This document shows, one piece after another, positions 1-64,000 of a stretch of 64,000 nt of DNA. The translations under genes and the position numbers were made by a program. Position 1 is the first letter of the stretch. Every line of letters starts with the position of its first letter. The DNA comes from Mesorhizobium sangaii (GTDB lineage: Bacteria > Pseudomonadota > Alphaproteobacteria > Rhizobiales > Rhizobiaceae), in assembly GCF_014207355.1 (NCBI RefSeq), contig NZ_JACHEF010000002.1:1054001-1118000 (forward strand), written 5' to 3'. The notes below the pieces were generated by a model. That model saw only the letters and a program-made list of their open reading frames with translations. It ran no database searches and had not been told where the DNA came from.

Positions 1-68
1 ACAGTGGCCTCGATGCGCAGATTGCGGATGTCGAGCAGCAGGCCAGGGTTCGCTTTGCTCTCAGCCAT
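1..68 (-). CDS. ABC transporter ATP-binding protein, N-terminal fragment
   Basis: Only the first 22 codons lie in the window; the rest runs off the left edge. The visible N-terminus reads MAESKANPGLLLDIRNLRIE, the usual opening strand of a peptide/nickel-type (DppD/OppD) ABC ATPase, where 'LLDIRNLRIE' precedes the Walker A region. The ATG at 68-66 overlaps the TGA of the upstream permease in a TGATG junction, so the two are translationally coupled. The ATPase role is inferred from this short start and from gene order (binding protein, permease, permease, ATPase); no nucleotide-binding motif is inside the window. Confidence 0.7.
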   Translation of the reverse strand, partial: MAESKANPGLLLDIRNLRIEAT

Positions 69-892
69 CACCCGCGTCCTCCCTTCAGGCTGGTCGTCCG
101 GTTGAGCACCCAGTCCGCAACCAGGTTGACGGAAATCGCCAGCATGGCGATTGCCGCCGCCGGAATGAGCGCGGCTGCGATGCCGAAGACGATACCGTCC
201 TTGTTTTCCTTGACCATGCCGCCCCAGTCCGCATCCGGCGGCTGAACGCCAAGGCCGAGGAACGACAGCGTCGACAGGAACAGCACGGCATAGATGAAGC
301 GCAGGCCGAGTTCCGAAACCAGCGGCGACAGCGCGTTGGGAAGGATCTCGCGGAAAATGATCCACGCGCTGCCTTCGCCGCGCAGCTTCGCCGCCTCGAC
401 ATAGTCCATGACGTTGATGTCGACGGCGACAGCCCGTGACAGGCGATAGACGCGGGTCGAGTCCAGAACGCCCATCACCAGGATCAGCGTCACCAGGTTG
501 GTCGGCAGCACGGAGAGCACGACAAGGGCCATGATCAGCGTCGGGATCGACATCAGGAGATCGACGAGGCGCGACAAAAGCGTATCGAACCAGCCGCCGA
601 ACACCGCCGCCGAGAAACCGAGGATGGCGCCGAGCGAGAATGACAGCGCCGTGGCAAGCACGGCGATGAACAGGGTGATGCGGGCGCCGTAGATCATGCG
701 CGACAGGAGATCGCGGCCGAGATTGTCGGTGCCCAGCCAATGCGTTGCCGACATCGGTTCCCAGACGTCGCCGACGATTTCGCCATTGCCGTGTGGCGCG
801 ATCCAGGGTGCGAAGAGCGCCGCCAGCACGAACAGTGCCGTCAGCACGATGCCGATCAGCGCGGGGATGGGGATGCGTTTGATATCGAGCAT
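68..892 (-). CDS. Peptide/nickel-type ABC transporter permease (DppC/OppC family)
   Basis: A 274-residue inner-membrane permease, the usual size for DppC-type subunits. A hydrophobic N-terminal helix (about residues 10-30) is followed by a periplasmic loop with 'HWLGTDNLGRDLLSRMIYGARITL', a hallmark of the DppC/OppC/GsiD group. Further helices surround the EAA-type coupling segment near residues 165-185 (EAAKLRGEG...IFREILPNALSPL). It pairs with the permease immediately upstream (9 bp gap) and is coupled to the ATPase downstream. The substrate cannot be read from the permease. Its position next to ureide and peptidase-like genes suggests a small nitrogenous compound or peptide, which is inference. 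Confidence 0.93.
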   Translation of the reverse strand: MLDIKRIPIPALIGIVLTALFVLAALFAPWIAPHGNGEIVGDVWEPMSATHWLGTDNLGRDLLSRMIYGARITLFIAVLATALSFSLGAILGFSAAVFGGWFDTLLSRLVDLLMSIPTLIMALVVLSVLPTNLVTLILVMGVLDSTRVYRLSRAVAVDINVMDYVEAAKLRGEGSAWIIFREILPNALSPLVSELGLRFIYAVLFLSTLSFLGLGVQPPDADWGGMVKENKDGIVFGIAAALIPAAAIAMLAISVNLVADWVLNRTTSLKGGRG

Positions 893-901
893 ATCCGCCC
901 C

Positions 902-1861
902 CTATTTTGGATGTCTGAGGCGCGGATTGGCGACGATGGCCCCTATGTCCGCAATGATGTTCAGGCTGATGTAGACGGCGGCGAAGATCAGGCCGACCGC
1001 CTGCACCACCGGCACGTCGCGCTTGGTGACGTGGTCGACGAGATACTGCCCCATGCCCGGGTAAACGAAGATCACCTCGACCACGACGACGCCGACGATC
1101 AGATAGGCGAGGTTGAGCATCACGACGTTGATGATCGGCGCGATCGCGTTGGGGAAGGCGTGCCTGCGGATGACGTTGAACGCCGAAAGACCTTTCAGTT
1201 CGGCCGTCTCGACATAAGCTGACTGCATGACGTTGAGGATCGCCGCGCGCGTCATGCGCATCATGTGGGCCAGCACCACCAGCGTCAGCGCCGTCGCCGG
1301 CAAGGCGATCGCCTGCATGCGCTCGCCGAACGGCATGCCGTCATAGACGGTCGAAATGCCGGGGAAGATCTGCCATTTCACGGCAAAGAAATAGACCAGC
1401 ACATAGCCGATGAAGAATTCGGGAAACGAGGTCGAGGCCAGCGCCAGTCCGGAGATCAGCTTGTCGACCCAGCCATTGCGGTAGCGCACCGCGATCAGGC
1501 CAAGGATGATGGCCAGTGGTACGGCGACGATAGCCGCCCAGAAGGCGAGGAACAGCGTGTTCCACAGCCGGTCCTTGATCGACGTTGCGATATCCTGGCC
1601 GCTCGACATGGCTGTGCCGAGATCGCCGGTGAGCACGCCGCCGAGCCAGCGGAAATACCTGATATAGGCCGGATCGTTCAGGCCGAGTTGCTCGCGCAAA
1701 TTGGCGAGCGACTCCGGTGTTGCCGATTGCCCGAGAATGGCTTGCGCGACGTCGCCGGGCAGGATCTGGGTGCCGGCGAAGATCAGGACCGAAACGGCCA
1801 ACAACAGGACGATGCCCAGCGCAACGCGCTGGGCAATTAGCTTCAGGATGGGTGAAGACAT
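902..1861 (-). CDS. Peptide/nickel-type ABC transporter permease (DppB/OppB family)
   Basis: A 319-residue permease with the DppB layout: an N-terminal helix (about residues 10-30, 'RVALGIVLLLAVSVLIF'), then the conserved stretch around 'ILPGDVAQAILG' and 'LREQLGLNDPAYIRYFRWLGGVLTGDLG' typical of OppB/DppB proteins, then five more membrane segments and an EAA loop ('TAELKGLSAFNVIRRHAFPNA', about residues 217-237). It sits 16 bp after the binding-protein gene and 9 bp before the second permease, so the binding protein, both permeases and the ATPase form one operon. Substrate unknown. Confidence 0.94.
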   Translation of the reverse strand: MSSPILKLIAQRVALGIVLLLAVSVLIFAGTQILPGDVAQAILGQSATPESLANLREQLGLNDPAYIRYFRWLGGVLTGDLGTAMSSGQDIATSIKDRLWNTLFLAFWAAIVAVPLAIILGLIAVRYRNGWVDKLISGLALASTSFPEFFIGYVLVYFFAVKWQIFPGISTVYDGMPFGERMQAIALPATALTLVVLAHMMRMTRAAILNVMQSAYVETAELKGLSAFNVIRRHAFPNAIAPIINVVMLNLAYLIVGVVVVEVIFVYPGMGQYLVDHVTKRDVPVVQAVGLIFAAVYISLNIIADIGAIVANPRLRHPK

Positions 1862-1877
1862 ATCCGCAAAGCCGGGC

Positions 1878-3464
1878 TCAGGCCTGGAGCCAGCACTTCG
1901 CCAGGGCGTAGCCGTTCATCAATTCCTGATGCGGATCATCGACCCAGCCATCAACCTTGGCGCCGGTCGCATCGATGAACTGGTTGAACATTGGCAGGAT
2001 CAGGCCACCCTCGTCGCGCACCAGGACAGCCATGTCATGGTACATCTGCTTGCGCTTGGTCTCGTCGAGTTCGGCACGCGCCGCCAGCACCATCTTGTCG
2101 AAGTCCGGACGCTTGAAACGTGTGTCGTTCCAGTCGGCGGTCGACAGATAGGCGGTGGAGTACATCTGGTCCTGCGTCGAGCGGCCGCCCCAGTAGGAAG
2201 CGCAGAAGGGCTGCTTGTTCCAGACCTCGTTCCAGTAGCCGTCGCCGGGCTCGCGCTTGAGCTCGATCTTGATGCCGGCCTTGGCCGCGCTCTGCTGGAA
2301 CAGCTGCGAGGCATCGACAGCGCCCGGGAAGGCGACGTCCGAGGTCCTCAGCAGCACGGTGCCGTCGTGACCCGACTTCTTGTAGTGGAACTTGGCCTTG
2401 TCGGGATCGTACTTGCGCTGCTCGATCTCGGTGAACAGCGGATAGGACGAATTGATCGGGAAGTCGTTGCCGAGCGAGCCGTAGCCGCGCAGGATCTTGT
2501 CCAGCATTTCCTCGCGGTCGATGGCCAGCTTGAGTGCCATGCGCAGATCGTTGTTGTCGAACGGTGCCGTGTTGCAATGCATGATGAACACGTAGTGCCC
2601 AGGACCAGCGTGGTTCCGGATGGTGACGCCCGGCAGGCGCTTGATCAGGTCGACGATCTTCGGCTCGACGCGGTTGATCATGTTGACCTGGCCGCCCTGC
2701 AGGGCCGCCGTGCGGGCGGTCGCATCGTTGATGACGATGACTTCGACCTGGTCGGCATGGCCCATCTTGTCGCCCTGCCAGTAATTGGCGAAGCGCTCGC
2801 CGCCATGGCGAACGCCAGGCTCGTTGGTCTTGACCACGTACGGGCCGGCCGAGATGCCGGCATCCGGCTTGTCCTTGCCGCCGTTCGGCTGCACGATCAG
2901 GTGATAGTCGCTGAGCAGATAGGGCAGGTCGGCGTTGGCCTCCTTCAGCGTCAGCACCACTTCCTTGCCGCTCGCCTTGATAGTCTCGATGCCCTTCATG
3001 TAGCCGAGCGCGCCGGATTTCGACTTTTCGTCCGAATGGCGCTCGAGAGTCGCGGCGACGTCTGCCGCGGTCACTGTCTTGCCATTGTGGAATTCGACGC
3101 CGTCGCGGATCTTCAACGTCCACACCTTGGCGTCGTCCGAGGAGCCGATCTCCTCGGCGATGCGGTTCTCGAGCTTGCCTTCCGGCGACAGCTCGACGAT
3201 CATTTCGCCCCAGCACTTGCCGAAGGCGAACGGCACCTGCGTCATCATAAGCGCCGGATCGAGGCTGTTGGTGGATTCGCCGCCGACGAGGCCGGCCTTC
3301 AATGTGCCGCCCTTGATTGGGCCGGCAGCGCGCGCCGCACCTGAAAGCAGCGAGTTGGCGAAGGTCGCGGTGACGCCGAGCGCTGCCGCCCGACCGAGAA
3401 AATCGCGACGGCTCAATTTGCCGGAAGCGACTCGCCGGCTAAGAAATTCCAGTTCGTTCGACAT
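1878..3464 (-). CDS. ABC transporter substrate-binding protein, family 5 (peptide/nickel type)
   Basis: Periplasmic solute-binding protein of 528 residues, normal for family 5. The N-terminus carries a twin-arginine motif (SRRDFLG near residues 18-24) followed by an Ala-rich hydrophobic stretch ending at ARAAG, so Tat export is likely. The mature part shows family landmarks: the 'LDPALMMTQ' region, 'WTLKIRDGVEFHNGKTVTAADV' and 'ALKLAIDREEMLDKIL'. I chose the ATG at 3464 because GAGGAA precedes it at good spacing; an in-frame start 25 codons upstream lacks this and would bury the Tat signal. It is the first gene of the transporter operon. A 154-bp gap with an 8-bp inverted repeat separates it from the CocE-type hydrolase upstream. 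Confidence 0.93.
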   Translation of the reverse strand: MSNELEFLSRRVASGKLSRRDFLGRAAALGVTATFANSLLSGAARAAGPIKGGTLKAGLVGGESTNSLDPALMMTQVPFAFGKCWGEMIVELSPEGKLENRIAEEIGSSDDAKVWTLKIRDGVEFHNGKTVTAADVAATLERHSDEKSKSGALGYMKGIETIKASGKEVVLTLKEANADLPYLLSDYHLIVQPNGGKDKPDAGISAGPYVVKTNEPGVRHGGERFANYWQGDKMGHADQVEVIVINDATARTAALQGGQVNMINRVEPKIVDLIKRLPGVTIRNHAGPGHYVFIMHCNTAPFDNNDLRMALKLAIDREEMLDKILRGYGSLGNDFPINSSYPLFTEIEQRKYDPDKAKFHYKKSGHDGTVLLRTSDVAFPGAVDASQLFQQSAAKAGIKIELKREPGDGYWNEVWNKQPFCASYWGGRSTQDQMYSTAYLSTADWNDTRFKRPDFDKMVLAARAELDETKRKQMYHDMAVLVRDEGGLILPMFNQFIDATGAKVDGWVDDPHQELMNGYALAKCWLQA

Positions 3465-3561
3465 GTTGAGTTCCTCACTCTGTTGGTTCGACTCTGCGGT
3501 CGTTTTTCTTGTTTCTTGTGAGGAGAATAATGACCGCAAGGGAAAGCGGTAAGCAAGACCG

Positions 3562-3598
3562 AATGCGACATGCCGTGGCGTAAATCGTACGTCGCATT
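3562..3598 (-). promoter_or_regulatory. 8-bp inverted repeat upstream of the ABC binding-protein gene
   Basis: AATGCGAC at 3562-3569 and GTCGCATT at 3591-3598 are perfect inverted copies separated by 21 bp. They lie about 100 bp upstream of the binding-protein start, in the only sizeable gap (3465-3618) of the minus-strand run 9072 to 1. The arrangement suits an operator or two half-sites of a dimeric regulator. Which regulator binds is unknown; a short repeat of this kind could also arise by chance. Confidence 0.4.
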
Positions 3599-3618
3599 TG
3601 GACCAACGAAATCCGTGG

Positions 3619-5604
3619 TCACAGGAGGACGCGCGGCACCCCTTCCTCGAAGTTACGCTCGAAAACGAGAGTTTCGCCCTCGTAGGCCTCGATTCTGGCG
3701 CTCACAATGAAGTTTTGCGCGTCCGATCGCATTTCGGCAAATGTTTCGGTGCGCACCGACCATCCATTTCGCGACAGGGTCTGGGTCCAGTGCGTTTTTC
3801 CAGAGGCCGCCAAAGGATCGTCCGGATGGATCGTCCAGGTCTCGCGGGCGATGCTGCCATGGACGAGGCCGTGGGCAAGATCGCGCACCTCGCCGAAATC
3901 ATCCACGATGGAAAGCGTCACAATTCCGGTCTTCTCGTCGCGATCGACATGACGCTCGGAATTGGTGGCGCGGATCGTCTCGGTCGCCCACGGCGTGGCG
4001 CCTTCCGGCTCGGCGAACGTCACTTCGTTGCCCGTCGCCAAGGGGCGCAGCGGCAAGGCCAGCGTCGCCGCCGACAAGGCCAGCCGGACCGGTTCGGGCG
4101 ACGGCCAGATCATCGGCCAATAGGCGTTCGACACGGCGATGCGCAGATGGTGGCCTGCCGGCACGCGATAGGCGCATTGATCGAGCACCACGCGCGCCGA
4201 CACGGTTTCGCCCGGCACCAGCGCTTCGGGGAATTCGTGCGAATTGCGATGCGTCAGATTGAGCACGCCATAGGAGATCAGTTCCGAGGCGCCGTCAGGA
4301 TGCACATCGCACAGCCGGATCGCGATGTTTGCCTGCGGGCGGTCGGACGACAGCCGCACCTCGACTTCGGGCGCGCCGACGATGTCGACCGCCTCAGCCA
4401 GCTCCGGCTGGTCGAAACACACCGACAAAGCGTCGTCGGGGCGTTGGTCGCCGGGCAATTCGGGGCCGAAGGTGAACGGAAAATACTCGCCGCCGGCGAG
4501 GCCGCAGCTCTGCGGCGAGGCAACGATAGCGGGCTTGCTGCCATCAGGGATCAGATCGATCGATTGCGTATTGACGGTGGACGACGGCCATTCCTGCTCC
4601 GCCACCCAGCGGCCGGGCCGCTCGGGATGCCAGCGCGCGGGGCGGACACTGTCCATGACATAGGCGCGGTAGGCCGGATCGGCCTCGACGCCGGTGTCGA
4701 TGCCTTTCAGCCAGCGATCCCACCAGCGCAACGCTTCCTGCAGGAAGCCGATGGCGGGCTTGGGGGCGGCGTAGTGCGGGTATTTGTGGATCCACGGCCC
4801 GACAATGCCCTTCACCGGAGACGGGATGTTGGTGACGAGGTGCGAGATCGTGTTGCGGTAGCCGTCATGCCAGCCGCCGATCGACAGCACCGCGGCCTGG
4901 ATGGCGGAATAGTCCTCGCAGATCGAGCCGCGTTTCCAATAGGCGTCGCGATGCTGGTGCTTCAGCCACAGCGGTGCCAGGAAGGGCTGGTTCTCCAGCC
5001 GGGTCAGCCACAGATCGCGCCATCGGTTGTCGCCGGTCAGGAGCGGGTCCGGCGGCCGCGACGAATAGGACAGCATCGTCGAGGCCCAGCCGAAATTCTC
5101 GATCAACAGGCAACCGCCTTTGTAGTGGATGTCGTCGGCATAGCGGTCGACGGTCGAACACAGGCTGATGACCGCCTTCAGCGCCGGCGGCTGCTTGGCC
5201 GCCACCTGCAGGCAGTTGAACCCGCCCCAGGATATGCCCATCATGCCGACATTGCCGTTACACCAGGGCTGCGATGCCGCCCAGGCGATGACGTCGCAGG
5301 CGTCCTGCAATTCCTGCTCGGAATATTCGTCGTCCATCAGCCCTTCGGAATCGCCATTGCCGCGCATGTCGACGCGGATCGACGCATAGCCGTGACCGGC
5401 GAAATAGGGATGCGTCAGCTGATCGCGAAAGATGGTGCCGTCCCGCTTGCGGTAGGGCAGGTGCTCGAGGATCACCGGCACCGGGTCGTCGCCGGCATCG
5501 TGCGGCATCCACACCCGCGCCGACAGCCGGCAGCCATCGGGCATGACGATGCCCATGTCTGGATATTCGACGACCTTGCGGGGAAATTCGGTGACGGTTT
5601 TCAT
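3619..5604 (-). CDS. CocE/NonD family hydrolase (Xaa-Pro dipeptidyl-peptidase S15 fold)
   Basis: A 661-residue serine hydrolase. The N-terminal alpha/beta-hydrolase domain has the nucleophile elbow GISWGG with Ser125, an oxyanion-type Tyr in 'HLPYRKRDG' (about residue 51), and the candidate acid and base in 'GGWHDGYRN' and 'PWIHKYPH'. The C-terminal part (about 380-560) is the jelly-roll domain of CocE/PepX proteins (PF08530 type), recognisable at 'RLCDVHPDGASELISYGVLNLTHR'. Family members cleave esters, amides or Xaa-Pro peptides. It has no signal peptide, so it is probably cytoplasmic. It lies between the ureide genes (82 bp downstream of the deaminase-fold gene) and the peptide-type ABC transporter, so it may act on the imported substrate (inference). 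Confidence 0.9.
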   Translation of the reverse strand: MKTVTEFPRKVVEYPDMGIVMPDGCRLSARVWMPHDAGDDPVPVILEHLPYRKRDGTIFRDQLTHPYFAGHGYASIRVDMRGNGDSEGLMDDEYSEQELQDACDVIAWAASQPWCNGNVGMMGISWGGFNCLQVAAKQPPALKAVISLCSTVDRYADDIHYKGGCLLIENFGWASTMLSYSSRPPDPLLTGDNRWRDLWLTRLENQPFLAPLWLKHQHRDAYWKRGSICEDYSAIQAAVLSIGGWHDGYRNTISHLVTNIPSPVKGIVGPWIHKYPHYAAPKPAIGFLQEALRWWDRWLKGIDTGVEADPAYRAYVMDSVRPARWHPERPGRWVAEQEWPSSTVNTQSIDLIPDGSKPAIVASPQSCGLAGGEYFPFTFGPELPGDQRPDDALSVCFDQPELAEAVDIVGAPEVEVRLSSDRPQANIAIRLCDVHPDGASELISYGVLNLTHRNSHEFPEALVPGETVSARVVLDQCAYRVPAGHHLRIAVSNAYWPMIWPSPEPVRLALSAATLALPLRPLATGNEVTFAEPEGATPWATETIRATNSERHVDRDEKTGIVTLSIVDDFGEVRDLAHGLVHGSIARETWTIHPDDPLAASGKTHWTQTLSRNGWSVRTETFAEMRSDAQNFIVSARIEAYEGETLVFERNFEEGVPRVLL

Positions 5605-5686
5605 GCGGGACTCCAGGATCGCCAGATGATGGAGCCGACGGGACCGCGTCGTGGGCCAGCCAACGAATTCGGCTGGTCAATCCACG

Positions 5687-6280
5687 TCAATTCAGCGGAA
5701 TGTCGTTGTCGCCCTTGCTCGCCTGGTAGGCGCCGGACAATTCGTCATAGCGGGCCGAAATCTTGCCGATGCGCGTCTCCAGGCGCTGGCGTTCGGTCTC
5801 GGGCAGCGACCGCACCAGCCTGCGGATCGAAAAGCTCTTCCAATAGGCATTCTCGGCATTGTAGCCGCCGGGATCGAGGGTGAAGACCTCCTTAAGGATC
5901 TTCAGATCGTGCGGGATGGCGAAGCTGTCGCGCGAATCCTCGTGGCTGAACAGATAGTAGAAATTGTCGAAGCCGGTCCATGTGATCGCCGACAGGCAGA
6001 GCGAGCAGGGTTCGTGCGTGGCGATGAAGATGGCTTCCTTGGTATCCACGCGCTCGGCCTTCGGCATTTCATAGAAGCGCTTCAGGCAATGCACCTCGCC
6101 ATGCCAGAGCGGGTTTTCCATCTCGTTGTTGGTCTCGGCCAGCACCAGCGAACGGTCGTCCTTGCGCAGAATCGCGGCGCCGAACAGCTTGTTGCCGTGG
6201 GCAACGCCGTCCGCCGTCTTCGGCACGATGTCCTGCTCGATGACGTCGAGCAGGCGGTCGATCAGCGAAATGTCGGTCAT
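5687..6280 (-). CDS. CMP/dCMP-deaminase-fold protein of unknown substrate, in the ureide operon
   Basis: A 197-residue cytidine-deaminase-like zinc enzyme. The zinc and catalytic signature is complete: HGE (His and Glu in 'LWHGEVHCLK') and PCSLC in 'THEPCSLCLSAITW'. It is longer than a typical guanine or cytosine deaminase (about 155 residues) because of a charged C-terminal helix region (LPETERQRLETRIGK onward). The ATG at 6280 overlaps the TAA of ureidoglycolate lyase (TAATG), so the two genes are translationally coupled. A different-fold guanine deaminase is encoded at 19133, so guanine deamination is not an obvious need. A role in ureide or purine nitrogen release fits the context, but the substrate is unknown. 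Confidence 0.85.
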   Translation of the reverse strand: MTDISLIDRLLDVIEQDIVPKTADGVAHGNKLFGAAILRKDDRSLVLAETNNEMENPLWHGEVHCLKRFYEMPKAERVDTKEAIFIATHEPCSLCLSAITWTGFDNFYYLFSHEDSRDSFAIPHDLKILKEVFTLDPGGYNAENAYWKSFSIRRLVRSLPETERQRLETRIGKISARYDELSGAYQASKGDNDIPLN

Positions 6281-6783
6281 TACAGGCGCTCGTTGGGGAG
6301 ATGGATCTCGTAGGCGTGCGAGAAATGGAACTCTTCCAGGTTGGAGCCGTCGCCGCCACGGTCGACGATCAGGAAATCCTGCGCCTCGCCGAGCGGCGTC
6401 AGCACGCCGTGCCACAGGTTGCGGGAATAGTTGATGCCTTGTCCGGGCGCGGTGATGAAGGCCTGCGGTTCACCCGGTCCCCCATCGCCGTCGTGGCAGA
6501 CGACGACCAGGAACGGCCGCGGCGACAGCGGAATGAAAGCCTGGGTGCCGAAGGGATGGCGCTCGACCATGGTCAGCTTCAGCGGCAATTCGTAGGGCGT
6601 GCCGCGTACCATCGAGATCAGCACGCGGGCGTTCGGCCCTGTCGCTTGCGCCGTGGCAAGATCGTGATAGCGCTCGGCCCTGCCGCCATTGATCGGATAG
6701 TGGTTGTCGCCGCCCATGTCGATGACGTCGCCGAAGGCGGCAAAATTCTCGCGGGTCAGCCGCCGCGCGACGATGCGGGTCAC
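6280..6783 (-). CDS. allA: Ureidoglycolate lyase
   Basis: Splits (S)-ureidoglycolate into glyoxylate and urea, the last step of the ureide pathway. The 167-residue protein matches the AllA family length and landmarks: 'LTRENFAAFGDVID' near the start, 'ARVLISMVRGTPYELP', 'MVERHPFGTQAFIPLSPRPFLVVV', 'GINYSRNLWHGVLTPL' and 'FLIVDRGGDGSNLEEFHF'. The start is a GTG at 6783 (VTRIVARRLTREN), which overlaps the TGA of the upstream aminohydrolase gene in a GTGA junction. The downstream deaminase-fold gene is also coupled. The three genes therefore form a tightly packed unit. Confidence 0.93.
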   Translation of the reverse strand: MTRIVARRLTRENFAAFGDVIDMGGDNHYPINGGRAERYHDLATAQATGPNARVLISMVRGTPYELPLKLTMVERHPFGTQAFIPLSPRPFLVVVCHDGDGGPGEPQAFITAPGQGINYSRNLWHGVLTPLGEAQDFLIVDRGGDGSNLEEFHFSHAYEIHLPNERL

Positions 6784-7643
6784 GGCGCCCGCCTTGCAAT
6801 GCCGGCGCCGCCGAGCTTGGCGTGGCGGTTGACGTCCTTGTAGAGTAGATAGCGGAATTTGCCCGGGCCGCCGGCATAGCAGGCCTGCGGGCAGAAGGCG
6901 CGCAGCCACATGTAGTCGCCGGCCTCGACCTCGACCCAGTCCTGGTTGAGGCGGTAGACCGCTTTGCCTTCCAGCACATAGAGACCGTGCTCCATGACAT
7001 GGGTCTCGGCGAAGGGAATGACCGCGCCGGGCTCGAGCGTGACGATGGTCATGTGCATGTCGTGGCGCAAATCGGCCGGGTCGACGAAGCGCGTCGTCGC
7101 CCAGCGGCCCTCGGTGCCCGGCATCGGCGTTGGCGCGATGTTCTGTTCAGTGGCGAAGAAGGCTTCCGGCGCATCGAGACCGTCGACCGCCTCGTAAGCC
7201 TTGCGGATCCAGTGAAAACGGACGTCGTCCTTGCCCGCGTTGCGAACCGTCCATCCGCTGCCCGGCGGCAGGAAGGCGAAGCCGCCCGGTCGCAGCACAT
7301 GTTTCTTGCCGGCAAGCAGAACGGTCAACTCGCCTTCGACCACGAACAGGGCGCCTTCGGCGCCGGCGTCGGGCTCTGGGCGCTCGCTGCCGCCACCGGG
7401 CGCGACCTCGACAATGTATTGCGAGAACGTCTCGGCAAAGCCGGACAGCGGCCGCGACAATATCCAGACGCGGGTCTTGTCCCAGAACGGCAAGGCGCTG
7501 GTGACGATGTCCTGCATCACCCCCCTGGGGATGACGGCATAGGCTTCGGTGAAGACGGCGCGGCCGGTCAGCAGCTCGCTCTGGCCGGGGTGGCCGCCAT
7601 GCGGCGCGTAATAGGTTCGGTCGGGCATCCTGATCGTATCCAT
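6780..7643 (-). CDS. (S)-ureidoglycine aminohydrolase, bicupin
   Basis: Releases ammonia from (S)-ureidoglycine to give (S)-ureidoglycolate (YlbA/AllE/UGHY family). The 287-residue protein has two cupin domains. The C-terminal one carries the metal-site pattern around 'VTLEPGAVIPFAETHVMEHGLYVLEGKAVYRL' with Glu and His ligands, and 'GDYMWLRAFCPQACYAGG', which is diagnostic of this family. The N-terminal opening 'YYAPHGGHPGQSELLTGRAVFTEAYAVIPRG' also matches the family. I use the ATG at 7643; a second ATG five codons later is possible. It lies 10 bp after the PuuE-UraD gene and its TGA overlaps the GTG of ureidoglycolate lyase. Confidence 0.93.
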   Translation of the reverse strand: MDTIRMPDRTYYAPHGGHPGQSELLTGRAVFTEAYAVIPRGVMQDIVTSALPFWDKTRVWILSRPLSGFAETFSQYIVEVAPGGGSERPEPDAGAEGALFVVEGELTVLLAGKKHVLRPGGFAFLPPGSGWTVRNAGKDDVRFHWIRKAYEAVDGLDAPEAFFATEQNIAPTPMPGTEGRWATTRFVDPADLRHDMHMTIVTLEPGAVIPFAETHVMEHGLYVLEGKAVYRLNQDWVEVEAGDYMWLRAFCPQACYAGGPGKFRYLLYKDVNRHAKLGGAGIARRAP

Positions 7644-7653
7644 GAGGTTAAAC

Positions 7654-9072
7654 CTATTGCGGAAGCATGTCCTTGAGGCGGAGCAGCGCGATGCGCTCAA
7701 CCTGTTTGCAGGCGGTCTCGAATTCAACGCCGCGGCTGTTGCCGATGCGCGCCTCGAATTCCGCCAGGATCTCCTCCTTGGTCTTGCCTTTTACCGCGAT
7801 GATGAAAGGAAAGCCGAAGGTGGTGACGTAGGCGGCATTGAGCTTGGAAAACAGTTCGCGTTCCTTATCGGTCAGAGCGTCGAGGCCGGCCGAGGCCTGT
7901 TCGCGGGTCGATTCCGCCGTCAGCCGTTTGGCCTTGGCCAGTTTGCCGGCAAGGTCGGGATGAGCGTTGAGCACTGAAAGCCGCTCTGTCTCGCTGGCGG
8001 AACGGAAAACGCGGCAGAGCGCGTTGTGCAGGCCGCCGGATGAGTCATGCGCCGGGCCCAGCTCCAGCTCGTAGGCGCGTTCGGCAATCCAGGGCGAATG
8101 CTCGAAGACGCCGCCGAAAGTGTGGAGGAACGCCTCGAATTCCATCTTCGATGGCCTGAGTGCCGCGGGTCGATAGGGATGGTTCTCTTGCCAGTGGTGG
8201 GCGATATCGATGCGCCGTGCCAGCCAGACCTTGTTGTGCGACTTCACATAGTCGACGAAGCGCTTCAGCGCCGCCACCCGGCCCGGGCGCCCGACGAGGC
8301 GGCAATGCAGGCCGATATTCATCATGCGCGGCCGCCCGGCTTTGCCCTCGGCATAGAGCGTGTCGAAACTGTCCTTCAGATAGGCGAAGAACTGGTCGCC
8401 TGAATTGAAGCCTTGTGGCGTCGCGAAGCGCATGTCGTTGGCGTCGAGCGTGTAGGGGATGATGAGCTGCGCGCCGCCTTCATGCTCGAACCAGTAGGGC
8501 AGCTCGTCGTCATAGGTGTCCGACACATAGGCGAAGCCGCCTTCCTCAGCCACCAGCCGCACCGTGTTGACCGATGTGCGCCCCGTGTACCAGCCGGTCG
8601 GGCGCTGGCCGGTCACCTCGTAGTGCAGACGGATCGCCGCTTCGAGGTCCCGGCGCTCGTCCTCGGGGCTGTGGTCGCGATAGTCGATCCATCTCAGGCC
8701 GTGCGAGGCGATCTCCCAGTCGGCTTCCTGCATTGCCGCGACCTGGTCGGGCGAACGGGCGAGCGCGGTGGCGACGCCGTAGCAGGTCACCGGCACTTCG
8801 GCCTCGGTGAACAGCCTGAGCAGCCGCCAGAAACCGGCGCGGGCGCCGTATTCGTAGATTGATTCCATGTTCCAGTGGCGCTGGCCCACCCAGGGTGCGG
8901 CGCCGACGATCTCCGACAGGAAGGCTTCCGACGCCTTGTCGCCATGCAGCACGCAGTTCTCGCCGCCTTCTTCGTAGTTGACCACAAACTGCACGGCGAC
9001 ATGCGCACCACCAGGCCATTTCGGATCCGGCGGATTGGCTCCATAGCCGCGCATGTCTCTGATGTAACGCAT
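7654..9072 (-). CDS. Bifunctional allantoinase (PuuE type) / OHCU decarboxylase (UraD)
   Basis: A 472-residue fusion. Residues about 1-298 are a PuuE-type, polysaccharide-deacetylase-fold allantoinase ('MRYIRDMRGYGANPPDPKWP', 'HWNMESIYEYGARAGFWRLL', 'ASHGLRWIDYRDHSPEDE', 'GWYTGRTSVNT'). Residues about 308-472 are OHCU decarboxylase, with the catalytic His371 in 'VLNAHPDLAGK' and the 'STREQASAGLDALT' motif. One polypeptide thus decarboxylates 2-oxo-4-hydroxy-4-carboxy-5-ureidoimidazoline to (S)-allantoin and opens allantoin to allantoate. The ATG at 9072 has GGGAGG upstream. It is the first gene of the minus-strand ureide operon and diverges from HIU hydrolase, which makes its OHCU substrate. 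Confidence 0.95.
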   Translation of the reverse strand: MRYIRDMRGYGANPPDPKWPGGAHVAVQFVVNYEEGGENCVLHGDKASEAFLSEIVGAAPWVGQRHWNMESIYEYGARAGFWRLLRLFTEAEVPVTCYGVATALARSPDQVAAMQEADWEIASHGLRWIDYRDHSPEDERRDLEAAIRLHYEVTGQRPTGWYTGRTSVNTVRLVAEEGGFAYVSDTYDDELPYWFEHEGGAQLIIPYTLDANDMRFATPQGFNSGDQFFAYLKDSFDTLYAEGKAGRPRMMNIGLHCRLVGRPGRVAALKRFVDYVKSHNKVWLARRIDIAHHWQENHPYRPAALRPSKMEFEAFLHTFGGVFEHSPWIAERAYELELGPAHDSSGGLHNALCRVFRSASETERLSVLNAHPDLAGKLAKAKRLTAESTREQASAGLDALTDKERELFSKLNAAYVTTFGFPFIIAVKGKTKEEILAEFEARIGNSRGVEFETACKQVERIALLRLKDMLPQ

Positions 9073-9145
9073 CGTCCCTCCCGCCGGGCATCGCCCGATG
9101 TATGATCAGGATATCGAAAGGGCTGCTCGCGCATTCCCCCGAAAA

Positions 9146-9156
9146 TTTTTGAAAGT
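9146..9156. promoter_or_regulatory. TTTTTGAAAGT motif in the PuuE-UraD / HIU hydrolase divergent region
   Basis: The 11-mer TTTTTGAAAGT lies in the 203-bp region between the divergent ureide and HIU hydrolase/xdh genes. The same 11-mer occurs at 17832-17842, in the other divergent promoter region of the cluster (LysR/puuD). In both places GCAC follows within about 15 bases (GTCGCAC and GCGCAC). It may be a shared regulator or polymerase site; with two copies in AT-rich runs, chance is not excluded. Confidence 0.3.
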
Positions 9157-9275
9157 GTTTTTGTCGCACTCCGCTCGACCGGGACTTATGCATCGCCTTT
9201 AATTGGCGCACAATTCATCAGCAATGTTCGATTGTACCGGGCTAGTTCGCACGTACAGGAAATGGGAGGCGGCCA

Positions 9276-9650
9276 GTGGCAGAAACGTCGAAAGCCGATG
9301 GCGGGCGTCTGACGACCCATGTCCTCGACACGGCGACCGGCATGCCGGCGGCGGGATTGTCGATCGCGCTCTATCACCTCGAGGGCGATGCGCGCACACA
9401 TCTGAAGACCGTTGTCACCAATGACGATGGCCGTTGCGACGCACCGCTGCTTGTCGGCGCCGAGTTCCGCACCGGCGAATACGAACTGATCTTTGCCGCA
9501 GGCGACTATTTGCGCAAGCAGGGGACGAAATTGCCCAAACCGGCCTTTCTCGACGTGATACCGATCCGTTTCGGCATGGCCGAACCGGTGCACTATCATG
9601 TGCCGCTGCTGGTCTCGCCCTACGGCTATTCGACCTACAGGGGGAGCTGA
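9276..9650 (+). CDS. uraH: 5-hydroxyisourate hydrolase
   Basis: Hydrolyses 5-hydroxyisourate, the product of urate oxidation, to OHCU. The 124-residue transthyretin-like protein has both family signatures: '[14 protein letters not shown]' near the N-terminus with the catalytic His, and the C-terminal YRGS tetrapeptide that distinguishes HIU hydrolases from transthyretin. '[19 protein letters not shown]' closes the protein. Translation starts at a GTG (9276) preceded by GGGAGG at 9264-9269; the nearby ATG at 9262 is out of frame. It is the first gene of the plus-strand unit and ends 3 bp before the xanthine dehydrogenase small subunit. Confidence 0.96.
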
Positions 9651-9653
9651 GGC

Positions 9654-11131
<1,478 letters not shown>

Positions 11132-11135
<4 letters not shown>

Positions 11136-13486
11136 TGAACAAGCACGCCACCCCCAATCTCAGGGCTGAAAAGATCACCGGCGGCGTCGCCACCGACCAG
11201 CGGCACGATTCTGGCCACAAGCATGTCAGCGGCACCGCTGTCTACATCGACGACATGCCGGAACCGGCCGGCACGCTGCATGGCTGCCTTGGGCTTTCGG
11301 CTGCCACCCATGCCACCATCACCAGCATGGACTTGTCGGCGGTGCGCGCCGCCCCAGGGGTCGTCGACGTGCTGACGGCCACGGATGTGCCGGGCGAAAA
11401 CGACATTTCGCCGACAGGTCGCCATGACGAGCCGGTGCTGGCCGACGGCAAGGTTCAATTCTACGGCCAGCCGATCTTCTGCGTCATTGCCGAGACGCGC
11501 GAGCAGGCACGCCGCGCCACCAGGCTGGCTAAGGTCGAATACAAGGAATTGCCTTTCGTCACCGACATCGGCGAACTTGATCCCCGCAAGGACAGGCTGG
11601 TCACGCCGCCACTGACCCTGAAGCGTGGCGACGCCGCGGCAGCGATCAAGGCCGCGCCCCGCCGGCTCAAAGGCCAGATGCGCGTCGGCGGTCAGGAGCA
11701 TTTCTATCTCGAAGGCCATATCGCCATGGCCGTGCCCGGCGAGGACCAGGACGTCACCATCTATTCCTCGACCCAGCATCCGAGCGAAGTCCAGCACATG
11801 GTCAGCCATGCGCTCGGCGTGCCGAGCAACGCCATCACGGTGGAAATCCGCCGCATGGGCGGCGGTTTCGGCGGCAAGGAAACGCAAGGCAACCAGTTTG
11901 CGGCATTGGCCGCCATCGCCGCGAAAAAGCACCATCGCGCCGTGAAAATTCGGCCCGACCGCGACGACGACATGATCGCCACCGGCAAGCGGCATGACTT
12001 CCTCGTCGACTACGAAGTCGGCTTCGATGACGACGGCAACATTCTCGGCGTCGATTTCATGTTCGCGGCGCGCTGTGGTTTCTCCTCGGACCTGTCAGGT
12101 CCGGTGACCGATCGCGCGCTGTTCCACTGCGACAACACCTATTTCTGGCCGGCGGTGCATGCGCAGTCGGCGCCTCTCTACACCAACACGGTGTCGAACA
12201 CCGCCTTCCGTGGTTTCGGCGGTCCACAGGGCATGGTCGGCGCCGAGCGTGTCATCGACGAGGTTGCCTTTGCCGTCGGCAAGGATCCGCTCGAAATCCG
12301 CAAGAAGAATTTTTACGGCACCAGCGACCGCAATATCACGCCCTACCACCAGACGGTCGAGGACAACATCATCCAGCGCATCGTCGCCGAGCTGGAGCAA
12401 AGCGCCGGCTATGCCCGGCGGCGGCGCGAGATATCGGCCTTCAATGCCAACAGCCGTTTCATCAAGCGTGGCCTGGCGCTGACACCGGTCAAGTTCGGCA
12501 TCTCGTTCACGGCCACGCACTACAACCAGGCCGGCGCGCTGGTGCATGTCTACACCGATGGTTCGGTGCATCTGAACCATGGCGGCACGGAAATGGGGCA
12601 GGGCCTCTACGTCAAGGTGGCGCAGGTGGTGGCGGAGGAGTTCCAGATCGATCTCGATCAGGTGAAGATCACCGCGACGACGACCGGCAAGGTGCCGAAC
12701 ACCTCGGCCACCGCAGCGTCATCCGGTTCCGACCTCAACGGCATGGCGGCGCAGAATGGCGCTCGCCAGATCAAGGATCGGTTGACCGATTTCGCCGCCG
12801 AAAAATATCAGGTGCCGCGCGACCAGGTGCTGTTCCTGCCCAATCGGGTGCGCATAGGCAACCAGGAGATCGCCTTCGCCGACCTCGTCAAACAGGCCTA
12901 CATGGCCCGCATCCAGCTCTCGGCGGCGGGCTTTTACAAAACGCCAAAGATCCACTGGAACCGTGACAAGGGCCAGGGCCGCCCGTTCTACTACTTCGCT
13001 TATGGCGCTTCGTGCTCGGAAGTTTCGGTCGACACGCTGACCGGCGAGTACATGGTCGAGCGCACCGACATATTGCATGACACGGGCCGCTCGCTGAACC
13101 GCGCCATCGATATCGGTCAGATCGAAGGCGGCTTCATCCAGGGCATGGGCTGGCTGACGACCGAGGAACTGTGGTGGGACGGCAAGGGCCGGTTGCGCAC
13201 GCACGCGCCGTCGACCTACAAAATTCCGCTGGCCTCGGACCGGCCGAAGATCTTCAACGTCACCCTGGCCGACTGGCCCGAAGCCAGCGAGCCGACGATC
13301 CACCGCTCCAAGGCGGTTGGCGAACCGCCGTTCCCGCTCGGCATGTCGGTTCTGCACGCGCTGTCGGACGCGGTGGCCAGCGTCGCCGACCACAGGATCT
13401 GCCCCCGCCTCGATGCGCCGGCAACGCCGGAACGCGTGCTGATGGCGATCGAGCGGCTGAAGAACGAGGTCAAAGCGGGCGCCTGA
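11132..13486 (+). CDS. xdhB: Xanthine dehydrogenase molybdenum-binding subunit
   Basis: Catalytic subunit that hydroxylates hypoxanthine and xanthine to urate at the molybdopterin cofactor. The 784-residue protein is the normal XdhB size. Visible landmarks are 'GQEHFYLEGH' and 'RMGGGFGGKET' (Moco contacts), 'AFRGFGGPQG', 'GGTEMGQGLYVKVAQVVAEEF', and the catalytic Glu in 'KAVGEPPFPLG' near the C-terminus. The start overlaps the xdhA stop, and xdhC follows after 62 bp, giving the common xdhABC order. No accessory Mo-cofactor genes are in the window. Confidence 0.97.
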
Positions 13487-13548
13487 AACCGGCGAGACGT
13501 GCAATTCAGGCCGAAAAAGCCTACATTTCCCATTCGGGAACGCGAGAA

Positions 13549-14439
13549 ATGAACTCGAAAGTGCAAAGCCTGAAAGCCTTTCTCAGTACCGCCGGTCGGG
13601 TCGCCCTGGTCGAAGTGGCGGGCACCAAAGGCTCGACGCCACGCGAGAAGGGCGCCTTCATGCTCGTCTCGCGGGCGGCGATCTTTGGCACGATCGGTGG
13701 CGGCCAGCTCGAGTATATGGCCATCGACAAGGCGCGGCAGATGCTTTTCTCCCCCTCAAGGGATGCCCGCATCGAGGTCGACGAGGTCTGCGCGACCTTG
13801 GATGTGCCGCTCGGCCCCGAGATCGGCCAATGCTGCGGCGGGCGCGTCGAAGTGGGGATCCGGCTCGTCGATACCGCGCTGGCAGCCGAGTTGGTCGCGG
13901 TGGCGGAGACCGAAGAGGCGCACTTGCCCCATGTCTATATCTTCGGCGGCGGCCATGTCGGCCAGGCGCTGGCCTCCGCGGCCGCCCTTCTCCCTGTGCA
14001 CGCCGTCGTCATTGAGACGCGGGCCGAGGCGCTGGAAGGCATGCCGGAAACAGTCGAGACGCGGTTGACGCCGATGCCCGAAGCGATGGTGCGCGATGCT
14101 CCGGCCGGCACCGCTTTCGCCATCCTAACGCACGACCACGCGCTTGATTTCCTGATCGTCGCCGAAGCGCTGAAGCGCGACGATACCGCCTATGTCGGCA
14201 TGATCGGCTCGAAGACCAAGAAAGCGACGTTCAAGAACTGGTTCCTGAAATCGGCGGATGGCAGCGAATCGGAATTTGCCCGCCTCATCTCGCCGATCGG
14301 CGGCGATGCCGTCAAGGACAAGCGCCCGCCCGTCATCGCCGCACTCGCGGCTGCCGAAATCATGACGGCGCTGGTCATTCACACCGCAGCGTCAAACGCC
14401 GGTCGTCAGGTCCAGTATGACAAGGCCATAGCCGGCTAA
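13549..14439 (+). CDS. xdhC: Xanthine dehydrogenase accessory protein XdhC
   Basis: Chaperone that binds and helps sulfurate the molybdenum cofactor and inserts it into XdhB. The 296-residue protein has the N-terminal XdhC/CoxI domain ('VALVEVAGTKGSTPREKGAFMLV', 'TIGGGQLEYMAI', 'GPEIGQCCGGRVEV') and a C-terminal Rossmann domain ('VYIFGGGHVGQALA', then 'ILTHDHALDF' and 'YVGMIGSKTKKATF'). The CQCCGG-type Cys pair is present (QCCGG). I start at the ATG at 13549, which directly precedes the family N-terminus. It converges on the flavin monooxygenase gene with 13 bp between the stops. Confidence 0.95.
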   Translation: MNSKVQSLKAFLSTAGRVALVEVAGTKGSTPREKGAFMLVSRAAIFGTIGGGQLEYMAIDKARQMLFSPSRDARIEVDEVCATLDVPLGPEIGQCCGGRVEVGIRLVDTALAAELVAVAETEEAHLPHVYIFGGGHVGQALASAAALLPVHAVVIETRAEALEGMPETVETRLTPMPEAMVRDAPAGTAFAILTHDHALDFLIVAEALKRDDTAYVGMIGSKTKKATFKNWFLKSADGSESEFARLISPIGGDAVKDKRPPVIAALAAAEIMTALVIHTAASNAGRQVQYDKAIAG

Positions 14440-14452
14440 GCTCACGTCGCAG

Positions 14453-15724
14453 CTACATAGGCCGTTTCAAGCCCAGATGGTCGCGCAGTGTGCGGCCTTC
14501 ATAATCCTTGCGGAAAAGCCCACGCCTCTGCAGTTCCGGCACGACCAGCGTGGCAAAGGCATCGAGTTCGCCGGGGAAATAGGAGGGCATGACGTTGAAG
14601 CCGTCGGCCGCACCGCCTTCGAACCGCGCCTGCAGCTCGTCGGCGACCTGGGCCGCCGTTCCGACGATGCGCCAATGGCCACGCGCACCGGCGAAATGCC
14701 GTGCCAACTGGCGGATGGAGAGGTTGTCCCGACGTGACTGCTCGATGACCAGTGCTTGCCGGCTCTGCATGCCTTCGCTGGGCGGTAGCTCGGGCAGTGG
14801 CCCATCGATCGGATAGCGCCACAGATCGGCGATGCTGAGGTAACTGGACAGCAGCGCAACGCCGACATCGTCGGGGATCAGCTCCTGCAATTCCTCGTAT
14901 TTTTCCTGGGCCTGCGTCGTGGTTTCAGCCACCACGGGCGCGACGCCGGGCATGATCTTGATGTCGTCGGGCTCGCGCCCATAGGCCGCCAGGCGCCCCT
15001 TGAGATCGTCATAGAAGGCCTTCGCTTCTTCGAAAGTCTGTGCCGCGGTGAACACCACATCGGCGGTGCGGGCTGCAAGGTCGCGGCCGACGTCCGAGGC
15101 GCCGGCCTGAACCAGCACCGGTGCGCCCTGCGGCGAACGCGGCAAGTCGAGCGGATCCCGAACCGAAAAGCTCTGGCTATCATGACCGGAACCGGAAGCG
15201 CCGCCGGGCTTGCCGCGCCAAAGTCCGGTGACCACCTCGGCAAACTCACGCGCCCGCTGGTAGCGATCGGCATGCGGCCGCAAGCCCGTCGAGCCGAAAT
15301 TGGCGGCCTCGATGGGACTGGCCGAGGTGACCAGGTTCCAGCCGCCCCGCCCGCCGCTCAAATGGTCGAGCGACAGAAAGGTCCGTGCCAGCCCGTAGGG
15401 CTCGTTGTAGCTCGTCGACGCGGTGGAGACGAGGCCGATACGGCTGGTCTGGACGGCCAGCGCCGACAGCAGGCTGATCGGCTCGAAGCCGATCGAGCGC
15501 GAGGTCTGGCTGGAGATGGCGACATTGGCTTCGCGCAGGCCGGCGGCATCCTCGCAGAAGACCATGTCGAACTTCGCGGCCTCCGCGGTGCGCGCCAGCT
15601 GGATGTAATGGTCAATGTCGATGCCGGCAGTCACATGTGCCTTGGGATGGCGCCAGGCGGCGATGTGATGGCCTGTCGCCCACAGGAAGGCGCCAAGTTT
15701 CATCTGGCGGGAAGCGGCAGTCAT
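14453..15724 (-). CDS. LLM-class flavin-dependent monooxygenase (NtaA/SnaA/DszA family)
   Basis: A 423-residue bacterial-luciferase-like monooxygenase of the NtaA/SnaA/DszA group. The family pattern is clear: 'LGAFLWATGHHIAAWRHP', 'ARTAEAAKFDMVFCED', 'FLSLDHLSGGRGGWNLVTS', 'VLVQAGASDVGRDLAARTADVVFTAAQ'. Such enzymes use FMNH2 supplied by a separate reductase to oxidise N- or S-containing small molecules. GGAGGTGA precedes the ATG, and the start overlaps the stop of the second monooxygenase in an ATGA junction. It sits in the purine cluster between xdhC and the LysR gene, so an N-heterocycle or amine substrate is possible (inference). No flavin reductase gene is adjacent. Confidence 0.92.
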   Translation of the reverse strand: MTAASRQMKLGAFLWATGHHIAAWRHPKAHVTAGIDIDHYIQLARTAEAAKFDMVFCEDAAGLREANVAISSQTSRSIGFEPISLLSALAVQTSRIGLVSTASTSYNEPYGLARTFLSLDHLSGGRGGWNLVTSASPIEAANFGSTGLRPHADRYQRAREFAEVVTGLWRGKPGGASGSGHDSQSFSVRDPLDLPRSPQGAPVLVQAGASDVGRDLAARTADVVFTAAQTFEEAKAFYDDLKGRLAAYGREPDDIKIMPGVAPVVAETTTQAQEKYEELQELIPDDVGVALLSSYLSIADLWRYPIDGPLPELPPSEGMQSRQALVIEQSRRDNLSIRQLARHFAGARGHWRIVGTAAQVADELQARFEGGAADGFNVMPSYFPGELDAFATLVVPELQRRGLFRKDYEGRTLRDHLGLKRPM

Positions 15725-16734
15725 AGGTCACCTCCGCCGGCAAGTCCGAGATGCGAGCGCAAATTTGTCCCGCGATAGCTTTCTCGAAACAGGCCGCGCC
15801 GCCGCAGCGCCGGCAAAACCAGATCGACAAAACTGTCGAGTGCCGAAAGCTTCGTCGGCATCTGCATGTTGAACCCGTCGCAGCTTTTCGACCGGAACAG
15901 GTCTTCGAGCCTGTCGGCGGTGACGGCCGGCCTGTCATCAATGACCGGCGAGACATTCATCAGCACCTTCACGGCATCAGGGTCGCGCCCGCAGGCAGCA
16001 ACGCGGAGCTTCAGATCGTCATGGCGTGTTTTCGCGCTCTCGATCGGTTCGTCGTCCAGCAGGACGACATCTGCGGTGCGTGCGGCAATGTCCATGTCTG
16101 ATGCCGACAGGCCGGACAGCACCAATACCGGCCTGTCCTGTGGCGAGCGCGCGACGTTCAGCGGCCCGCGCACCGAAAAGAATTCGCCCTTGTGGTCGAG
16201 CAGGTGCATCTTTTCGGGATCGTGGAAGCGGCCGCCGATTTTGTCGAACTTGAGCGCGTCCTTGTCCCAGCCTTGCCACAAGCCCTGAACGATGCCGACA
16301 TATTCCTCGCTGCGGCGGCGAAAATCGTCGCCGGAAAACCCCTCCGGCCGGCTGAAATTGGCCGCCTCGCGCGGCGCCTGCGCCATGGTCGCGTTCCAGC
16401 CGGCGCGGCCATGGCTGATGATGTCGAGCGACGCAAAACGGCGCGCCAGATTGTAGGGCTGGTGGGCAACAGTCGAGGCCGCCGCGACCAGCCCTATCCT
16501 GCTCGTTACCGTCGCCAGCGCGGCCACCAAGGTCGTCGCTTCGAAGGGCATCGTCGCGACATCGCTGCCGGAAGCCGGCGCGGAATCGGCGAAAATCACC
16601 AAGTCCACACCGGCCGCCTCGGCCCTTTGCACAAACCGCGCCAGAAGGCTGAAGTCCGGCTCTGCTGCTGGCGATGGCTCGGCGATTCCCGGAAGTGGCG
16701 AAACGGCAAGATGCATTGTGGCGCCGTTGTCCAT
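15721..16734 (-). CDS. LLM-class flavin-dependent monooxygenase, second copy
   Basis: A 337-residue relative of the downstream monooxygenase, shorter by about 90 residues, mainly in the region after the FMN-binding motifs. It keeps the core signatures: 'FVQRAEAAGVDLVIFADSAP', 'FASLDIISHGRAGWNATMAQ', 'VLVLSGLSASDMDIAARTADVVLLDDE'. The ATG at 16734 has AGGGA at 7-bp spacing; an in-frame TTG five codons upstream is less likely. The two genes are translationally coupled. They may form a heteromer or be two enzymes for related substrates; the sequence does not decide. Confidence 0.9.
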   Translation of the reverse strand: MDNGATMHLAVSPLPGIAEPSPAAEPDFSLLARFVQRAEAAGVDLVIFADSAPASGSDVATMPFEATTLVAALATVTSRIGLVAAASTVAHQPYNLARRFASLDIISHGRAGWNATMAQAPREAANFSRPEGFSGDDFRRRSEEYVGIVQGLWQGWDKDALKFDKIGGRFHDPEKMHLLDHKGEFFSVRGPLNVARSPQDRPVLVLSGLSASDMDIAARTADVVLLDDEPIESAKTRHDDLKLRVAACGRDPDAVKVLMNVSPVIDDRPAVTADRLEDLFRSKSCDGFNMQMPTKLSALDSFVDLVLPALRRRGLFRESYRGTNLRSHLGLAGGGDL

Positions 16735-16856
16735 CGATGGTCCCTGCAAGGCGAAATACCATCGGAACTATGTTCGTCACGTCCAGAGATGGCAACCGCT
16801 CGCGCTGGTCCAACGGCCGATCACTTGCCGGCCAGCTCTTACTCGCCAGCCAGCCT

Positions 16857-17777
16857 TCATTTACCAGCAAGAAGATCCTTGATCAGCCGCTGGCAGCGCT
16901 CGGCCATAAAGTCGAGCAGCAGCCGCACCTTGGGGTCCTGCAGCTTTTTGTGCGGATAGACGGCGGCGAACTGTACCGGCGTCGGCGGCGTGCTGCTCAG
17001 GATCACCTTCAGCCGTTGGTCGCGGATGAACGGCTCGACCTCGAAGCGCGGCTTGTTGATGATACCGCGCCCGGACAGCGCCCAGCCGGTCAGCACGTCG
17101 CCATCGTCGGTGTCATAAGGCCCGTGCACCTCGAATTTCTGCGGGCCGGCAGGGGTCTGCAACGTCCACACATATTCGCGCGCGCCGGAATAGCGCAGCA
17201 TCAAGCAGTCGTGCTTCTTGCCGATCAGTTCCTGTGGCTCGATGGGTTCGCCGCGCGCCTCCAGATATTTCGGCGCTGCCACCAGCACCCGTTCGCATTC
17301 CATGATGCCGCGCATCCTGAGGCTGGAATCTTCGATGATGCCGAGCCGGAAGGCGACGTCGATGCCTTCCTTCATGATATCGACATTGTGGTCCGAGAGC
17401 CTCAGCCGCACTTCGATGTCGGGGTACTTGTCATGGAAATCGGGGATGCCGGAGGCCACCAGCCGGCGGCCGAGGCCGAGCGGTGCCGTGACGCGGATGG
17501 TGCCGCGCGGCTGGCCGGACAGCGCCGAGACCGCGGCTTCCGCTTCGGTGATCGCCTCCAGCACCTGCTTGGCGCCCGAATAGAAAACCGTGCCATGCTC
17601 GGTCGGCATCAATTGCCGTGTGGTGCGGTTGAACAGTCGCACGCCAAGGTGCTTCTCCAGTTCCTTGATGCGGTTGGATGCGACCGCCGGCGAAATGCGC
17701 ATGTCGCGGCCTGCCGCCGACAGGTTGCCGAGTTCGACGACGCGAACGAAGACGGCGATGTTGTCGAGATAGGCCAT
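16857..17777 (-). CDS. LysR family transcriptional regulator
   Basis: A 306-residue LysR-type regulator with an N-terminal winged helix-turn-helix ('VFVRVVELGNLSAAGRDMRISPAVASNRIKELEKHLGVRLFNRTTRQL') and a type 2 periplasmic-binding-like effector domain from about residue 90. It diverges from puuD across a 136-bp region, the usual layout for a LysR protein controlling its neighbour, so puuD-guaD and perhaps the wider purine cluster are likely targets (inference). The effector could be urate, xanthine or another purine, but this cannot be read from sequence. Confidence 0.93.
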   Translation of the reverse strand: MAYLDNIAVFVRVVELGNLSAAGRDMRISPAVASNRIKELEKHLGVRLFNRTTRQLMPTEHGTVFYSGAKQVLEAITEAEAAVSALSGQPRGTIRVTAPLGLGRRLVASGIPDFHDKYPDIEVRLRLSDHNVDIMKEGIDVAFRLGIIEDSSLRMRGIMECERVLVAAPKYLEARGEPIEPQELIGKKHDCLMLRYSGAREYVWTLQTPAGPQKFEVHGPYDTDDGDVLTGWALSGRGIINKPRFEVEPFIRDQRLKVILSSTPPTPVQFAAVYPHKKLQDPKVRLLLDFMAERCQRLIKDLLAGK

Positions 17778-17831
17778 GCGGTTTCGTGGCTCTCATGCGG
17801 CTGCGTTCAACAACCTAGTATTTTCCATTTT

Positions 17832-17842
17832 TTTTTGAAAGT
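17832..17842. promoter_or_regulatory. TTTTTGAAAGT motif in the LysR / puuD divergent region
   Basis: Second copy of the 11-mer also seen at 9146-9156. It lies roughly midway between the LysR start (17777) and the puuD start (17914), where an operator for a divergently transcribed LysR regulator is expected. It sits at the end of a run of nine T residues, so the match may be coincidental. Confidence 0.3.
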
Positions 17843-17913
17843 CATCGCGCACCTCGCCTCTTTCCGTTTGCGCGCGACACCGTAAAGTCGCGTCATCGGC
17901 AGGGACGACTTCA

Positions 17914-19131
17914 ATGATGGATTTCGCGATTTTCTGGGACTGGCTAAGCTTCGCCGTGCGCTGGCTGCATGTCATCACCGGCATCGCCTGGATCGGCTCG
18001 TCTTTCTACTTCGTCGCGCTCGATCTCGGCCTGCGTCAGCGCCCGGGCATGCCGGTCGGCGCCTTTGGCGAGGAATGGCAGGTGCATGGCGGCGGTTTCT
18101 ACCACATCCAGAAATATCTGGTGGCGCCGGCCGAGATGCCCGAGCACCTGACCTGGTTCAAATGGGAATCCTACGCCACCTGGCTGTCCGGCTTCGCCAT
18201 GCTGTGCGTTGTCTATTATGCCGGAGCCGATCTGTTCCTGATCGATCCCAACGTGCTGCCAATGTCGGTGCCTGTCAGCATCTTGCTGTCGCTGGCGACG
18301 ATTGGCGTGGGCTGGGTGGTCTATGATCTGCTGTGCCGTTCGCCGCTGGGAAAGAGCGACACCGGCCTGATGCTGGTGCTCTACTGCGTGCTGGTGTTCA
18401 TCGCCTGGGGGCTCACCCATCTGTTCACCGGCCGCGCCGCCTTCCTGCATCTTGGCGCCATCACCGCGACGATCATGTCGGCCAATGTCTTTATGGTCAT
18501 CATCCCCAACCAAAAGATCGTCGTTGCCGACCTTATCGCCGGCCGCAAACCCGATCCGAAATACGGCAAGATCGCCAAGCAGCGCTCGCTGCACAACAAC
18601 TACCTGACGCTGCCCGTGCTGTTCCTGATGCTGTCGAACCACTATCCGTTGGCGTTCGGCACGCAGTTCAACTGGGTCATCGCCTCGCTGGCGTTCATCA
18701 TCGGCGTGCTGATCCGGCACTATTTCAACAGCGTCCATGCACGCAAGGGCAACCCGACCTGGACCTGGCTGGGAGCCGTTGTGCTGTTCATCATCATCAT
18801 CTGGCTGTCGACCGCGCCGAAGGTGCTGACCGGCGAACCGAAAGAATCGGCGGCGGCGCAGGTCTATGTCGCCTCGGCGCATTTCCCGGCCGTGCGCGAT
18901 ACGGTGCTCGGCCGCTGCTCGATGTGCCACGCGGCGGAGCCGGTCTATGAGGGCGTCTACCACGCGCCAAAGGGGGTGATGCTCGACACCGACGCCGACA
19001 TCGCCAACCATGCCCGCGAGATCTATCTGCAGGCCGGCCGCAGCCACGCCATGCCGCCGGCCAACGTCTCGCAGATCACCGACAAGGAACGAGCGCTGCT
19101 GGTGGCCTGGTTCGAAGGCGCAGGGAAATAG
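17914..19131 (+). CDS. puuD: Membrane-bound urate hydroxylase PuuD with cytochrome c domain
   Basis: Oxidises urate to 5-hydroxyisourate and delivers electrons to the respiratory chain instead of making H2O2. The 405-residue protein has an N-terminal DUF989-type membrane domain of about eight helices (starting 'FWDWLSFAVRWLHVITGIAWIGSSFYFVALD'; also 'HGGGFYHIQKYLVAP') and a C-terminal cytochrome c domain with the heme site C335-S-M-C338-H339 and a likely axial Met in 'HAMPPANVSQIT'. AGGGAC serves as ribosome binding site. Guanine deaminase follows after 1 bp. There is no cofactor-free or FAD uricase in the window, so PuuD fills the urate-oxidising step. Confidence 0.95.
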   Translation: MMDFAIFWDWLSFAVRWLHVITGIAWIGSSFYFVALDLGLRQRPGMPVGAFGEEWQVHGGGFYHIQKYLVAPAEMPEHLTWFKWESYATWLSGFAMLCVVYYAGADLFLIDPNVLPMSVPVSILLSLATIGVGWVVYDLLCRSPLGKSDTGLMLVLYCVLVFIAWGLTHLFTGRAAFLHLGAITATIMSANVFMVIIPNQKIVVADLIAGRKPDPKYGKIAKQRSLHNNYLTLPVLFLMLSNHYPLAFGTQFNWVIASLAFIIGVLIRHYFNSVHARKGNPTWTWLGAVVLFIIIIWLSTAPKVLTGEPKESAAAQVYVASAHFPAVRDTVLGRCSMCHAAEPVYEGVYHAPKGVMLDTDADIANHAREIYLQAGRSHAMPPANVSQITDKERALLVAWFEGAGK

Positions 19132-19132
19132 C

Positions 19133-20446
19133 ATGACCTCGACACTTCTGCGCGGCCGCACGCTGTCCTTCGTGCGCTGGCCGCAAACCATCGATGACCA
19201 TTCCGCCTGGCGCTACGAGGAGGACGGCGGCCTGCTGATCCGCGACGGCCGGATCGTCGCCGCCGGTGCCTATGCAGACGTCGAGAAACAGGCAGGAGAA
19301 GCAGCGAAAAAAATCGACCATCGGCCGCATCTGCTGCTGCCGGGTTTCATCGACGCGCATGTGCATTTCCCGCAGATGCAGATCATCGCCTCCTATGGCG
19401 CCGAACTGCTCGACTGGTTGAACACCTATACCTTCCCGGAAGAGACGAAATTCGCCAATGCGCAGCATGGCCGCCGCATCGCGCGGCTGTTCCTCGACGA
19501 GATGGTGCGCCACGGCACCACGACGGTGGCCGCCTACTGCTCGGTGCACAAGGCATCCGCCGAGGCCTTCTTTGCCGAATCGCATGACCGCAACATGCTC
19601 AACATCGCTGGCAAGGTGATGATGGACCGCAATGCGCCCGACGGCGTCCTCGACACGCCGCAATCCGGCTACGACGACAGCAAGGCCCTGATCGCGCAAT
19701 GGCACGGCAAGGGCCGCCAGCACTATGCGATCACACCGCGCTTTGCCATCACCTCGTCACCGGACCAGATGGAGATGGCCGGCGCGCTGTGCCGGGAGTA
19801 CCCCGACCTGCACATGCAGACGCATCTGTCGGAAAACCACGCCGAAATCGCCTTCACCCAGGAACTCTATCCGTGGTCACGCGACTACACCGACGTCTAC
19901 GAGCATTACGGGCTGCTGGGGAAAAAGAGCCTGTTCGGTCATTGCATCCATCTGTCGGACCGTGAGGCGGATGCGCTGTCGGACAGCGGCTCGGTAGCGG
20001 TGTTCTGCCCGACCTCGAACCTGTTCCTCGGCTCCGGCCTGTTCGACTATCAGCGTTTTCGCCGCCGCGACAAGCCGGTCCGGATAGCCGCCGCCACCGA
20101 TGTCGGCGGCGGCACCAACTATTCCATGCTGCGCACCATGGACGAAGGCTACAAGGTTATCGCGCTGAACGGCGAGAAGCTCAATCCCTTCCAGTCCTTC
20201 TGGCAGATGACGCGCGGCAATGCTGAGGCGCTGTCGGTGGCGGAAAAGATCGGCACGCTCGATGAAGGCAGCGACGCCGACATCGTCGTGCTCGATGCCA
20301 GGGCTACACCGGCGATGCGGCTCAGGATGGAAACGGTCGAGACGCTGGCGCAGGAATTGTTTCTCTTGCAGACGCTGGGCGACGATCGCACCGTGCGCGA
20401 GGTCTATGTCGCCGGGCGGGCTGCCAAATCCGACATGGCGATTTAG
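19133..20446 (+). CDS. guaD: Guanine deaminase (amidohydrolase type)
   Basis: Zinc-dependent deamination of guanine to xanthine, feeding xanthine dehydrogenase. The 437-residue protein has the amidohydrolase metal motif 'GFIDAHVHFPQ', then 'QTHLSENHAEI', the His in 'LFGHCIHLSD', and the catalytic Asp in 'AATDVGGGTNYSML'. The early stretch 'GRTLSFVRWPQTIDDH' and 'SYGAELLDWLNTYTFPEE' are specific to guanine deaminases rather than other TRZ/ATZ hydrolases. The ATG at 19133 lies 1 bp after the puuD stop, so the two are co-transcribed. Confidence 0.95.
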   Translation: MTSTLLRGRTLSFVRWPQTIDDHSAWRYEEDGGLLIRDGRIVAAGAYADVEKQAGEAAKKIDHRPHLLLPGFIDAHVHFPQMQIIASYGAELLDWLNTYTFPEETKFANAQHGRRIARLFLDEMVRHGTTTVAAYCSVHKASAEAFFAESHDRNMLNIAGKVMMDRNAPDGVLDTPQSGYDDSKALIAQWHGKGRQHYAITPRFAITSSPDQMEMAGALCREYPDLHMQTHLSENHAEIAFTQELYPWSRDYTDVYEHYGLLGKKSLFGHCIHLSDREADALSDSGSVAVFCPTSNLFLGSGLFDYQRFRRRDKPVRIAAATDVGGGTNYSMLRTMDEGYKVIALNGEKLNPFQSFWQMTRGNAEALSVAEKIGTLDEGSDADIVVLDARATPAMRLRMETVETLAQELFLLQTLGDDRTVREVYVAGRAAKSDMAI

Positions 20447-20526
20447 GCACGCTCCGATGTGTTTCCTTGCTTGACCCGGCGGCAGCCATCGGTCAAAGCG
20501 TGCGGCGAAGTTGACAGGGGAACGAC

Positions 20527-21030
20527 ATGGCCGTTGCCGAAGACATCGCTCTGATCAAGAGACAAGAAGACGTTCTTGTCTTTCCCGCCTTCGATGAGGC
20601 CGTGGCCTTCAAGATCGGCTCGGCCATCCGTGATCGAGCCTTGGCCGAGAACCTGCCTGTTATCGTCGACATCAGGACTTTCGACCGGCCGCTGTTCTAT
20701 GCCGCGATGCCCGGTTCGAACGCCTCCAATCCCGACTGGGCGCGGCGCAAGATCAATGTCGTCAAGCGATTCTTGAAAAGCACCTACCGCATGGTGCTGG
20801 AACAGCAGCGCCCCGATCGCACCTTCAAGATCGGCGAAGCGCTGGATATTGCTGATTATGTGCTGGCCGGCGGGGGTTTCCCGGTCGCGGTCAAGGGCGC
20901 CGGCGTCATTGGCGTGATCGCCGTCTCCGGCCTGCCGGAACGCCAGGATCATGGTGTCGTGGTCGAGGCGCTGTGCAACCATTTGGGCATCAATGGGCGC
21001 GAACTCGCGCTGCCGCCGGAAGAAAAATGA
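20527..21030 (+). CDS. UPF0303 / heme-degrading-domain (GlcG-HbpS fold) protein
   Basis: A 167-residue cytoplasmic protein of the UPF0303 family, related in fold to GlcG/HbpS. Landmarks are 'FPAFDEAVAFKIGSAIRDRALAENLPVIVDIRTFDRPLFYAAMPGSNASNPDWARRKINVV' and the C-terminal 'ADYVLAGGGFPVAVKGAGVIGVIAVSGLPERQDHGVVVEAL'. Its biochemical role is not established. Its TGA overlaps the ATG of glycerate 2-kinase, so it is coupled to glyoxylate/glycerate metabolism. This echoes GlcG-type genes found with glycolate oxidase, a context argument only. Confidence 0.88.
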   Translation: MAVAEDIALIKRQEDVLVFPAFDEAVAFKIGSAIRDRALAENLPVIVDIRTFDRPLFYAAMPGSNASNPDWARRKINVVKRFLKSTYRMVLEQQRPDRTFKIGEALDIADYVLAGGGFPVAVKGAGVIGVIAVSGLPERQDHGVVVEALCNHLGINGRELALPPEEK

Positions 21031-22301
21031 ACGATCCGAAGACCTTCCTGACCTCCATCTTCGACGCCGCCGTCGCTGCAGCCGATCCGGAGCGAACCAT
21101 CCGGGATCATTTACCGGCAAAGCCCAAGGGCCGCACCATCGTCATTGGCGCCGGAAAAGGCTCGGCGCAAATGGCGGCGGCCTTCGAGAAGGTCTGGGAC
21201 GGGCCGATCGAGGGGCTGGTCGTCACCCGCTACGGTTATGCCGCGACATGCGAGCGCATCGAGATCATCGAGGCGGCGCATCCGGTGCCGGACGCCGCAG
21301 GCCTTGAAGCCTCGCAACGCCTGCTCGCCAAGGTCCAGGGACTGACAGAGGACGATCTGGTCGTGGCGCTGATTTCCGGCGGTGGTTCGGCGCTCTTGCC
21401 ATCGCCTGCCGGCAGCCTGACGCTGGCCGACGAGATTGCCGTCAATGAGGCGCTGCTCGCGTCCGGTGCGCCGATCGCGGCGATGAACACCATCCGTAAA
21501 CATCTTTCCACCATCAAGGGCGGCCGGCTGGCTGCCGCCGCCTGGCCGGCCATGGTGGTGTCCCTGGTCGTTTCCGACATTCCCGGCGACAATCCTGCCT
21601 TGGTCGCCTCCGGTCCGACCGTCCCGGATACTGGCAGCCGTCAAGACGCGCTGGCGTCGATCGCAGCCCATGGGATGAAACTGCCGGCAGCGGTGATGGC
21701 GCATATCAACACGCCTGCCGCCGATGCACCAAACCCCGATGATCCGCGCTTTTCACGCAACGAGGTACATCTGATCGCCTCGGCCGGGGTCTCGCTCGAA
21801 GCAGCCGCGGCTGAAGCGAAACGGCAAGGCGTCGAAGCCGTCATCCTTTCCGATGCCATCGAGGGCGAGGCGCGTGAGGTCGGCGGCGTCCATGCGGCCA
21901 TTGCGCGCGAAGTGGCAACGCGCAACCGGCCATTCCCTAGGCCGGTGCTGATCCTGTCCGGCGGCGAAACCACGGTGACGCTCCGCGCCCCCATTGATGG
22001 CATAAGGGGCAAGGGCGGCCGCAACTCGGAATTCCTGCTCGCCTTCGCCATCGGCATCAACGGCGTCGAAGGCATCCATGCGCTGGCCGCCGACACCGAC
22101 GGCATCGACGGTTCGGAAGACAATGCCGGCGCCTTCGCCGATGGTTCGACGGTTTCGCGCATGAGGGCGGCGGGCGTCGACGCCAAGACGATGCTTGCGG
22201 GCAACAATGCCTGGACGGCCTTCAATGCCGTCGCCGATCTTTTCGTGCCCGGCCCGACCGGCACGAATGTCAACGATCTCAGGGCGATCCTGGTCCGCTG
22301 A
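21027..22301 (+). CDS. Glycerate 2-kinase (MOFRL family; annotated TtuD/GckA in related bacteria)
   Basis: A 424-residue MOFRL-family protein. The N-terminal domain shows 'VIGAGKGSAQMAAAFEKVW', 'ALISGGGSALLPSPAGSLTLADEI', 'NTIRKHLSTIKGGRLAA' and 'VVSDIPGDNPALVASGPTVPD'. The MOFRL domain shows 'LILSGGETTVTL', 'GKGGRNSEFLLAFAI' and 'LAADTDGIDGSEDNAGAFADG'. Family members phosphorylate D-glycerate at C2; older annotations call them hydroxypyruvate reductase. In this cluster it could drain glyoxylate from ureidoglycolate, via tartronate semialdehyde and glycerate, into glycolysis, although glyoxylate carboligase and the reductase are not in the window. It overlaps the UPF0303 gene by 4 bp. Confidence 0.92.
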   Translation: MNDPKTFLTSIFDAAVAAADPERTIRDHLPAKPKGRTIVIGAGKGSAQMAAAFEKVWDGPIEGLVVTRYGYAATCERIEIIEAAHPVPDAAGLEASQRLLAKVQGLTEDDLVVALISGGGSALLPSPAGSLTLADEIAVNEALLASGAPIAAMNTIRKHLSTIKGGRLAAAAWPAMVVSLVVSDIPGDNPALVASGPTVPDTGSRQDALASIAAHGMKLPAAVMAHINTPAADAPNPDDPRFSRNEVHLIASAGVSLEAAAAEAKRQGVEAVILSDAIEGEAREVGGVHAAIAREVATRNRPFPRPVLILSGGETTVTLRAPIDGIRGKGGRNSEFLLAFAIGINGVEGIHALAADTDGIDGSEDNAGAFADGSTVSRMRAAGVDAKTMLAGNNAWTAFNAVADLFVPGPTGTNVNDLRAILVR

Positions 22302-22319
22302 ACCTGTCGGCAATTTGGC

Positions 22320-23705
22320 TCACACCTCGTGCAGGTAGAGATGATAATCCAGTTCGCTCACCGTGCGTGCCACGCGCAGGTACTCGGATTGCTTGATCGC
22401 CACGAAGGTGCGGTGCAGGTCTTCGCCGAGCGCGCCTTTCAGGAAGCTGGATGCTCGCGCGGCCTCGATCGCGGCACGCCAGTCGACCGGCATCGTTGTG
22501 CGCGTTATCGCTGCCTCATAGCCGTTGCCGGTGGTCTCAGGGCCGGGATCGAGACCTTCGTCGAGGCCTTTGATGATGGCGGCGAGCACGGTCGCGGCGA
22601 TCAGATAGGGATTGGCGTCGACGCCCGACGGCCGGTGCTCGATGCGCCGGTTCTTTGCGTCGCCGGCCGGCACGCGCAGCGCCACCGAGCGGTTGTTGAC
22701 GCCCCAGGTCGGCGCCACCGGCGCATAGGATTGCGAGACGAAGCGCCGCCAGGAATTGGCGTGCGGCGCAAACACCAGCATCGATTCGGCCATCGTCTGG
22801 ATCAGGCCGCCGAGCCCCTGCAGCAGTGGCAGCGACCAGCTCTCGCCACCGGCTTCGGCAAAGACGTTTCGGCCCGCTCTGTCCTGCAGCGAGACATGGA
22901 AATGCATGCCCGAGCCGGCATATTTCTCGATCGGCTTGGCCATGAAACAAGCGGTGACGCCGTGTCGCCGCGCCTGTGCCCGCACCAGCCGCTTCAGCAT
23001 GACCAGGTCGTCGGCCGCCCGCATCACGTCCTTGCGGTAGTTCAGCGTCAATTCGTATTGGCCAGGGGCATATTCGGAAATCACCGTCTCGGCCGGAATG
23101 CCTTGTGCCTTGGCAGCCGCGTAGATGTCGGAGAACAGCGGCTCCATGCCATGCAGGTGATCGACGGAATAGACTTCCGTCTTGCCCGAGATGCGGCCGT
23201 CGAGCACGGCGCGCGCCGGCTGCACCTTGCCGTCGGCATCGCGCTCGTTGGCCAGGAGAAAAAATTCCAGCTCGAAGGCGCCGGCGGGATAAAGACCCTT
23301 GGCGGCCAGGATCTCCACTTGCCGTGCCAGCGCCAGGCGAGGATCCGACGACATCGGCTGGCCGTCGAGGTGATACATCTCCATCAGCAGCTGGCCGCGC
23401 GGCGGGTTTGTGCCGTAGAGCGGCACCAGCGTGCCGGGGATAGGCCAGGCCCTGAGGTCGCCGTCACCGGTCGTCCAGATCAGCCCGGTTTCGTGCACAT
23501 CCTCGCCGGTGATATCGAGGCCGAGGATCGAGATCGGCATGTGCCGGCCGCCCTGGAAGATACTTTTCAGCTCATGCCGGCGCACGATCTTGCCGCGGCC
23601 GACGCCATTGGCGTCCGTCAGCACGATATCGAAGGCCTCGATCTCGGGATGGGCCTCGAGGAAGGCTTGCGCCTCGGTGGGCGTCGAGCCCGAAGGTGAG
23701 GTCAT
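22320..23705 (-). CDS. Glutamine synthetase family protein (PuuA-like)
   Basis: A 461-residue GlnA-fold enzyme closer to gamma-glutamylpolyamine synthetases than to housekeeping glutamine synthetase. It has the N-terminal beta-grasp part ('IEAFDIVLTDANGVGRGKIVRRHEL'), the ATP/metal Glu residues ('GAFELEFFLL', 'ISEYAPGQYELTL'), the 'MAKPIEKYAGSGMHFHVSLQD' loop and 'NRSVALRVP'. It lacks the adenylylation-loop Tyr context of GlnA. I start at the ATG at 23705, ten codons into the open frame. It lies 46 bp downstream of a class III aminotransferase on the same strand, suggesting glutamylation and transamination of an amine or amino acid (inference). Confidence 0.9.
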   Translation of the reverse strand: MTSPSGSTPTEAQAFLEAHPEIEAFDIVLTDANGVGRGKIVRRHELKSIFQGGRHMPISILGLDITGEDVHETGLIWTTGDGDLRAWPIPGTLVPLYGTNPPRGQLLMEMYHLDGQPMSSDPRLALARQVEILAAKGLYPAGAFELEFFLLANERDADGKVQPARAVLDGRISGKTEVYSVDHLHGMEPLFSDIYAAAKAQGIPAETVISEYAPGQYELTLNYRKDVMRAADDLVMLKRLVRAQARRHGVTACFMAKPIEKYAGSGMHFHVSLQDRAGRNVFAEAGGESWSLPLLQGLGGLIQTMAESMLVFAPHANSWRRFVSQSYAPVAPTWGVNNRSVALRVPAGDAKNRRIEHRPSGVDANPYLIAATVLAAIIKGLDEGLDPGPETTGNGYEAAITRTTMPVDWRAAIEAARASSFLKGALGEDLHRTFVAIKQSEYLRVARTVSELDYHLYLHEV

Positions 23706-23751
23706 GATCTGTCCGGCTTTTCTTGGCGCGCCCATTTGTTAGCCGCTTGTC

Positions 23752-25131
23752 TCACGCCGCAAGCTTTGCCGCAACCGCGCCGAAGGCGGCGATCAGCCGG
23801 TTGACCTGGGCACCGGAGGTCGCCGGCGAGATCAGCATCATGTTGTGGAAGGGCGCGATGAGCACGCCGCGATTGACCAGCGCGATATGGATGGCCGCTT
23901 CCAGCTCCGGCGCATGCGCCATCTCGGCCTCGGCCCCATTCCGCAGCGGGCCAGGCGCGCAGATGAACTCGACACGGGCGCCGACGCGGGCAACATGCCA
24001 GGGCAAGCGGTAGCGGTCGATCACGCCGGTCAGCCCGGCGTCGAGCCGCCGCGCCAGGTGATCCATGCGGGCATAATTCTCTTCGGTCATCACCTCTTCG
24101 AGCGTGGCGCGCATCGCCGCAAACTGCAGCGGATTGGCCGAGAGCGTCGTGCCCATGCCGGAATAGCCCGGCTCCTTCTCCCTATTGTAGGCGGCATAGC
24201 GAGAGGCGACACCATCGCTCATGCCCCAAACACTGGCCGGCACACCGCCCGCGATCGGCTTGCCCAGCACGAAGAAGTCCGGGTCCAGCCCGTATTTCCT
24301 GGTGTAACCGCCTAGGCCGGTCGAGATCGTATGCGTCTCGTCGATCAGTAGCAGCGTACCGGATTCGCGCGTCAACCTACGCAACGCGTCATGGAAGCCC
24401 GGGTCGGCCAGCACCATGCAGGAATTGGTCAGCACCGGCTCGGCGATGACGCAGGCGACATCCTTATCCCTAAGCGCGGCCTCCAGTGCGGCAACATCAT
24501 TGAACTCGATCACCTTCGCCGTGCGGGTCAGGTCGCGGAATTCGCCCGCCAGGCCCGGCCGGTTGACCGGAACACCATCCACCAGCCGCACCATCGTTTC
24601 GTCGACCGAGCCGTGATAGCAGCCGTTGAAGACCAGGATCTTTTCGCGCCCGGTGAGGGCGCGGGCGACCCGCAGCGCAAAGCGGTTGGCGTCGGTCGCC
24701 GTCGTCGCGATCTGCCAGAACGGCAGGCCGAAATGCTGCTGCAGCAGCGGGCCGATGGCGAGTGCGTCTTCGGAGGGCAGCATGTAGGTCAGGCCACGTC
24801 CGGCCTGGCGGCGGATCGCGCGCGCCACCGGCGGCGGCGAATGGCCGAACATCGAGCCGGTGTCGCCCAGACAGAAATCGTCGAGCCTGATACCGTCGAT
24901 ATCGGTGAGGATGGCCCCCCTGGCGCTTTCGACCAGGATGGGAAACGGCGTCGGCCAGTCGTTCATCCAGTGCATCGGCACTCCGCCGAAGAAGCCTGGC
25001 AGGCCATTGCCGACCTTCGCTTGCGATTTCGGCCGCGCCTTGCGGAAGGCTGCCGCCTCGATCTCGCGCAGATCGGCAATACGATCGCGATCGATGCCGC
25101 CGATGGACGTCCTTGAACTGTCGCTATGCAT
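23752..25131 (-). CDS. Class III (aspartate aminotransferase family) PLP-dependent aminotransferase
   Basis: A 459-residue class III aminotransferase. Landmarks are 'DIDGIRLDDFCLGDTGSMFGHSPPPVARAI', the phosphate-binding 'TTATDANRFALRVARALTGREKILVFNGCYHGSVDET', the PLP Asp in 'TLLLIDETHTIS', the PLP Lys in 'FFVLGKPIAGGVPASVWGM', and 'MGTTLSANPLQFAAMRATLEEV'. The 'TDANRFA' in place of the usual 'SEA(N/T)' motif is a variant also seen in some glutamate-1-semialdehyde-aminomutase-like transaminases. The ATG at 25131 is the first in frame that gives the family N-terminus. It precedes the PuuA-like gene in a two-gene operon and diverges from a small exported protein. Confidence 0.91.
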   Translation of the reverse strand: MHSDSSRTSIGGIDRDRIADLREIEAAAFRKARPKSQAKVGNGLPGFFGGVPMHWMNDWPTPFPILVESARGAILTDIDGIRLDDFCLGDTGSMFGHSPPPVARAIRRQAGRGLTYMLPSEDALAIGPLLQQHFGLPFWQIATTATDANRFALRVARALTGREKILVFNGCYHGSVDETMVRLVDGVPVNRPGLAGEFRDLTRTAKVIEFNDVAALEAALRDKDVACVIAEPVLTNSCMVLADPGFHDALRRLTRESGTLLLIDETHTISTGLGGYTRKYGLDPDFFVLGKPIAGGVPASVWGMSDGVASRYAAYNREKEPGYSGMGTTLSANPLQFAAMRATLEEVMTEENYARMDHLARRLDAGLTGVIDRYRLPWHVARVGARVEFICAPGPLRNGAEAEMAHAPELEAAIHIALVNRGVLIAPFHNMMLISPATSGAQVNRLIAAFGAVAAKLAA

Positions 25132-25288
25132 GAAAACCCCTCTGATCGTCCCTCTTAGCCAATCCACGTCCGCGACCGCAATCGGCCGGGCGTCCGTCCT
25201 GCATTGGCTCAGCCGCTGGTGGCAGCGCTTGACGCTGCTGGCGAAACCAGGGCCAATGAGGGGGGCAATTTGGGGTGCGGGGGGAAAA

Positions 25289-25741
25289 ATGCGGACGATC
25301 ATCTGCGCGGCGGGGTTGTTTTTGTCGGCCAAAATGGCCTGCGCCTCCGGTGGCATCTGGTGCGACGTCGACGATGCGGCGGTGGCATTCGAGGTCGGCG
25401 CCGGCGTCACCAGAGGCATGGGCGGCCCGACCTTCAACTTTCGCGGCGACCTCGAAATCAAGGCAAGGCCCGCTGACGACCAACTGCGCAAGACCGTGTT
25501 CGAGGATTCCAACCTCACCCAGTACTGGCTCGACGACAAGGAGCTGCGCCTGAACATCTATCATGAGCACGAGGTGGCCAAGACCTTCAGTTCCGTCGAA
25601 CTGACGATCCTGACCAAGGCCAGCGATGAAGGTGTCTATGACGGGCAGTATACGCTTGCCGTCTATGACAGCACCGCCGACAAGGACGGCGATGGCAAGA
25701 CAGCCGATCTGACCGGCAAGGTTTCCTGCGGCGCCGAATAA
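25289..25741 (+). CDS. Small exported protein of unknown function
   Basis: A 150-residue protein I do not recognise. The first 20 residues (MRTIICAAGLFLSAKMACAS) look like a Sec signal peptide cut near ACA-SGG. The mature part starts 'GGIWCDVDDAAVAFEVGAGV' and is rich in acidic residues and beta-strand pattern, with a Cys near each end (WCDVDD and VSCGAE) that could form a disulfide in the periplasm. 'DSTADKDGDGKTADL' resembles a short Asp-rich loop, though not a full EF-hand. GGGGGGAA precedes the ATG. It stands alone between the aminotransferase (divergent) and a repeat element. Confidence 0.75.
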   Translation: MRTIICAAGLFLSAKMACASGGIWCDVDDAAVAFEVGAGVTRGMGGPTFNFRGDLEIKARPADDQLRKTVFEDSNLTQYWLDDKELRLNIYHEHEVAKTFSSVELTILTKASDEGVYDGQYTLAVYDSTADKDGDGKTADLTGKVSCGAE

Positions 25742-25753
25742 ATCCCAGACCAG

Positions 25754-25893
25754 GGTGTGTTGAGATTCAGGTCAGGCCGAGCCGAAAATGATGGCTTCGA
25801 GAACCGGAGCGGAGCGGACATTCGGGTCCGTGAGCACCGGAAGCGCAGAGAGCCCTCTTTTGCAGGCCGGCCTCACCTGAATCTCAGCACACC
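25754..25893. repeat. Intergenic repeat with 28-bp imperfect inverted arms, copy 1
   Basis: Arms at 25754-25781 and 25866-25893 match in inverse orientation over 28 bp with four differences; the shared core is TGAGATTCAGGT followed by AGGCCG. The interior is 84 bp and GC-rich. The right arm ends exactly at the stop codon of the WD40 gene (25894), and the left arm begins 13 bp after the stop of the small exported protein. A near-identical arm recurs at 31162-31188, so this is a repeat family, not a one-off hairpin. No coding sequence was seen inside it. Confidence 0.75.
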
Positions 25894-26868
25894 TTACGCC
25901 GTGATGTCGATGACGCCGCAGTCGCCGGCCGCGCTGCCGAAGGCGACGCGGCGCTCTTCCTTGTCCCACATCATCGAGGTGATGGCGCCGTTGCCCGGTC
26001 GCCGCAACAGCACTTCCTTGGCGTCCGAGAAGCGCACCGCCATCACCATGCCGTCATCATAGCCGACGGCGACGACATCCTGGCTCGGGTGGCAGGCGAC
26101 CGCCGTCACCATAGCGTTGCCGCGTGTGCCGAGTTCCAGCGGCGCTTTGCCCATGGGGCCGTCCTTGCCCGAAAACGGCCAGACGATCGCCGCCGGCGCA
26201 CCGGAGCTCGCCAGCCACTTGCCTTTTGCGCTCCATGACAGGCTTTTGACCTTGCCGGGATAGCCGGTCATGCGCATGTGCTTGCCGTCGGCAAGCTTCC
26301 AGCCGTGCAGGGCGTTCTCCTGCATCGTGGTGACAAGGAACGCACCATCGGGCGAGAAGGTGATGGCGGTATGGGCGCCGGCCCATTCGAGCTCCGCCGG
26401 CTTGCCTTCGGTGGCCGGGAAATGCAGCGTCGCGCCATTGTAGCGGGCAACGCCGAAGCGCATACCCTTGGGTGAGAACGCCAGCCCCTCGACCGAACGC
26501 GGATGGGCAAATTCTCGGGTCTTGCCGTCGGCGAAGCGCACGAAGGCGGTCTTGCCCGTCGCATAGGCGATGGCACCCTGCGGTCCGGCGGCGACGCTGG
26601 TGATCCATTTTTTCCCGGCGCTCGCCAGTTCCTGGACGTTGCCGCCTGCGGTGACAGAAAAAATCTTGCCGTCCTCGCCGCCGGTGATCAGCCGGTCATT
26701 GGCCGCATCGTGGAAGGCGGCGAGCAGCCCGTCATTGGCTTGAATTGTCTTGTGGCCATGGTCGAGCCGATGGACGGCACCATCAGCCAGCGCGAAATGC
26801 GGCACGTCGCCGAGGAAGACGGCGGCGACGCAATGGCCTTCGAGATCAAGCGGGGCGACGGTTGGCAT
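25894..26868 (-). CDS. WD40-repeat protein next to a CobW GTPase
   Basis: A 324-residue protein built of WD40-like repeats of about 40 residues (for example 'DGLLAAFHDAANDRLITGGEDGKIFSV', 'WAGAHTAITFSPDGAFLVTTMQENALHGWKL', 'VTAVACHPSQDVVAVGYDDGMVMAVRF', 'ITSMMWDKEERRVAFGSAAGDCGVIDI'), enough for one seven-bladed propeller. It has no signal peptide, so it is probably a cytoplasmic scaffold. It is downstream of, and on the same strand as, the CobW GTPase; an intergenic repeat lies between them. A role in metal homeostasis rests on that proximity only. Confidence 0.88.
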   Translation of the reverse strand: MPTVAPLDLEGHCVAAVFLGDVPHFALADGAVHRLDHGHKTIQANDGLLAAFHDAANDRLITGGEDGKIFSVTAGGNVQELASAGKKWITSVAAGPQGAIAYATGKTAFVRFADGKTREFAHPRSVEGLAFSPKGMRFGVARYNGATLHFPATEGKPAELEWAGAHTAITFSPDGAFLVTTMQENALHGWKLADGKHMRMTGYPGKVKSLSWSAKGKWLASSGAPAAIVWPFSGKDGPMGKAPLELGTRGNAMVTAVACHPSQDVVAVGYDDGMVMAVRFSDAKEVLLRRPGNGAITSMMWDKEERRVAFGSAAGDCGVIDITA

Positions 26869-26949
26869 GGGAGACTATTCCATTCGAGATTTCTGCTTGC
26901 GACTCTTACCGTTGCCTAGGGCTCTGCAGTTGCGGTCAGGTGCGCCTTC

Positions 26950-27097
26950 TTCCTTCTCCCCTTGTGGGAGAAGGTGGATTGGCGCGCAGCGCCAAGACGG
27001 TTGAGGGGTGCTGGACGGATTGCGGTTTGCCGAGCTGGAACACCCCTCATCCGACCGAGCTTCGCTCGGCCACCTTCTCCCACAAGGGGAGAAGGAA
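26950..27097. repeat. RIME-like rhizobial intergenic palindromic element
   Basis: A 148-bp element bounded by perfect 28-bp terminal inverted repeats at 26950-26977 and 27070-27097. Each arm is itself a hairpin (CCTTCTCCC and GGGAGAAGG around a 5-nt loop). The interior holds a perfect 7-bp hairpin at 26979-26995 (TTGGCGC, loop GCA, GCGCCAA) and a second at 27055-27069 (CCGAG, CTCGG). This architecture is that of the rhizobial intergenic mosaic elements (RIME-type). It separates the CobW and WD40 genes and may act as a transcript stabiliser or attenuator. Confidence 0.8.
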
Positions 27098-27130
27098 GGC
27101 CAGCGCTAGCGCCATAAACTGATTGGGAAA

Positions 27131-28180
27131 TCAGGCAGCCTGGCAGGCGTCAAAACTCTTCTTCAACCGCTCGGCGTCGAGTTCGCGGCCGATGAACACC
27201 AGCCGGCTCTCATGCTTCTCGCCGTCCTTCCAGGCGCGCTGGTGGTCACCCTCGATGATCATGTGCACGCCCTGGATGACGTAGCGCTCGTCATCACCCT
27301 TGAGCGCGATGATGCCCTTCAGGCGCAGGATGTTGGGGCCTTCCATCTGGGTGATCTTCTCGATCCACGGGAAGAACTTTTTCGGGTCCATCTCGCCGCC
27401 GCGCAGCGACACCGACTGCACCGTCACGTCATGGATGTCGGAAGGATGCGCGTGATGGTGGTGCCCGTCATGATCATGGTGATCGTGGCCGTCATGGTCA
27501 TGATGGTCGTGATCGTGATCGTCATGCGCCTTGAGGAAATGCGGATCGTTTTCCAACGCCCTTGAAAGGTCGAAGGCGCCGCGGTCGAGCACTTCCGAGA
27601 GGGCGACGCCGGCTCGTGTCGTGCGATGGATCTTCGCCGCCGGATTGATGGCACGGATGGTCGCTTCGACCTTGGCGAGCTCTTCGGGGGTGACGAGGTC
27701 GGTCTTGTTGAGCACGACGACGTCGGCGAAGGCGATCTGGTCCTCGGCTTCCCTGGAATCCTTGAGCCGCAGCGGCAGATGCTTGGCATCGACCAGCGCC
27801 ACCACCGCGTCGAGCCTTGTCTTGGAGCGCACGTCGTCGTCCATGAAGAAGGTCTGCGCCACCGGCACCGGATCGGCAAGGCCGGTGGTCTCGACCACGA
27901 TAGCGTCGAAACGGCCGGGCCGGCGCATAAGTCCTTCGACGACGCGGATCAGGTCGCCGCGCACCGTGCAGCAGACGCAGCCATTGTTCATCTCGTAGAT
28001 CTCCTCGTCGGATTCCACGATCAGTTCGTTGTCGATGCCGATTTCGCCGAACTCGTTGACGATGACGGCGTAACGCTTGCCGTGGTTTTCCGACAGGATG
28101 CGGTTGAGCAGCGTCGTCTTGCCGGCGCCGAGATAGCCGGTGAGAACGGTTACGGGGATCTGCGTCTGTGCGTCGCTCAT
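27131..28180 (-). CDS. CobW/COG0523 family GTPase, metallochaperone with His-rich loop
   Basis: A 349-residue G3E-family GTPase. Residues 15-22 form Walker A (GYLGAGKT). The metal motif C68-V-C70-C71 follows in '[14 protein letters not shown]'. '[10 protein letters not shown]' and the guanine-specificity motif NKTD (159-161 region) follow. Residues about 219-246 are a His/Asp-rich loop that probably binds Zn or another transition metal. The C-terminal CobW_C domain ends in '[24 protein letters not shown]'. Such proteins deliver metal, often zinc, to client enzymes under limitation. The start at 28180 gives the family N-terminus '[18 protein letters not shown]'; no Zur-box-like palindrome was recognised in the 193-bp divergent region. 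Confidence 0.94.
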
Positions 28181-28373
28181 GACTTGCCTCGAAAAATCTG
28201 GGCCTTGAAAAAGCCTGGAAAAGGGATTGTTGGCTCCATATAGGACGTGTGCCGGGCTTTTGCACGAGGCAAACCGATGGGCCAAACCGGCATGCCGGCA
28301 TTGCCGAATTTTACTGGCGGAAGCCGCCGTCACAGCCTAGATCGAGACGGGGGGCCAATTCGAGAGGCACGAT

Positions 28374-29105
28374 ATGTCCGGCAAGCCGTTCTCCATCTCG
28401 TTGAGCCGGCGCAAGGCGCTCGGCTTGATCGCGGTGACTGCCGGCGGTGGTGCCTTCCTGCCGGCCGCGGCAATCGCCGCCCAGTCTTCGGCCTATGCCG
28501 GGCTGACCCTGTTCCAATCCGGCGCCGGCGTCTGCGCCATCACGCCCGAGGTGACCGAAGGGCCGTTCTATTTCGACGCGAAACTCGAACGTGCCGATGT
28601 CACTGAAGGCAAGAAGGGCGTTGCCCTCACGGTCAGGCTGCAGGTCGTCGACGCGGCCTGTCGCCCGCTTGCCGGCGTCCGCGTCGACATCTGGCATTGC
28701 GACGCGCGAGGTGCCTATTCGGGCTACCCGGGACAAGGTGACGGCCGCGATGTCGACACGTCGGGCCAGACCTTCCTGCGTGGCTGGCAGAAGACCGATG
28801 CAAGCGGCATCGTTTCCTTCGCCACCATCTATCCCGGCTGGTATCACGGCCGCACCACCCATATCCATTTCAAGGTCTTCCCCAACGACAATTCGGTGAT
28901 GACCGGCCAATTGTTCTTCCCCGACAGTCTCAGCGAGCAGATATTCACCGCTGTCGCGCCATACAATGATCGGCCCGGCAAGCGTGACACCTCGAACGCC
29001 AGCGACGGCATCGCCAGGCACGCCGGACCGCTGTCGCAGGCCGCACTGCGCGAGGTGGAGGATGCCTATCAAGCGCTGATGATCGTCGCGGTGCAGTCCG
29101 GTTGA
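28374..29105 (+). CDS. Exported intradiol ring-cleavage dioxygenase-like protein
   Basis: A 243-residue protein with a twin-arginine-like leader (SRRKALGLIAVTAGGGAF, cleavage near AIAAQ) and an intradiol dioxygenase fold. The non-heme Fe(III) ligands are recognisable: Tyr in 'DARGAYSGYPGQ', Tyr in 'YPGWYHGRTTHIHF' and the two His of HIH. Unlike catabolic catechol or protocatechuate dioxygenases it is exported, stands alone and lacks beta-ketoadipate genes nearby. Substrate unknown; exported members are thought to act on plant or lignin-type aromatics, which is inference here. It diverges from the CobW gene. Confidence 0.9.
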   Translation: MSGKPFSISLSRRKALGLIAVTAGGGAFLPAAAIAAQSSAYAGLTLFQSGAGVCAITPEVTEGPFYFDAKLERADVTEGKKGVALTVRLQVVDAACRPLAGVRVDIWHCDARGAYSGYPGQGDGRDVDTSGQTFLRGWQKTDASGIVSFATIYPGWYHGRTTHIHFKVFPNDNSVMTGQLFFPDSLSEQIFTAVAPYNDRPGKRDTSNASDGIARHAGPLSQAALREVEDAYQALMIVAVQSG

Positions 29106-29292
29106 CCGACAATCCCTCACGCAGGTCGTCCGCGGCGAAAACTCCGCTCGCGAAAAGTCGTTTGTCATCTAACTGAAATAAACATCTGGCATTAGCCACG
29201 GCGGGCACCGCAATGCTTGCCGGCAAAGCTGTTTGGAGCGCCGGAATCTTTTTGATCGTCGATTGCCAATCGGACGGCTGCGTCTATGCTGA

Positions 29293-29306
29293 CCGTACCG
29301 GTACGG
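29293..29306. promoter_or_regulatory. 14-bp perfect palindrome upstream of the MarR gene
   Basis: CCGTACCGGTACGG at 29293-29306 is a perfect palindrome ending 16 bp before the MarR start codon and 5 bp before its GAGG ribosome binding site. MarR proteins usually bind palindromes of 14-20 bp over their own promoter, so this is a good autoregulatory operator candidate. Confidence 0.5.
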
Positions 29307-29322
29307 CCGAAGAGGGATGACC

Positions 29323-29793
29323 ATGGCCAAGGCGGACAAGACTGCAACAATGAGCCGGCTGCATTCGGCGGCAAGGCTGGCAAGAACCGCGCTCGCTGCG
29401 CGGCTTCTGGCACACGGCTTCTATGCCGGCCAGGATCAGATCATGCTGGCGCTCGACCGTGAAGACGGCCAGACGCCGGGCAATCTCGCCGGACGCCTCG
29501 GTGTGCGCCCACCGACCATCACCAAGACCATCAACCGGCTGCAGGCGCAGGGTTTTCTGGAAAAGCGCGCCTCGTCGGCCGATGCCCGCCAGGCTCATAT
29601 TTTCCTCACCGACACCGGCCGCGACATCATCCACGCCATCGAGAAATCGGTGAAGAAGACGGAAAAGCAGGCGCTGAAGGGCCTCGACAAGAAGGACCAG
29701 AAGGCGCTGTTCAAGCTGCTTGCCCGCATCGAGGCCAACCTCTCGAACGAGGAATTGGTGTTGATCGACGACGACGCCGAGACGGACGACTGA
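29323..29793 (+). CDS. MarR family transcriptional regulator
   Basis: A 156-residue winged-helix regulator. The recognition region is 'QTPGNLAGRLGVRPPTITKTINRLQAQGFLEKRASSADARQAHIFLTDTGRD', a textbook MarR HTH plus wing. The C-terminal helix is Lys-rich and ends in an acidic tail (LIDDDAETDD). Two ATGs are possible (29317 and 29323); GAGG ends at 29316, so only 29323 has workable spacing. It is convergent with the AraC gene (22 bp between stops) and follows the exported dioxygenase by about 200 bp, whose aromatic substrate could be its ligand (inference). Confidence 0.92.
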   Translation: MAKADKTATMSRLHSAARLARTALAARLLAHGFYAGQDQIMLALDREDGQTPGNLAGRLGVRPPTITKTINRLQAQGFLEKRASSADARQAHIFLTDTGRDIIHAIEKSVKKTEKQALKGLDKKDQKALFKLLARIEANLSNEELVLIDDDAETDD

Positions 29794-29815
29794 TCACTTG
29801 ATCCTGGTGCAACGA

Positions 29816-30685
29816 TCAAGCCGCCGCGGCAGTGCCTTGGATCAGGGATGACCAGCGCCCCGGCGTCATGCCGAACGCCTTCTTGAATTGCCTGATGAAA
29901 TGGCTTTGGTCGTTGAAGCCGGCCTCGATGGCGATCTGCGCCAGGGGCTCGCCGGCGGCGATCATCCGTCGCGCGCTCTGAAGCCGGCGCATCACCAGGA
30001 AGCGATGCGGGCTGGTGCAGAACGCGGCCCGGAAATGCCGTGATAGGGCATAGCGGTCGAGCCCGGTGATCGCTTCCAGTTCGCCCGAACGCACCGGGCG
30101 GCCGAAATTCTCCGTGAGATAGTCGCGCGCCAGCGTAGCCGCCCGCCATGCAGTTCTGGCCATCGGCTTCGCCGGCTGGCCGGCATGCCGGGTCAGGCTT
30201 TGCGTCAACTGGGCGAGGAAGTCGGCAACGAACAGCTCATCGAGTTCCTCCTCGAGCGGCCCCAGCGCCGACAGCAGCGTCGTGCAGAAGCTGTCATCCG
30301 TCAGCACGCCATCCCTGACAAACGGCAACGACGCGCCGCCAAGGCAGTCGAGCATCAGCGCCGGTTCCAGGTAGAGCATCCTGTAGCACAATCCGTCTTC
30401 GGTGCCGGCACCGCCGTCGTGCAATTCGTCGGGATGCAGCACGATGATCTGGCCAGGCAAGCTGTGGCGTGTCGCGCCGAGGTAGCGAAACCGCTGTACG
30501 CCATGCAGCGTCACTCCGATCGCATAGGTGTCGTGGCGATGCAGGTCGAAGGCGCTACCATGGAACCGCGCCTCGATCCGCTCCATGCCGGCAGGGTCGG
30601 AGGCGGAGATGATGCAGTTCTCCGCCGCGTCAACGCACAAACGTCCAAGACCCTCGAAGGCCTGGCTGTTTAGATCGTGCGACAT
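29816..30685 (-). CDS. AraC family transcriptional regulator
   Basis: A 289-residue AraC/XylS protein with an N-terminal cupin-like sensor domain ('FDLHRHDTYAIGVTLHGVQRFRYLGATRHSLPGQIIVLHPDELHDGGAG') and a C-terminal double HTH ('LEAITGLDRYALSRHFRAAFCTSPHRFLVMRRLQSARRMIAAGEPLAQIAIEAGFNDQSHFIRQFKKAFGMTPGRW'). This is the AraC-binding-cupin type often paired with transporters of the LysE or DMT class. It diverges from the DUF2000 gene with only 49 bp between starts, so the two probably share a control region. Confidence 0.93.
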   Translation of the reverse strand: MSHDLNSQAFEGLGRLCVDAAENCIISASDPAGMERIEARFHGSAFDLHRHDTYAIGVTLHGVQRFRYLGATRHSLPGQIIVLHPDELHDGGAGTEDGLCYRMLYLEPALMLDCLGGASLPFVRDGVLTDDSFCTTLLSALGPLEEELDELFVADFLAQLTQSLTRHAGQPAKPMARTAWRAATLARDYLTENFGRPVRSGELEAITGLDRYALSRHFRAAFCTSPHRFLVMRRLQSARRMIAAGEPLAQIAIEAGFNDQSHFIRQFKKAFGMTPGRWSSLIQGTAAAA

Positions 30686-30734
30686 CTTCTCCTTCAGCCT
30701 CGCATTGGGGCACAGCTCGAATGGTCAATGTCTC

Positions 30735-31142
30735 ATGTTCGACACGAAATTTGCAATCGTGCTCAGGCAGGATCTGCCGGTCTGGCAGAAACTCAACGTC
30801 ACCGCCTTCCTGACCAGCGGCATCGTCGCCCAGTTCCCGGACATCATCGGCGAACCCTACCGCGACCGCGTCGGCAATCTCTACAATCCGCTGTCAATCC
30901 AGCCGGTCATCGTGCTGTCCGCCGACCAGGCGACGCTGGCCACAATCCACCGGCGCACGCTGGAGCGTGGCGTGACGACCTCGCTCTATGTCGAAGAGAT
31001 GTTCGCGACCGGCCACGACGCGGCCAACCGCGCGGTCTTTGCCGAATTCGCACCTGAAGACGCCAGGGTGGTCGGTATCGCGCTTCGCGCCGAGAAGAAG
31101 GTGGTCGACAAGATCACCAAGGGCGCCCGCATGCACGCCTAG
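30735..31142 (+). CDS. DUF2000 family protein
   Basis: A 135-residue protein of the DUF2000 family, whose fold resembles peptidyl-tRNA hydrolase 2. Landmarks are 'MFDTKFAIVLRQDLPVWQKLNVTAFLTSGIVAQ', 'IGEPYRDRVGN', 'YVEEMFATGHDAANRAVFAEF' and the C-terminal 'KKVVDKITKGARMHA'. The family's biochemical role is not known. The ATG at 30735 gives the conserved N-terminus. Its partner is the divergent AraC regulator; homologous AraC-DUF2000 pairs would suggest a conserved unit. A repeat copy begins right at the stop codon. Confidence 0.88.
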   Translation: MFDTKFAIVLRQDLPVWQKLNVTAFLTSGIVAQFPDIIGEPYRDRVGNLYNPLSIQPVIVLSADQATLATIHRRTLERGVTTSLYVEEMFATGHDAANRAVFAEFAPEDARVVGIALRAEKKVVDKITKGARMHA

Positions 31143-31188
31143 GCTGCGCCGAGGTTCAGGTGCCGGCCTGACCTGAATTCCGCACGCC
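31142..31188. repeat. Intergenic repeat, compact copy 2 of the 25754-25893 family
   Basis: The right arm at 31162-31188 matches the right arm of copy 1 with one gap and three substitutions (shared ATTCAGGT and AGGCCGGC on the reverse strand). The left arm (GAGGTTCAGGT) abuts it, so the 84-bp interior of copy 1 is missing. TTCAGGT at 31155-31161 and ACCTGAA at 31171-31177 form a stem with a 9-nt loop. It starts on the last base of the DUF2000 stop codon. Confidence 0.65.
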
Positions 31189-31329
31189 TTCGCTCCAAAA
31201 GACTAAGCCTGCCGACGGCTCCTGTTGTGCCAGCCGGCTTTGGCGTGGCGGCGGGCGACAATTGGCTTGCCGGCAAGCGACATTTCCCGCAAAGGTGGGC
31301 TTCAGCCCAGCTTCCCACCCGGCCTGCAA

Positions 31330-32271
31330 GTGAGTGCTCCCCAAAGACATCCAGAAAGCGCAACGCCCCCGGTGGCGATCCTCTGCATGCTTTCCACCTA
31401 CGTCTTCTTCACCTTTCTCGACACCAGCAGCAAATATCTCGTGCTGGCCGGCGTTTCCGTGCTGATCGTCGCCTGGGTGCGCTTTGCCGTGCATGTCGTG
31501 CTGGTCGGCATGTTGCTGCGCGGCTGGCGCCAACCGGTGCGGTTTCGCCCGGTCAACCTGCCGGCGCATGTCCTGCGCGGTCTGTTCCTGTTCGGCTCGA
31601 CCATGTTCAACATCCTGGCGCTGCGCTCCCTGCAACTGGCCGAAACCACCTCGATCTATTTCTTCGGACCGATGGTGATCACAGCACTTGCCGGCCCGCT
31701 GCTTGGCGAATGGGCCGGCTGGCGGCGCTGGCTGGCGATCCTGGCGGCCTTCGCCGGGGTTCTCATCATCACCCGGCCAGGTGTCGGCGTTTTCGGCATC
31801 GGGCATCTCTTTGCGCTCGGCTCGATGCTGTCGAACTGCTTCTACGTCATCATGACGCGCCGCATGTCGACGAGCGAGACGTCGGAAAGCCTCATCCTGT
31901 TCTCGGCACTGGCGCCGGCGGTGCTGCTTTTGCCCCTGCTGCCGTTTTCGTTCTCCCTGCCGCATGATGGCTGGCACTGGTTCGTGCTGCTCATGCTTGG
32001 CGTGTTCGGCGGCGTCGGCCACTGGTTGCTGGTCCAGGCTTACCGGCTTGCGACGACCACCGCATTGGCGCCCTATCCCTATTCGCAGATGGTGTGGATG
32101 ATCATTTCCGGCTGGATCGTCTTCAAGCAGTTTCCCGACCGTTGGACATTGGTCGGCGCCGCCATCATCGTCGCCAGCGGCCTCTACATCGTTCATCGCG
32201 AGCATCGGCTTCGGCTGCAGAGCCGCGCGGCCTCCGACGTCGAAGCGGAGGCGTTGGCAAAAAAACTTTGA
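31330..32271 (+). CDS. DMT-superfamily (EamA) transporter
   Basis: A 313-residue inner-membrane transporter with about ten membrane helices in two EamA repeats. The first repeat runs from 'ILCMLSTYVFFTFLDTSSKYLV' to 'LAETTSIYFFGPMVITALAGPLLGEWAGWRRWLAILAAFAGVLIITRPG'. The second ends 'LATTTALAPYPYSQMVWMIISGWIVFKQFPDRWTLVGAAIIVASGLYIVHREHRL'. Family members export amino acids, metabolites or amines. The start is uncertain: I use the GTG at 31330, although the open frame extends about 35 codons upstream into low-quality sequence and a later ATG (31387) would remove part of helix 1. No substrate is implied by the neighbours. Confidence 0.88.
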   Translation: MSAPQRHPESATPPVAILCMLSTYVFFTFLDTSSKYLVLAGVSVLIVAWVRFAVHVVLVGMLLRGWRQPVRFRPVNLPAHVLRGLFLFGSTMFNILALRSLQLAETTSIYFFGPMVITALAGPLLGEWAGWRRWLAILAAFAGVLIITRPGVGVFGIGHLFALGSMLSNCFYVIMTRRMSTSETSESLILFSALAPAVLLLPLLPFSFSLPHDGWHWFVLLMLGVFGGVGHWLLVQAYRLATTTALAPYPYSQMVWMIISGWIVFKQFPDRWTLVGAAIIVASGLYIVHREHRLRLQSRAASDVEAEALAKKL

Positions 32272-32302
32272 TTTACTGCCGATCGATGGCATAACGCCGC
32301 CT

Positions 32303-32315
32303 TTAAACTGTTTAA
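32303..32315. promoter_or_regulatory. 13-bp palindrome upstream of the LacI gene
   Basis: TTAAAC, one central T, then GTTTAA form a perfect odd-centred palindrome 70 bp upstream of the proposed LacI start. LacI-family operators are short AT-flanked palindromes, so an autoregulatory site is plausible. Most LacI operators have a central CG pair, which this lacks. Confidence 0.35.
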
Positions 32316-32384
32316 TGCATGTGGGAACCGGTTTCGGGACAACGACGTGCATAAGGACTGAAGCCGGTCGGGGAGCACAGGTCG

Positions 32385-33407
32385 CTGGCACAGAAAATCA
32401 AGCTTTCGACGATCGCGGATGCGCTCGGCGTCTCCACGGCCACTGTGTCACTGGCGCTGCGCGACAGCCCGCTGGTCGCCGGCACCACCCGTGACCGCAT
32501 CAAGGAACATGCCCGCGCCATTGGCTATATCTACAACCGACGCGCCGCCAGCCTGCGCACCTCGCGTTCGGGCATTGTCGGCGTCGTCGTCCACGACATC
32601 ATGAACCCGTTCTTCGCCGAGATCCTGCGCTCGATCGAAAGCGAACTCGACCGCAGCCGCCAGACCTTCATCCTGTCCAACCACTATGACCAGCTCGAGA
32701 AGCAGCGCACCTTCATCGATACGCTGCTGCAGCTCGGTGCCGACGGCGTCATTATGTCGCCGGCCATCGGCACGCCGGCTTCCGACATCCTGATGGCCGA
32801 GGAGAACGGCCTGCCAGCGGTGCTGATCGCCCGCACGGTCGAGGGCGCCGACGTGCCGGTCTTTCGCGGCGACGATGCCTATGGCACCGGGCTCGCCACC
32901 AACCATCTGATCTCGCTCGGCCACAAGCGCATCGCCATGATCGGCGGCACCGACCAGACCTCGACCGGCCGCGATCGCTACCAGGGCTATGTCAACGCCA
33001 TGGAGGCGGCCGGGCTGGAAGTCAGGCCGTCCTGGCGCATCGCCGGCCCGCGCACCAAGCAGGCCGGCTTCGAGGCCGCCGGGCAGTTCCTGGCGCTGAA
33101 GGACAAGCCGACGGCCGCCTGCTGCTGGAACGACCTTGTCGCCATCGGCCTGATGAACGGCATTGCGCGTGCCGGCCTGGTGCCGGGCGTCGACATCTCG
33201 GTCACCGGCTATGACGATCTCGAAGAGGCGGCGATTGCGACGCCGGCGCTGACCACCGTCTGGAACGGCCAGCGCGAAGTTGGACGCCGCGCCGCCAGTG
33301 CGCTGCTGGACAAGTTGAACGGGCAGACGGTGCGGCCGTCGCAGGAATTGATCAAGCCGGAACTGCATGTGCGCCAGTCGACCGGCAAGCCGGTGGAGCG
33401 TGCATGA
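32385..33407 (+). CDS. LacI family transcriptional regulator with a non-standard start codon
   Basis: A LacI/GalR regulator of 340 residues if started at CTG 32385. The HTH reads 'KLSTIADALGVSTATVSLALRDSPLV' followed by the hinge 'IGYIYNRRAASLRTSRSG' and a periplasmic-binding-like effector domain ('GVVVHDIMNPFFAEILRSIESEL', 'HKRIAMIGG', 'VPGVDISVTGYDDLEEA'). The frame has no ATG, GTG or TTG between the stop at 32352 and the GTG at 32445, and starting at 32445 would delete the first helix of the HTH. GGGGAG at 32370-32375 lies 9 bp before the CTG. The gene may use CTG or carry a start-codon mutation. It is coupled by ATGA to a 2-hydroxyacid dehydrogenase, a likely target. Confidence 0.85.
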   Translation: MAQKIKLSTIADALGVSTATVSLALRDSPLVAGTTRDRIKEHARAIGYIYNRRAASLRTSRSGIVGVVVHDIMNPFFAEILRSIESELDRSRQTFILSNHYDQLEKQRTFIDTLLQLGADGVIMSPAIGTPASDILMAEENGLPAVLIARTVEGADVPVFRGDDAYGTGLATNHLISLGHKRIAMIGGTDQTSTGRDRYQGYVNAMEAAGLEVRPSWRIAGPRTKQAGFEAAGQFLALKDKPTAACCWNDLVAIGLMNGIARAGLVPGVDISVTGYDDLEEAAIATPALTTVWNGQREVGRRAASALLDKLNGQTVRPSQELIKPELHVRQSTGKPVERA

Positions 33408-34402
33408 CCAAGGCCGAACAATTGCAGACCGTCGCCATTCTGGTGCCGGGCGACTTCAACGACCATGCGATCAAGCGCATCGACAATACCTTCAACCGGG
33501 TCAGGATCGAACGAGCCGATCCGGCGCTGGTCACCGACGAGATGCGCGGCAACGTGCGCGGCATCGCTTCGTTCGCCGGCATCAATGCGGCGATGATGGA
33601 TGCATTGCCCAATCTCGAACTCATCGCCTCCTTCGGCGTCGGCTATGATTCGGTCGATGTCGGCCACGCGGCCGCCAAAAACATCATGGTCACCAACACG
33701 CCCGACGTGCTGACCGAAGAGGTTGCCGACACCACGATCGGGCTGCTGATCAACACCATCCGCGACCTGCCGCGTGCCGAGACCTGGCTGCGTGACGGCA
33801 GCTGGCTGCGCAAGGGCAACTATCCCCTGAGCCGGCTGACCTTGCGTGGCCGCAAGGTCGGCATTTTCGGCATGGGCCGCATCGGCCAGGCGGTTGCCCG
33901 GCGGCTGGAAGCTTTTGGCCTGCCGGTCGCCTACCACAACCGGCGCCGGGTCGAAGGCTTGAGCTACCAGTACCACCCGACATTGAAGGGCCTCGCCGAA
34001 GCGGTCGACACACTGATTTCGGTGGCGCCCGGCGGCGCCTCGACGGAGAGGGCGGTCAATGCCGAAATCCTGTCCGCTCTTGGCGCCAACGGCGTCTTCG
34101 TCAATATCGGCCGCGGCAGCACGGTCGACGAGGCTGCGCTTGCGGCAGCACTTGCCAACGGCACCATCGCCGCCGCGGGGCTCGATGTCTTCGCCGATGA
34201 ACCGAACGTGCCCAAGGCGTTGCTCGACGCGCCGAACACCTCGCTGTTGCCGCATGTCGGCTCGGCCTCGGACCATACACGCCGTGCCATGGCGGATCTG
34301 TGCGTCGACAATCTGGTCTCCTGGTTCGCAGAACGTCGTCCGCTGACGCCGGTGCCGGAGACTGTGAATGTGAAGGCCAAGGCAAATCCAGGAAAAGTGT
34401 GA
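33404..34402 (+). CDS. D-isomer-specific 2-hydroxyacid dehydrogenase
   Basis: A 332-residue NAD(P)-dependent oxidoreductase for 2-keto/2-hydroxy acids. The dinucleotide site is 'KVGIFGMGRIGQAVARRLEAF'. The catalytic triad is visible as Arg in 'LELIASFGVGYDSVD' context and 'VFVNIGRGSTVDEAAL', Glu in 'GLDVFADEPNVP', and His in 'SLLPHVGSAS'. It resembles glyoxylate/hydroxypyruvate reductases (GhrB-like group). If it reduces hydroxypyruvate or glyoxylate it would link to the ureide and glycerate kinase genes about 12 kb upstream, but this is inference. The ATG overlaps the LacI stop by 4 bp, so both are on one transcript. Confidence 0.94.
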   Translation: MTKAEQLQTVAILVPGDFNDHAIKRIDNTFNRVRIERADPALVTDEMRGNVRGIASFAGINAAMMDALPNLELIASFGVGYDSVDVGHAAAKNIMVTNTPDVLTEEVADTTIGLLINTIRDLPRAETWLRDGSWLRKGNYPLSRLTLRGRKVGIFGMGRIGQAVARRLEAFGLPVAYHNRRRVEGLSYQYHPTLKGLAEAVDTLISVAPGGASTERAVNAEILSALGANGVFVNIGRGSTVDEAALAAALANGTIAAAGLDVFADEPNVPKALLDAPNTSLLPHVGSASDHTRRAMADLCVDNLVSWFAERRPLTPVPETVNVKAKANPGKV

Positions 34403-34503
34403 AGTGCCTTTCCGTCCGGATGGAACGGCAGGCTGCCACGCTTATTAACGTCCGTTTAACCATCTGAAATCATTCTTCATCTTGTCCGTGTGCGTGGAAG
34501 AAG

Positions 34504-34905
34504 ATGATGAAAGCGCTTTCCATGGTGATCGCTGCCGCGGCGCTGTTTGGCGGCATCCAGCTGTTTCATCCCGGCAACGGTGAAAGTGCAGCCGATGCGG
34601 TCGCGCCATCCAACAGCTACAGGCTGGTGGCCAATGGCGACCAAGGCAACTGCGCGGTCACGCGCGGTGCGTCGGTTTCGGATGACCTGTCACTGTTGAC
34701 GGTGGGGCCGAACTGCCGCCGGCTCCTGCCTGGCATCGAACGGGCAAAGTTCTGGCGACAGCAACAAGATGGCACGGTCGCCTTCAGCGCCAATGGCGTC
34801 GATCCGATCGTCACCTTCGCGGTTGCTGACGGTGGCGGCTACGAATCCTATGCCCCGGCCGCGCCATTGCTGTCGCTGGCGGCCACCGGTGGTTTGAGGG
34901 ACTGA
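34504..34905 (+). CDS. Small exported protein, protease-inhibitor (AprI/Inh)-like
   Basis: A 133-residue protein with a signal peptide (MMKALSMVIAAAALFGGIQLF). The mature part follows the AprI/Inh pattern: an early 'SYRLVANGDQGNCAVTRG' strand, a second Cys in 'LTVGPNCRRLLPGIERAKFWRQQ' and a closing strand pair 'DGTVAFSANGVDPIVTFAVADGGG'. The two Cys residues would form the family disulfide. Inh proteins block serralysin-type metalloproteases in the periplasm; no such protease is nearby. Assignment rests on pattern only. GGAAGAAG precedes the ATG. It converges on the glutamine-amidotransferase-like gene with no bases between the stops. Confidence 0.72.
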   Translation: MMKALSMVIAAAALFGGIQLFHPGNGESAADAVAPSNSYRLVANGDQGNCAVTRGASVSDDLSLLTVGPNCRRLLPGIERAKFWRQQQDGTVAFSANGVDPIVTFAVADGGGYESYAPAAPLLSLAATGGLRD

Positions 34906-37051
<2,146 letters not shown>

Positions 37052-37071
37052 CCCGCTCTTTGCATCATTAG

Positions 37072-37108
37072 AAAGACCCCGGGCCTGTTCGCCCGGGGTC
37101 TTTCTTTT
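37072..37108 (+). terminator. Intrinsic terminator after the TRAP binding protein
   Basis: A perfect 13-bp stem (AAAGACCCCGGGC at 37072-37084 and GCCCGGGGTCTTT at 37091-37103) with a 6-nt CTGTTC loop, then CTTTT. It is the clearest intrinsic terminator in the window, 20 bp after the stop. The A-run on the other side lets it also end transcription of the convergent VOC gene. Confidence 0.93.
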
Positions 37109-37482
37109 CAGGCTGGCGAGGAACTCACCTCGATCAGTATTCCGCCTGGCGCTAGGCAGTAGAAGGTGGTCGAATTGACGCCGCCTCGCGTCAGCTCCTG
37201 GACTTCGCCAGGCGCGAGGCCCGCATCGGCAAGCTCGGCCTGCTTTGCGTGCACAATGTCCGGTTTGCCGACGAAGAAGCCGACGTGAAAACCATCGGGA
37301 TAGCTGGCTGCCTCTCCCTTGCCCGGCATCATCAGGTTGAGGTTGAAGCCATCCGTTCCGCGTAGAGCCGCGAAGGCATCCTTGCCGCGCATGGCGACAA
37401 GCTCGAAGCCGAAATGGCTGGTGAAGAAGCCGGCAAGAGCCGCGACTTCGGTGGCAATGAGATTGGCATGGTTCAGTTTCAT
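37108..37482 (-). CDS. VOC family (glyoxalase/bleomycin-resistance fold) protein
   Basis: A 124-residue vicinal-oxygen-chelate protein. The paired beta-alpha-beta-beta-beta modules are seen at 'NHANLIATEVAALAGFFTSHFGFEL' and 'GFHVGFFVGKPDIVHAKQAELADAGL', ending 'TTFYCLAPGGILIEVSS'. The first metal His (LNHANL), a second His (GFHVGF) and the C-terminal Glu (LIEVSS) are in place for a metal site. Substrate unknown. The ATG at 37482 has AGAGGA upstream. Its stop lies in the T-run of the preceding terminator. Confidence 0.9.
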   Translation of the reverse strand: MKLNHANLIATEVAALAGFFTSHFGFELVAMRGKDAFAALRGTDGFNLNLMMPGKGEAASYPDGFHVGFFVGKPDIVHAKQAELADAGLAPGEVQELTRGGVNSTTFYCLAPGGILIEVSSSPA

Positions 37483-37766
37483 GGTCCTCTGTCCTGTCGT
37501 TGGTTGAAGCGCAGACAGGCGTGGCTGCAGACCGTGAACCGGCGGGGCCGTGGCATCAGGAAATCCGGACATGACCCAACCGGCTCGCGGGCTTCGGCCT
37601 CGCTTGCCGGCCGTGGGTTCTCCCGCAAATCATGCGGCGAACAGGCCTCCGTTAAAAAACGGAAGAGACCGGACTACCGAACCGGTCATGTCTTTTTCGG
37701 CGCGCACCCAATAGCCGATCGATGGGTTGCCGGCAAGCGCGCGAGGCCAAGTCGCAGCCGGGCAGC
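37483..37766. other. 284-bp intergenic region between VOC and alcohol dehydrogenase genes
   Basis: The largest gap in the window. It holds the AGAGGA site of the VOC gene at its left end and a terminator-like structure at 37649-37687 for the dehydrogenase gene. No further gene, repeat or strong promoter was seen. Confidence 0.5.
37649..37687 (-). terminator. Possible terminator of the TRAP/alcohol dehydrogenase operon
   Basis: Read on the minus strand, GACCGG and CCGGTC (37682-37687 and 37667-37672 on the plus strand) form a 6-bp stem with a 9-nt loop. A T6 run follows 5-7 bases later within a second small palindrome (37649-37662). The stem is short and the T-run is offset, so this is a weak call. 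It lies 80 bp past the dehydrogenase stop. Confidence 0.4.
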
Positions 37767-38795
37767 TCAGCCCGGGTGCGGCACCACCAGCACCTTGACC
37801 TCGCCGGGCGCCGGCGGATTGGCGATCGCCGCTGCGGCGTCTTCGAGCGCTACCTGCCTGGAGATCAGCCGGTCGATCTCGATTGTGCCCGATGCAATGA
37901 GTTCGGCGGCGCGGCGATGCGTGTAGGGATTGAGGAAGGAGCCGAGCACTTTCAATTCCCGGAACAGCAGGTCGAAGGGCTCGAATTCCGCTTTCAGGCC
38001 TTGCGGCGTCACGCCGACGATGACGACCGTGGCGCCGGCGCGGGCCAGCCGCATCGACTGCTCGACGGTCTCCCGCACGCCCGCGCATTCGAAGACGACA
38101 TCGACACCGCCTGGCACCAGGCCCGTTGGCCCGGCGACGGTATTGATGACATCGGCGGCGGTCGGATCGACCGTCGCCGTTGCCCCGAGCTCCTCCGCGA
38201 GCGCGCGCCGCGAGGCTTGCCTGGTCGACAAGATGATGGTCGTGGCCCCGGCCAGACGCGCCAGCTGCACGGTGAGCAGGCCGATCACGCCGCCGCCAAG
38301 CACGGCCACCGAGCTGCCTGGCCGGATTTCGGCCAGGTCCACGCCATGCAGGCAACAGCCGAGCGGTTCGCAGAAGGCACCATGCGTCGGCTTCAGGCCG
38401 GCAGGCAGGATGAAGGCTTGCTTCTGCGGCAAGGCAAGATATTCGGCGAAGCCGCCATCGCGATGAATGCCGATGGCGCGCAGGTTGCTGCAGAGGTTGA
38501 CCCGCCCGGCATGACAGTGCGCGCAACGCCCGCAGGCGATGTTGGGGTCGCCGGTGACGCGGTCGCCAACGGCAAAGCCGGAGACGGATTTTCCGATCGC
38601 CTCGACGATGCCGGAGAACTCATGCCCGGGCGTCACCGGCGGCGTGCACGGGAATTCGCCGTGGAACAGATGCCGGTCCGTGCCGCAGACACCGCAGGCT
38701 TCAACGCGCACCAGAAGCTCATCCGGCCCGATGTCGGGCTTGTCGACCTCGCGCAGGGCGATGCTGCCCACCGCTTCCAGTCGTACCGCTTTCAT
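37767..38795 (-). CDS. Zinc-dependent alcohol/polyol dehydrogenase (MDR family)
   Basis: A 342-residue medium-chain dehydrogenase. The catalytic zinc site is 'ACGVCGTDRHLFHGEFPCTPPVTPGHEFSG' (Cys, His-Glu). The structural zinc lobe is 'CGRCAHCHAGRVNLC' (four Cys). The NAD site is 'VAVLGGGVIGLLTVQLARLAGA'. It groups by pattern with sorbitol, threonine or L-idonate-type dehydrogenases. The ATG at 38795 is preceded by AGGAG; an ATG at 38807 is less likely. It lies 19 bp after the TRAP large permease stop, so the three minus-strand genes form an operon and the enzyme probably oxidises the TRAP cargo or its product (inference). Confidence 0.92.
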   Translation of the reverse strand: MKAVRLEAVGSIALREVDKPDIGPDELLVRVEACGVCGTDRHLFHGEFPCTPPVTPGHEFSGIVEAIGKSVSGFAVGDRVTGDPNIACGRCAHCHAGRVNLCSNLRAIGIHRDGGFAEYLALPQKQAFILPAGLKPTHGAFCEPLGCCLHGVDLAEIRPGSSVAVLGGGVIGLLTVQLARLAGATTIILSTRQASRRALAEELGATATVDPTAADVINTVAGPTGLVPGGVDVVFECAGVRETVEQSMRLARAGATVVIVGVTPQGLKAEFEPFDLLFRELKVLGSFLNPYTHRRAAELIASGTIEIDRLISRQVALEDAAAAIANPPAPGEVKVLVVPHPG

Positions 38796-38814
38796 GCTCC
38801 TGGCCATGCCGGGC

Positions 38815-40590
38815 TCAGTTGAAGCTTGGTGGTTGCGACAGGTCCGGCTGCGGGGCCGCCGGTTTGGCCGGCGGCGTGTCGCCGAAACTCGGTGGTTGCG
38901 ACAGATCGGGGGCGGCAGGAGCCGCCGGCGCCGTGCCGCCGTCGGCCGGCGGCGTGCCAAGCGGCGACAGGCCGGGGACTTCCGGCACCTTGTAGTCGAT
39001 CGTGCCGGGATCGACGACCGTGCCCTTGTAATGCATCACCATCTGCGGGAAGGCGATGGTCAGCCCGATCATGATCACCTGGATGCAGACGAACGGCACC
39101 GCACCCCAGTAGATCTGTCCGGTGGTCACCGGTGCGATCTGTTTGCCGGTGATGCGGTCGAGATAGGGCACGCGCGCCGCGACCGAGCGCAGGTAGAACA
39201 GAGCGAAGCCGAAGGGCGGGTGCATGAAGCTGGTCTGCATGTTGACGCCCAGAAGCACGCCGAACCAGATCAGGTCGATGCCGAGCTTGTCGGCGGCCGG
39301 CGCCAGCAGCGGCACGATGATGAAGGCGAGTTCGAAGAAGTCGAGGAAGAACGCCAGGAAGAAGACCAGCATGTTGACGCCGATCAGGAAGCCGACTTCG
39401 CCGCCCGGCAGCGAGGTCAGCAGGTGCTCGACCCAGATGTGGCCGTTGACGCCGTAGAAGGTGAGCGAGAACACCCGCGCGCCGATCAGGATGAACAGGA
39501 CGAAGGACGACAGCCGCGTCGTCGAGGTCAGTGCCTGCTTGACCACATCCAGCGACAGCCGCCCCTTTGCCGCCGCCATGATCAAGGCGCCGACGGAACC
39601 CATGGCGCCGCCCTCCGTCGGGGTGGCGATGCCGAGGAAGATGGTGCCCAGCACCAGGAAGATCAGCGCTAGTGGCGGGATCAGCACGATGATCACCTGC
39701 TGCGCCAGCCTGGACATCATGTTGAAGTTCAGGCGCTTGTCGGCAATTGCCACGACGTAGATGAAGAGCACGCCGGCAGTGGCGCCGAGAATGTCGGCAT
39801 TGTCGCCATGCGCCGGCGCGAGATAGCGATACGCCGCGTAGGAAACCACCAACGTGACCAGCAATGCCGCCAGCAGCGACAGAACGCCGTGGCCGAGCGT
39901 GCGAGCCTCTAGCGGCAGCGCCGGCACCGACGCCGGCCGGACGATCGACATGATCAGGATGTAGAGCGCGTAGAGGCCGGTCAGCACCAGGCCCGGGATC
40001 AGCGCGCCCGCATACATGTCGCCGACCGAGCGGCCGAGCTGGTCGGCCAGCACGATCAGCACCAGCGACGGCGGGATGATCTGGGCGAGCGTGCCGGATG
40101 CCGCGATGACACCGGATGCCAGCCGGCGGTCATAGCCGTATCGCAACATGATCGGCAGCGAGATCAGGCCCATGGCGATGACGGATGCCGCCACCACACC
40201 GGTGGTTGCCGCTAGCAGCGCGCCGACAAAGATCACCGCATAGGCAAGTCCGCCGCGGATCGGTCCGAACAGCTGGCCGATCGTGTCGAGCAGGTCTTCG
40301 GCCATGCCCGATCGCTCGAGCACGATGCCCATGAAGGTGAAGAATGGAATGGCAAGCAGCGTGTCGTTCGACATCACCCGGCTGCCGTAGAAATTATCCG
40401 GCAGGGCGTGCAGAAGCGGCCAGGCGAGATTGATCGATCCACCCGAATAGGGCGAGAGAAGCACGCCGATGAAGAAGAACATCAAGCCGTTGGCGGCCAG
40501 CGAAAACGCGACGGGGTAGCCGATCAGCAGGAAGATGATCAGCGAGGCGAACATGATCGGCGCCATGTTCTGGGCGATCAACTCCATCAT
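38815..40590 (-). CDS. TRAP transporter large permease (DctM) with repeated C-terminal tail
   Basis: A 591-residue DctM subunit, longer than the common 430-440 residues. The core starts 'MAPIMFASLIIFLLIGYPVAFSLAANGLMFFFIGVLL' and has the DctM signatures 'FFTFMGIVLERSGMAEDLLDTIGQLFGPIRGGLAYAVIFVGALLAATTGVVAAS' and 'TPTEGGAMGSVGALI'. Extra length comes from a central insertion (about residues 200-280, more helices) and a Pro/Ala-rich C-terminal tail of about 45 residues with two copies of DLSQPPSF. This matches the larger 'mannitol/chloroaromatic' TRAP subclass. It overlaps the small permease by 4 bp. Confidence 0.93.
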   Translation of the reverse strand: MMELIAQNMAPIMFASLIIFLLIGYPVAFSLAANGLMFFFIGVLLSPYSGGSINLAWPLLHALPDNFYGSRVMSNDTLLAIPFFTFMGIVLERSGMAEDLLDTIGQLFGPIRGGLAYAVIFVGALLAATTGVVAASVIAMGLISLPIMLRYGYDRRLASGVIAASGTLAQIIPPSLVLIVLADQLGRSVGDMYAGALIPGLVLTGLYALYILIMSIVRPASVPALPLEARTLGHGVLSLLAALLVTLVVSYAAYRYLAPAHGDNADILGATAGVLFIYVVAIADKRLNFNMMSRLAQQVIIVLIPPLALIFLVLGTIFLGIATPTEGGAMGSVGALIMAAAKGRLSLDVVKQALTSTTRLSSFVLFILIGARVFSLTFYGVNGHIWVEHLLTSLPGGEVGFLIGVNMLVFFLAFFLDFFELAFIIVPLLAPAADKLGIDLIWFGVLLGVNMQTSFMHPPFGFALFYLRSVAARVPYLDRITGKQIAPVTTGQIYWGAVPFVCIQVIMIGLTIAFPQMVMHYKGTVVDPGTIDYKVPEVPGLSPLGTPPADGGTAPAAPAAPDLSQPPSFGDTPPAKPAAPQPDLSQPPSFN

Positions 40591-41171
40591 GAGCGCACCT
40601 CGTCGGCCAGCGCCTTGGCTTCGAGTTCGGCCTGCTCATGTGCCGATATGAATGGATTGGGGTCGTCCAAGTCGCCGCGCATGATGGCGATCTTCTTGAT
40701 GATCTCGGAGATGCCTTGCAGAGCGAGCAGGAAAAAGCCGACCAGCAGGATGGCCTTGGCCGGCCAGATGATCAGTCCGCCGGAGTTGTTGGACATCTCG
40801 CCGCTGCGAAACGACAGCGACACATAGGGAACGAAATAGATCACCATCAGCGTCACGAACGGCATCAGGAAGAGGATGTGGCCGAGCAGGTCGATCCAGT
40901 GCTGCACGCGGCGTGAAAACATGCCGTAGACGATGTCGATGCGGATATGTTCGTTCTGCTTCAGCGTATAGGCGGCGGCCAGCATGAAGGCGGCGCCGAA
41001 CAGATACCACTGCAGCTCGAGCCAGGCGTTCGAGGATATGTCGAAGATCTTGCGGATGATGGCGTTGGCAGCGCTGACCAAAATCGCCAGCAGGATCAGC
41101 CACGACACCCATTTGCCGATGAATTCGTTCGCGCGATCAATGGTCCTGGATAGAGCGAGAAGCCCTGCCAT
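40587..41171 (-). CDS. TRAP transporter small permease (DctQ)
   Basis: A 194-residue DctQ subunit with four membrane helices: 'WVSWLILLAILVSAANAIIRKIF', 'WYLFGAAFMLAAAYTLKQNEHIRIDI', 'HILFLMPFVTLMVIYFV' and 'IIWPAKAILLVGFFLLALQGISEIIKKI'. The family motif 'SSNAWLELQWYLFGAAFMLAAAYTLKQNEHIRIDIVY' is clear. The ATG at 41171 has GGGAGGAA upstream. It opens the operon small permease, large permease, dehydrogenase. The matching binding protein at 35942 is on the opposite strand. Confidence 0.94.
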   Translation of the reverse strand: MAGLLALSRTIDRANEFIGKWVSWLILLAILVSAANAIIRKIFDISSNAWLELQWYLFGAAFMLAAAYTLKQNEHIRIDIVYGMFSRRVQHWIDLLGHILFLMPFVTLMVIYFVPYVSLSFRSGEMSNNSGGLIIWPAKAILLVGFFLLALQGISEIIKKIAIMRGDLDDPNPFISAHEQAELEAKALADEVRS

Positions 41172-41357
41172 GCATTCCTCCCTGTGCCGGAGGCGTGCCG
41201 GCTTCCCCCTCAGGTCCGTCACGCCGCGTGGTCCAACGGTATGCCGCGCGTGGCCGGACCGGTCAACAAGGATGGAGGCAGCAAACGTCATCGCATCGGG
41301 GGCAGGTCCGGATATTGGCGGTCTGCCCCGGCGTCATGCAACCAAAGTCTGATGGTT

Positions 41358-42263
41358 TCAGGCGATTTTGCTGGTGTCGCGGCCGGCGCCGATCAGCACC
41401 AGCATGGCGACCAGGAACAGATACATCCAGGCGTCGCGCCATTCGACCGGGAAATAGCCGGCCCACAGCGATTCGGCCATGCCGAAGGCGGCCGCGCCGA
41501 GTGCGGCGCGCGGCGGCGAGAGATAGCCGCCGACCGCGGTCACGAACAGGACCTTCAAGCCGTAGACGAGGCCGGAGCCGAAGCTCACATTGCCGTAATA
41601 GAGGCCGGCCATGACGCCGGCCAGCGCGGCGCAGAAACCGCCGAACAGCACGGCATGCCGGAACACCGCGCGCACGTCGACACCACACATGGCGGCCGCC
41701 TTTGGGTCATCGGAGACGGCGCGCCAGCGCCGGCCGAAGCTCGAGCGGGCAAATGCCCACGCAGCCAGCACGATTGCCGCCAGCACCACCGTGCAGTCGA
41801 TGAGCTGGATGAGCGTCAAGGTTGCCTTGAAGGTTGCGTCCTGCGCGAAAATGACGGGCTGCGCCAGCATCGGCGGCAGCCACAGATCATGGGTGTCGGC
41901 GGCGATGCGGCTTGCCTCGGACAACAGAAGCAGGATGCCGAGCGTCGTCACCACGATTGCATTGGGCGAGCGGTCGGCCAACGGTTCGAAGACGCTGCGC
42001 GACAGCACGTAGCTGACCAGCGCGGCATAGAGGAAAGCCGCGACGATGCCGAGTGTCACCGCAGCCAGCAGCGTCAGCCACAGCACCTGATAGCCGAAGG
42101 CCGCGGTGAGGATCATCGTCTGGCCGCAAAAGGCAAACAGCGCGCCATAGGCAAGATTGGTGCGATGCAGGATGCCGTTGGTCAGCACGTAGCCGAAGGC
42201 GAGCAGCGCGTAGAGCGCTCCCGAATGCAGCCCGTTCAGCACCTGCTGGAAGAAATAGAGCAT
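41358..42263 (-). CDS. Branched-chain amino acid/urea-type ABC permease (LivH family), unpartnered
   Basis: A 301-residue permease of the LivH/UrtB class with about eight helices ('LYFFQQVLNGLHSGALYALLAFGYVLTNGILHRTNLAYGALFAFCGQTMIL', 'RSVFEPLADRSPNAIVVTTLGILLLLSEASRIA', 'RWRAVSDDPKAAAMCGVDVRAV', 'LYYGNVSFGSGLVYGLKVLFVTAVGGYLSPPRAALGAAAFGMAESLWAGYF'). The EAA-type loop is 'AVSDDPKAAAMCGVDV'. The start at 42263 is chosen for GAGGG 7 bp upstream. No LivM, ATPases or binding protein lie nearby, so partners must be elsewhere or it is a remnant. It diverges from the CGNR gene. Confidence 0.9.
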   Translation of the reverse strand: MLYFFQQVLNGLHSGALYALLAFGYVLTNGILHRTNLAYGALFAFCGQTMILTAAFGYQVLWLTLLAAVTLGIVAAFLYAALVSYVLSRSVFEPLADRSPNAIVVTTLGILLLLSEASRIAADTHDLWLPPMLAQPVIFAQDATFKATLTLIQLIDCTVVLAAIVLAAWAFARSSFGRRWRAVSDDPKAAAMCGVDVRAVFRHAVLFGGFCAALAGVMAGLYYGNVSFGSGLVYGLKVLFVTAVGGYLSPPRAALGAAAFGMAESLWAGYFPVEWRDAWMYLFLVAMLVLIGAGRDTSKIA

Positions 42264-42364
42264 GCAAAACCCTCGGATCATGCCGTCCAGAAGCAACTGA
42301 CGTGACGACGACATGTTCAAAAAGGCTGCGGGGGACCGCATCCCTGCGAAGGTTGCATCGCCGA

Positions 42365-42399
42365 ATCTAACTTGTCAAATGCGATTTATCGGTTAGATT
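42365..42399 (+). promoter_or_regulatory. Inverted repeat overlapping a possible promoter of the CGNR gene
   Basis: AATCTAAC (42364-42371) and GTTAGATT (42392-42399) are perfect inverted 8-mers 20 bp apart in the divergent region. TTGTCA (42372-42377) and TAGATT (42394-42399) could be -35 and -10 boxes with a 16-bp spacer. The -10 would place the transcript start at or near the ATG at 42406, implying a leaderless mRNA. A self-regulating operator is plausible. Confidence 0.4.
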
Positions 42400-42405
42400 T
42401 TGGGC

Positions 42406-43017
42406 ATGACGGTATCCTGGACCCCGCACCGCTTCACCGGCGGCCTGCTTGCGCTCGACACGGCGAACACCGTCGTGCTGCGCGGCGATCCGGAGAAAAC
42501 GTTCGACCGCTTCGATGATCCGGGCGAGATCGCCCGCTTTGCCGATGCGGCGAGCCGCTTTCGCGCCGCCGAGCTGGGCGACCGACAACTGGCCGTATCG
42601 TCGCCCGTGGCAATCGCGCCCGTCGTGCTGTCGATCCGCGAGGCGACGGACCGGCTGTTTCGTGGCGCGGTGTCGAAAGGCACGGTTGCTACCGCCGATC
42701 TGCCCGGGTTCCTGAGCGCCTGCGCCGAGGGGTTGGCTGGCAGCCAGACAGAAATCGGGGCGCCGGGAAGGCCGTTCGGCGACCCGGTGACACCGATCGC
42801 CTTCGAGGCGGCCCTGGCGGTTTCCGCCCTGTCGCTGCTGCGCGAAGACACCGTCGCAAGGCTGAGGATCTGTCCCAACTGCACCTGGCTGTTCGTCGAC
42901 AGAAGCCGCAATTCCAGCCGTCTTTGGTGCGATATGGCGGTATGCGGCAACCGTCAGAAGGCAAGTCGTCACTATCGTCGCCGCCGCATGGCGGCCAATG
43001 AGGTCAAGGATGCTTAG
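42406..43017 (+). CDS. CGNR zinc-finger domain protein (probable regulator)
   Basis: A 203-residue member of the ABATE/CGNR family. The N-terminal ABATE domain ('HRFTGGLLALDTANTVVLRGDPEKTFDRFDDPGEIARFADAA') is followed by the C-terminal zinc finger 'CPNCTWLFVDRSRNSSRLWCDMAVCGNRQKASRHYRRRR', with all four Cys and the CGNR tetrapeptide. Such proteins are treated as stress-responsive transcription factors. The ATG at 42406 is used; an in-frame TTG two codons earlier exists. There is no clear Shine-Dalgarno. It diverges from the LivH-type permease, a likely target, and overlaps the lipoprotein gene by 8 bp. Confidence 0.92.
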   Translation: MTVSWTPHRFTGGLLALDTANTVVLRGDPEKTFDRFDDPGEIARFADAASRFRAAELGDRQLAVSSPVAIAPVVLSIREATDRLFRGAVSKGTVATADLPGFLSACAEGLAGSQTEIGAPGRPFGDPVTPIAFEAALAVSALSLLREDTVARLRICPNCTWLFVDRSRNSSRLWCDMAVCGNRQKASRHYRRRRMAANEVKDA

Positions 43018-43546
43018 AAGTCTTTCCCGCTCGATCGTTGTAGGCGCTGCGCTGATTGCCGCCGTTGCGCTCGGTGCCTGCCGCGACACGGGCAACGACG
43101 AAGGTAAGCTGTTCGAGATTTCCGGTAAGATATTCGTCTTCAACTACCGTCTCGCCAGGGCAACCTATGTCGTCACGCTGCGGCCGCTAAAACCCATGGG
43201 AGACGGCCAGGTGGCGGTCGCCAGCTTCCAGGATCCAGCCGGCGGTGCGCCTTTGGTGGTCGAGCAGAAGGTCTGGCCGAAGCTCGACAAGGTGACCCTG
43301 GAGAGCCCGGCCTTGACCTGCGTCGTCAAGAACAAACCCTATGCGATTGCCATCAGCATCAAGGGCGCCGATGGCGCCATCCTGCAAAAGATCGACACCA
43401 CCTTGATGTCGACGGAGGACCAGTCGGTGCTGCCCGACCGGCCGCTGGTCATCGATCAGCTCTACACGGCCAATCCCGATCTCGTCGGCCATCCCGACGG
43501 CAAGTTGCCGGGCGAACCGAAGCCGGATTGCTCGAAAGGCATCTGA
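43010..43546 (+). CDS. Putative lipoprotein of unknown function
   Basis: A 178-residue protein with a lipoprotein signal: 'SIVVGAALIAAVALGACRDTG', lipobox LGAC with the acylated Cys at about residue 24. The mature part ('GKIFVFNYRLARATYVVTLRPLKPMGDGQVAVASFQDPAGG') has a beta-sandwich-like pattern and one Cys pair later (LTCVVK, PDCSKG). I do not recognise a family. The start at 43010 is preceded by GAGG; an ATG at 42998 would lengthen the N-terminus by four residues. It overlaps the end of the CGNR gene, so the two are probably co-expressed. Confidence 0.8.
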   Translation: MLRSLSRSIVVGAALIAAVALGACRDTGNDEGKLFEISGKIFVFNYRLARATYVVTLRPLKPMGDGQVAVASFQDPAGGAPLVVEQKVWPKLDKVTLESPALTCVVKNKPYAIAISIKGADGAILQKIDTTLMSTEDQSVLPDRPLVIDQLYTANPDLVGHPDGKLPGEPKPDCSKGI

Positions 43547-43746
43547 CGCGCAGAAATTTTAGTGCGCTAGGCAGCGTCCGTGGATCGGTTTCGCACCCGA
43601 TTCGGGATCGCCGCGGACCGTTCGTTGCGCGTCGCCTGGCACCTTCGATTTTGTTTGACCTGCCTTGCAAGGGGAGAAAGGATGCGTCATCCGACTCCGA
43701 ACGTTGGCTGCCTGTTCCCACGCGGCCTCCGCAGAGGAAATGCCTG

Positions 43747-46700
43747 ATGACGCTGCATGATGTCGCGCTCGACGACAAGTTCGACCTCGCAAAGGAGCGC
43801 ATCTTCCTGTCGGGTGCGCAGGCGGTCATCCGCATGCTTCTGATGCAGCGCGAGCGCGACCGCCGCGCCGGCCTGAACACGGCGGGATTCGTTTCCGGCT
43901 ATCGCGGCTCGCCGCTCGGCGGCCTCGACATGCAGTTGTGGAAGGCCAAGAAGCAGCTCGGCCAAGCCGATATCGTCTTCCAGCCCGGCCTCAACGAGGA
44001 GCTTGCCGCCACCGCTTGCTGGGGATCGCAGCAGGCGGAACTGCTGGGCGAGGGCACCCATGATGGCGTCTTTTCGGTCTGGTACGGCAAGGGGCCGGGC
44101 GTGGATCGTTCGGGAGACGTGTTCCGTCACGCCAATCTCGCCGGCTCGTCCAAACATGGCGGTGTGCTCGCCCTGATGGGCGATGACCATATGGCCGAAT
44201 CATCGACAAACGCGCACGCCACCGAATTCCTGTTCGTCGACACCATGGTGCCGATCCTCAACCCGGCCGGCGTCCAAGAGATCATCGATTACGGCCTCTA
44301 CGGCTTTGCCATGTCGCGTTTTGCCGGCACCTGGGCGGCGATCAAATGCGTCAAGGACAACATCGAATCGACGGCCTCGGTCGATGCCTCGCTCGAACGG
44401 CTGAACATCGTCATGCCCGATTTCGACATGCCGCCCGGTGGCCTCAACATCCGCCACGAGATCGACATGCTCGGCCAGGAGGAGCGGTTGCATGAATACA
44501 AGCGCGCCGCTGCCTCCGCCTTTATCCATGCCAACGGGCTGAACCGCATCGTCTATTCGGGCGGCCGCAACCCGAAGCTCGGCATCATCACGCTGGGCAA
44601 GAGCTATCTCGATGTCCGCCAGGCGCTGGAGGACATCGGCATCGACGAGGCGGCCGCCAACCGCATCGGCGTGCGGCTGTTCAAGGTTGGCTGTCCCTGG
44701 CCGCTCGACCTGCAGCATATCGCCGACTTCGCCCGCGGCCTCGACACCATCGTCGTCGTCGAGGAGAAGCGCTCGCTGATCGAGGTGCAATTGCGCGAAA
44801 GCCTTTACGGCACGGCCTCGCAGCCGGTTATTGTCGGCAAGAAGGACGAGCGCGGCGACTGGCTGTTTCCGGCCAAGGGCGCGCTCGACCCCAACGAGAT
44901 CGCCATCGCGCTGGGCGAGAGGATCGTGCGGACGATCGGTCCGTCGGAAGAGATTTCGGCGCGGGTGGCAAAGCTGCGCCAGTTCCAGGCGATGCTTGCG
45001 GATGCCACCGACATCGGCTCGCGCACACCGTTCTTCTGTTCCGGCTGCCCGCACAATTCCTCGACCAAGGTGCCGGACGGCTCGATCGCCGCTGCCGGCA
45101 TCGGTTGCCACTTCATGGCGCTGTGGATGGACCGCAACACCCTCGGCTTCACCGCCATGGGCGGCGAGGGCGCGCAATGGGTCGGCCAGGCGCCGTTCTC
45201 GAAGCGCGACCACATCTTCCAGAATCTCGGCGACGGCACCTACAACCATTCCGGCACTTTGGCGATCCGCTTCGCACTGTCGACCGACGCCAACATCACC
45301 TACAAGATACTCTACAACGACGCCGTCGCCATGACCGGCGGCCAGCCGCACGAAGGCGGCCTGACCGTCGACATGATCGCCAGGCAAGTGCGCGCCGAAG
45401 GGATCGACCGCATCGCCATCGTCACCGATGAGCCGGACAAATATGCCGGCAAGGCCGAATTCCCGGTCGGCGCCACGATCCATCACCGCGACGACCTCGA
45501 TCTCGTCCAGCGCGAGCTGCGCGGCGTCAAAGGCGTGTCGGTGCTGCTTTACGACCAGACCTGTGCGGCCGAAAAGCGCCGCCGCCGCAAGCGTGGCACC
45601 TTTCCCGATCCCGACAAGCGGGTCTTCATCAACGAACTGGTCTGCGAAGGCTGCGGCGATTGCGGCGTGCAGTCGAACTGCGTCTCGATCCAGCCGGTCG
45701 AGACCGAATTCGGCCGCAAGCGCAGGATCGACCAGTCGAGCTGCAACAAGGATTTCTCCTGCGTCAACGGCTTCTGTCCGTCCTTCGTCACCGTGCACGG
45801 CGCCAAGATCCGCAAGGCCGAGGGTACGGCCGGCAAGGCCGACCCGCTCGACGGCGTGCCGACGCCCCCCGAATTTCCGCTTGGCGAGCAGGGCTGGGCG
45901 GCGATCATCGACGGCGTCGGCGGCACCGGCGTCGTCACTGTCGGTGCGGTGCTCGGCATGGCGGCCCATCTCGAGGACAAGGGCTGCGGCATGATCGACA
46001 TGGCCGGCCTCGCCCAGAAGGGTGGCTCGGTGTTCACCCATGTCCGCATCGCCCGCACCCCTGACGATATCCACGCCATCCGCGTGTCGGCCGGCAAGGC
46101 CGATCTCGTGCTTGGCTGCGATCTCGTGGTGTCGGGCGCCAAGAAAGTGCTGACGGCGGTGCGCGAGGGCCACACCATCTTTCTCGCCAACACCGCCGAG
46201 ATCATGCCCGGCGAATTCGCCCGGTCGGCCGATTTCTCATTGCCGATCGAGCGCCTGAAGAAGGCGATCCGCGCCGCCGCCGGCGACGGTAAGGCGCATT
46301 TCTTTGACGCCACACGCACCGCCACCGCGCTGTTCGGCAATTCGCTCGGCGCCAACATGTTCATGCTCGGCTTTGCCTTCCAGCACGGCGGCTTGCCGCT
46401 GTCGGCCGAGGCTGTCGAGAAGGCGATCGAGCTCAATGGCGAAGCCGTGGCGATGAACATCGCCGCCTTCCGCTGGGGCCGCCGTGCCGCCCATCAGCCG
46501 GATTTCGTGCGCGGCCTCGTCGCCCAGCCGGGCAAGACCGGACAGACCGCCGCGATCGCCGAGACGCTGGATGACATCATTGCCCGCCGCGTCGCTTTCC
46601 TGACCGCCTACCAGAATGCCGCCTACGGCAGGCTTTATGCCGAAAGGATCGCCGTCTTGCGCGCAGCCGAAGCCAAGGCCGTGCCCGGTTCGACCGCGGT

Positions 46701-47226
46701 GTCGGAGGCTGCCGCCAGGAACCTGTTCAAGCTGATGGCCATCAAGGACGAGTACGAGGTGGCGCGGCTCTACACCGATGGTTCCTTTGCCGCCGAATTG
46801 GGCAAGCAGTTCCAGAGCTACGAGAAACTCGAATTTCATCTCGCACCGCCGATCATGGGCCGCCGCGGCAATGACGGCACGCCGAGGAAATCGAGCTTCG
46901 GCCCCTGGATGATGAAGGGTTTTCGCTTGCTGGCGGCGATGAAGGGCCTGCGCGGCACCGCCTTCGACCTGTTCGGCTACACCGCCGAGCGGCGGAGGGA
47001 GCGGCAGCTTCTTGCGCAGTACGAGGCGGATCTGGACCTCGTCGCCGGATCGCTGGCGCCGGCCGGGGTCGATGCCGCAATTGCCCTTGCCTCGCTGCCG
47101 GCTCTCATTCGCGGCTATGGCCACGTCCGCCAGGCCAGCGCCGAAAAGGCCGCCGGCGAACGCCAAAGGCTGCTCGAACGTCTGTCGAACACGCCGGCAC
47201 GGCCGAAACTTCAGGCTGCCGAATGA
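43747..47226 (+). CDS. Indolepyruvate ferredoxin oxidoreductase family protein (fused subunits)
   Basis: A 1159-residue thiamine-diphosphate/iron-sulfur enzyme that oxidatively decarboxylates aryl or branched 2-oxo acids to acyl-CoA. The order is pyrimidine-binding domain ('GFVSGYRGSPLGGLDMQLWKAKK'), TPP domain ('CSGCPHNSSTKVPDGSIAAAGIGCHFMALWM', 'GGEGAQWVGQAPFS', 'YKILYNDAVAMTGGQPHEGG'), a Cys-rich iron-sulfur region from about residue 633 ('CEGCGDCGVQSNCVSI', 'SSCNKDFSCVNGFCPSF'), then the gamma-type domain ('GVGGTGVVTVGAVLGMAAHLEDKG') and a C-terminal domain. It is the aerobic alphaproteobacterial single-chain form. AGAGGAAA lies before the ATG at 43747. A 200-bp gap separates it from the lipoprotein gene. 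Confidence 0.95.
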   Translation: MTLHDVALDDKFDLAKERIFLSGAQAVIRMLLMQRERDRRAGLNTAGFVSGYRGSPLGGLDMQLWKAKKQLGQADIVFQPGLNEELAATACWGSQQAELLGEGTHDGVFSVWYGKGPGVDRSGDVFRHANLAGSSKHGGVLALMGDDHMAESSTNAHATEFLFVDTMVPILNPAGVQEIIDYGLYGFAMSRFAGTWAAIKCVKDNIESTASVDASLERLNIVMPDFDMPPGGLNIRHEIDMLGQEERLHEYKRAAASAFIHANGLNRIVYSGGRNPKLGIITLGKSYLDVRQALEDIGIDEAAANRIGVRLFKVGCPWPLDLQHIADFARGLDTIVVVEEKRSLIEVQLRESLYGTASQPVIVGKKDERGDWLFPAKGALDPNEIAIALGERIVRTIGPSEEISARVAKLRQFQAMLADATDIGSRTPFFCSGCPHNSSTKVPDGSIAAAGIGCHFMALWMDRNTLGFTAMGGEGAQWVGQAPFSKRDHIFQNLGDGTYNHSGTLAIRFALSTDANITYKILYNDAVAMTGGQPHEGGLTVDMIARQVRAEGIDRIAIVTDEPDKYAGKAEFPVGATIHHRDDLDLVQRELRGVKGVSVLLYDQTCAAEKRRRRKRGTFPDPDKRVFINELVCEGCGDCGVQSNCVSIQPVETEFGRKRRIDQSSCNKDFSCVNGFCPSFVTVHGAKIRKAEGTAGKADPLDGVPTPPEFPLGEQGWAAIIDGVGGTGVVTVGAVLGMAAHLEDKGCGMIDMAGLAQKGGSVFTHVRIARTPDDIHAIRVSAGKADLVLGCDLVVSGAKKVLTAVREGHTIFLANTAEIMPGEFARSADFSLPIERLKKAIRAAAGDGKAHFFDATRTATALFGNSLGANMFMLGFAFQHGGLPLSAEAVEKAIELNGEAVAMNIAAFRWGRRAAHQPDFVRGLVAQPGKTGQTAAIAETLDDIIARRVAFLTAYQNAAYGRLYAERIAVLRAAEAKAVPGSTAVSEAAARNLFKLMAIKDEYEVARLYTDGSFAAELGKQFQSYEKLEFHLAPPIMGRRGNDGTPRKSSFGPWMMKGFRLLAAMKGLRGTAFDLFGYTAERRRERQLLAQYEADLDLVAGSLAPAGVDAAIALASLPALIRGYGHVRQASAEKAAGERQRLLERLSNTPARPKLQAAE

Positions 47227-47367
47227 TCGATACGCCTTGTTTACCTGAAGCCCAGTTTCCCAGCCGATCCTGCATCTGCGCACCCTCGGCAACCGAGCCG
47301 AAACCACTGTTCTAAGCCTTTCTTAAGGCGGACGTGGCATGACAGGGCTTAGCGTTGGGCCGACGAT

Positions 47368-49683
47368 ATGGGCAGGACAAAGACCGAAAACATCCCACCG
47401 GATGTTTATATCCAGTTTGTGCGGTCGTTGTTCGACAACGCCCACATGCTGGTGATTGGCGGCGTGTGCTACTGGATCCTCGGATTCATGATCTACTTTC
47501 GCACGCACAATCCGTTGTTCCTGGCTTTCTCTTTTACTCTACTGTCCATCAGCCTTTTCCGTTACTTCGGCATTCGCGCCTTCCGCAAGGCGGGCGGTGT
47601 CATAGCCAATGTCGACGAGGCGCGGCGCTGGGAACGCAACTACATCCTCAAGGGCAGCCTGCAGGGCCTCGGGTTGGGCGCGCTATGCTTCATTTCGATC
47701 TATGTGTATCCAGATCCCTTTGCCGAACTGGCCGCGACGTCGCTGGCCATTGCCACCCTGGTCACGGTTGTTGGCCGGAACTACGGATCTCCGCGCATGG
47801 TGCGGATTTTTTCCGTGACCTTCATTGGTCCGGCGGCACTTGCACTCTTGCTGCGCATGGATGTCCCTTCGGTCGTTCTCGGGTTGATGATCATCCCGTT
47901 GACTTTCGTCACCATCAACAGTGCCGATCACGTCCGCGACGTGCTTTTCTCGGCGGTCATCGGCCACAAGGAAGCAAGGAAGCTCGCGCTCAGGTTCGAT
48001 CGCGCGCTCAACACCATGTCGCACGGCCTTGTCATGCTCGGCCCCAACGGCCGTGTGGCTGTGGCCAATGCCGAGGCCGCGCATCTGATGTCGCTGAAGT
48101 CGCCGGATGCGCTGCTCGGGCGGTCGATCCACGGTCTTTTGATGCGCGGTGTCGCCGGCGGCATGCTGGCGCCGAAGGATTGCCGCTATATCGAGGCCCA
48201 GCTGACCCGCGCCCTGCGCGAAGGCCGCGACCGCAAGGTGCTGGTTTCGCTCGCGAACGGCCAGCACTATGAATTCTCGGCCCGCGAGGGCAGCCAGGAG
48301 CTGGGCGTCATCACCTTCGAGGACGTCACCGCCCGTGTCGAGGCGGAAGACAAGATCCGCTTCATGGCCCGCTACGACAACCTCACCGGGCTGCCCAACC
48401 GCGCCTATTTCCACGAACTGGTCGGCGAGGCCATGGCGTCCGGCGACGGCGACCGTCTCTGCGGGCTGGCAGTGCTCGATCTCGACGATTTCAAGAGCGT
48501 CAACGACACGCTTGGGCACCCAATCGGCGACGGGTTGATCTACGCCGTCGCCGAGCGCCTTGCCGCCATTGCCGGGCAAGGCATCACGGTCAGCCGTTTC
48601 GGCGGTGACGAATTCATGGTCTTCTTCGACCGCGTCGAGGACGAGAGCCATCTTACCGGCCAGCTCGACGAGATCTTCGCCGGCCTGCAGGGAGAGGTCG
48701 ACGTCGCCGGTCACGGGCTGCGCATCCAGGCCAGCGGCGGGGCGGTGCTGTCGCGGGTCAAGGACACCGATGTCGACGCCATGATCGTCAAGGCGGACCT
48801 GGCGCTCTACAAGGCCAAGGAACTCGGCAAGAACAGCTGGCGGCTGTTCGAGGCCTCGATGGATGCCGCCTTCCGCAACCGTCAGCTGATGAAGGCGGAT
48901 CTGCGCACCGCCGTGGAAAGCAAGGCCCTGCGGGTGGTCTATCAGCCGATCGTGGCGATGAACACCATGCGTATCGCCAGCTGCGAGGCGCTGTGCCGGT
49001 GGGATCATCCAGATCTCGGGCCGATCTCGCCCAGCATCTTCATTCCGCTGGCCGAGGAAATGGGCATCATTTCCGAGATCAGCACCTTCGTGCTGCAGGC
49101 GGCCTGCACGGAATGCGCCAAATGGCCGGACCAGACGAGCGTCTCGGTCAATCTCTCCGCCAAGGATTTCCGCAGCCGCGACGTCGTCCAGAAGGTTCGT
49201 GACGCGTTGATCAACTCCGGCCTCGCCGCCGGTCGGCTGGAGATCGAGGTCACCGAAACGGCGTTGCTCGACGACAAGTCGCTGACGCGCCAGTACATCG
49301 AGGAGCTGAAGCAGCTTGGCGTGCGCATTGCGCTCGACGATTTCGGCACCGGCTATTCGAGCTTGAGCTACCTGCACAAGCTGCCGCTCGACAAGATCAA
49401 GATCGACCGTTCGTTCCTGATAGACGTCACTCAGAACAGCCGCTCGCTCGAACTGCTCAAGGGCATTGTCAATTTGTCACGGCCGCTCGGACTTTCCGTG
49501 ACCGTCGAAGGTGTAGAGACCTTCGAACAGCTCAAGATCCTGGCCTTGCAGGTCAAACCGGATCTCGTGCAAGGCTTCCTCTTTGGCGCCGCGCTTAGCG
49601 CGTCGGGTATCGAGACGATGTCGAGTGCCACCTGGCCGTTCGTCGCTGACCTGCGTCTCACCGGCAAACGGACAGCCAGTTAA
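47368..49683 (+). CDS. Membrane-anchored PAS-GGDEF-EAL cyclic-di-GMP enzyme
   Basis: A 771-residue protein. Residues about 25-200 hold four to six membrane helices ('MLVIGGVCYWILGFMIYF', 'LATLVTVVGRNYG', 'VVLGLMIIPLTFVTI'). A PAS-like domain follows ('TMSHGLVMLGPNGRVAVANAEAAHLM', about 215-320). The diguanylate cyclase domain has the intact GGDEF motif at 412-416 and no RxxD inhibitory site just upstream. The phosphodiesterase domain has the intact EAL motif at 540-542, 'NLSAKDF', 'ALDDFGTGYSSLSYL' and 'KIDRSF'. Both activities are therefore possible. It may set c-di-GMP in response to a membrane or PAS signal. The FeeM-like acyltransferase follows after 187 bp. Confidence 0.95.
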   Translation: MGRTKTENIPPDVYIQFVRSLFDNAHMLVIGGVCYWILGFMIYFRTHNPLFLAFSFTLLSISLFRYFGIRAFRKAGGVIANVDEARRWERNYILKGSLQGLGLGALCFISIYVYPDPFAELAATSLAIATLVTVVGRNYGSPRMVRIFSVTFIGPAALALLLRMDVPSVVLGLMIIPLTFVTINSADHVRDVLFSAVIGHKEARKLALRFDRALNTMSHGLVMLGPNGRVAVANAEAAHLMSLKSPDALLGRSIHGLLMRGVAGGMLAPKDCRYIEAQLTRALREGRDRKVLVSLANGQHYEFSAREGSQELGVITFEDVTARVEAEDKIRFMARYDNLTGLPNRAYFHELVGEAMASGDGDRLCGLAVLDLDDFKSVNDTLGHPIGDGLIYAVAERLAAIAGQGITVSRFGGDEFMVFFDRVEDESHLTGQLDEIFAGLQGEVDVAGHGLRIQASGGAVLSRVKDTDVDAMIVKADLALYKAKELGKNSWRLFEASMDAAFRNRQLMKADLRTAVESKALRVVYQPIVAMNTMRIASCEALCRWDHPDLGPISPSIFIPLAEEMGIISEISTFVLQAACTECAKWPDQTSVSVNLSAKDFRSRDVVQKVRDALINSGLAAGRLEIEVTETALLDDKSLTRQYIEELKQLGVRIALDDFGTGYSSLSYLHKLPLDKIKIDRSFLIDVTQNSRSLELLKGIVNLSRPLGLSVTVEGVETFEQLKILALQVKPDLVQGFLFGAALSASGIETMSSATWPFVADLRLTGKRTAS

Positions 49684-49769
49684 TATCGTAGTTTTCGAAG
49701 TTGGCCCTTGGCGGCCTCCTCCTCACGCGAGTTACTCACCAGTAGACATTTTCAAACGGACGTCGGGCC

Positions 49770-49781
49770 GTTAACGTTAAC
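49770..49781. promoter_or_regulatory. GTTAACGTTAAC palindrome upstream of the FeeM-like gene
   Basis: A perfect 12-bp palindrome that is also a direct repeat of GTTAAC. It lies 90 bp upstream of the acyltransferase ATG, in the 187-bp gap after the GGDEF-EAL gene. It is a candidate operator or sigma-factor region for the acyltransferase. No regulator gene is adjacent. Confidence 0.4.
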
Positions 49782-49870
49782 AGAAGGTAAATCAACAATA
49801 TCGCAATTTCAGCTTGTGTCTCATTTCAGCTCGAATAGCCTATCCGCAGGCGGAATTTCGAGGACAGATA

Positions 49871-50638
49871 ATGGATGCTGCACGAGCTGTAAGGGGTGCG
49901 TCTGGCGGGGCCAGTGCAGCCGGGGATTCGGTGTTGAACCGATCGATCATGCAACTGCTGGAGCATGTCGATTATCGCCTTATTACAGGCGGCGAGGATC
50001 TGGAGGCGATCTACCGACTTCGCTATAAATCCTACCTGCGCTCAGGCATGTGCGGTCCGATCGACAGCGGGATGTTCGAGGATCGCTGGGACAATCTGCC
50101 CAATTCCTACCGGTTCGGTGTCTATTGCTATGGCGAATTGGTCAGCACGATCCGCTTCCATTACATTTCCAGCGAGCACCCGTATTCGCCCTCCGTCGAT
50201 GCCTATCCGGAAATACTGATCGAGCGACTTGCCCGCGGAGAGACCTTCATCGACGGAACCCGGTTCGCAACCGATCCCGACAGCGCGCCGGCGCCCGGAG
50301 TGCTGCCTTTTCTGACACTCAGGCTTGCCATGGTGGCATCGCGCTACTTTGGCCAGGATTCGGTGCTTACGCCGGTCAAGATCGAGCATTCCAATTTTTA
50401 TGCCCGTTACTTCAATGCCGTGCAGAGGACCGAGGGCAAAGAGTTTCCGGGCGTTCTTACTCCGATCGCACTGTTCGAAATCCCTTCCGGCGAAAATATG
50501 CGCCTGACACTCGAACGGTTCCCATTCTTCAGGTCGACGCCGACGGAACAGCGGCTGATGTTTGCCAATCCGGCCATCAACCGATTGACGCCCTTGTCCA
50601 TCGTGCCGACAGCGAAATATTATCGCGAAGCCGCCTGA
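49871..50638 (+). CDS. N-acyl amino acid synthase FeeM / autoinducer-synthase-fold protein
   Basis: A 255-residue GNAT-like acyltransferase of the FeeM/LuxI fold. Landmarks are 'YRLITGGEDLEAIYRLRYKSYLRSGMC' (the RYK/RY motif region), 'FGVYCYGELVSTIRFHYIS', 'RGETFIDGTRFATDPDSAPAPGVLPFLTLRLAMVASRYFGQDSVLTPVKIEHSNFYARYFNAV'. FeeM makes long-chain N-acyl amino acids from acyl-ACP; LuxI makes acyl-homoserine lactones. The conserved RxxxF...E/D core supports an acyl-ACP-dependent acyltransferase, but the amino substrate is not evident. There is no luxR-type gene in the window. The preceding c-di-GMP gene is on the same strand but probably a separate transcript. Confidence 0.82.
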   Translation: MDAARAVRGASGGASAAGDSVLNRSIMQLLEHVDYRLITGGEDLEAIYRLRYKSYLRSGMCGPIDSGMFEDRWDNLPNSYRFGVYCYGELVSTIRFHYISSEHPYSPSVDAYPEILIERLARGETFIDGTRFATDPDSAPAPGVLPFLTLRLAMVASRYFGQDSVLTPVKIEHSNFYARYFNAVQRTEGKEFPGVLTPIALFEIPSGENMRLTLERFPFFRSTPTEQRLMFANPAINRLTPLSIVPTAKYYREAA

Positions 50639-50753
50639 GGCCGCGCGATTTTCGCGAAGCGCCTGGACCTTTCCGGCCACTTCCGCGTTCTGGATGACGT
50701 CAAGAGCGCTGCCGCGCCCGGGCATCGCCGCGAAGTCTTTGAAGGAACCCCAC

Positions 50754-50903
50754 ATGCACATCTCGCAGCTCGCGCTCACGCCGCTCATCTCGCTGATCGC
50801 CGGCGTGCTGATTCTCATCATGCCTCGGCTGTTGAACTACATTGTCGCGCTCTATCTGATCGTGGTCGGTCTGCTCGGGCTTTTCCCGCATCTTGCCGGC
50901 TGA
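50754..50903 (+). CDS. DUF3096 small membrane protein
   Basis: A 49-residue protein made of two hydrophobic segments ('LALTPLISLIAGVLILIMPRLLNYIVALYLIVVGLLGLFPHLAG'), matching the DUF3096 pattern with its 'IAGVLILIMPRLLNYIVALYLI' core. It is an inner-membrane protein of unknown role. GAAGGAA precedes the ATG at 50754; the frame extends upstream but without a comparable site. Its stop codon lies in the terminator hairpin shared with the convergent hydrolase. Confidence 0.85.
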   Translation: MHISQLALTPLISLIAGVLILIMPRLLNYIVALYLIVVGLLGLFPHLAG

Positions 50904-50920
50904 AGGGTCGGTCAGCCGGC
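50895..50920. terminator. Shared hairpin containing both convergent stop codons
   Basis: GCCGGCTGA (50895-50903) and TCAGCCGGC (50912-50920) form a perfect 9-bp stem with an 8-nt loop. The first arm ends with the TGA of the DUF3096 gene and the second begins with the reverse TGA of the hydrolase gene. There is no T-run on either side, so it may stall or protect rather than terminate. Confidence 0.6.
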
Positions 50921-51727
50921 GAAGAAACGCAGCGCCGCGGCGACAATCGCCTCGGGTGCATCTTCCTGCATGAGATGGCCGGACCCGGGAACAAGGGTCA
51001 AGGCGCAATCAGGCAGCAGGGCCGCCAGTCTGTGGCCGCTCTGCGGAGGTATCCAGCGATCCACTTCTCCCCACAGCAAGGCCACAGGACAGCGGAACTC
51101 GCCGTAGAGCGGCTCGATCTCGTCGGTGAAACGCTGATCCATCTGGGCGATCTGGCGATAGAAAGCCGGTTGGCCAACTGGTCCCGTCCAGGGCGCGATG
51201 TAGGGTTCCAGTTCGCTGTCCGATAGCGGCCTCGCGGCTGCGCCCGAAACATACGCTTTCAGGATTGCAGTCTGAATGTATTCCGGCACGCCGGCGAGGG
51301 CTGCTTCATGCTGTCGGACATGCTGGACAAAGGGCGAGCCCCAGGGCCGCACCGCCACCGGGTCGATCAGCAGCAGCCTTTCATAGTCGCACCCGTCGAA
51401 CAGATGCGCGCGCAAGGCGGTGGCGCCGCCGAAATCATGGGCGATGAGTTTCGGCCTCTCAAGTTCCCAGAAGGCCAGCATCGCCGCCAGCGCCTTGTTC
51501 TGAATGGCCAGCGAAACATCCTGACCTTCCCGCTTGTCGGACCGCCCATATCCGGGAAGATCATAGAAATACAGCGTATGGTCGCGCGCCAGCTCCGGGG
51601 CGACGCGGTGCCAGACATGGGAGGAGAACGGCGTGCCATGGATGAGCACAAGTGGCGGACCGGAGCCGGCCCTGCCCCAGGCGATGCCGGTGCCGTTCCA
51701 GTCGAATCTTCGTGTCGGCGCAATCAT
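50912..51727 (-). CDS. Alpha/beta hydrolase with Asp nucleophile (haloalkane dehalogenase / epoxide hydrolase type)
   Basis: A 271-residue alpha/beta hydrolase. The oxyanion motif is 'LVLIHGTPFSSHVWHRV'. The nucleophile elbow is H97-D98-F99-G100-G101 ('LIAHDFGGATAL'), with Asp where esterases have Ser. The base is in 'SGHLMQEDAPEAI'. An Asp nucleophile indicates haloalkane/haloacetate dehalogenase or epoxide hydrolase chemistry through an alkyl-enzyme ester. The cap region is in the middle ('AVRPWGSPFVQHVRQHEAALAGVPEYIQTAILKAYV'). No signal peptide. Substrate unknown; it is not in an operon. Confidence 0.88.
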   Translation of the reverse strand: MIAPTRRFDWNGTGIAWGRAGSGPPLVLIHGTPFSSHVWHRVAPELARDHTLYFYDLPGYGRSDKREGQDVSLAIQNKALAAMLAFWELERPKLIAHDFGGATALRAHLFDGCDYERLLLIDPVAVRPWGSPFVQHVRQHEAALAGVPEYIQTAILKAYVSGAAARPLSDSELEPYIAPWTGPVGQPAFYRQIAQMDQRFTDEIEPLYGEFRCPVALLWGEVDRWIPPQSGHRLAALLPDCALTLVPGSGHLMQEDAPEAIVAAALRFFAG

Positions 51728-51976
51728 CGTGGTTCCAGCGTTCGCCCGATGCTGTCGGCGACGATAGTCTTTCCTGATGTCGCCGAAAAATGTGAAATTC
51801 TCACAACGCGTTCAGTGCCGCTGACAGGGGCGCTGGCGCCGACTGTGGTCGGGCTCCGGGAGCCGGCTTCAATTTTCCTTTGAGGCAGTTGTCGCCTGCG
51901 ATGCGGCAATAGCGCCATTGCTCTCGGCCCGGCTTTTCGCTATGTGCCTGAAAGATGTCTTCGAAGGGGTATTGCT
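51728..51976. other. 249-bp divergent region before the cox4-pnt genes
   Basis: The region must hold the promoters of the divergent hydrolase and of the cox4-pnt cluster. I see no convincing -35/-10 pair, no repeat and no small gene. GAAGGGG at 51963-51969 is the ribosome binding site of the small oxidase subunit. Confidence 0.4.
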
Positions 51977-52201
51977 ATGGCTGATCACACGCCGACCGGT
52001 CCTGTCGAACTGGGCGCGAAGATGGACTATGCCGAGCATGACCGCACCTATGCGGGCTTTCTCATGCTGGCCAAATACGGATCGCTCTTTTGCGGCGCCA
52101 TACTCCTGGCGATGGCTTTCGGCTTCTTTGCGGGCGGCTTCTTTTCGGCGACCATCCTGTTCATTCTGATTCTGGCCGCCGGCGCCTTTATCCTCCGATA
52201 G
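51977..52201 (+). CDS. aa3-type cytochrome c oxidase subunit IV
   Basis: A 74-residue protein of the bacterial aa3 oxidase subunit IV family (PF07835 type). It has a short soluble N-terminus with the diagnostic 'MDYAEHDRTYAGFLMLAKYGSL' and one or two membrane segments ('CGAILLAMAFGFFAGGFFSATILFILILAAGAFIL'). It associates with heme-copper oxidase but is not catalytic. The ATG at 51977 is the first with the family N-terminus. It precedes pntAA by 85 bp, an arrangement common in Rhizobiales. Confidence 0.9.
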   Translation: MADHTPTGPVELGAKMDYAEHDRTYAGFLMLAKYGSLFCGAILLAMAFGFFAGGFFSATILFILILAAGAFILR

Positions 52202-52286
52202 ATTTTTCCGACACCTTGTCCACGGCGCCGCCGCGAGGCCGGTCGGCGTCTTGCGGGAAACAGCTTCCGGCCGAAAGGATCATGCG

Positions 52287-53570
52287 GTGGGACAGACGGT
52301 TTTCATCCCTCGTGAACTCGATGCCAACGAGCCGCGCGTAGCGGCTTCTCCCGACACAGTGAAGCGGCTGGCGGGGCTTGGCTTCGATATCGTCGTCGAG
52401 TCCGGTGCCGGCACGAGGTCGCGCATCCCCGACGAGGAATTCGCCAAGGCCGGTGCCGCCATCGGCAAGGCCGGCGATGTCGCCAAGGCCGATGTGGTGC
52501 TGAAGGTCCGCCGGCCGACGGACGCCGAGCTGAAGGGCTACAAGTCCGGTACGGCGGTCATCGCCATCATGGATCCCTACGGCAATGATGCCGCAGTCGC
52601 GGCGCTTGCCAAGGCCGGCGTCACTGCCTTTTCGATGGAGTTCATGCCTCGCATCACCCGGGCGCAATCGATGGACGTCCTGTCCTCGCAGGCCAATCTC
52701 GCCGGCTACCAGGCGGTCATCGATGGCGCTTCGGAATATGATCGCGCCTTGCCGATGATGATGACGGCGGCGGGCACGGTGCCGGCGGCGAAGGTCTTCA
52801 TCATGGGCGTCGGCGTCGCCGGCCTGCAGGCGATCGCCACCGCGCGTCGCCTCGGCGCGGTCGTCACCGCCACCGACGTTCGCCCCGCCGCCAAGGAACA
52901 GGTCGCCTCGCTCGGCGCAAAATTCCTGGCGGTCGAGGACGACGAATTCAAGGCGGCCGAGACGGCGGGCGGCTACGCCAAGGAAATGTCGAAGGAATAC
53001 CAGGCCAAGCAGGCAGCACTCACCGCCGAGCACATCGCCAAGCAGGACATCGTCATCACCACGGCGCTTATTCCCGGCCGGCCGGCGCCGAAGCTGGTGT
53101 CGGCGGCCATGGTCGCCTCGATGAAGCCCGGCTCGGTGCTCGTCGATCTGGCGGTCGAGCGCGGCGGCAACGTCGAGGGCGCTGAAGCCGGCAAGGTCGT
53201 CACCACGGCCAACAACGTCAAGATCGTCGGCCACCTCAATGTGCCCGGCCGCGTCGCCGCATCCGCCTCGCTGCTCTACGCCAAGAACCTGTTCGCTTTC
53301 CTCGAGACGCTGGTCGACAAGACGACGAAGACCCTTGCCATCAACCGCGATGACGATCTGGTCAAGGCAACCATGCTGACCGACGGCGGCAAGGTGGTTC
53401 ATCCGGCCTTCGCCAAGGCCGACCAGCAGCCTCATGTCGAACCCGCCGCGATCCCGGCCACCACCATGGTCGCCGATGCTTCGGCCAAACCTGCTGCTGC
53501 AAAGAAGGCCGCGCCCAAGAAGCTGGCCGCACCCAAGTCGCCCTCGTCGAAGTCGAAAGGCATTGCGTGA
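52287..53570 (+). CDS. pntAA: NAD(P) transhydrogenase subunit alpha, part 1 (domain I)
   Basis: A 427-residue NAD(H)-binding domain I subunit of the proton-translocating transhydrogenase, which makes NADPH from NADH at the expense of the proton gradient. It starts at a GTG ('[27 protein letters not shown]'). Signatures are '[28 protein letters not shown]', '[44 protein letters not shown]' (NAD fold) and '[14 protein letters not shown]'. The last 40 residues are an Ala/Pro/Lys-rich tail ([21 protein letters not shown]) beyond the conserved domain. The stop overlaps the pntAB start. Confidence 0.95.
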
Positions 53571-53995
53571 TGGATCAGACCCTGCAGAAAGCCCTCGACC
53601 AGCTCGACCAGGCCTCCGCCGCCGTTCGGCTGGCGGTACAGAACATGGCGACCGCGCCCGGCGGCGCCGAAGCTGCGGGTAATGCAGCGCATGCGATGTC
53701 GGGCGGCGCCATCGATCCGTTCGTCTTCCGCTTCGCCATCTTCGTGCTGGCGATCTTCGTCGGCTACTACGTCGTCTGGTCGGTGACCCCCGCTTTGCAC
53801 ACACCGCTGATGGCCGTCACCAACGCCATCTCTTCGGTCATTGTCGTCGGTGCCCTGCTTGCCGTCGGCATCGCCGCCTCCGGCGTTGCCGCCGGCTTCG
53901 GCTTCGTCGCGCTGATGCTGGTCTCGGTCAACATCTTCGGCGGCTTCCTCGTCACCCAGCGCATGCTGGCCATGTACAAGAAGAAGGACAAGTAG
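53570..53995 (+). CDS. pntAB: NAD(P) transhydrogenase subunit alpha, part 2 (membrane)
   Basis: A 141-residue protein that supplies the four helices fused to domain I in E. coli PntA. The membrane segments include '[24 protein letters not shown]', '[63 protein letters not shown]', which is the transhydrogenase signature. The N-terminal 45 residues are an amphipathic, Ala/Gln-rich extension. The ATG at 53570 overlaps the pntAA TGA. Confidence 0.95.
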
Positions 53996-54001
53996 AGCGC
54001 C

Positions 54002-55399
54002 ATGAACGCCAACTTCGCGTCCTTCCTCTATCTTGTCTCCGGCGTCCTGTTCATCATGGCGCTGCGTGGCCTGTCGCATCCGACCACCAGCCGCCAGGGC
54101 AACCTCTACGGCATGATCGGCATGGGCATCGCCATCGCCACCACGCTGGCGCTGGCAACCCCGTCGGCCGGCCGTTTTGGCCTGATCGTGCTTGGCCTCG
54201 CCATCGGTGGCGGTGTCGGCGCCATCACCGCGCGTCGCATCGCCATGACTTCGATGCCGCAGCTGGTCGCCGCCTTCCACTCGCTGGTCGGCCTTGCCGC
54301 CGTCATGGTGGCCGCCGCGGCCATCTATGCGCCGGAAAGCTTCGGCATCGGCACTGCCGGCGATATCCATGCCCAGGCCCTGATCGAGATGAGCCTTGGC
54401 GTCGCCATCGGCGCCATCACCTTCACCGGCTCGGTCATCGCCTTCCTCAAGCTCGACGGCCGCATGTCGGGCAAGCCGATCATGATCGGCGGACGTCACT
54501 TCATCAACGCCGCACTCGGCATCGCGCTGATCGTGCTTATCGTGCTTCTGGTCGGCACGGAATCGAAGCTGGTGTTCTGGCTGATCGTCGCCGCCTCGCT
54601 GGTGCTCGGCATCCTCTTGATCATCCCGATCGGCGGCGCCGACATGCCGGTCGTCGTCTCGATGCTCAACTCCTATTCCGGCTGGGCGGCGGCGGCACTT
54701 GGGTTCACGCTCGGCAATCTGGCGCTGATCATCACCGGCGCGCTGGTCGGCTCGTCCGGCGCGATCCTGTCCTACATCATGTGCAAGGGCATGAACCGCT
54801 CCTTCATCTCGGTCATCCTCGGCGGCTTCGGCGGCGAGACGGCGGCGGCGGCCGACGACGGCATCGAGCGCACGGTCAAGCAGGGTTCGGCCGACGATGC
54901 CGCCTACCTGATGATGAACGCGCAGAAGGTCATCATCGTGCCCGGCTACGGCATGGCGGTCGCCCAGGCACAGCACGCGCTGCGCGAAATGGCCGACAAG
55001 CTCAAGGCCAATGGCGTCGACGTCAAATACGCCATTCATCCTGTCGCCGGCCGCATGCCAGGCCACATGAACGTGCTGCTCGCCGAAGCCAACGTGCCTT
55101 ACGACGAAGTGTTCGAGCTCGAGGATATCAATTCGGAGTTCGCGCAGGCCGATGTCGCCTATGTCATCGGTGCCAACGACGTCACCAACCCGTCCGCCCG
55201 CGACGACAAGTCGTCGCCGATCTACGGCATGCCGATCCTCGACGTCGACAAGGCCCGCACCTGCCTGTTCGTCAAGCGCTCGCTCGGCTCCGGCTATGCC
55301 GGCATCGACAACACGCTGTTCTACAAGGACGGCACCATGATGCTGCTCGGCGACGCCAAGAAGATGACCGAGGAAATCGTCAAGGCCATGGATCACTGA
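54002..55399 (+). CDS. pntB: NAD(P) transhydrogenase subunit beta
   Basis: A 465-residue subunit with about nine helices and the C-terminal NADP(H)-binding domain III. Landmarks are 'LRGLSHPTTSRQGNLYGMIGMGIAIATT', 'VAAFHSLVGLAAVMVAAAA', 'IPIGGADMPVVVSMLNSYSGWAAAALGF', the domain III motif 'VIIVPGYGMAVAQAQHALREMADKL', 'YAIHPVAGRMPGHMNVLLAEANVPYD', 'DVAYVIGANDVTNPSARDD' and 'MPILDVDKARTCLFVKRSLGSGYAGIDN'. It completes the three-gene transhydrogenase operon and is followed by an intrinsic terminator. Confidence 0.97.
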   Translation: MNANFASFLYLVSGVLFIMALRGLSHPTTSRQGNLYGMIGMGIAIATTLALATPSAGRFGLIVLGLAIGGGVGAITARRIAMTSMPQLVAAFHSLVGLAAVMVAAAAIYAPESFGIGTAGDIHAQALIEMSLGVAIGAITFTGSVIAFLKLDGRMSGKPIMIGGRHFINAALGIALIVLIVLLVGTESKLVFWLIVAASLVLGILLIIPIGGADMPVVVSMLNSYSGWAAAALGFTLGNLALIITGALVGSSGAILSYIMCKGMNRSFISVILGGFGGETAAAADDGIERTVKQGSADDAAYLMMNAQKVIIVPGYGMAVAQAQHALREMADKLKANGVDVKYAIHPVAGRMPGHMNVLLAEANVPYDEVFELEDINSEFAQADVAYVIGANDVTNPSARDDKSSPIYGMPILDVDKARTCLFVKRSLGSGYAGIDNTLFYKDGTMMLLGDAKKMTEEIVKAMDH

Positions 55400-55432
55400 T
55401 CGGCGGATCAGCGCAGAGACACGCCAAGAAAC

Positions 55433-55456
55433 GCCCGGCCTCGCGCCGGGCTTTTT
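55433..55456 (+). terminator. Intrinsic terminator of the pnt operon
   Basis: GCCCGGC (55433-55439), loop CTCGC, GCCGGGC (55445-55451), then TTTTT. A 7-bp GC stem with a T5 run, 34 bp after the pntB stop. Confidence 0.88.
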
Positions 55457-55534
55457 CTTGGCTTGACGGCCGTTTCGGGGCTACCATGACGATTGCCCGT
55501 CCCGTCGACGGGATTGTCGTCAACGGAGACGTTG

Positions 55535-57008
55535 GTGCCCGACCCCGTCGCATCGCCGGCCACCCAAAAAGCGCCGCGCAAGCTCAGCCAGGCGGTGGTG
55601 ATCGTGCATGGCGTGGGCGAACAGCGGCCCATGGATACGCTGCGGGGCTTTGTCCAGGCGGTCTGGAGCCATGATCCCGCCCGTGCGCCCTTTTATGCCC
55701 ATGTCGCCGATCCGGCCGACCCCGCTGGCGAGAAGATCAACCAGAGTTGGATCACACCCGACAGCCGGACAAGTTCGTACGAACTTCGCCGCATCACGAC
55801 GCCTTACGATGTCGATGGCCGTCGCACCGATTTCTACGAGCTTTACTGGGCCGACATCACGCAAGGCACGACACGGAGCCGGCTTGCCGCCTGGGTGACG
55901 AACCTGCTGTGGCGCAAGCCCGCCGACATTCCGGCCGACGCCCGCAAGCTCTATCTCGTTACCCTGTTTGCCGTCATCGTCGTCCTGTGCGCGACGCTGG
56001 CGCTCGCGACGTCGGTTTGGCAAGGCTATATGTCCTGGGCCGCCGGCGTGCTCGTCACCATCCTGGCCTCATTCATCATCTGGTCGGTCGACCGGTTTGG
56101 CCTGCCCTACTTCGGCGATGTCGCGGCCTATGTGCGCGCGGAAGCGGCGACGGTCGAGAAGCGCGCGCTGATCCGTGACCGCGGCCTGAGGCTGCTGAAG
56201 CGCCTGATGATGGACGATACCTACGACCGGATCGTGCTCGTCTCGCACAGTCTGGGATCGATGATCGCCTCTCTTGCAGATATTGTGGGCCGATTTCAGG
56301 CCCCGAAAACTGGAGGCCATCCGCGACAAGGCCAAACTGAAGGCGATCCGCGCCATCGACAAGGCGACGCTCGCTTCCGACGGTTCCGCATGGCCGGACA
56401 GGCTGGACGACCTCGCCGGTTTCCGGCGTGATCAGTGGGAGCTCTACCGACAGCTGCGCACGAAAGCCCCCGACCATCCGCTGCCGTGGAAGATCAGCGA
56501 TTTCGTCACGCTCGGCAGCCCGCTGACCCACAGCGAGTTTCTGGTGACATATGACCTCGCCGAGTTCCAGCGCGGCATCGCCGAGCGACTGTTCTCGGCC
56601 TGTCCGCCAATCGCCGAAGGGACGGCCGCCGGCGGCACTATCCTCTATCAGCAAGGGCGCAGTTCCTCAGGCAAACCGCAACGGGGGGTGCATCATGGCG
56701 CGGTGTTTGCGGCAACGCGATGGACCAACATCTTCGACAGGGGCAATGGCTGGCTGACCGGCGACCCGATTTCCGGACCGATGACGGAGAATTTCGGCCC
56801 CGGCGTGGAGAACGTCCAGGTCGAGCTGCGCGCCTCCCTCGGCCGCATCTTCACGCACACGCTCTACTGGTCGCTGGCGGCAACCGGCGTCGAGGTCGCC
56901 GCGCCGGCCGGCGCCGTGCCGCGCACGCATCTTGCCGTGTTGCGCGACGCTGTCGACCTTGGCCGCAAGCTGGAGCCGAGCCAAGCACCGGCGACTGCCA
57001 AACGATAA
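55535..57008 (+). pseudogene. Frameshifted membrane-associated alpha/beta hydrolase gene
   Basis: Two overlapping frames encode one protein. The first (from GTG 55535, with GGAG upstream) reads 'KLSQAVVIVHGVGEQRPMDTLRGFVQAVW', 'FYELYWADITQGT', two membrane helices (about 55950-56100) and reaches the nucleophile elbow 'VLVSHSLGSMIA' at about 56267. It then continues into Arg/Gly-rich nonsense and stops at 56431. The second frame, open from 56265, carries the rest: 'ILWADFRPRKLEAIRDKAK', 'VTLGSPLTHSEFLVTYDLAEFQ', 'GPGVENVQVELRASLGRIFTHTLYW'. A shift at 56265-56285 (loss of 2 or 5 bases, or gain of 1) rejoins them to about 490 residues. No slippery heptamer is seen, so a mutation or a sequence error is likely. 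Activity is doubtful as written. Confidence 0.85.
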
Positions 57009-57050
57009 AAGCAGAGAAATCCCACCGCGCTACATGGCAATTCAAACAGA

Positions 57051-57081
57051 AATCCACCCCGGGTTTGGCCCGGAGTGGATT
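57051..57081 (-). terminator. Hairpin terminator between convergent genes
   Basis: AATCCAC, C, CCGGG (57051-57063), loop TTTGG, then CCCGG, A, GTGGATT (57069-57081): a 13-bp stem with one mismatch. On the minus strand a broken T-run (TTTCTGTTTG) follows, so it suits the membrane-protein gene. It may also block read-through from the frameshifted hydrolase gene. Confidence 0.7.
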
Positions 57082-57100
57082 GATTGCGTCGGCTACAGAA

Positions 57101-58012
57101 TTAGCGGCCCGTCAGGAACACCGCCTCCTCATCGTCACGCTGCCTGCCGCCGAGGGCGGCCGCAGCACTCGCGATGAAGGCGCCGATGGCCAGTGACAGC
57201 GCACCAAGCAGCGCAAAGGTCGCGCTGCCCTTCCTTGCTGTGTCAGCCGCCTGCTTGGCCTTGACCTTGGCGTCCTCGACCTTCGCAACAAGAGCATCGA
57301 CACGCGCCTTGGCGTCGGCCTCGGACAGACCGGTGCGGGCAGCAACCAGTTGCGACAGATAGGTCTTGTCGTCGGCCGAAATCTCGCCGGCAGCAGCGCC
57401 GGCGACCACGATGCGCGAGGCTTGCCCGACCGCGGCGGCATCGCTCTCCGGATTGGTCGCCGTGAGCTTGCCCGCATCGGCCGGGCGGAAAAGCGAATCC
57501 ACCAGGTAAGACGTTGCATTGTCGGTCGAAACGCCGTTGGCGGAAGCACCCGCCGATGCGCCCATGGCGGCACCCGAAGCGACGGTCGAGACCGCCTGCA
57601 CGCCTGACCCCACTGCAGCGGACAGGGCCGAGCCAAGCACCCCCACGACGAGCAAGGTGGCCAAAGCCCAGGCGAGGAAGCCGTGTGCGGTGTCACGGAA
57701 ATAGACCTCGTCGGTGTGGATGCCGACCCATTTGGTGCGCAGGCGCCCTGCAAGATAGCCGCCGACACCGGAGGACAGCCATTGCACGATGATCAGCCAG
57801 ATCGCGGTGGACACCGCAACGGTGGTGACCGACGTGCCTGAGCCCGACCAGGGTGAGACCATGGTCAGCCCCAGCCCTGAGCCGAGCAGCATCAGGATCA
57901 AGGTCAACGTCGAAGCCGCGAAAGCACCGGCGATGATCGGCCCCCAACTGACGGCGGGAGTGGAGGATTCAGTGGAAGCGGAAATGTCGACGGCCGATAG
58001 GGTGGACTGCAT
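57101..58012 (-). CDS. Membrane protein of unknown function
   Basis: A 303-residue protein. The N-terminal half has membrane segments ('VSWGPIIAGAFAASTLTLILMLLGSGLGLTMV', 'VSTAIWLIIVQWLSSGVGGYLAGRL', 'AHGFLAWALATLLVVGVLGSAL'). A Ser/Ala/Gly-rich linker (about 130-160) follows, then a soluble, helical segment of about 80 residues ('VGQASRIVVAGAAAGEISADDKTYLSQLVAARTGLSEADAKARVDALVAKVEDAKVKAKQAADTARK') and a final helix before a short basic-acidic tail. I recognise the type as common in Rhizobiales but with no known function. GGGGGAA precedes the ATG, 9 bp after the microprotein stop. Confidence 0.85.
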   Translation of the reverse strand: MQSTLSAVDISASTESSTPAVSWGPIIAGAFAASTLTLILMLLGSGLGLTMVSPWSGSGTSVTTVAVSTAIWLIIVQWLSSGVGGYLAGRLRTKWVGIHTDEVYFRDTAHGFLAWALATLLVVGVLGSALSAAVGSGVQAVSTVASGAAMGASAGASANGVSTDNATSYLVDSLFRPADAGKLTATNPESDAAAVGQASRIVVAGAAAGEISADDKTYLSQLVAARTGLSEADAKARVDALVAKVEDAKVKAKQAADTARKGSATFALLGALSLAIGAFIASAAAALGGRQRDDEEAVFLTGR

Positions 58013-58021
58013 GAATTCCCC

Positions 58022-58099
58022 CTACCGTACGAAAAGCATGATCAGAATGATGATTGGAATCGGGATTCCAAGTAGCCAGAGCAAGATACCGCGTCCCAT
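58022..58099 (-). CDS. 25-residue membrane microprotein
   Basis: A 25-residue reading frame: MGRGILLWLLGIPIPIIILI followed by MLFVR. It has a perfect Shine-Dalgarno (AGGAGG, 6 bp before the ATG), a charged start and one membrane helix with two Pro residues. It is upstream of, and 9 bp from, the 303-residue membrane protein, on the same strand. The strong ribosome binding site and family-like sequence make it a real gene; similar short proteins occur widely in Rhizobiales. Function unknown. Confidence 0.8.
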   Translation of the reverse strand: MGRGILLWLLGIPIPIIILIMLFVR

Positions 58100-58202
58100 G
58101 TAGGCCTCCTGTGAGAAATTGTGATCGATACTGTCACAATGTCCCTCGGGTGCTTCCGTTCCGGCGGGTTATGAAATGATTTTGTTTGGCTCGAATGGAA
58201 CA

Positions 58203-58226
58203 ATTGGCGCGCCGCAGCGCGCCAAT
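58203..58226 (-). terminator. Hairpin after gyrB
   Basis: ATTGGCGCGC (58203-58212), loop CGCA, GCGCGCCAAT (58217-58226): a perfect 10-bp stem with a 4-nt loop, 26 bp past the gyrB stop on the minus strand. The following T content is weak (TTGTTCCATT), so termination may need assistance. Confidence 0.6.
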
Positions 58227-58251
58227 GCCGGAGATAAGATATCCAGGGAGA

Positions 58252-63535
<5,284 letters not shown>

Positions 63536-63587
63536 TCCACCTGTTTATGGCGCGAGCAAGCCGGGCTTGGGCCGAAAACCGGCTCCT

Positions 63588-64000
63588 TCAGGCCGCCCGC
63601 ATCGGCTTCAGGGCTACACTCCAGCGCAACAGCTCGTCCAGCATGGTCGTGGTTGCGCCCTGCACCTGCTCGCTGGCTCGGAACGAGCCGTCGTGCTCGA
63701 GCAGTTTCTGATAGAGCGGCAAGGAAACCCCTTCGGAGATAGGCATGACGCCCACCGAAGTCAGCAACGGCTTGAGCGCCTGCGCTGCGCGCAGGCCGCC
63801 GGAGACGCCGCCATAGCTAAAGATGGCGGCGGGTTTGTATTTCCACTCGCGCGCGAGATAGTCGATCGCGTTGATGATCGCCGGAGCGGCGAAATAATTG
63901 TATTCGGGCGCCACGAAGACGAAGGCGTCGGCGGCATCGATCGCCGTCGACCAGGCCTTGGTGTGGTCGTTCTGATAGTTGCCAAGCCTGGGGTGATGCG
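63588..64000 (-). CDS. NAD(P)H-dependent FMN reductase, partial (5' end outside window)
   Basis: The frame is open to the right edge, so the N-terminal part is missing. The visible 137 residues begin 'HHPRLGNYQNDHTKAWSTAI' and include 'FVFVAPEYNYFAAPAIINAIDYLAREWKYKPAAIFSYGGVSGGLRAAQALKPLL', the flavodoxin-like NADPH:FMN reductase pattern (PEYN and SYGGVSGG bind flavin). It ends 'MLDELLRWSVALKPMRAA'. It could reduce quinones, chromate or supply FMNH2, for example to the LLM monooxygenases, but it lies 47 kb from them. Its 3' end is 52 bp from the caspase gene start, on the same strand. Confidence 0.9.
   Translation of the reverse strand, partial: HHPRLGNYQNDHTKAWSTAIDAADAFVFVAPEYNYFAAPAIINAIDYLAREWKYKPAAIFSYGGVSGGLRAAQALKPLLTSVGVMPISEGVSLPLYQKLLEHDGSFRASEQVQGATTTMLDELLRWSVALKPMRAA

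Follow-up and report, generated by a model that had tools for sequence, protein, structure and literature searches.

The deaminase gene in a ureide operon

The window, i.e. the whole stretch of 64,000 nucleotides that was analysed, carries at positions 5687-6280 of the minus strand a gene for a zinc deaminase of the CDA fold, identified from its translation, its PF00383 match and its homologues. The reading frame starts with the ATG at 6280 and encodes 197 amino acids plus a stop codon, with no internal stops in the translation. The gene with the motifs HGE and PCSLC that an earlier note had described is real: the motifs are residues 60-62 (6095-6103) and 91-95 (5996-6010, both on the minus strand), and the PF00383 match reaches 39.2 bits against a cut-off of 25. 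The gene allA for ureidoglycolate lyase lies at 6280-6783 on the same strand (NF009932, 200.1 bits; start GTG at 6783). CATTA on the plus strand at 6278-6282 reads TAATG on the minus strand, where the last base of the allA stop TAA (6282-6280) is also the first base of the deaminase ATG (6280-6278); the claimed overlap with allA is present and measures 1 nt. The allA start codon in turn overlaps by 4 nt (GTGA) the stop of the gene for (S)-ureidoglycine aminohydrolase (UGlyAH; 6780-7637, minus strand, NCBIfam match, start approximate), and a gene for a fused PuuE allantoinase and OHCU decarboxylase follows at 7654-9072 on the minus strand (TIGR03212 and TIGR03164). The description of the deaminase gene as third member of a ureide block is correct when counting from UGlyAH; with the fused gene it is the fourth co-directional one. 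Also as described, a guanine deaminase of a different fold, separate from the deaminase gene, is encoded at 19133-20446 on the plus strand; it belongs to the amidohydrolase type (TIGR02967, 565.8 bits).

The window covers the route from xanthine to glyoxylate with Xdh, a PuuD-like urate hydroxylase, HIU hydrolase, OHCU decarboxylase, PuuE, UGlyAH and AllA. The genes xdhA and xdhB were named by likeness to annotated records, and the PuuD-like urate hydroxylase, which has no NCBIfam match, is 80% identical to annotated PuuD. UGlyAH passes not only the plain UGlyAH models but also NF040771, the model for a bifunctional allantoicase/(S)-ureidoglycine aminohydrolase, and the pathway in the window may need no separate allantoate enzyme. 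The proposal that the deaminase marks an unassigned nitrogen-releasing step was borne out in part: the protein falls into none of the clades of characterised guanine or nucleoside deaminases and its gene is coupled to allA, but, judging by gene content, the steps of the ureide branch are all covered. A ureide as substrate of the deaminase was dropped, since the ureide steps have their enzymes and many members of the subfamily are encoded away from ureide genes.

Two genes resembling LLM-type flavin monooxygenases lie inside the purine cluster at 14453-16749, between xdhC and a LysR gene. Downstream of the deaminase gene, on the same strand and after a gap of 82 bases, are genes for a CocE/NonD-family hydrolase (matching TIGR00976) and an ABC transporter binding protein with peptide/nickel matches, all below cut-off (1878-5604). 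Among the best 80 named loci of the deaminase, 45 have the hydrolase cluster and 53 that of the binding protein.

Family placement and conserved residues

Searches against NCBIfam gave no match to the deaminase below E 0.1; the sole match up to E 1 was ComEB at E 0.11, and neither TIGR02967, the model for amidohydrolase guanine deaminase, nor NF008113 (TadA) matched. The nearest solved relatives by sequence were the CDA guanine deaminases 1tiy and 1wkq (E 1.1e-5), and a profile search improved the match to 1wkq to E 3.7e-9. An alignment-based AlphaFold2 model (m96ed48785a7a) was obtained from 40 sequences with a pLDDT of 85.2 and a pTM of 0.84; a single-sequence prediction of pLDDT 44.2 was left out. 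Foldseek retrieved 116 chains with this model at E ≤0.001. The 50 VIA matches listed, with Z values from 11.7 to 15.4, comprised TadA-like proteins, deaminases of guanosine, cytosine and guanine, and related enzymes. The best among them was 6l2m (Z 15.4, rmsd 2.6 over 142 residues), and plant guanosine deaminase 7dc9 (Z 14.1, rmsd 3.0 over 151 residues) and yeast cytosine deaminase (Z 13.8) were nearly as close. Because these values lie so close together, no substrate was chosen from the rank in fold similarity, and the absence of B. subtilis GuaD from the 50 listed matches does not speak against a likeness to GuaD. As modelled, the protein is of the CDA superfamily fold over most of its length.

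A tree was calculated from 47 sequences and 148 core columns, in which GSDA was represented by its core segment only. The 23 members of the deaminase subfamily formed one monophyletic group on a long stem of 3.16 (UFBoot 87; near-root support values may have shifted upon re-rooting). This group fell outside the GuaD/GSDA and TadA groups, clade labels that we assigned by the motifs of these families. The earlier note had held that a position inside a clade of characterised guanine or nucleoside deaminases would make the protein a redundant known enzyme; the tree gives it a branch of its own. Judged from sequences and model, the deaminase is a distinct long-branch subfamily of the CDA superfamily with its own signature, made up of NPLxHGE, THEPCxxCLxxIxWxGFDN and the tail YQxSK...IPL. 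The open-licence papers searched contained no description of this subfamily. PADLOC gave no match and hence no sign of a role in defence, and none of the 14 stretches matched in a scan of viral contigs was a relative of the deaminase.

The alignment of 101 distinct homologues has 36 invariant residues. In the N-terminal part these include Lys31, Phe33-Gly34, Asn51 (6128-6130, minus strand), Asn56-Pro57 and the complete HGE motif His60-Gly61-Glu62, and in the middle part His89, Pro91, Cys92 and Cys95 of the PCSLC motif, Trp101, Asp105, Asp125, Tyr140 and Asn144. By analogy with guanine and guanosine deaminases, His60 would be a zinc ligand and Glu62 the catalytic residue; Cys92 and Cys95 would correspond to the two zinc-ligand cysteines. 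When five GuaD proteins of the CDA type were aligned with the deaminase by profile, the alignment ended at residue 115 and paired Asn51 and Trp101 with invariant residues of these proteins. In hhalign, Asn51 aligns with the invariant asparagine of CDA-type guanine deaminase, a residue described as substrate anchor in excerpts of PMC9739398.

The C-terminus is, as the earlier note had pointed out, longer than in standard nucleobase deaminases, and it carries invariant residues: Ser182, Tyr185-Gln186, Lys189, Ile194 and Leu196, all but the first in the motif YQxSKxxNxIPL (residues 185-196; 5693-5728, minus strand). The proteins end in IPL or IPLN in 93 of the 101 homologues, in IPLD or IPLS in five and in IAL or IALA in two, and one sequence is incomplete. 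By analogy with GSDA, whose C-terminus caps the active site according to excerpts of the same study (PMC9739398), this tail is likely an active-site lid. The model has a pLDDT below 50 at residues 121-132 and 193-197, and both stretches hold invariant residues, a combination that would fit a lid which becomes ordered upon dimer formation or substrate binding.

Occurrence and genome context

The gene is present in 61 of 61 genomes of the window's genus, in the other 60 with 82-97% identity to that of the window genome (7.2 Mb), a distribution that is not a matter of chance. Nine annotated records nevertheless call it only 'nucleoside deaminase'. The closest named homologues, considering the best 80 named loci, are from Mesorhizobium with identities of 95% and below. 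In 13 of 16 same-genus loci the deaminase was more conserved than both AllA and UGlyAH, which indicates a strong constraint; in the remaining loci it tied with UGlyAH (L010) or lay 1-2 points below it (L013 and L029). In the two most divergent loci, L033 and L034, the deaminase was 86-87% identical, versus 73-76% for UGlyAH and 74-75% for AllA.

Of 385 genomes sampled from the class, 13 were carriers, as were 37 of 297 from the order, eight of these 37 belonging to the window's genus. In the family of G221, a group with small genomes, 76 of 110 genomes had the gene, including 10/10 of those with a completeness of 90% or more and a contamination of 5% or less. Plasmid records matched in 18 of 72,556 cases, one of them from the actinobacterium Tsukamurella (50.5% identity). 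A match on a plasmid of Methylobacterium nodulans, with 25.6% identity over 58% of the query, is probably outside the subfamily.

For the analysis of the neighbourhood, genes were called with a codon-scored caller, since longest-ORF calling failed in GC-rich loci, and related loci were counted separately throughout. The earlier note had asked how far the position next to allA is conserved. In the best 80 named loci, which are of Rhizobiaceae type, mostly from Mesorhizobium and not independent, allA was within three genes of the deaminase in 78, UGlyAH in 77 and PuuE in 75. All 78 allA genes were on the deaminase strand, and the allA stop and the deaminase start overlapped by 1 or 4 nt in 46 of the 78 loci, a count biased towards overlap because it takes the in-frame start nearest to the allA stop. 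The two loci without allA, L130 and L132, have an NCS2-type permease upstream of the deaminase.

The 39 more diverse loci, 30 genome stretches and nine plasmid stretches that are likewise not independent, contained a purine, ureide or NCS2 gene in 16 cases, an NCS2 nucleobase permease among these genes in 12 loci, and none of them in 23. Ten of the same genomes provided control loci around another PF00383 gene, and such a gene was found in 0/10 of these, where the PF00383 gene itself was disregarded if it matched the GuaD query; one control (L249) surrounds a GuaD-like paralogue, another (L251) an unclassified PF00383 gene, and the others were labelled TadA-like. The difference between 16/39 and 0/10 corresponds to a Fisher p of 0.02, to be taken as a guide only since the loci are non-independent. 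The deaminase gene follows an NCS2 permease on plasmids of Shinella, Pararhizobium, Ensifer and three Phyllobacterium, precedes one on the Tsukamurella plasmid, and on the Phyllobacterium plasmids also faces allA-alc-puuE. Both xanthine-type neighbouring permeases that were checked, from Shinella and Tsukamurella, passed TIGR03173. The stretch of a Haematobacter plasmid had no purine gene near the deaminase. Some diverse loci of this kind have as neighbours mazG and cysG, as in Sinorhizobium meliloti Ak57, or genes read as ispG or as gcvT and anmK; the last arrangement, with the deaminase between anmK and gcvT, was present in the 30 loci listed for the G221 family. HIU hydrolase occurred in 101 of the 385 class genomes, namely in 11 of the 13 carriers (all except G061 and G349) versus 90 of 372 non-carriers (Fisher p 1.3e-5, uncorrected for kinship and on the assumption that both counts drew the same 385 genomes). 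The genome context of the deaminase is purine-linked. In other lineages members are encoded next to nucleobase permeases or at a distance from ureide genes, which suggests as substrate a base that precedes the ureides in the pathway and not a ureide.

Candidate substrates and alternative readings

A second guanine deaminase, for instance an isoenzyme that has a high affinity or is regulated differently and is linked to the use of ureides or to import through a xanthine-type permease, would account for the closest PDB matches by sequence, the conserved asparagine anchor and tryptophan and the adjoining xanthine-type permeases, and the genomes G349, G639 and G268 demonstrate that more than one GuaD-like protein per genome is possible. 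Against it stand the position of the subfamily outside the GuaD/GSDA group and the end of the profile alignment at residue 115, beyond which the FDD motif and the terminal Tyr of GuaD have no counterpart in it. Moreover, a separate guanine deaminase, of either amidohydrolase or CDA type and with partial matches counted, was found in 42 of 42 carriers, a number that refers to deaminase carriers and not to purine-degrading genomes at large. The 42 were the class and order carriers outside the window's genus plus the window genome; other same-genus genomes and further carriers of the G221 family lay outside this set. TIGR02967 was over the cut-off in 29 of them. The count also includes four matches near the cut-off or split, i.e. 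those of G506, G596 and G680, which span about 315 of 401 positions and score 367-374 bits where the cut-off is 375.4, and that of G700, which is in two pieces. A CDA-type GuaD of 54-100% identity was found near full length in eight carriers (G221, G268, G327, G358, G436, G456, G512 and G647) with a query taken from G327 and an identity threshold set after the table was seen, and one fragment of 57 residues at 60% identity in G061 was counted as well. The two types mostly replace each other over the 42 carriers; G349 and G639 break this exclusion with 44-48% relatives of the CDA type alongside the amidohydrolase GuaD, and the relative in G639 (L198) falls within the GuaD group of the tree. The deaminase subfamily coexists with either type, and in one genus its gene is about 2 kb (G725) or 3 kb (G617 and G694) from that of amidohydrolase GuaD, so it behaves as a co-worker in the pathway rather than as a replacement. 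Since all 42 carriers hold a separate enzyme, the deaminase is unlikely to be simply the guanine deaminase, as the earlier note had anticipated, and a role as a second one appears rather improbable.

An adenine or adenine/adenosine-type deaminase of the CDA fold has still smaller chances. The same fold is found in TadA, whose substrate is adenosine in tRNA, and in the three Phyllobacterium records, L130 and L132 the deaminase directly follows a second type of NCS2 permease, which was read as AzgA-like and has no NCBIfam match. In G506, G596 and G680 PF00962 gave no match and Ade none above 260 bits, which would leave room for such an activity, but the other 39 of the 42 carriers have one or the other: Ade was over the cut-off in 20, the window genome among them, and PF00962 matched in 29. 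PF00962 fails to separate adenosine from adenine deaminases, which makes this a weaker argument than that for guanine. We likewise consider it unlikely that the protein is a pyrimidine-base, pterin or broad salvage and sanitation deaminase whose purine neighbours outside Rhizobiaceae are incidental. The 23 diverse loci without purine genes, the many carriers in the small-genome family with their gene between anmK and gcvT, and the proximity in fold to yeast cytosine deaminase would agree with such a role; the co-occurrence with HIU hydrolase and the recurrent association, across genera, with genes for nucleobase permeases and ureide breakdown argue against it.

The most likely role of the protein is the deamination of a nucleobase, namely of an amino-oxopurine that is not guanine, a reading to which we assign about an even chance. 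The retained base-anchor asparagine, which would fit guanine too, the 23 of 39 diverse loci without a purine gene and the two of 13 carriers without HIU hydrolase count against it. The leading candidate substrates would be isoguanine, yielding xanthine, and 8-oxoguanine, yielding urate; methylated guanines and pterins seem less likely. The analysis shows the zinc motifs, the CDA fold of the predicted model, a subfamily of its own, the linkage to purine genes and a separate guanine deaminase in the 42 carriers; catalysis, base class, lid and substrate are inferred from these. A free purine-type base may enter the cell via nucleobase permeases. By analogy, it would be anchored by Asn51 in a pocket over which the IPL tail closes, His60, Cys92 and Cys95 would hold the zinc, and Glu62 would activate the water. 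The product, xanthine or urate, would feed the oxidative purine and ureide pathway. To our knowledge, the deamination of isoguanine and 8-oxoguanine has so far been assigned to amidohydrolase-fold enzymes. More tentatively, and at clearly less than even odds, we propose a new functional subfamily of the CDA fold, a free-base deaminase that acts on isoguanine or 8-oxoguanine beside the guanine deaminase and feeds the ureide pathway. If this is true, such an enzyme is widespread in Alphaproteobacteria, with carriers as different as symbionts of root nodules and a streamlined group that is probably SAR11-like. The deaminase could fill a step in the harvest of purine nitrogen by soil, nodule and ocean bacteria. 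The signature, the operon partner and the short list of candidates make the function directly testable.

One of the closest known systems is the CDA-type GuaD (B. subtilis 1tiy/1wkq and the proteins in L182, L187, L188, L189 and L192), which shares with the deaminase the fold family, similar zinc motifs, the Phe-Gly pair, the substrate-anchor Asn and the Trp after PCxxC. The deaminase has HGE and ITWxGFD where GuaD has HAE and IYWARLD, and an extra conserved C-terminal helix with the IPL end where GuaD has a terminal Tyr (five of five end in Y); the two are on separate branches of the tree and occur in the same genomes. TadA has the same fold and zinc motifs and forms a separate clade in the tree, and the window genome has a TadA-like gene of its own (L001, labelled by reading). 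GSDA (7dbf, 7dc9) resembles the deaminase in fold, Asn anchor and a probable C-terminal cap as far as the excerpts of PMC9739398 describe it. It is only 15% identical in the structural alignment, and its cap uses Tyr185 whereas the deaminase ends in IPL.

For SAR11, excerpts of PMC11698098 list the predicted 'purine deaminase 1 (tadA)' and 'purine deaminase 2 (tadA)' in purine gene sets, together with genes for an NCS2 permease, PuuD and XDH. In G221, which we take as SAR11-like on the grounds of genome size and gene order, the gene of the deaminase subfamily lies outside the PuuD-XDH-HIU block, between the genes read as gcvT and anmK. The block itself holds a GuaD-type CDA protein (L176, 4871-5338) that is not of the deaminase subfamily; it ends in KIRY, is encoded between PuuD-like and XdhC-like genes of this small-genome alphaproteobacterium, and would correspond to the SAR11 'purine deaminase 1'.
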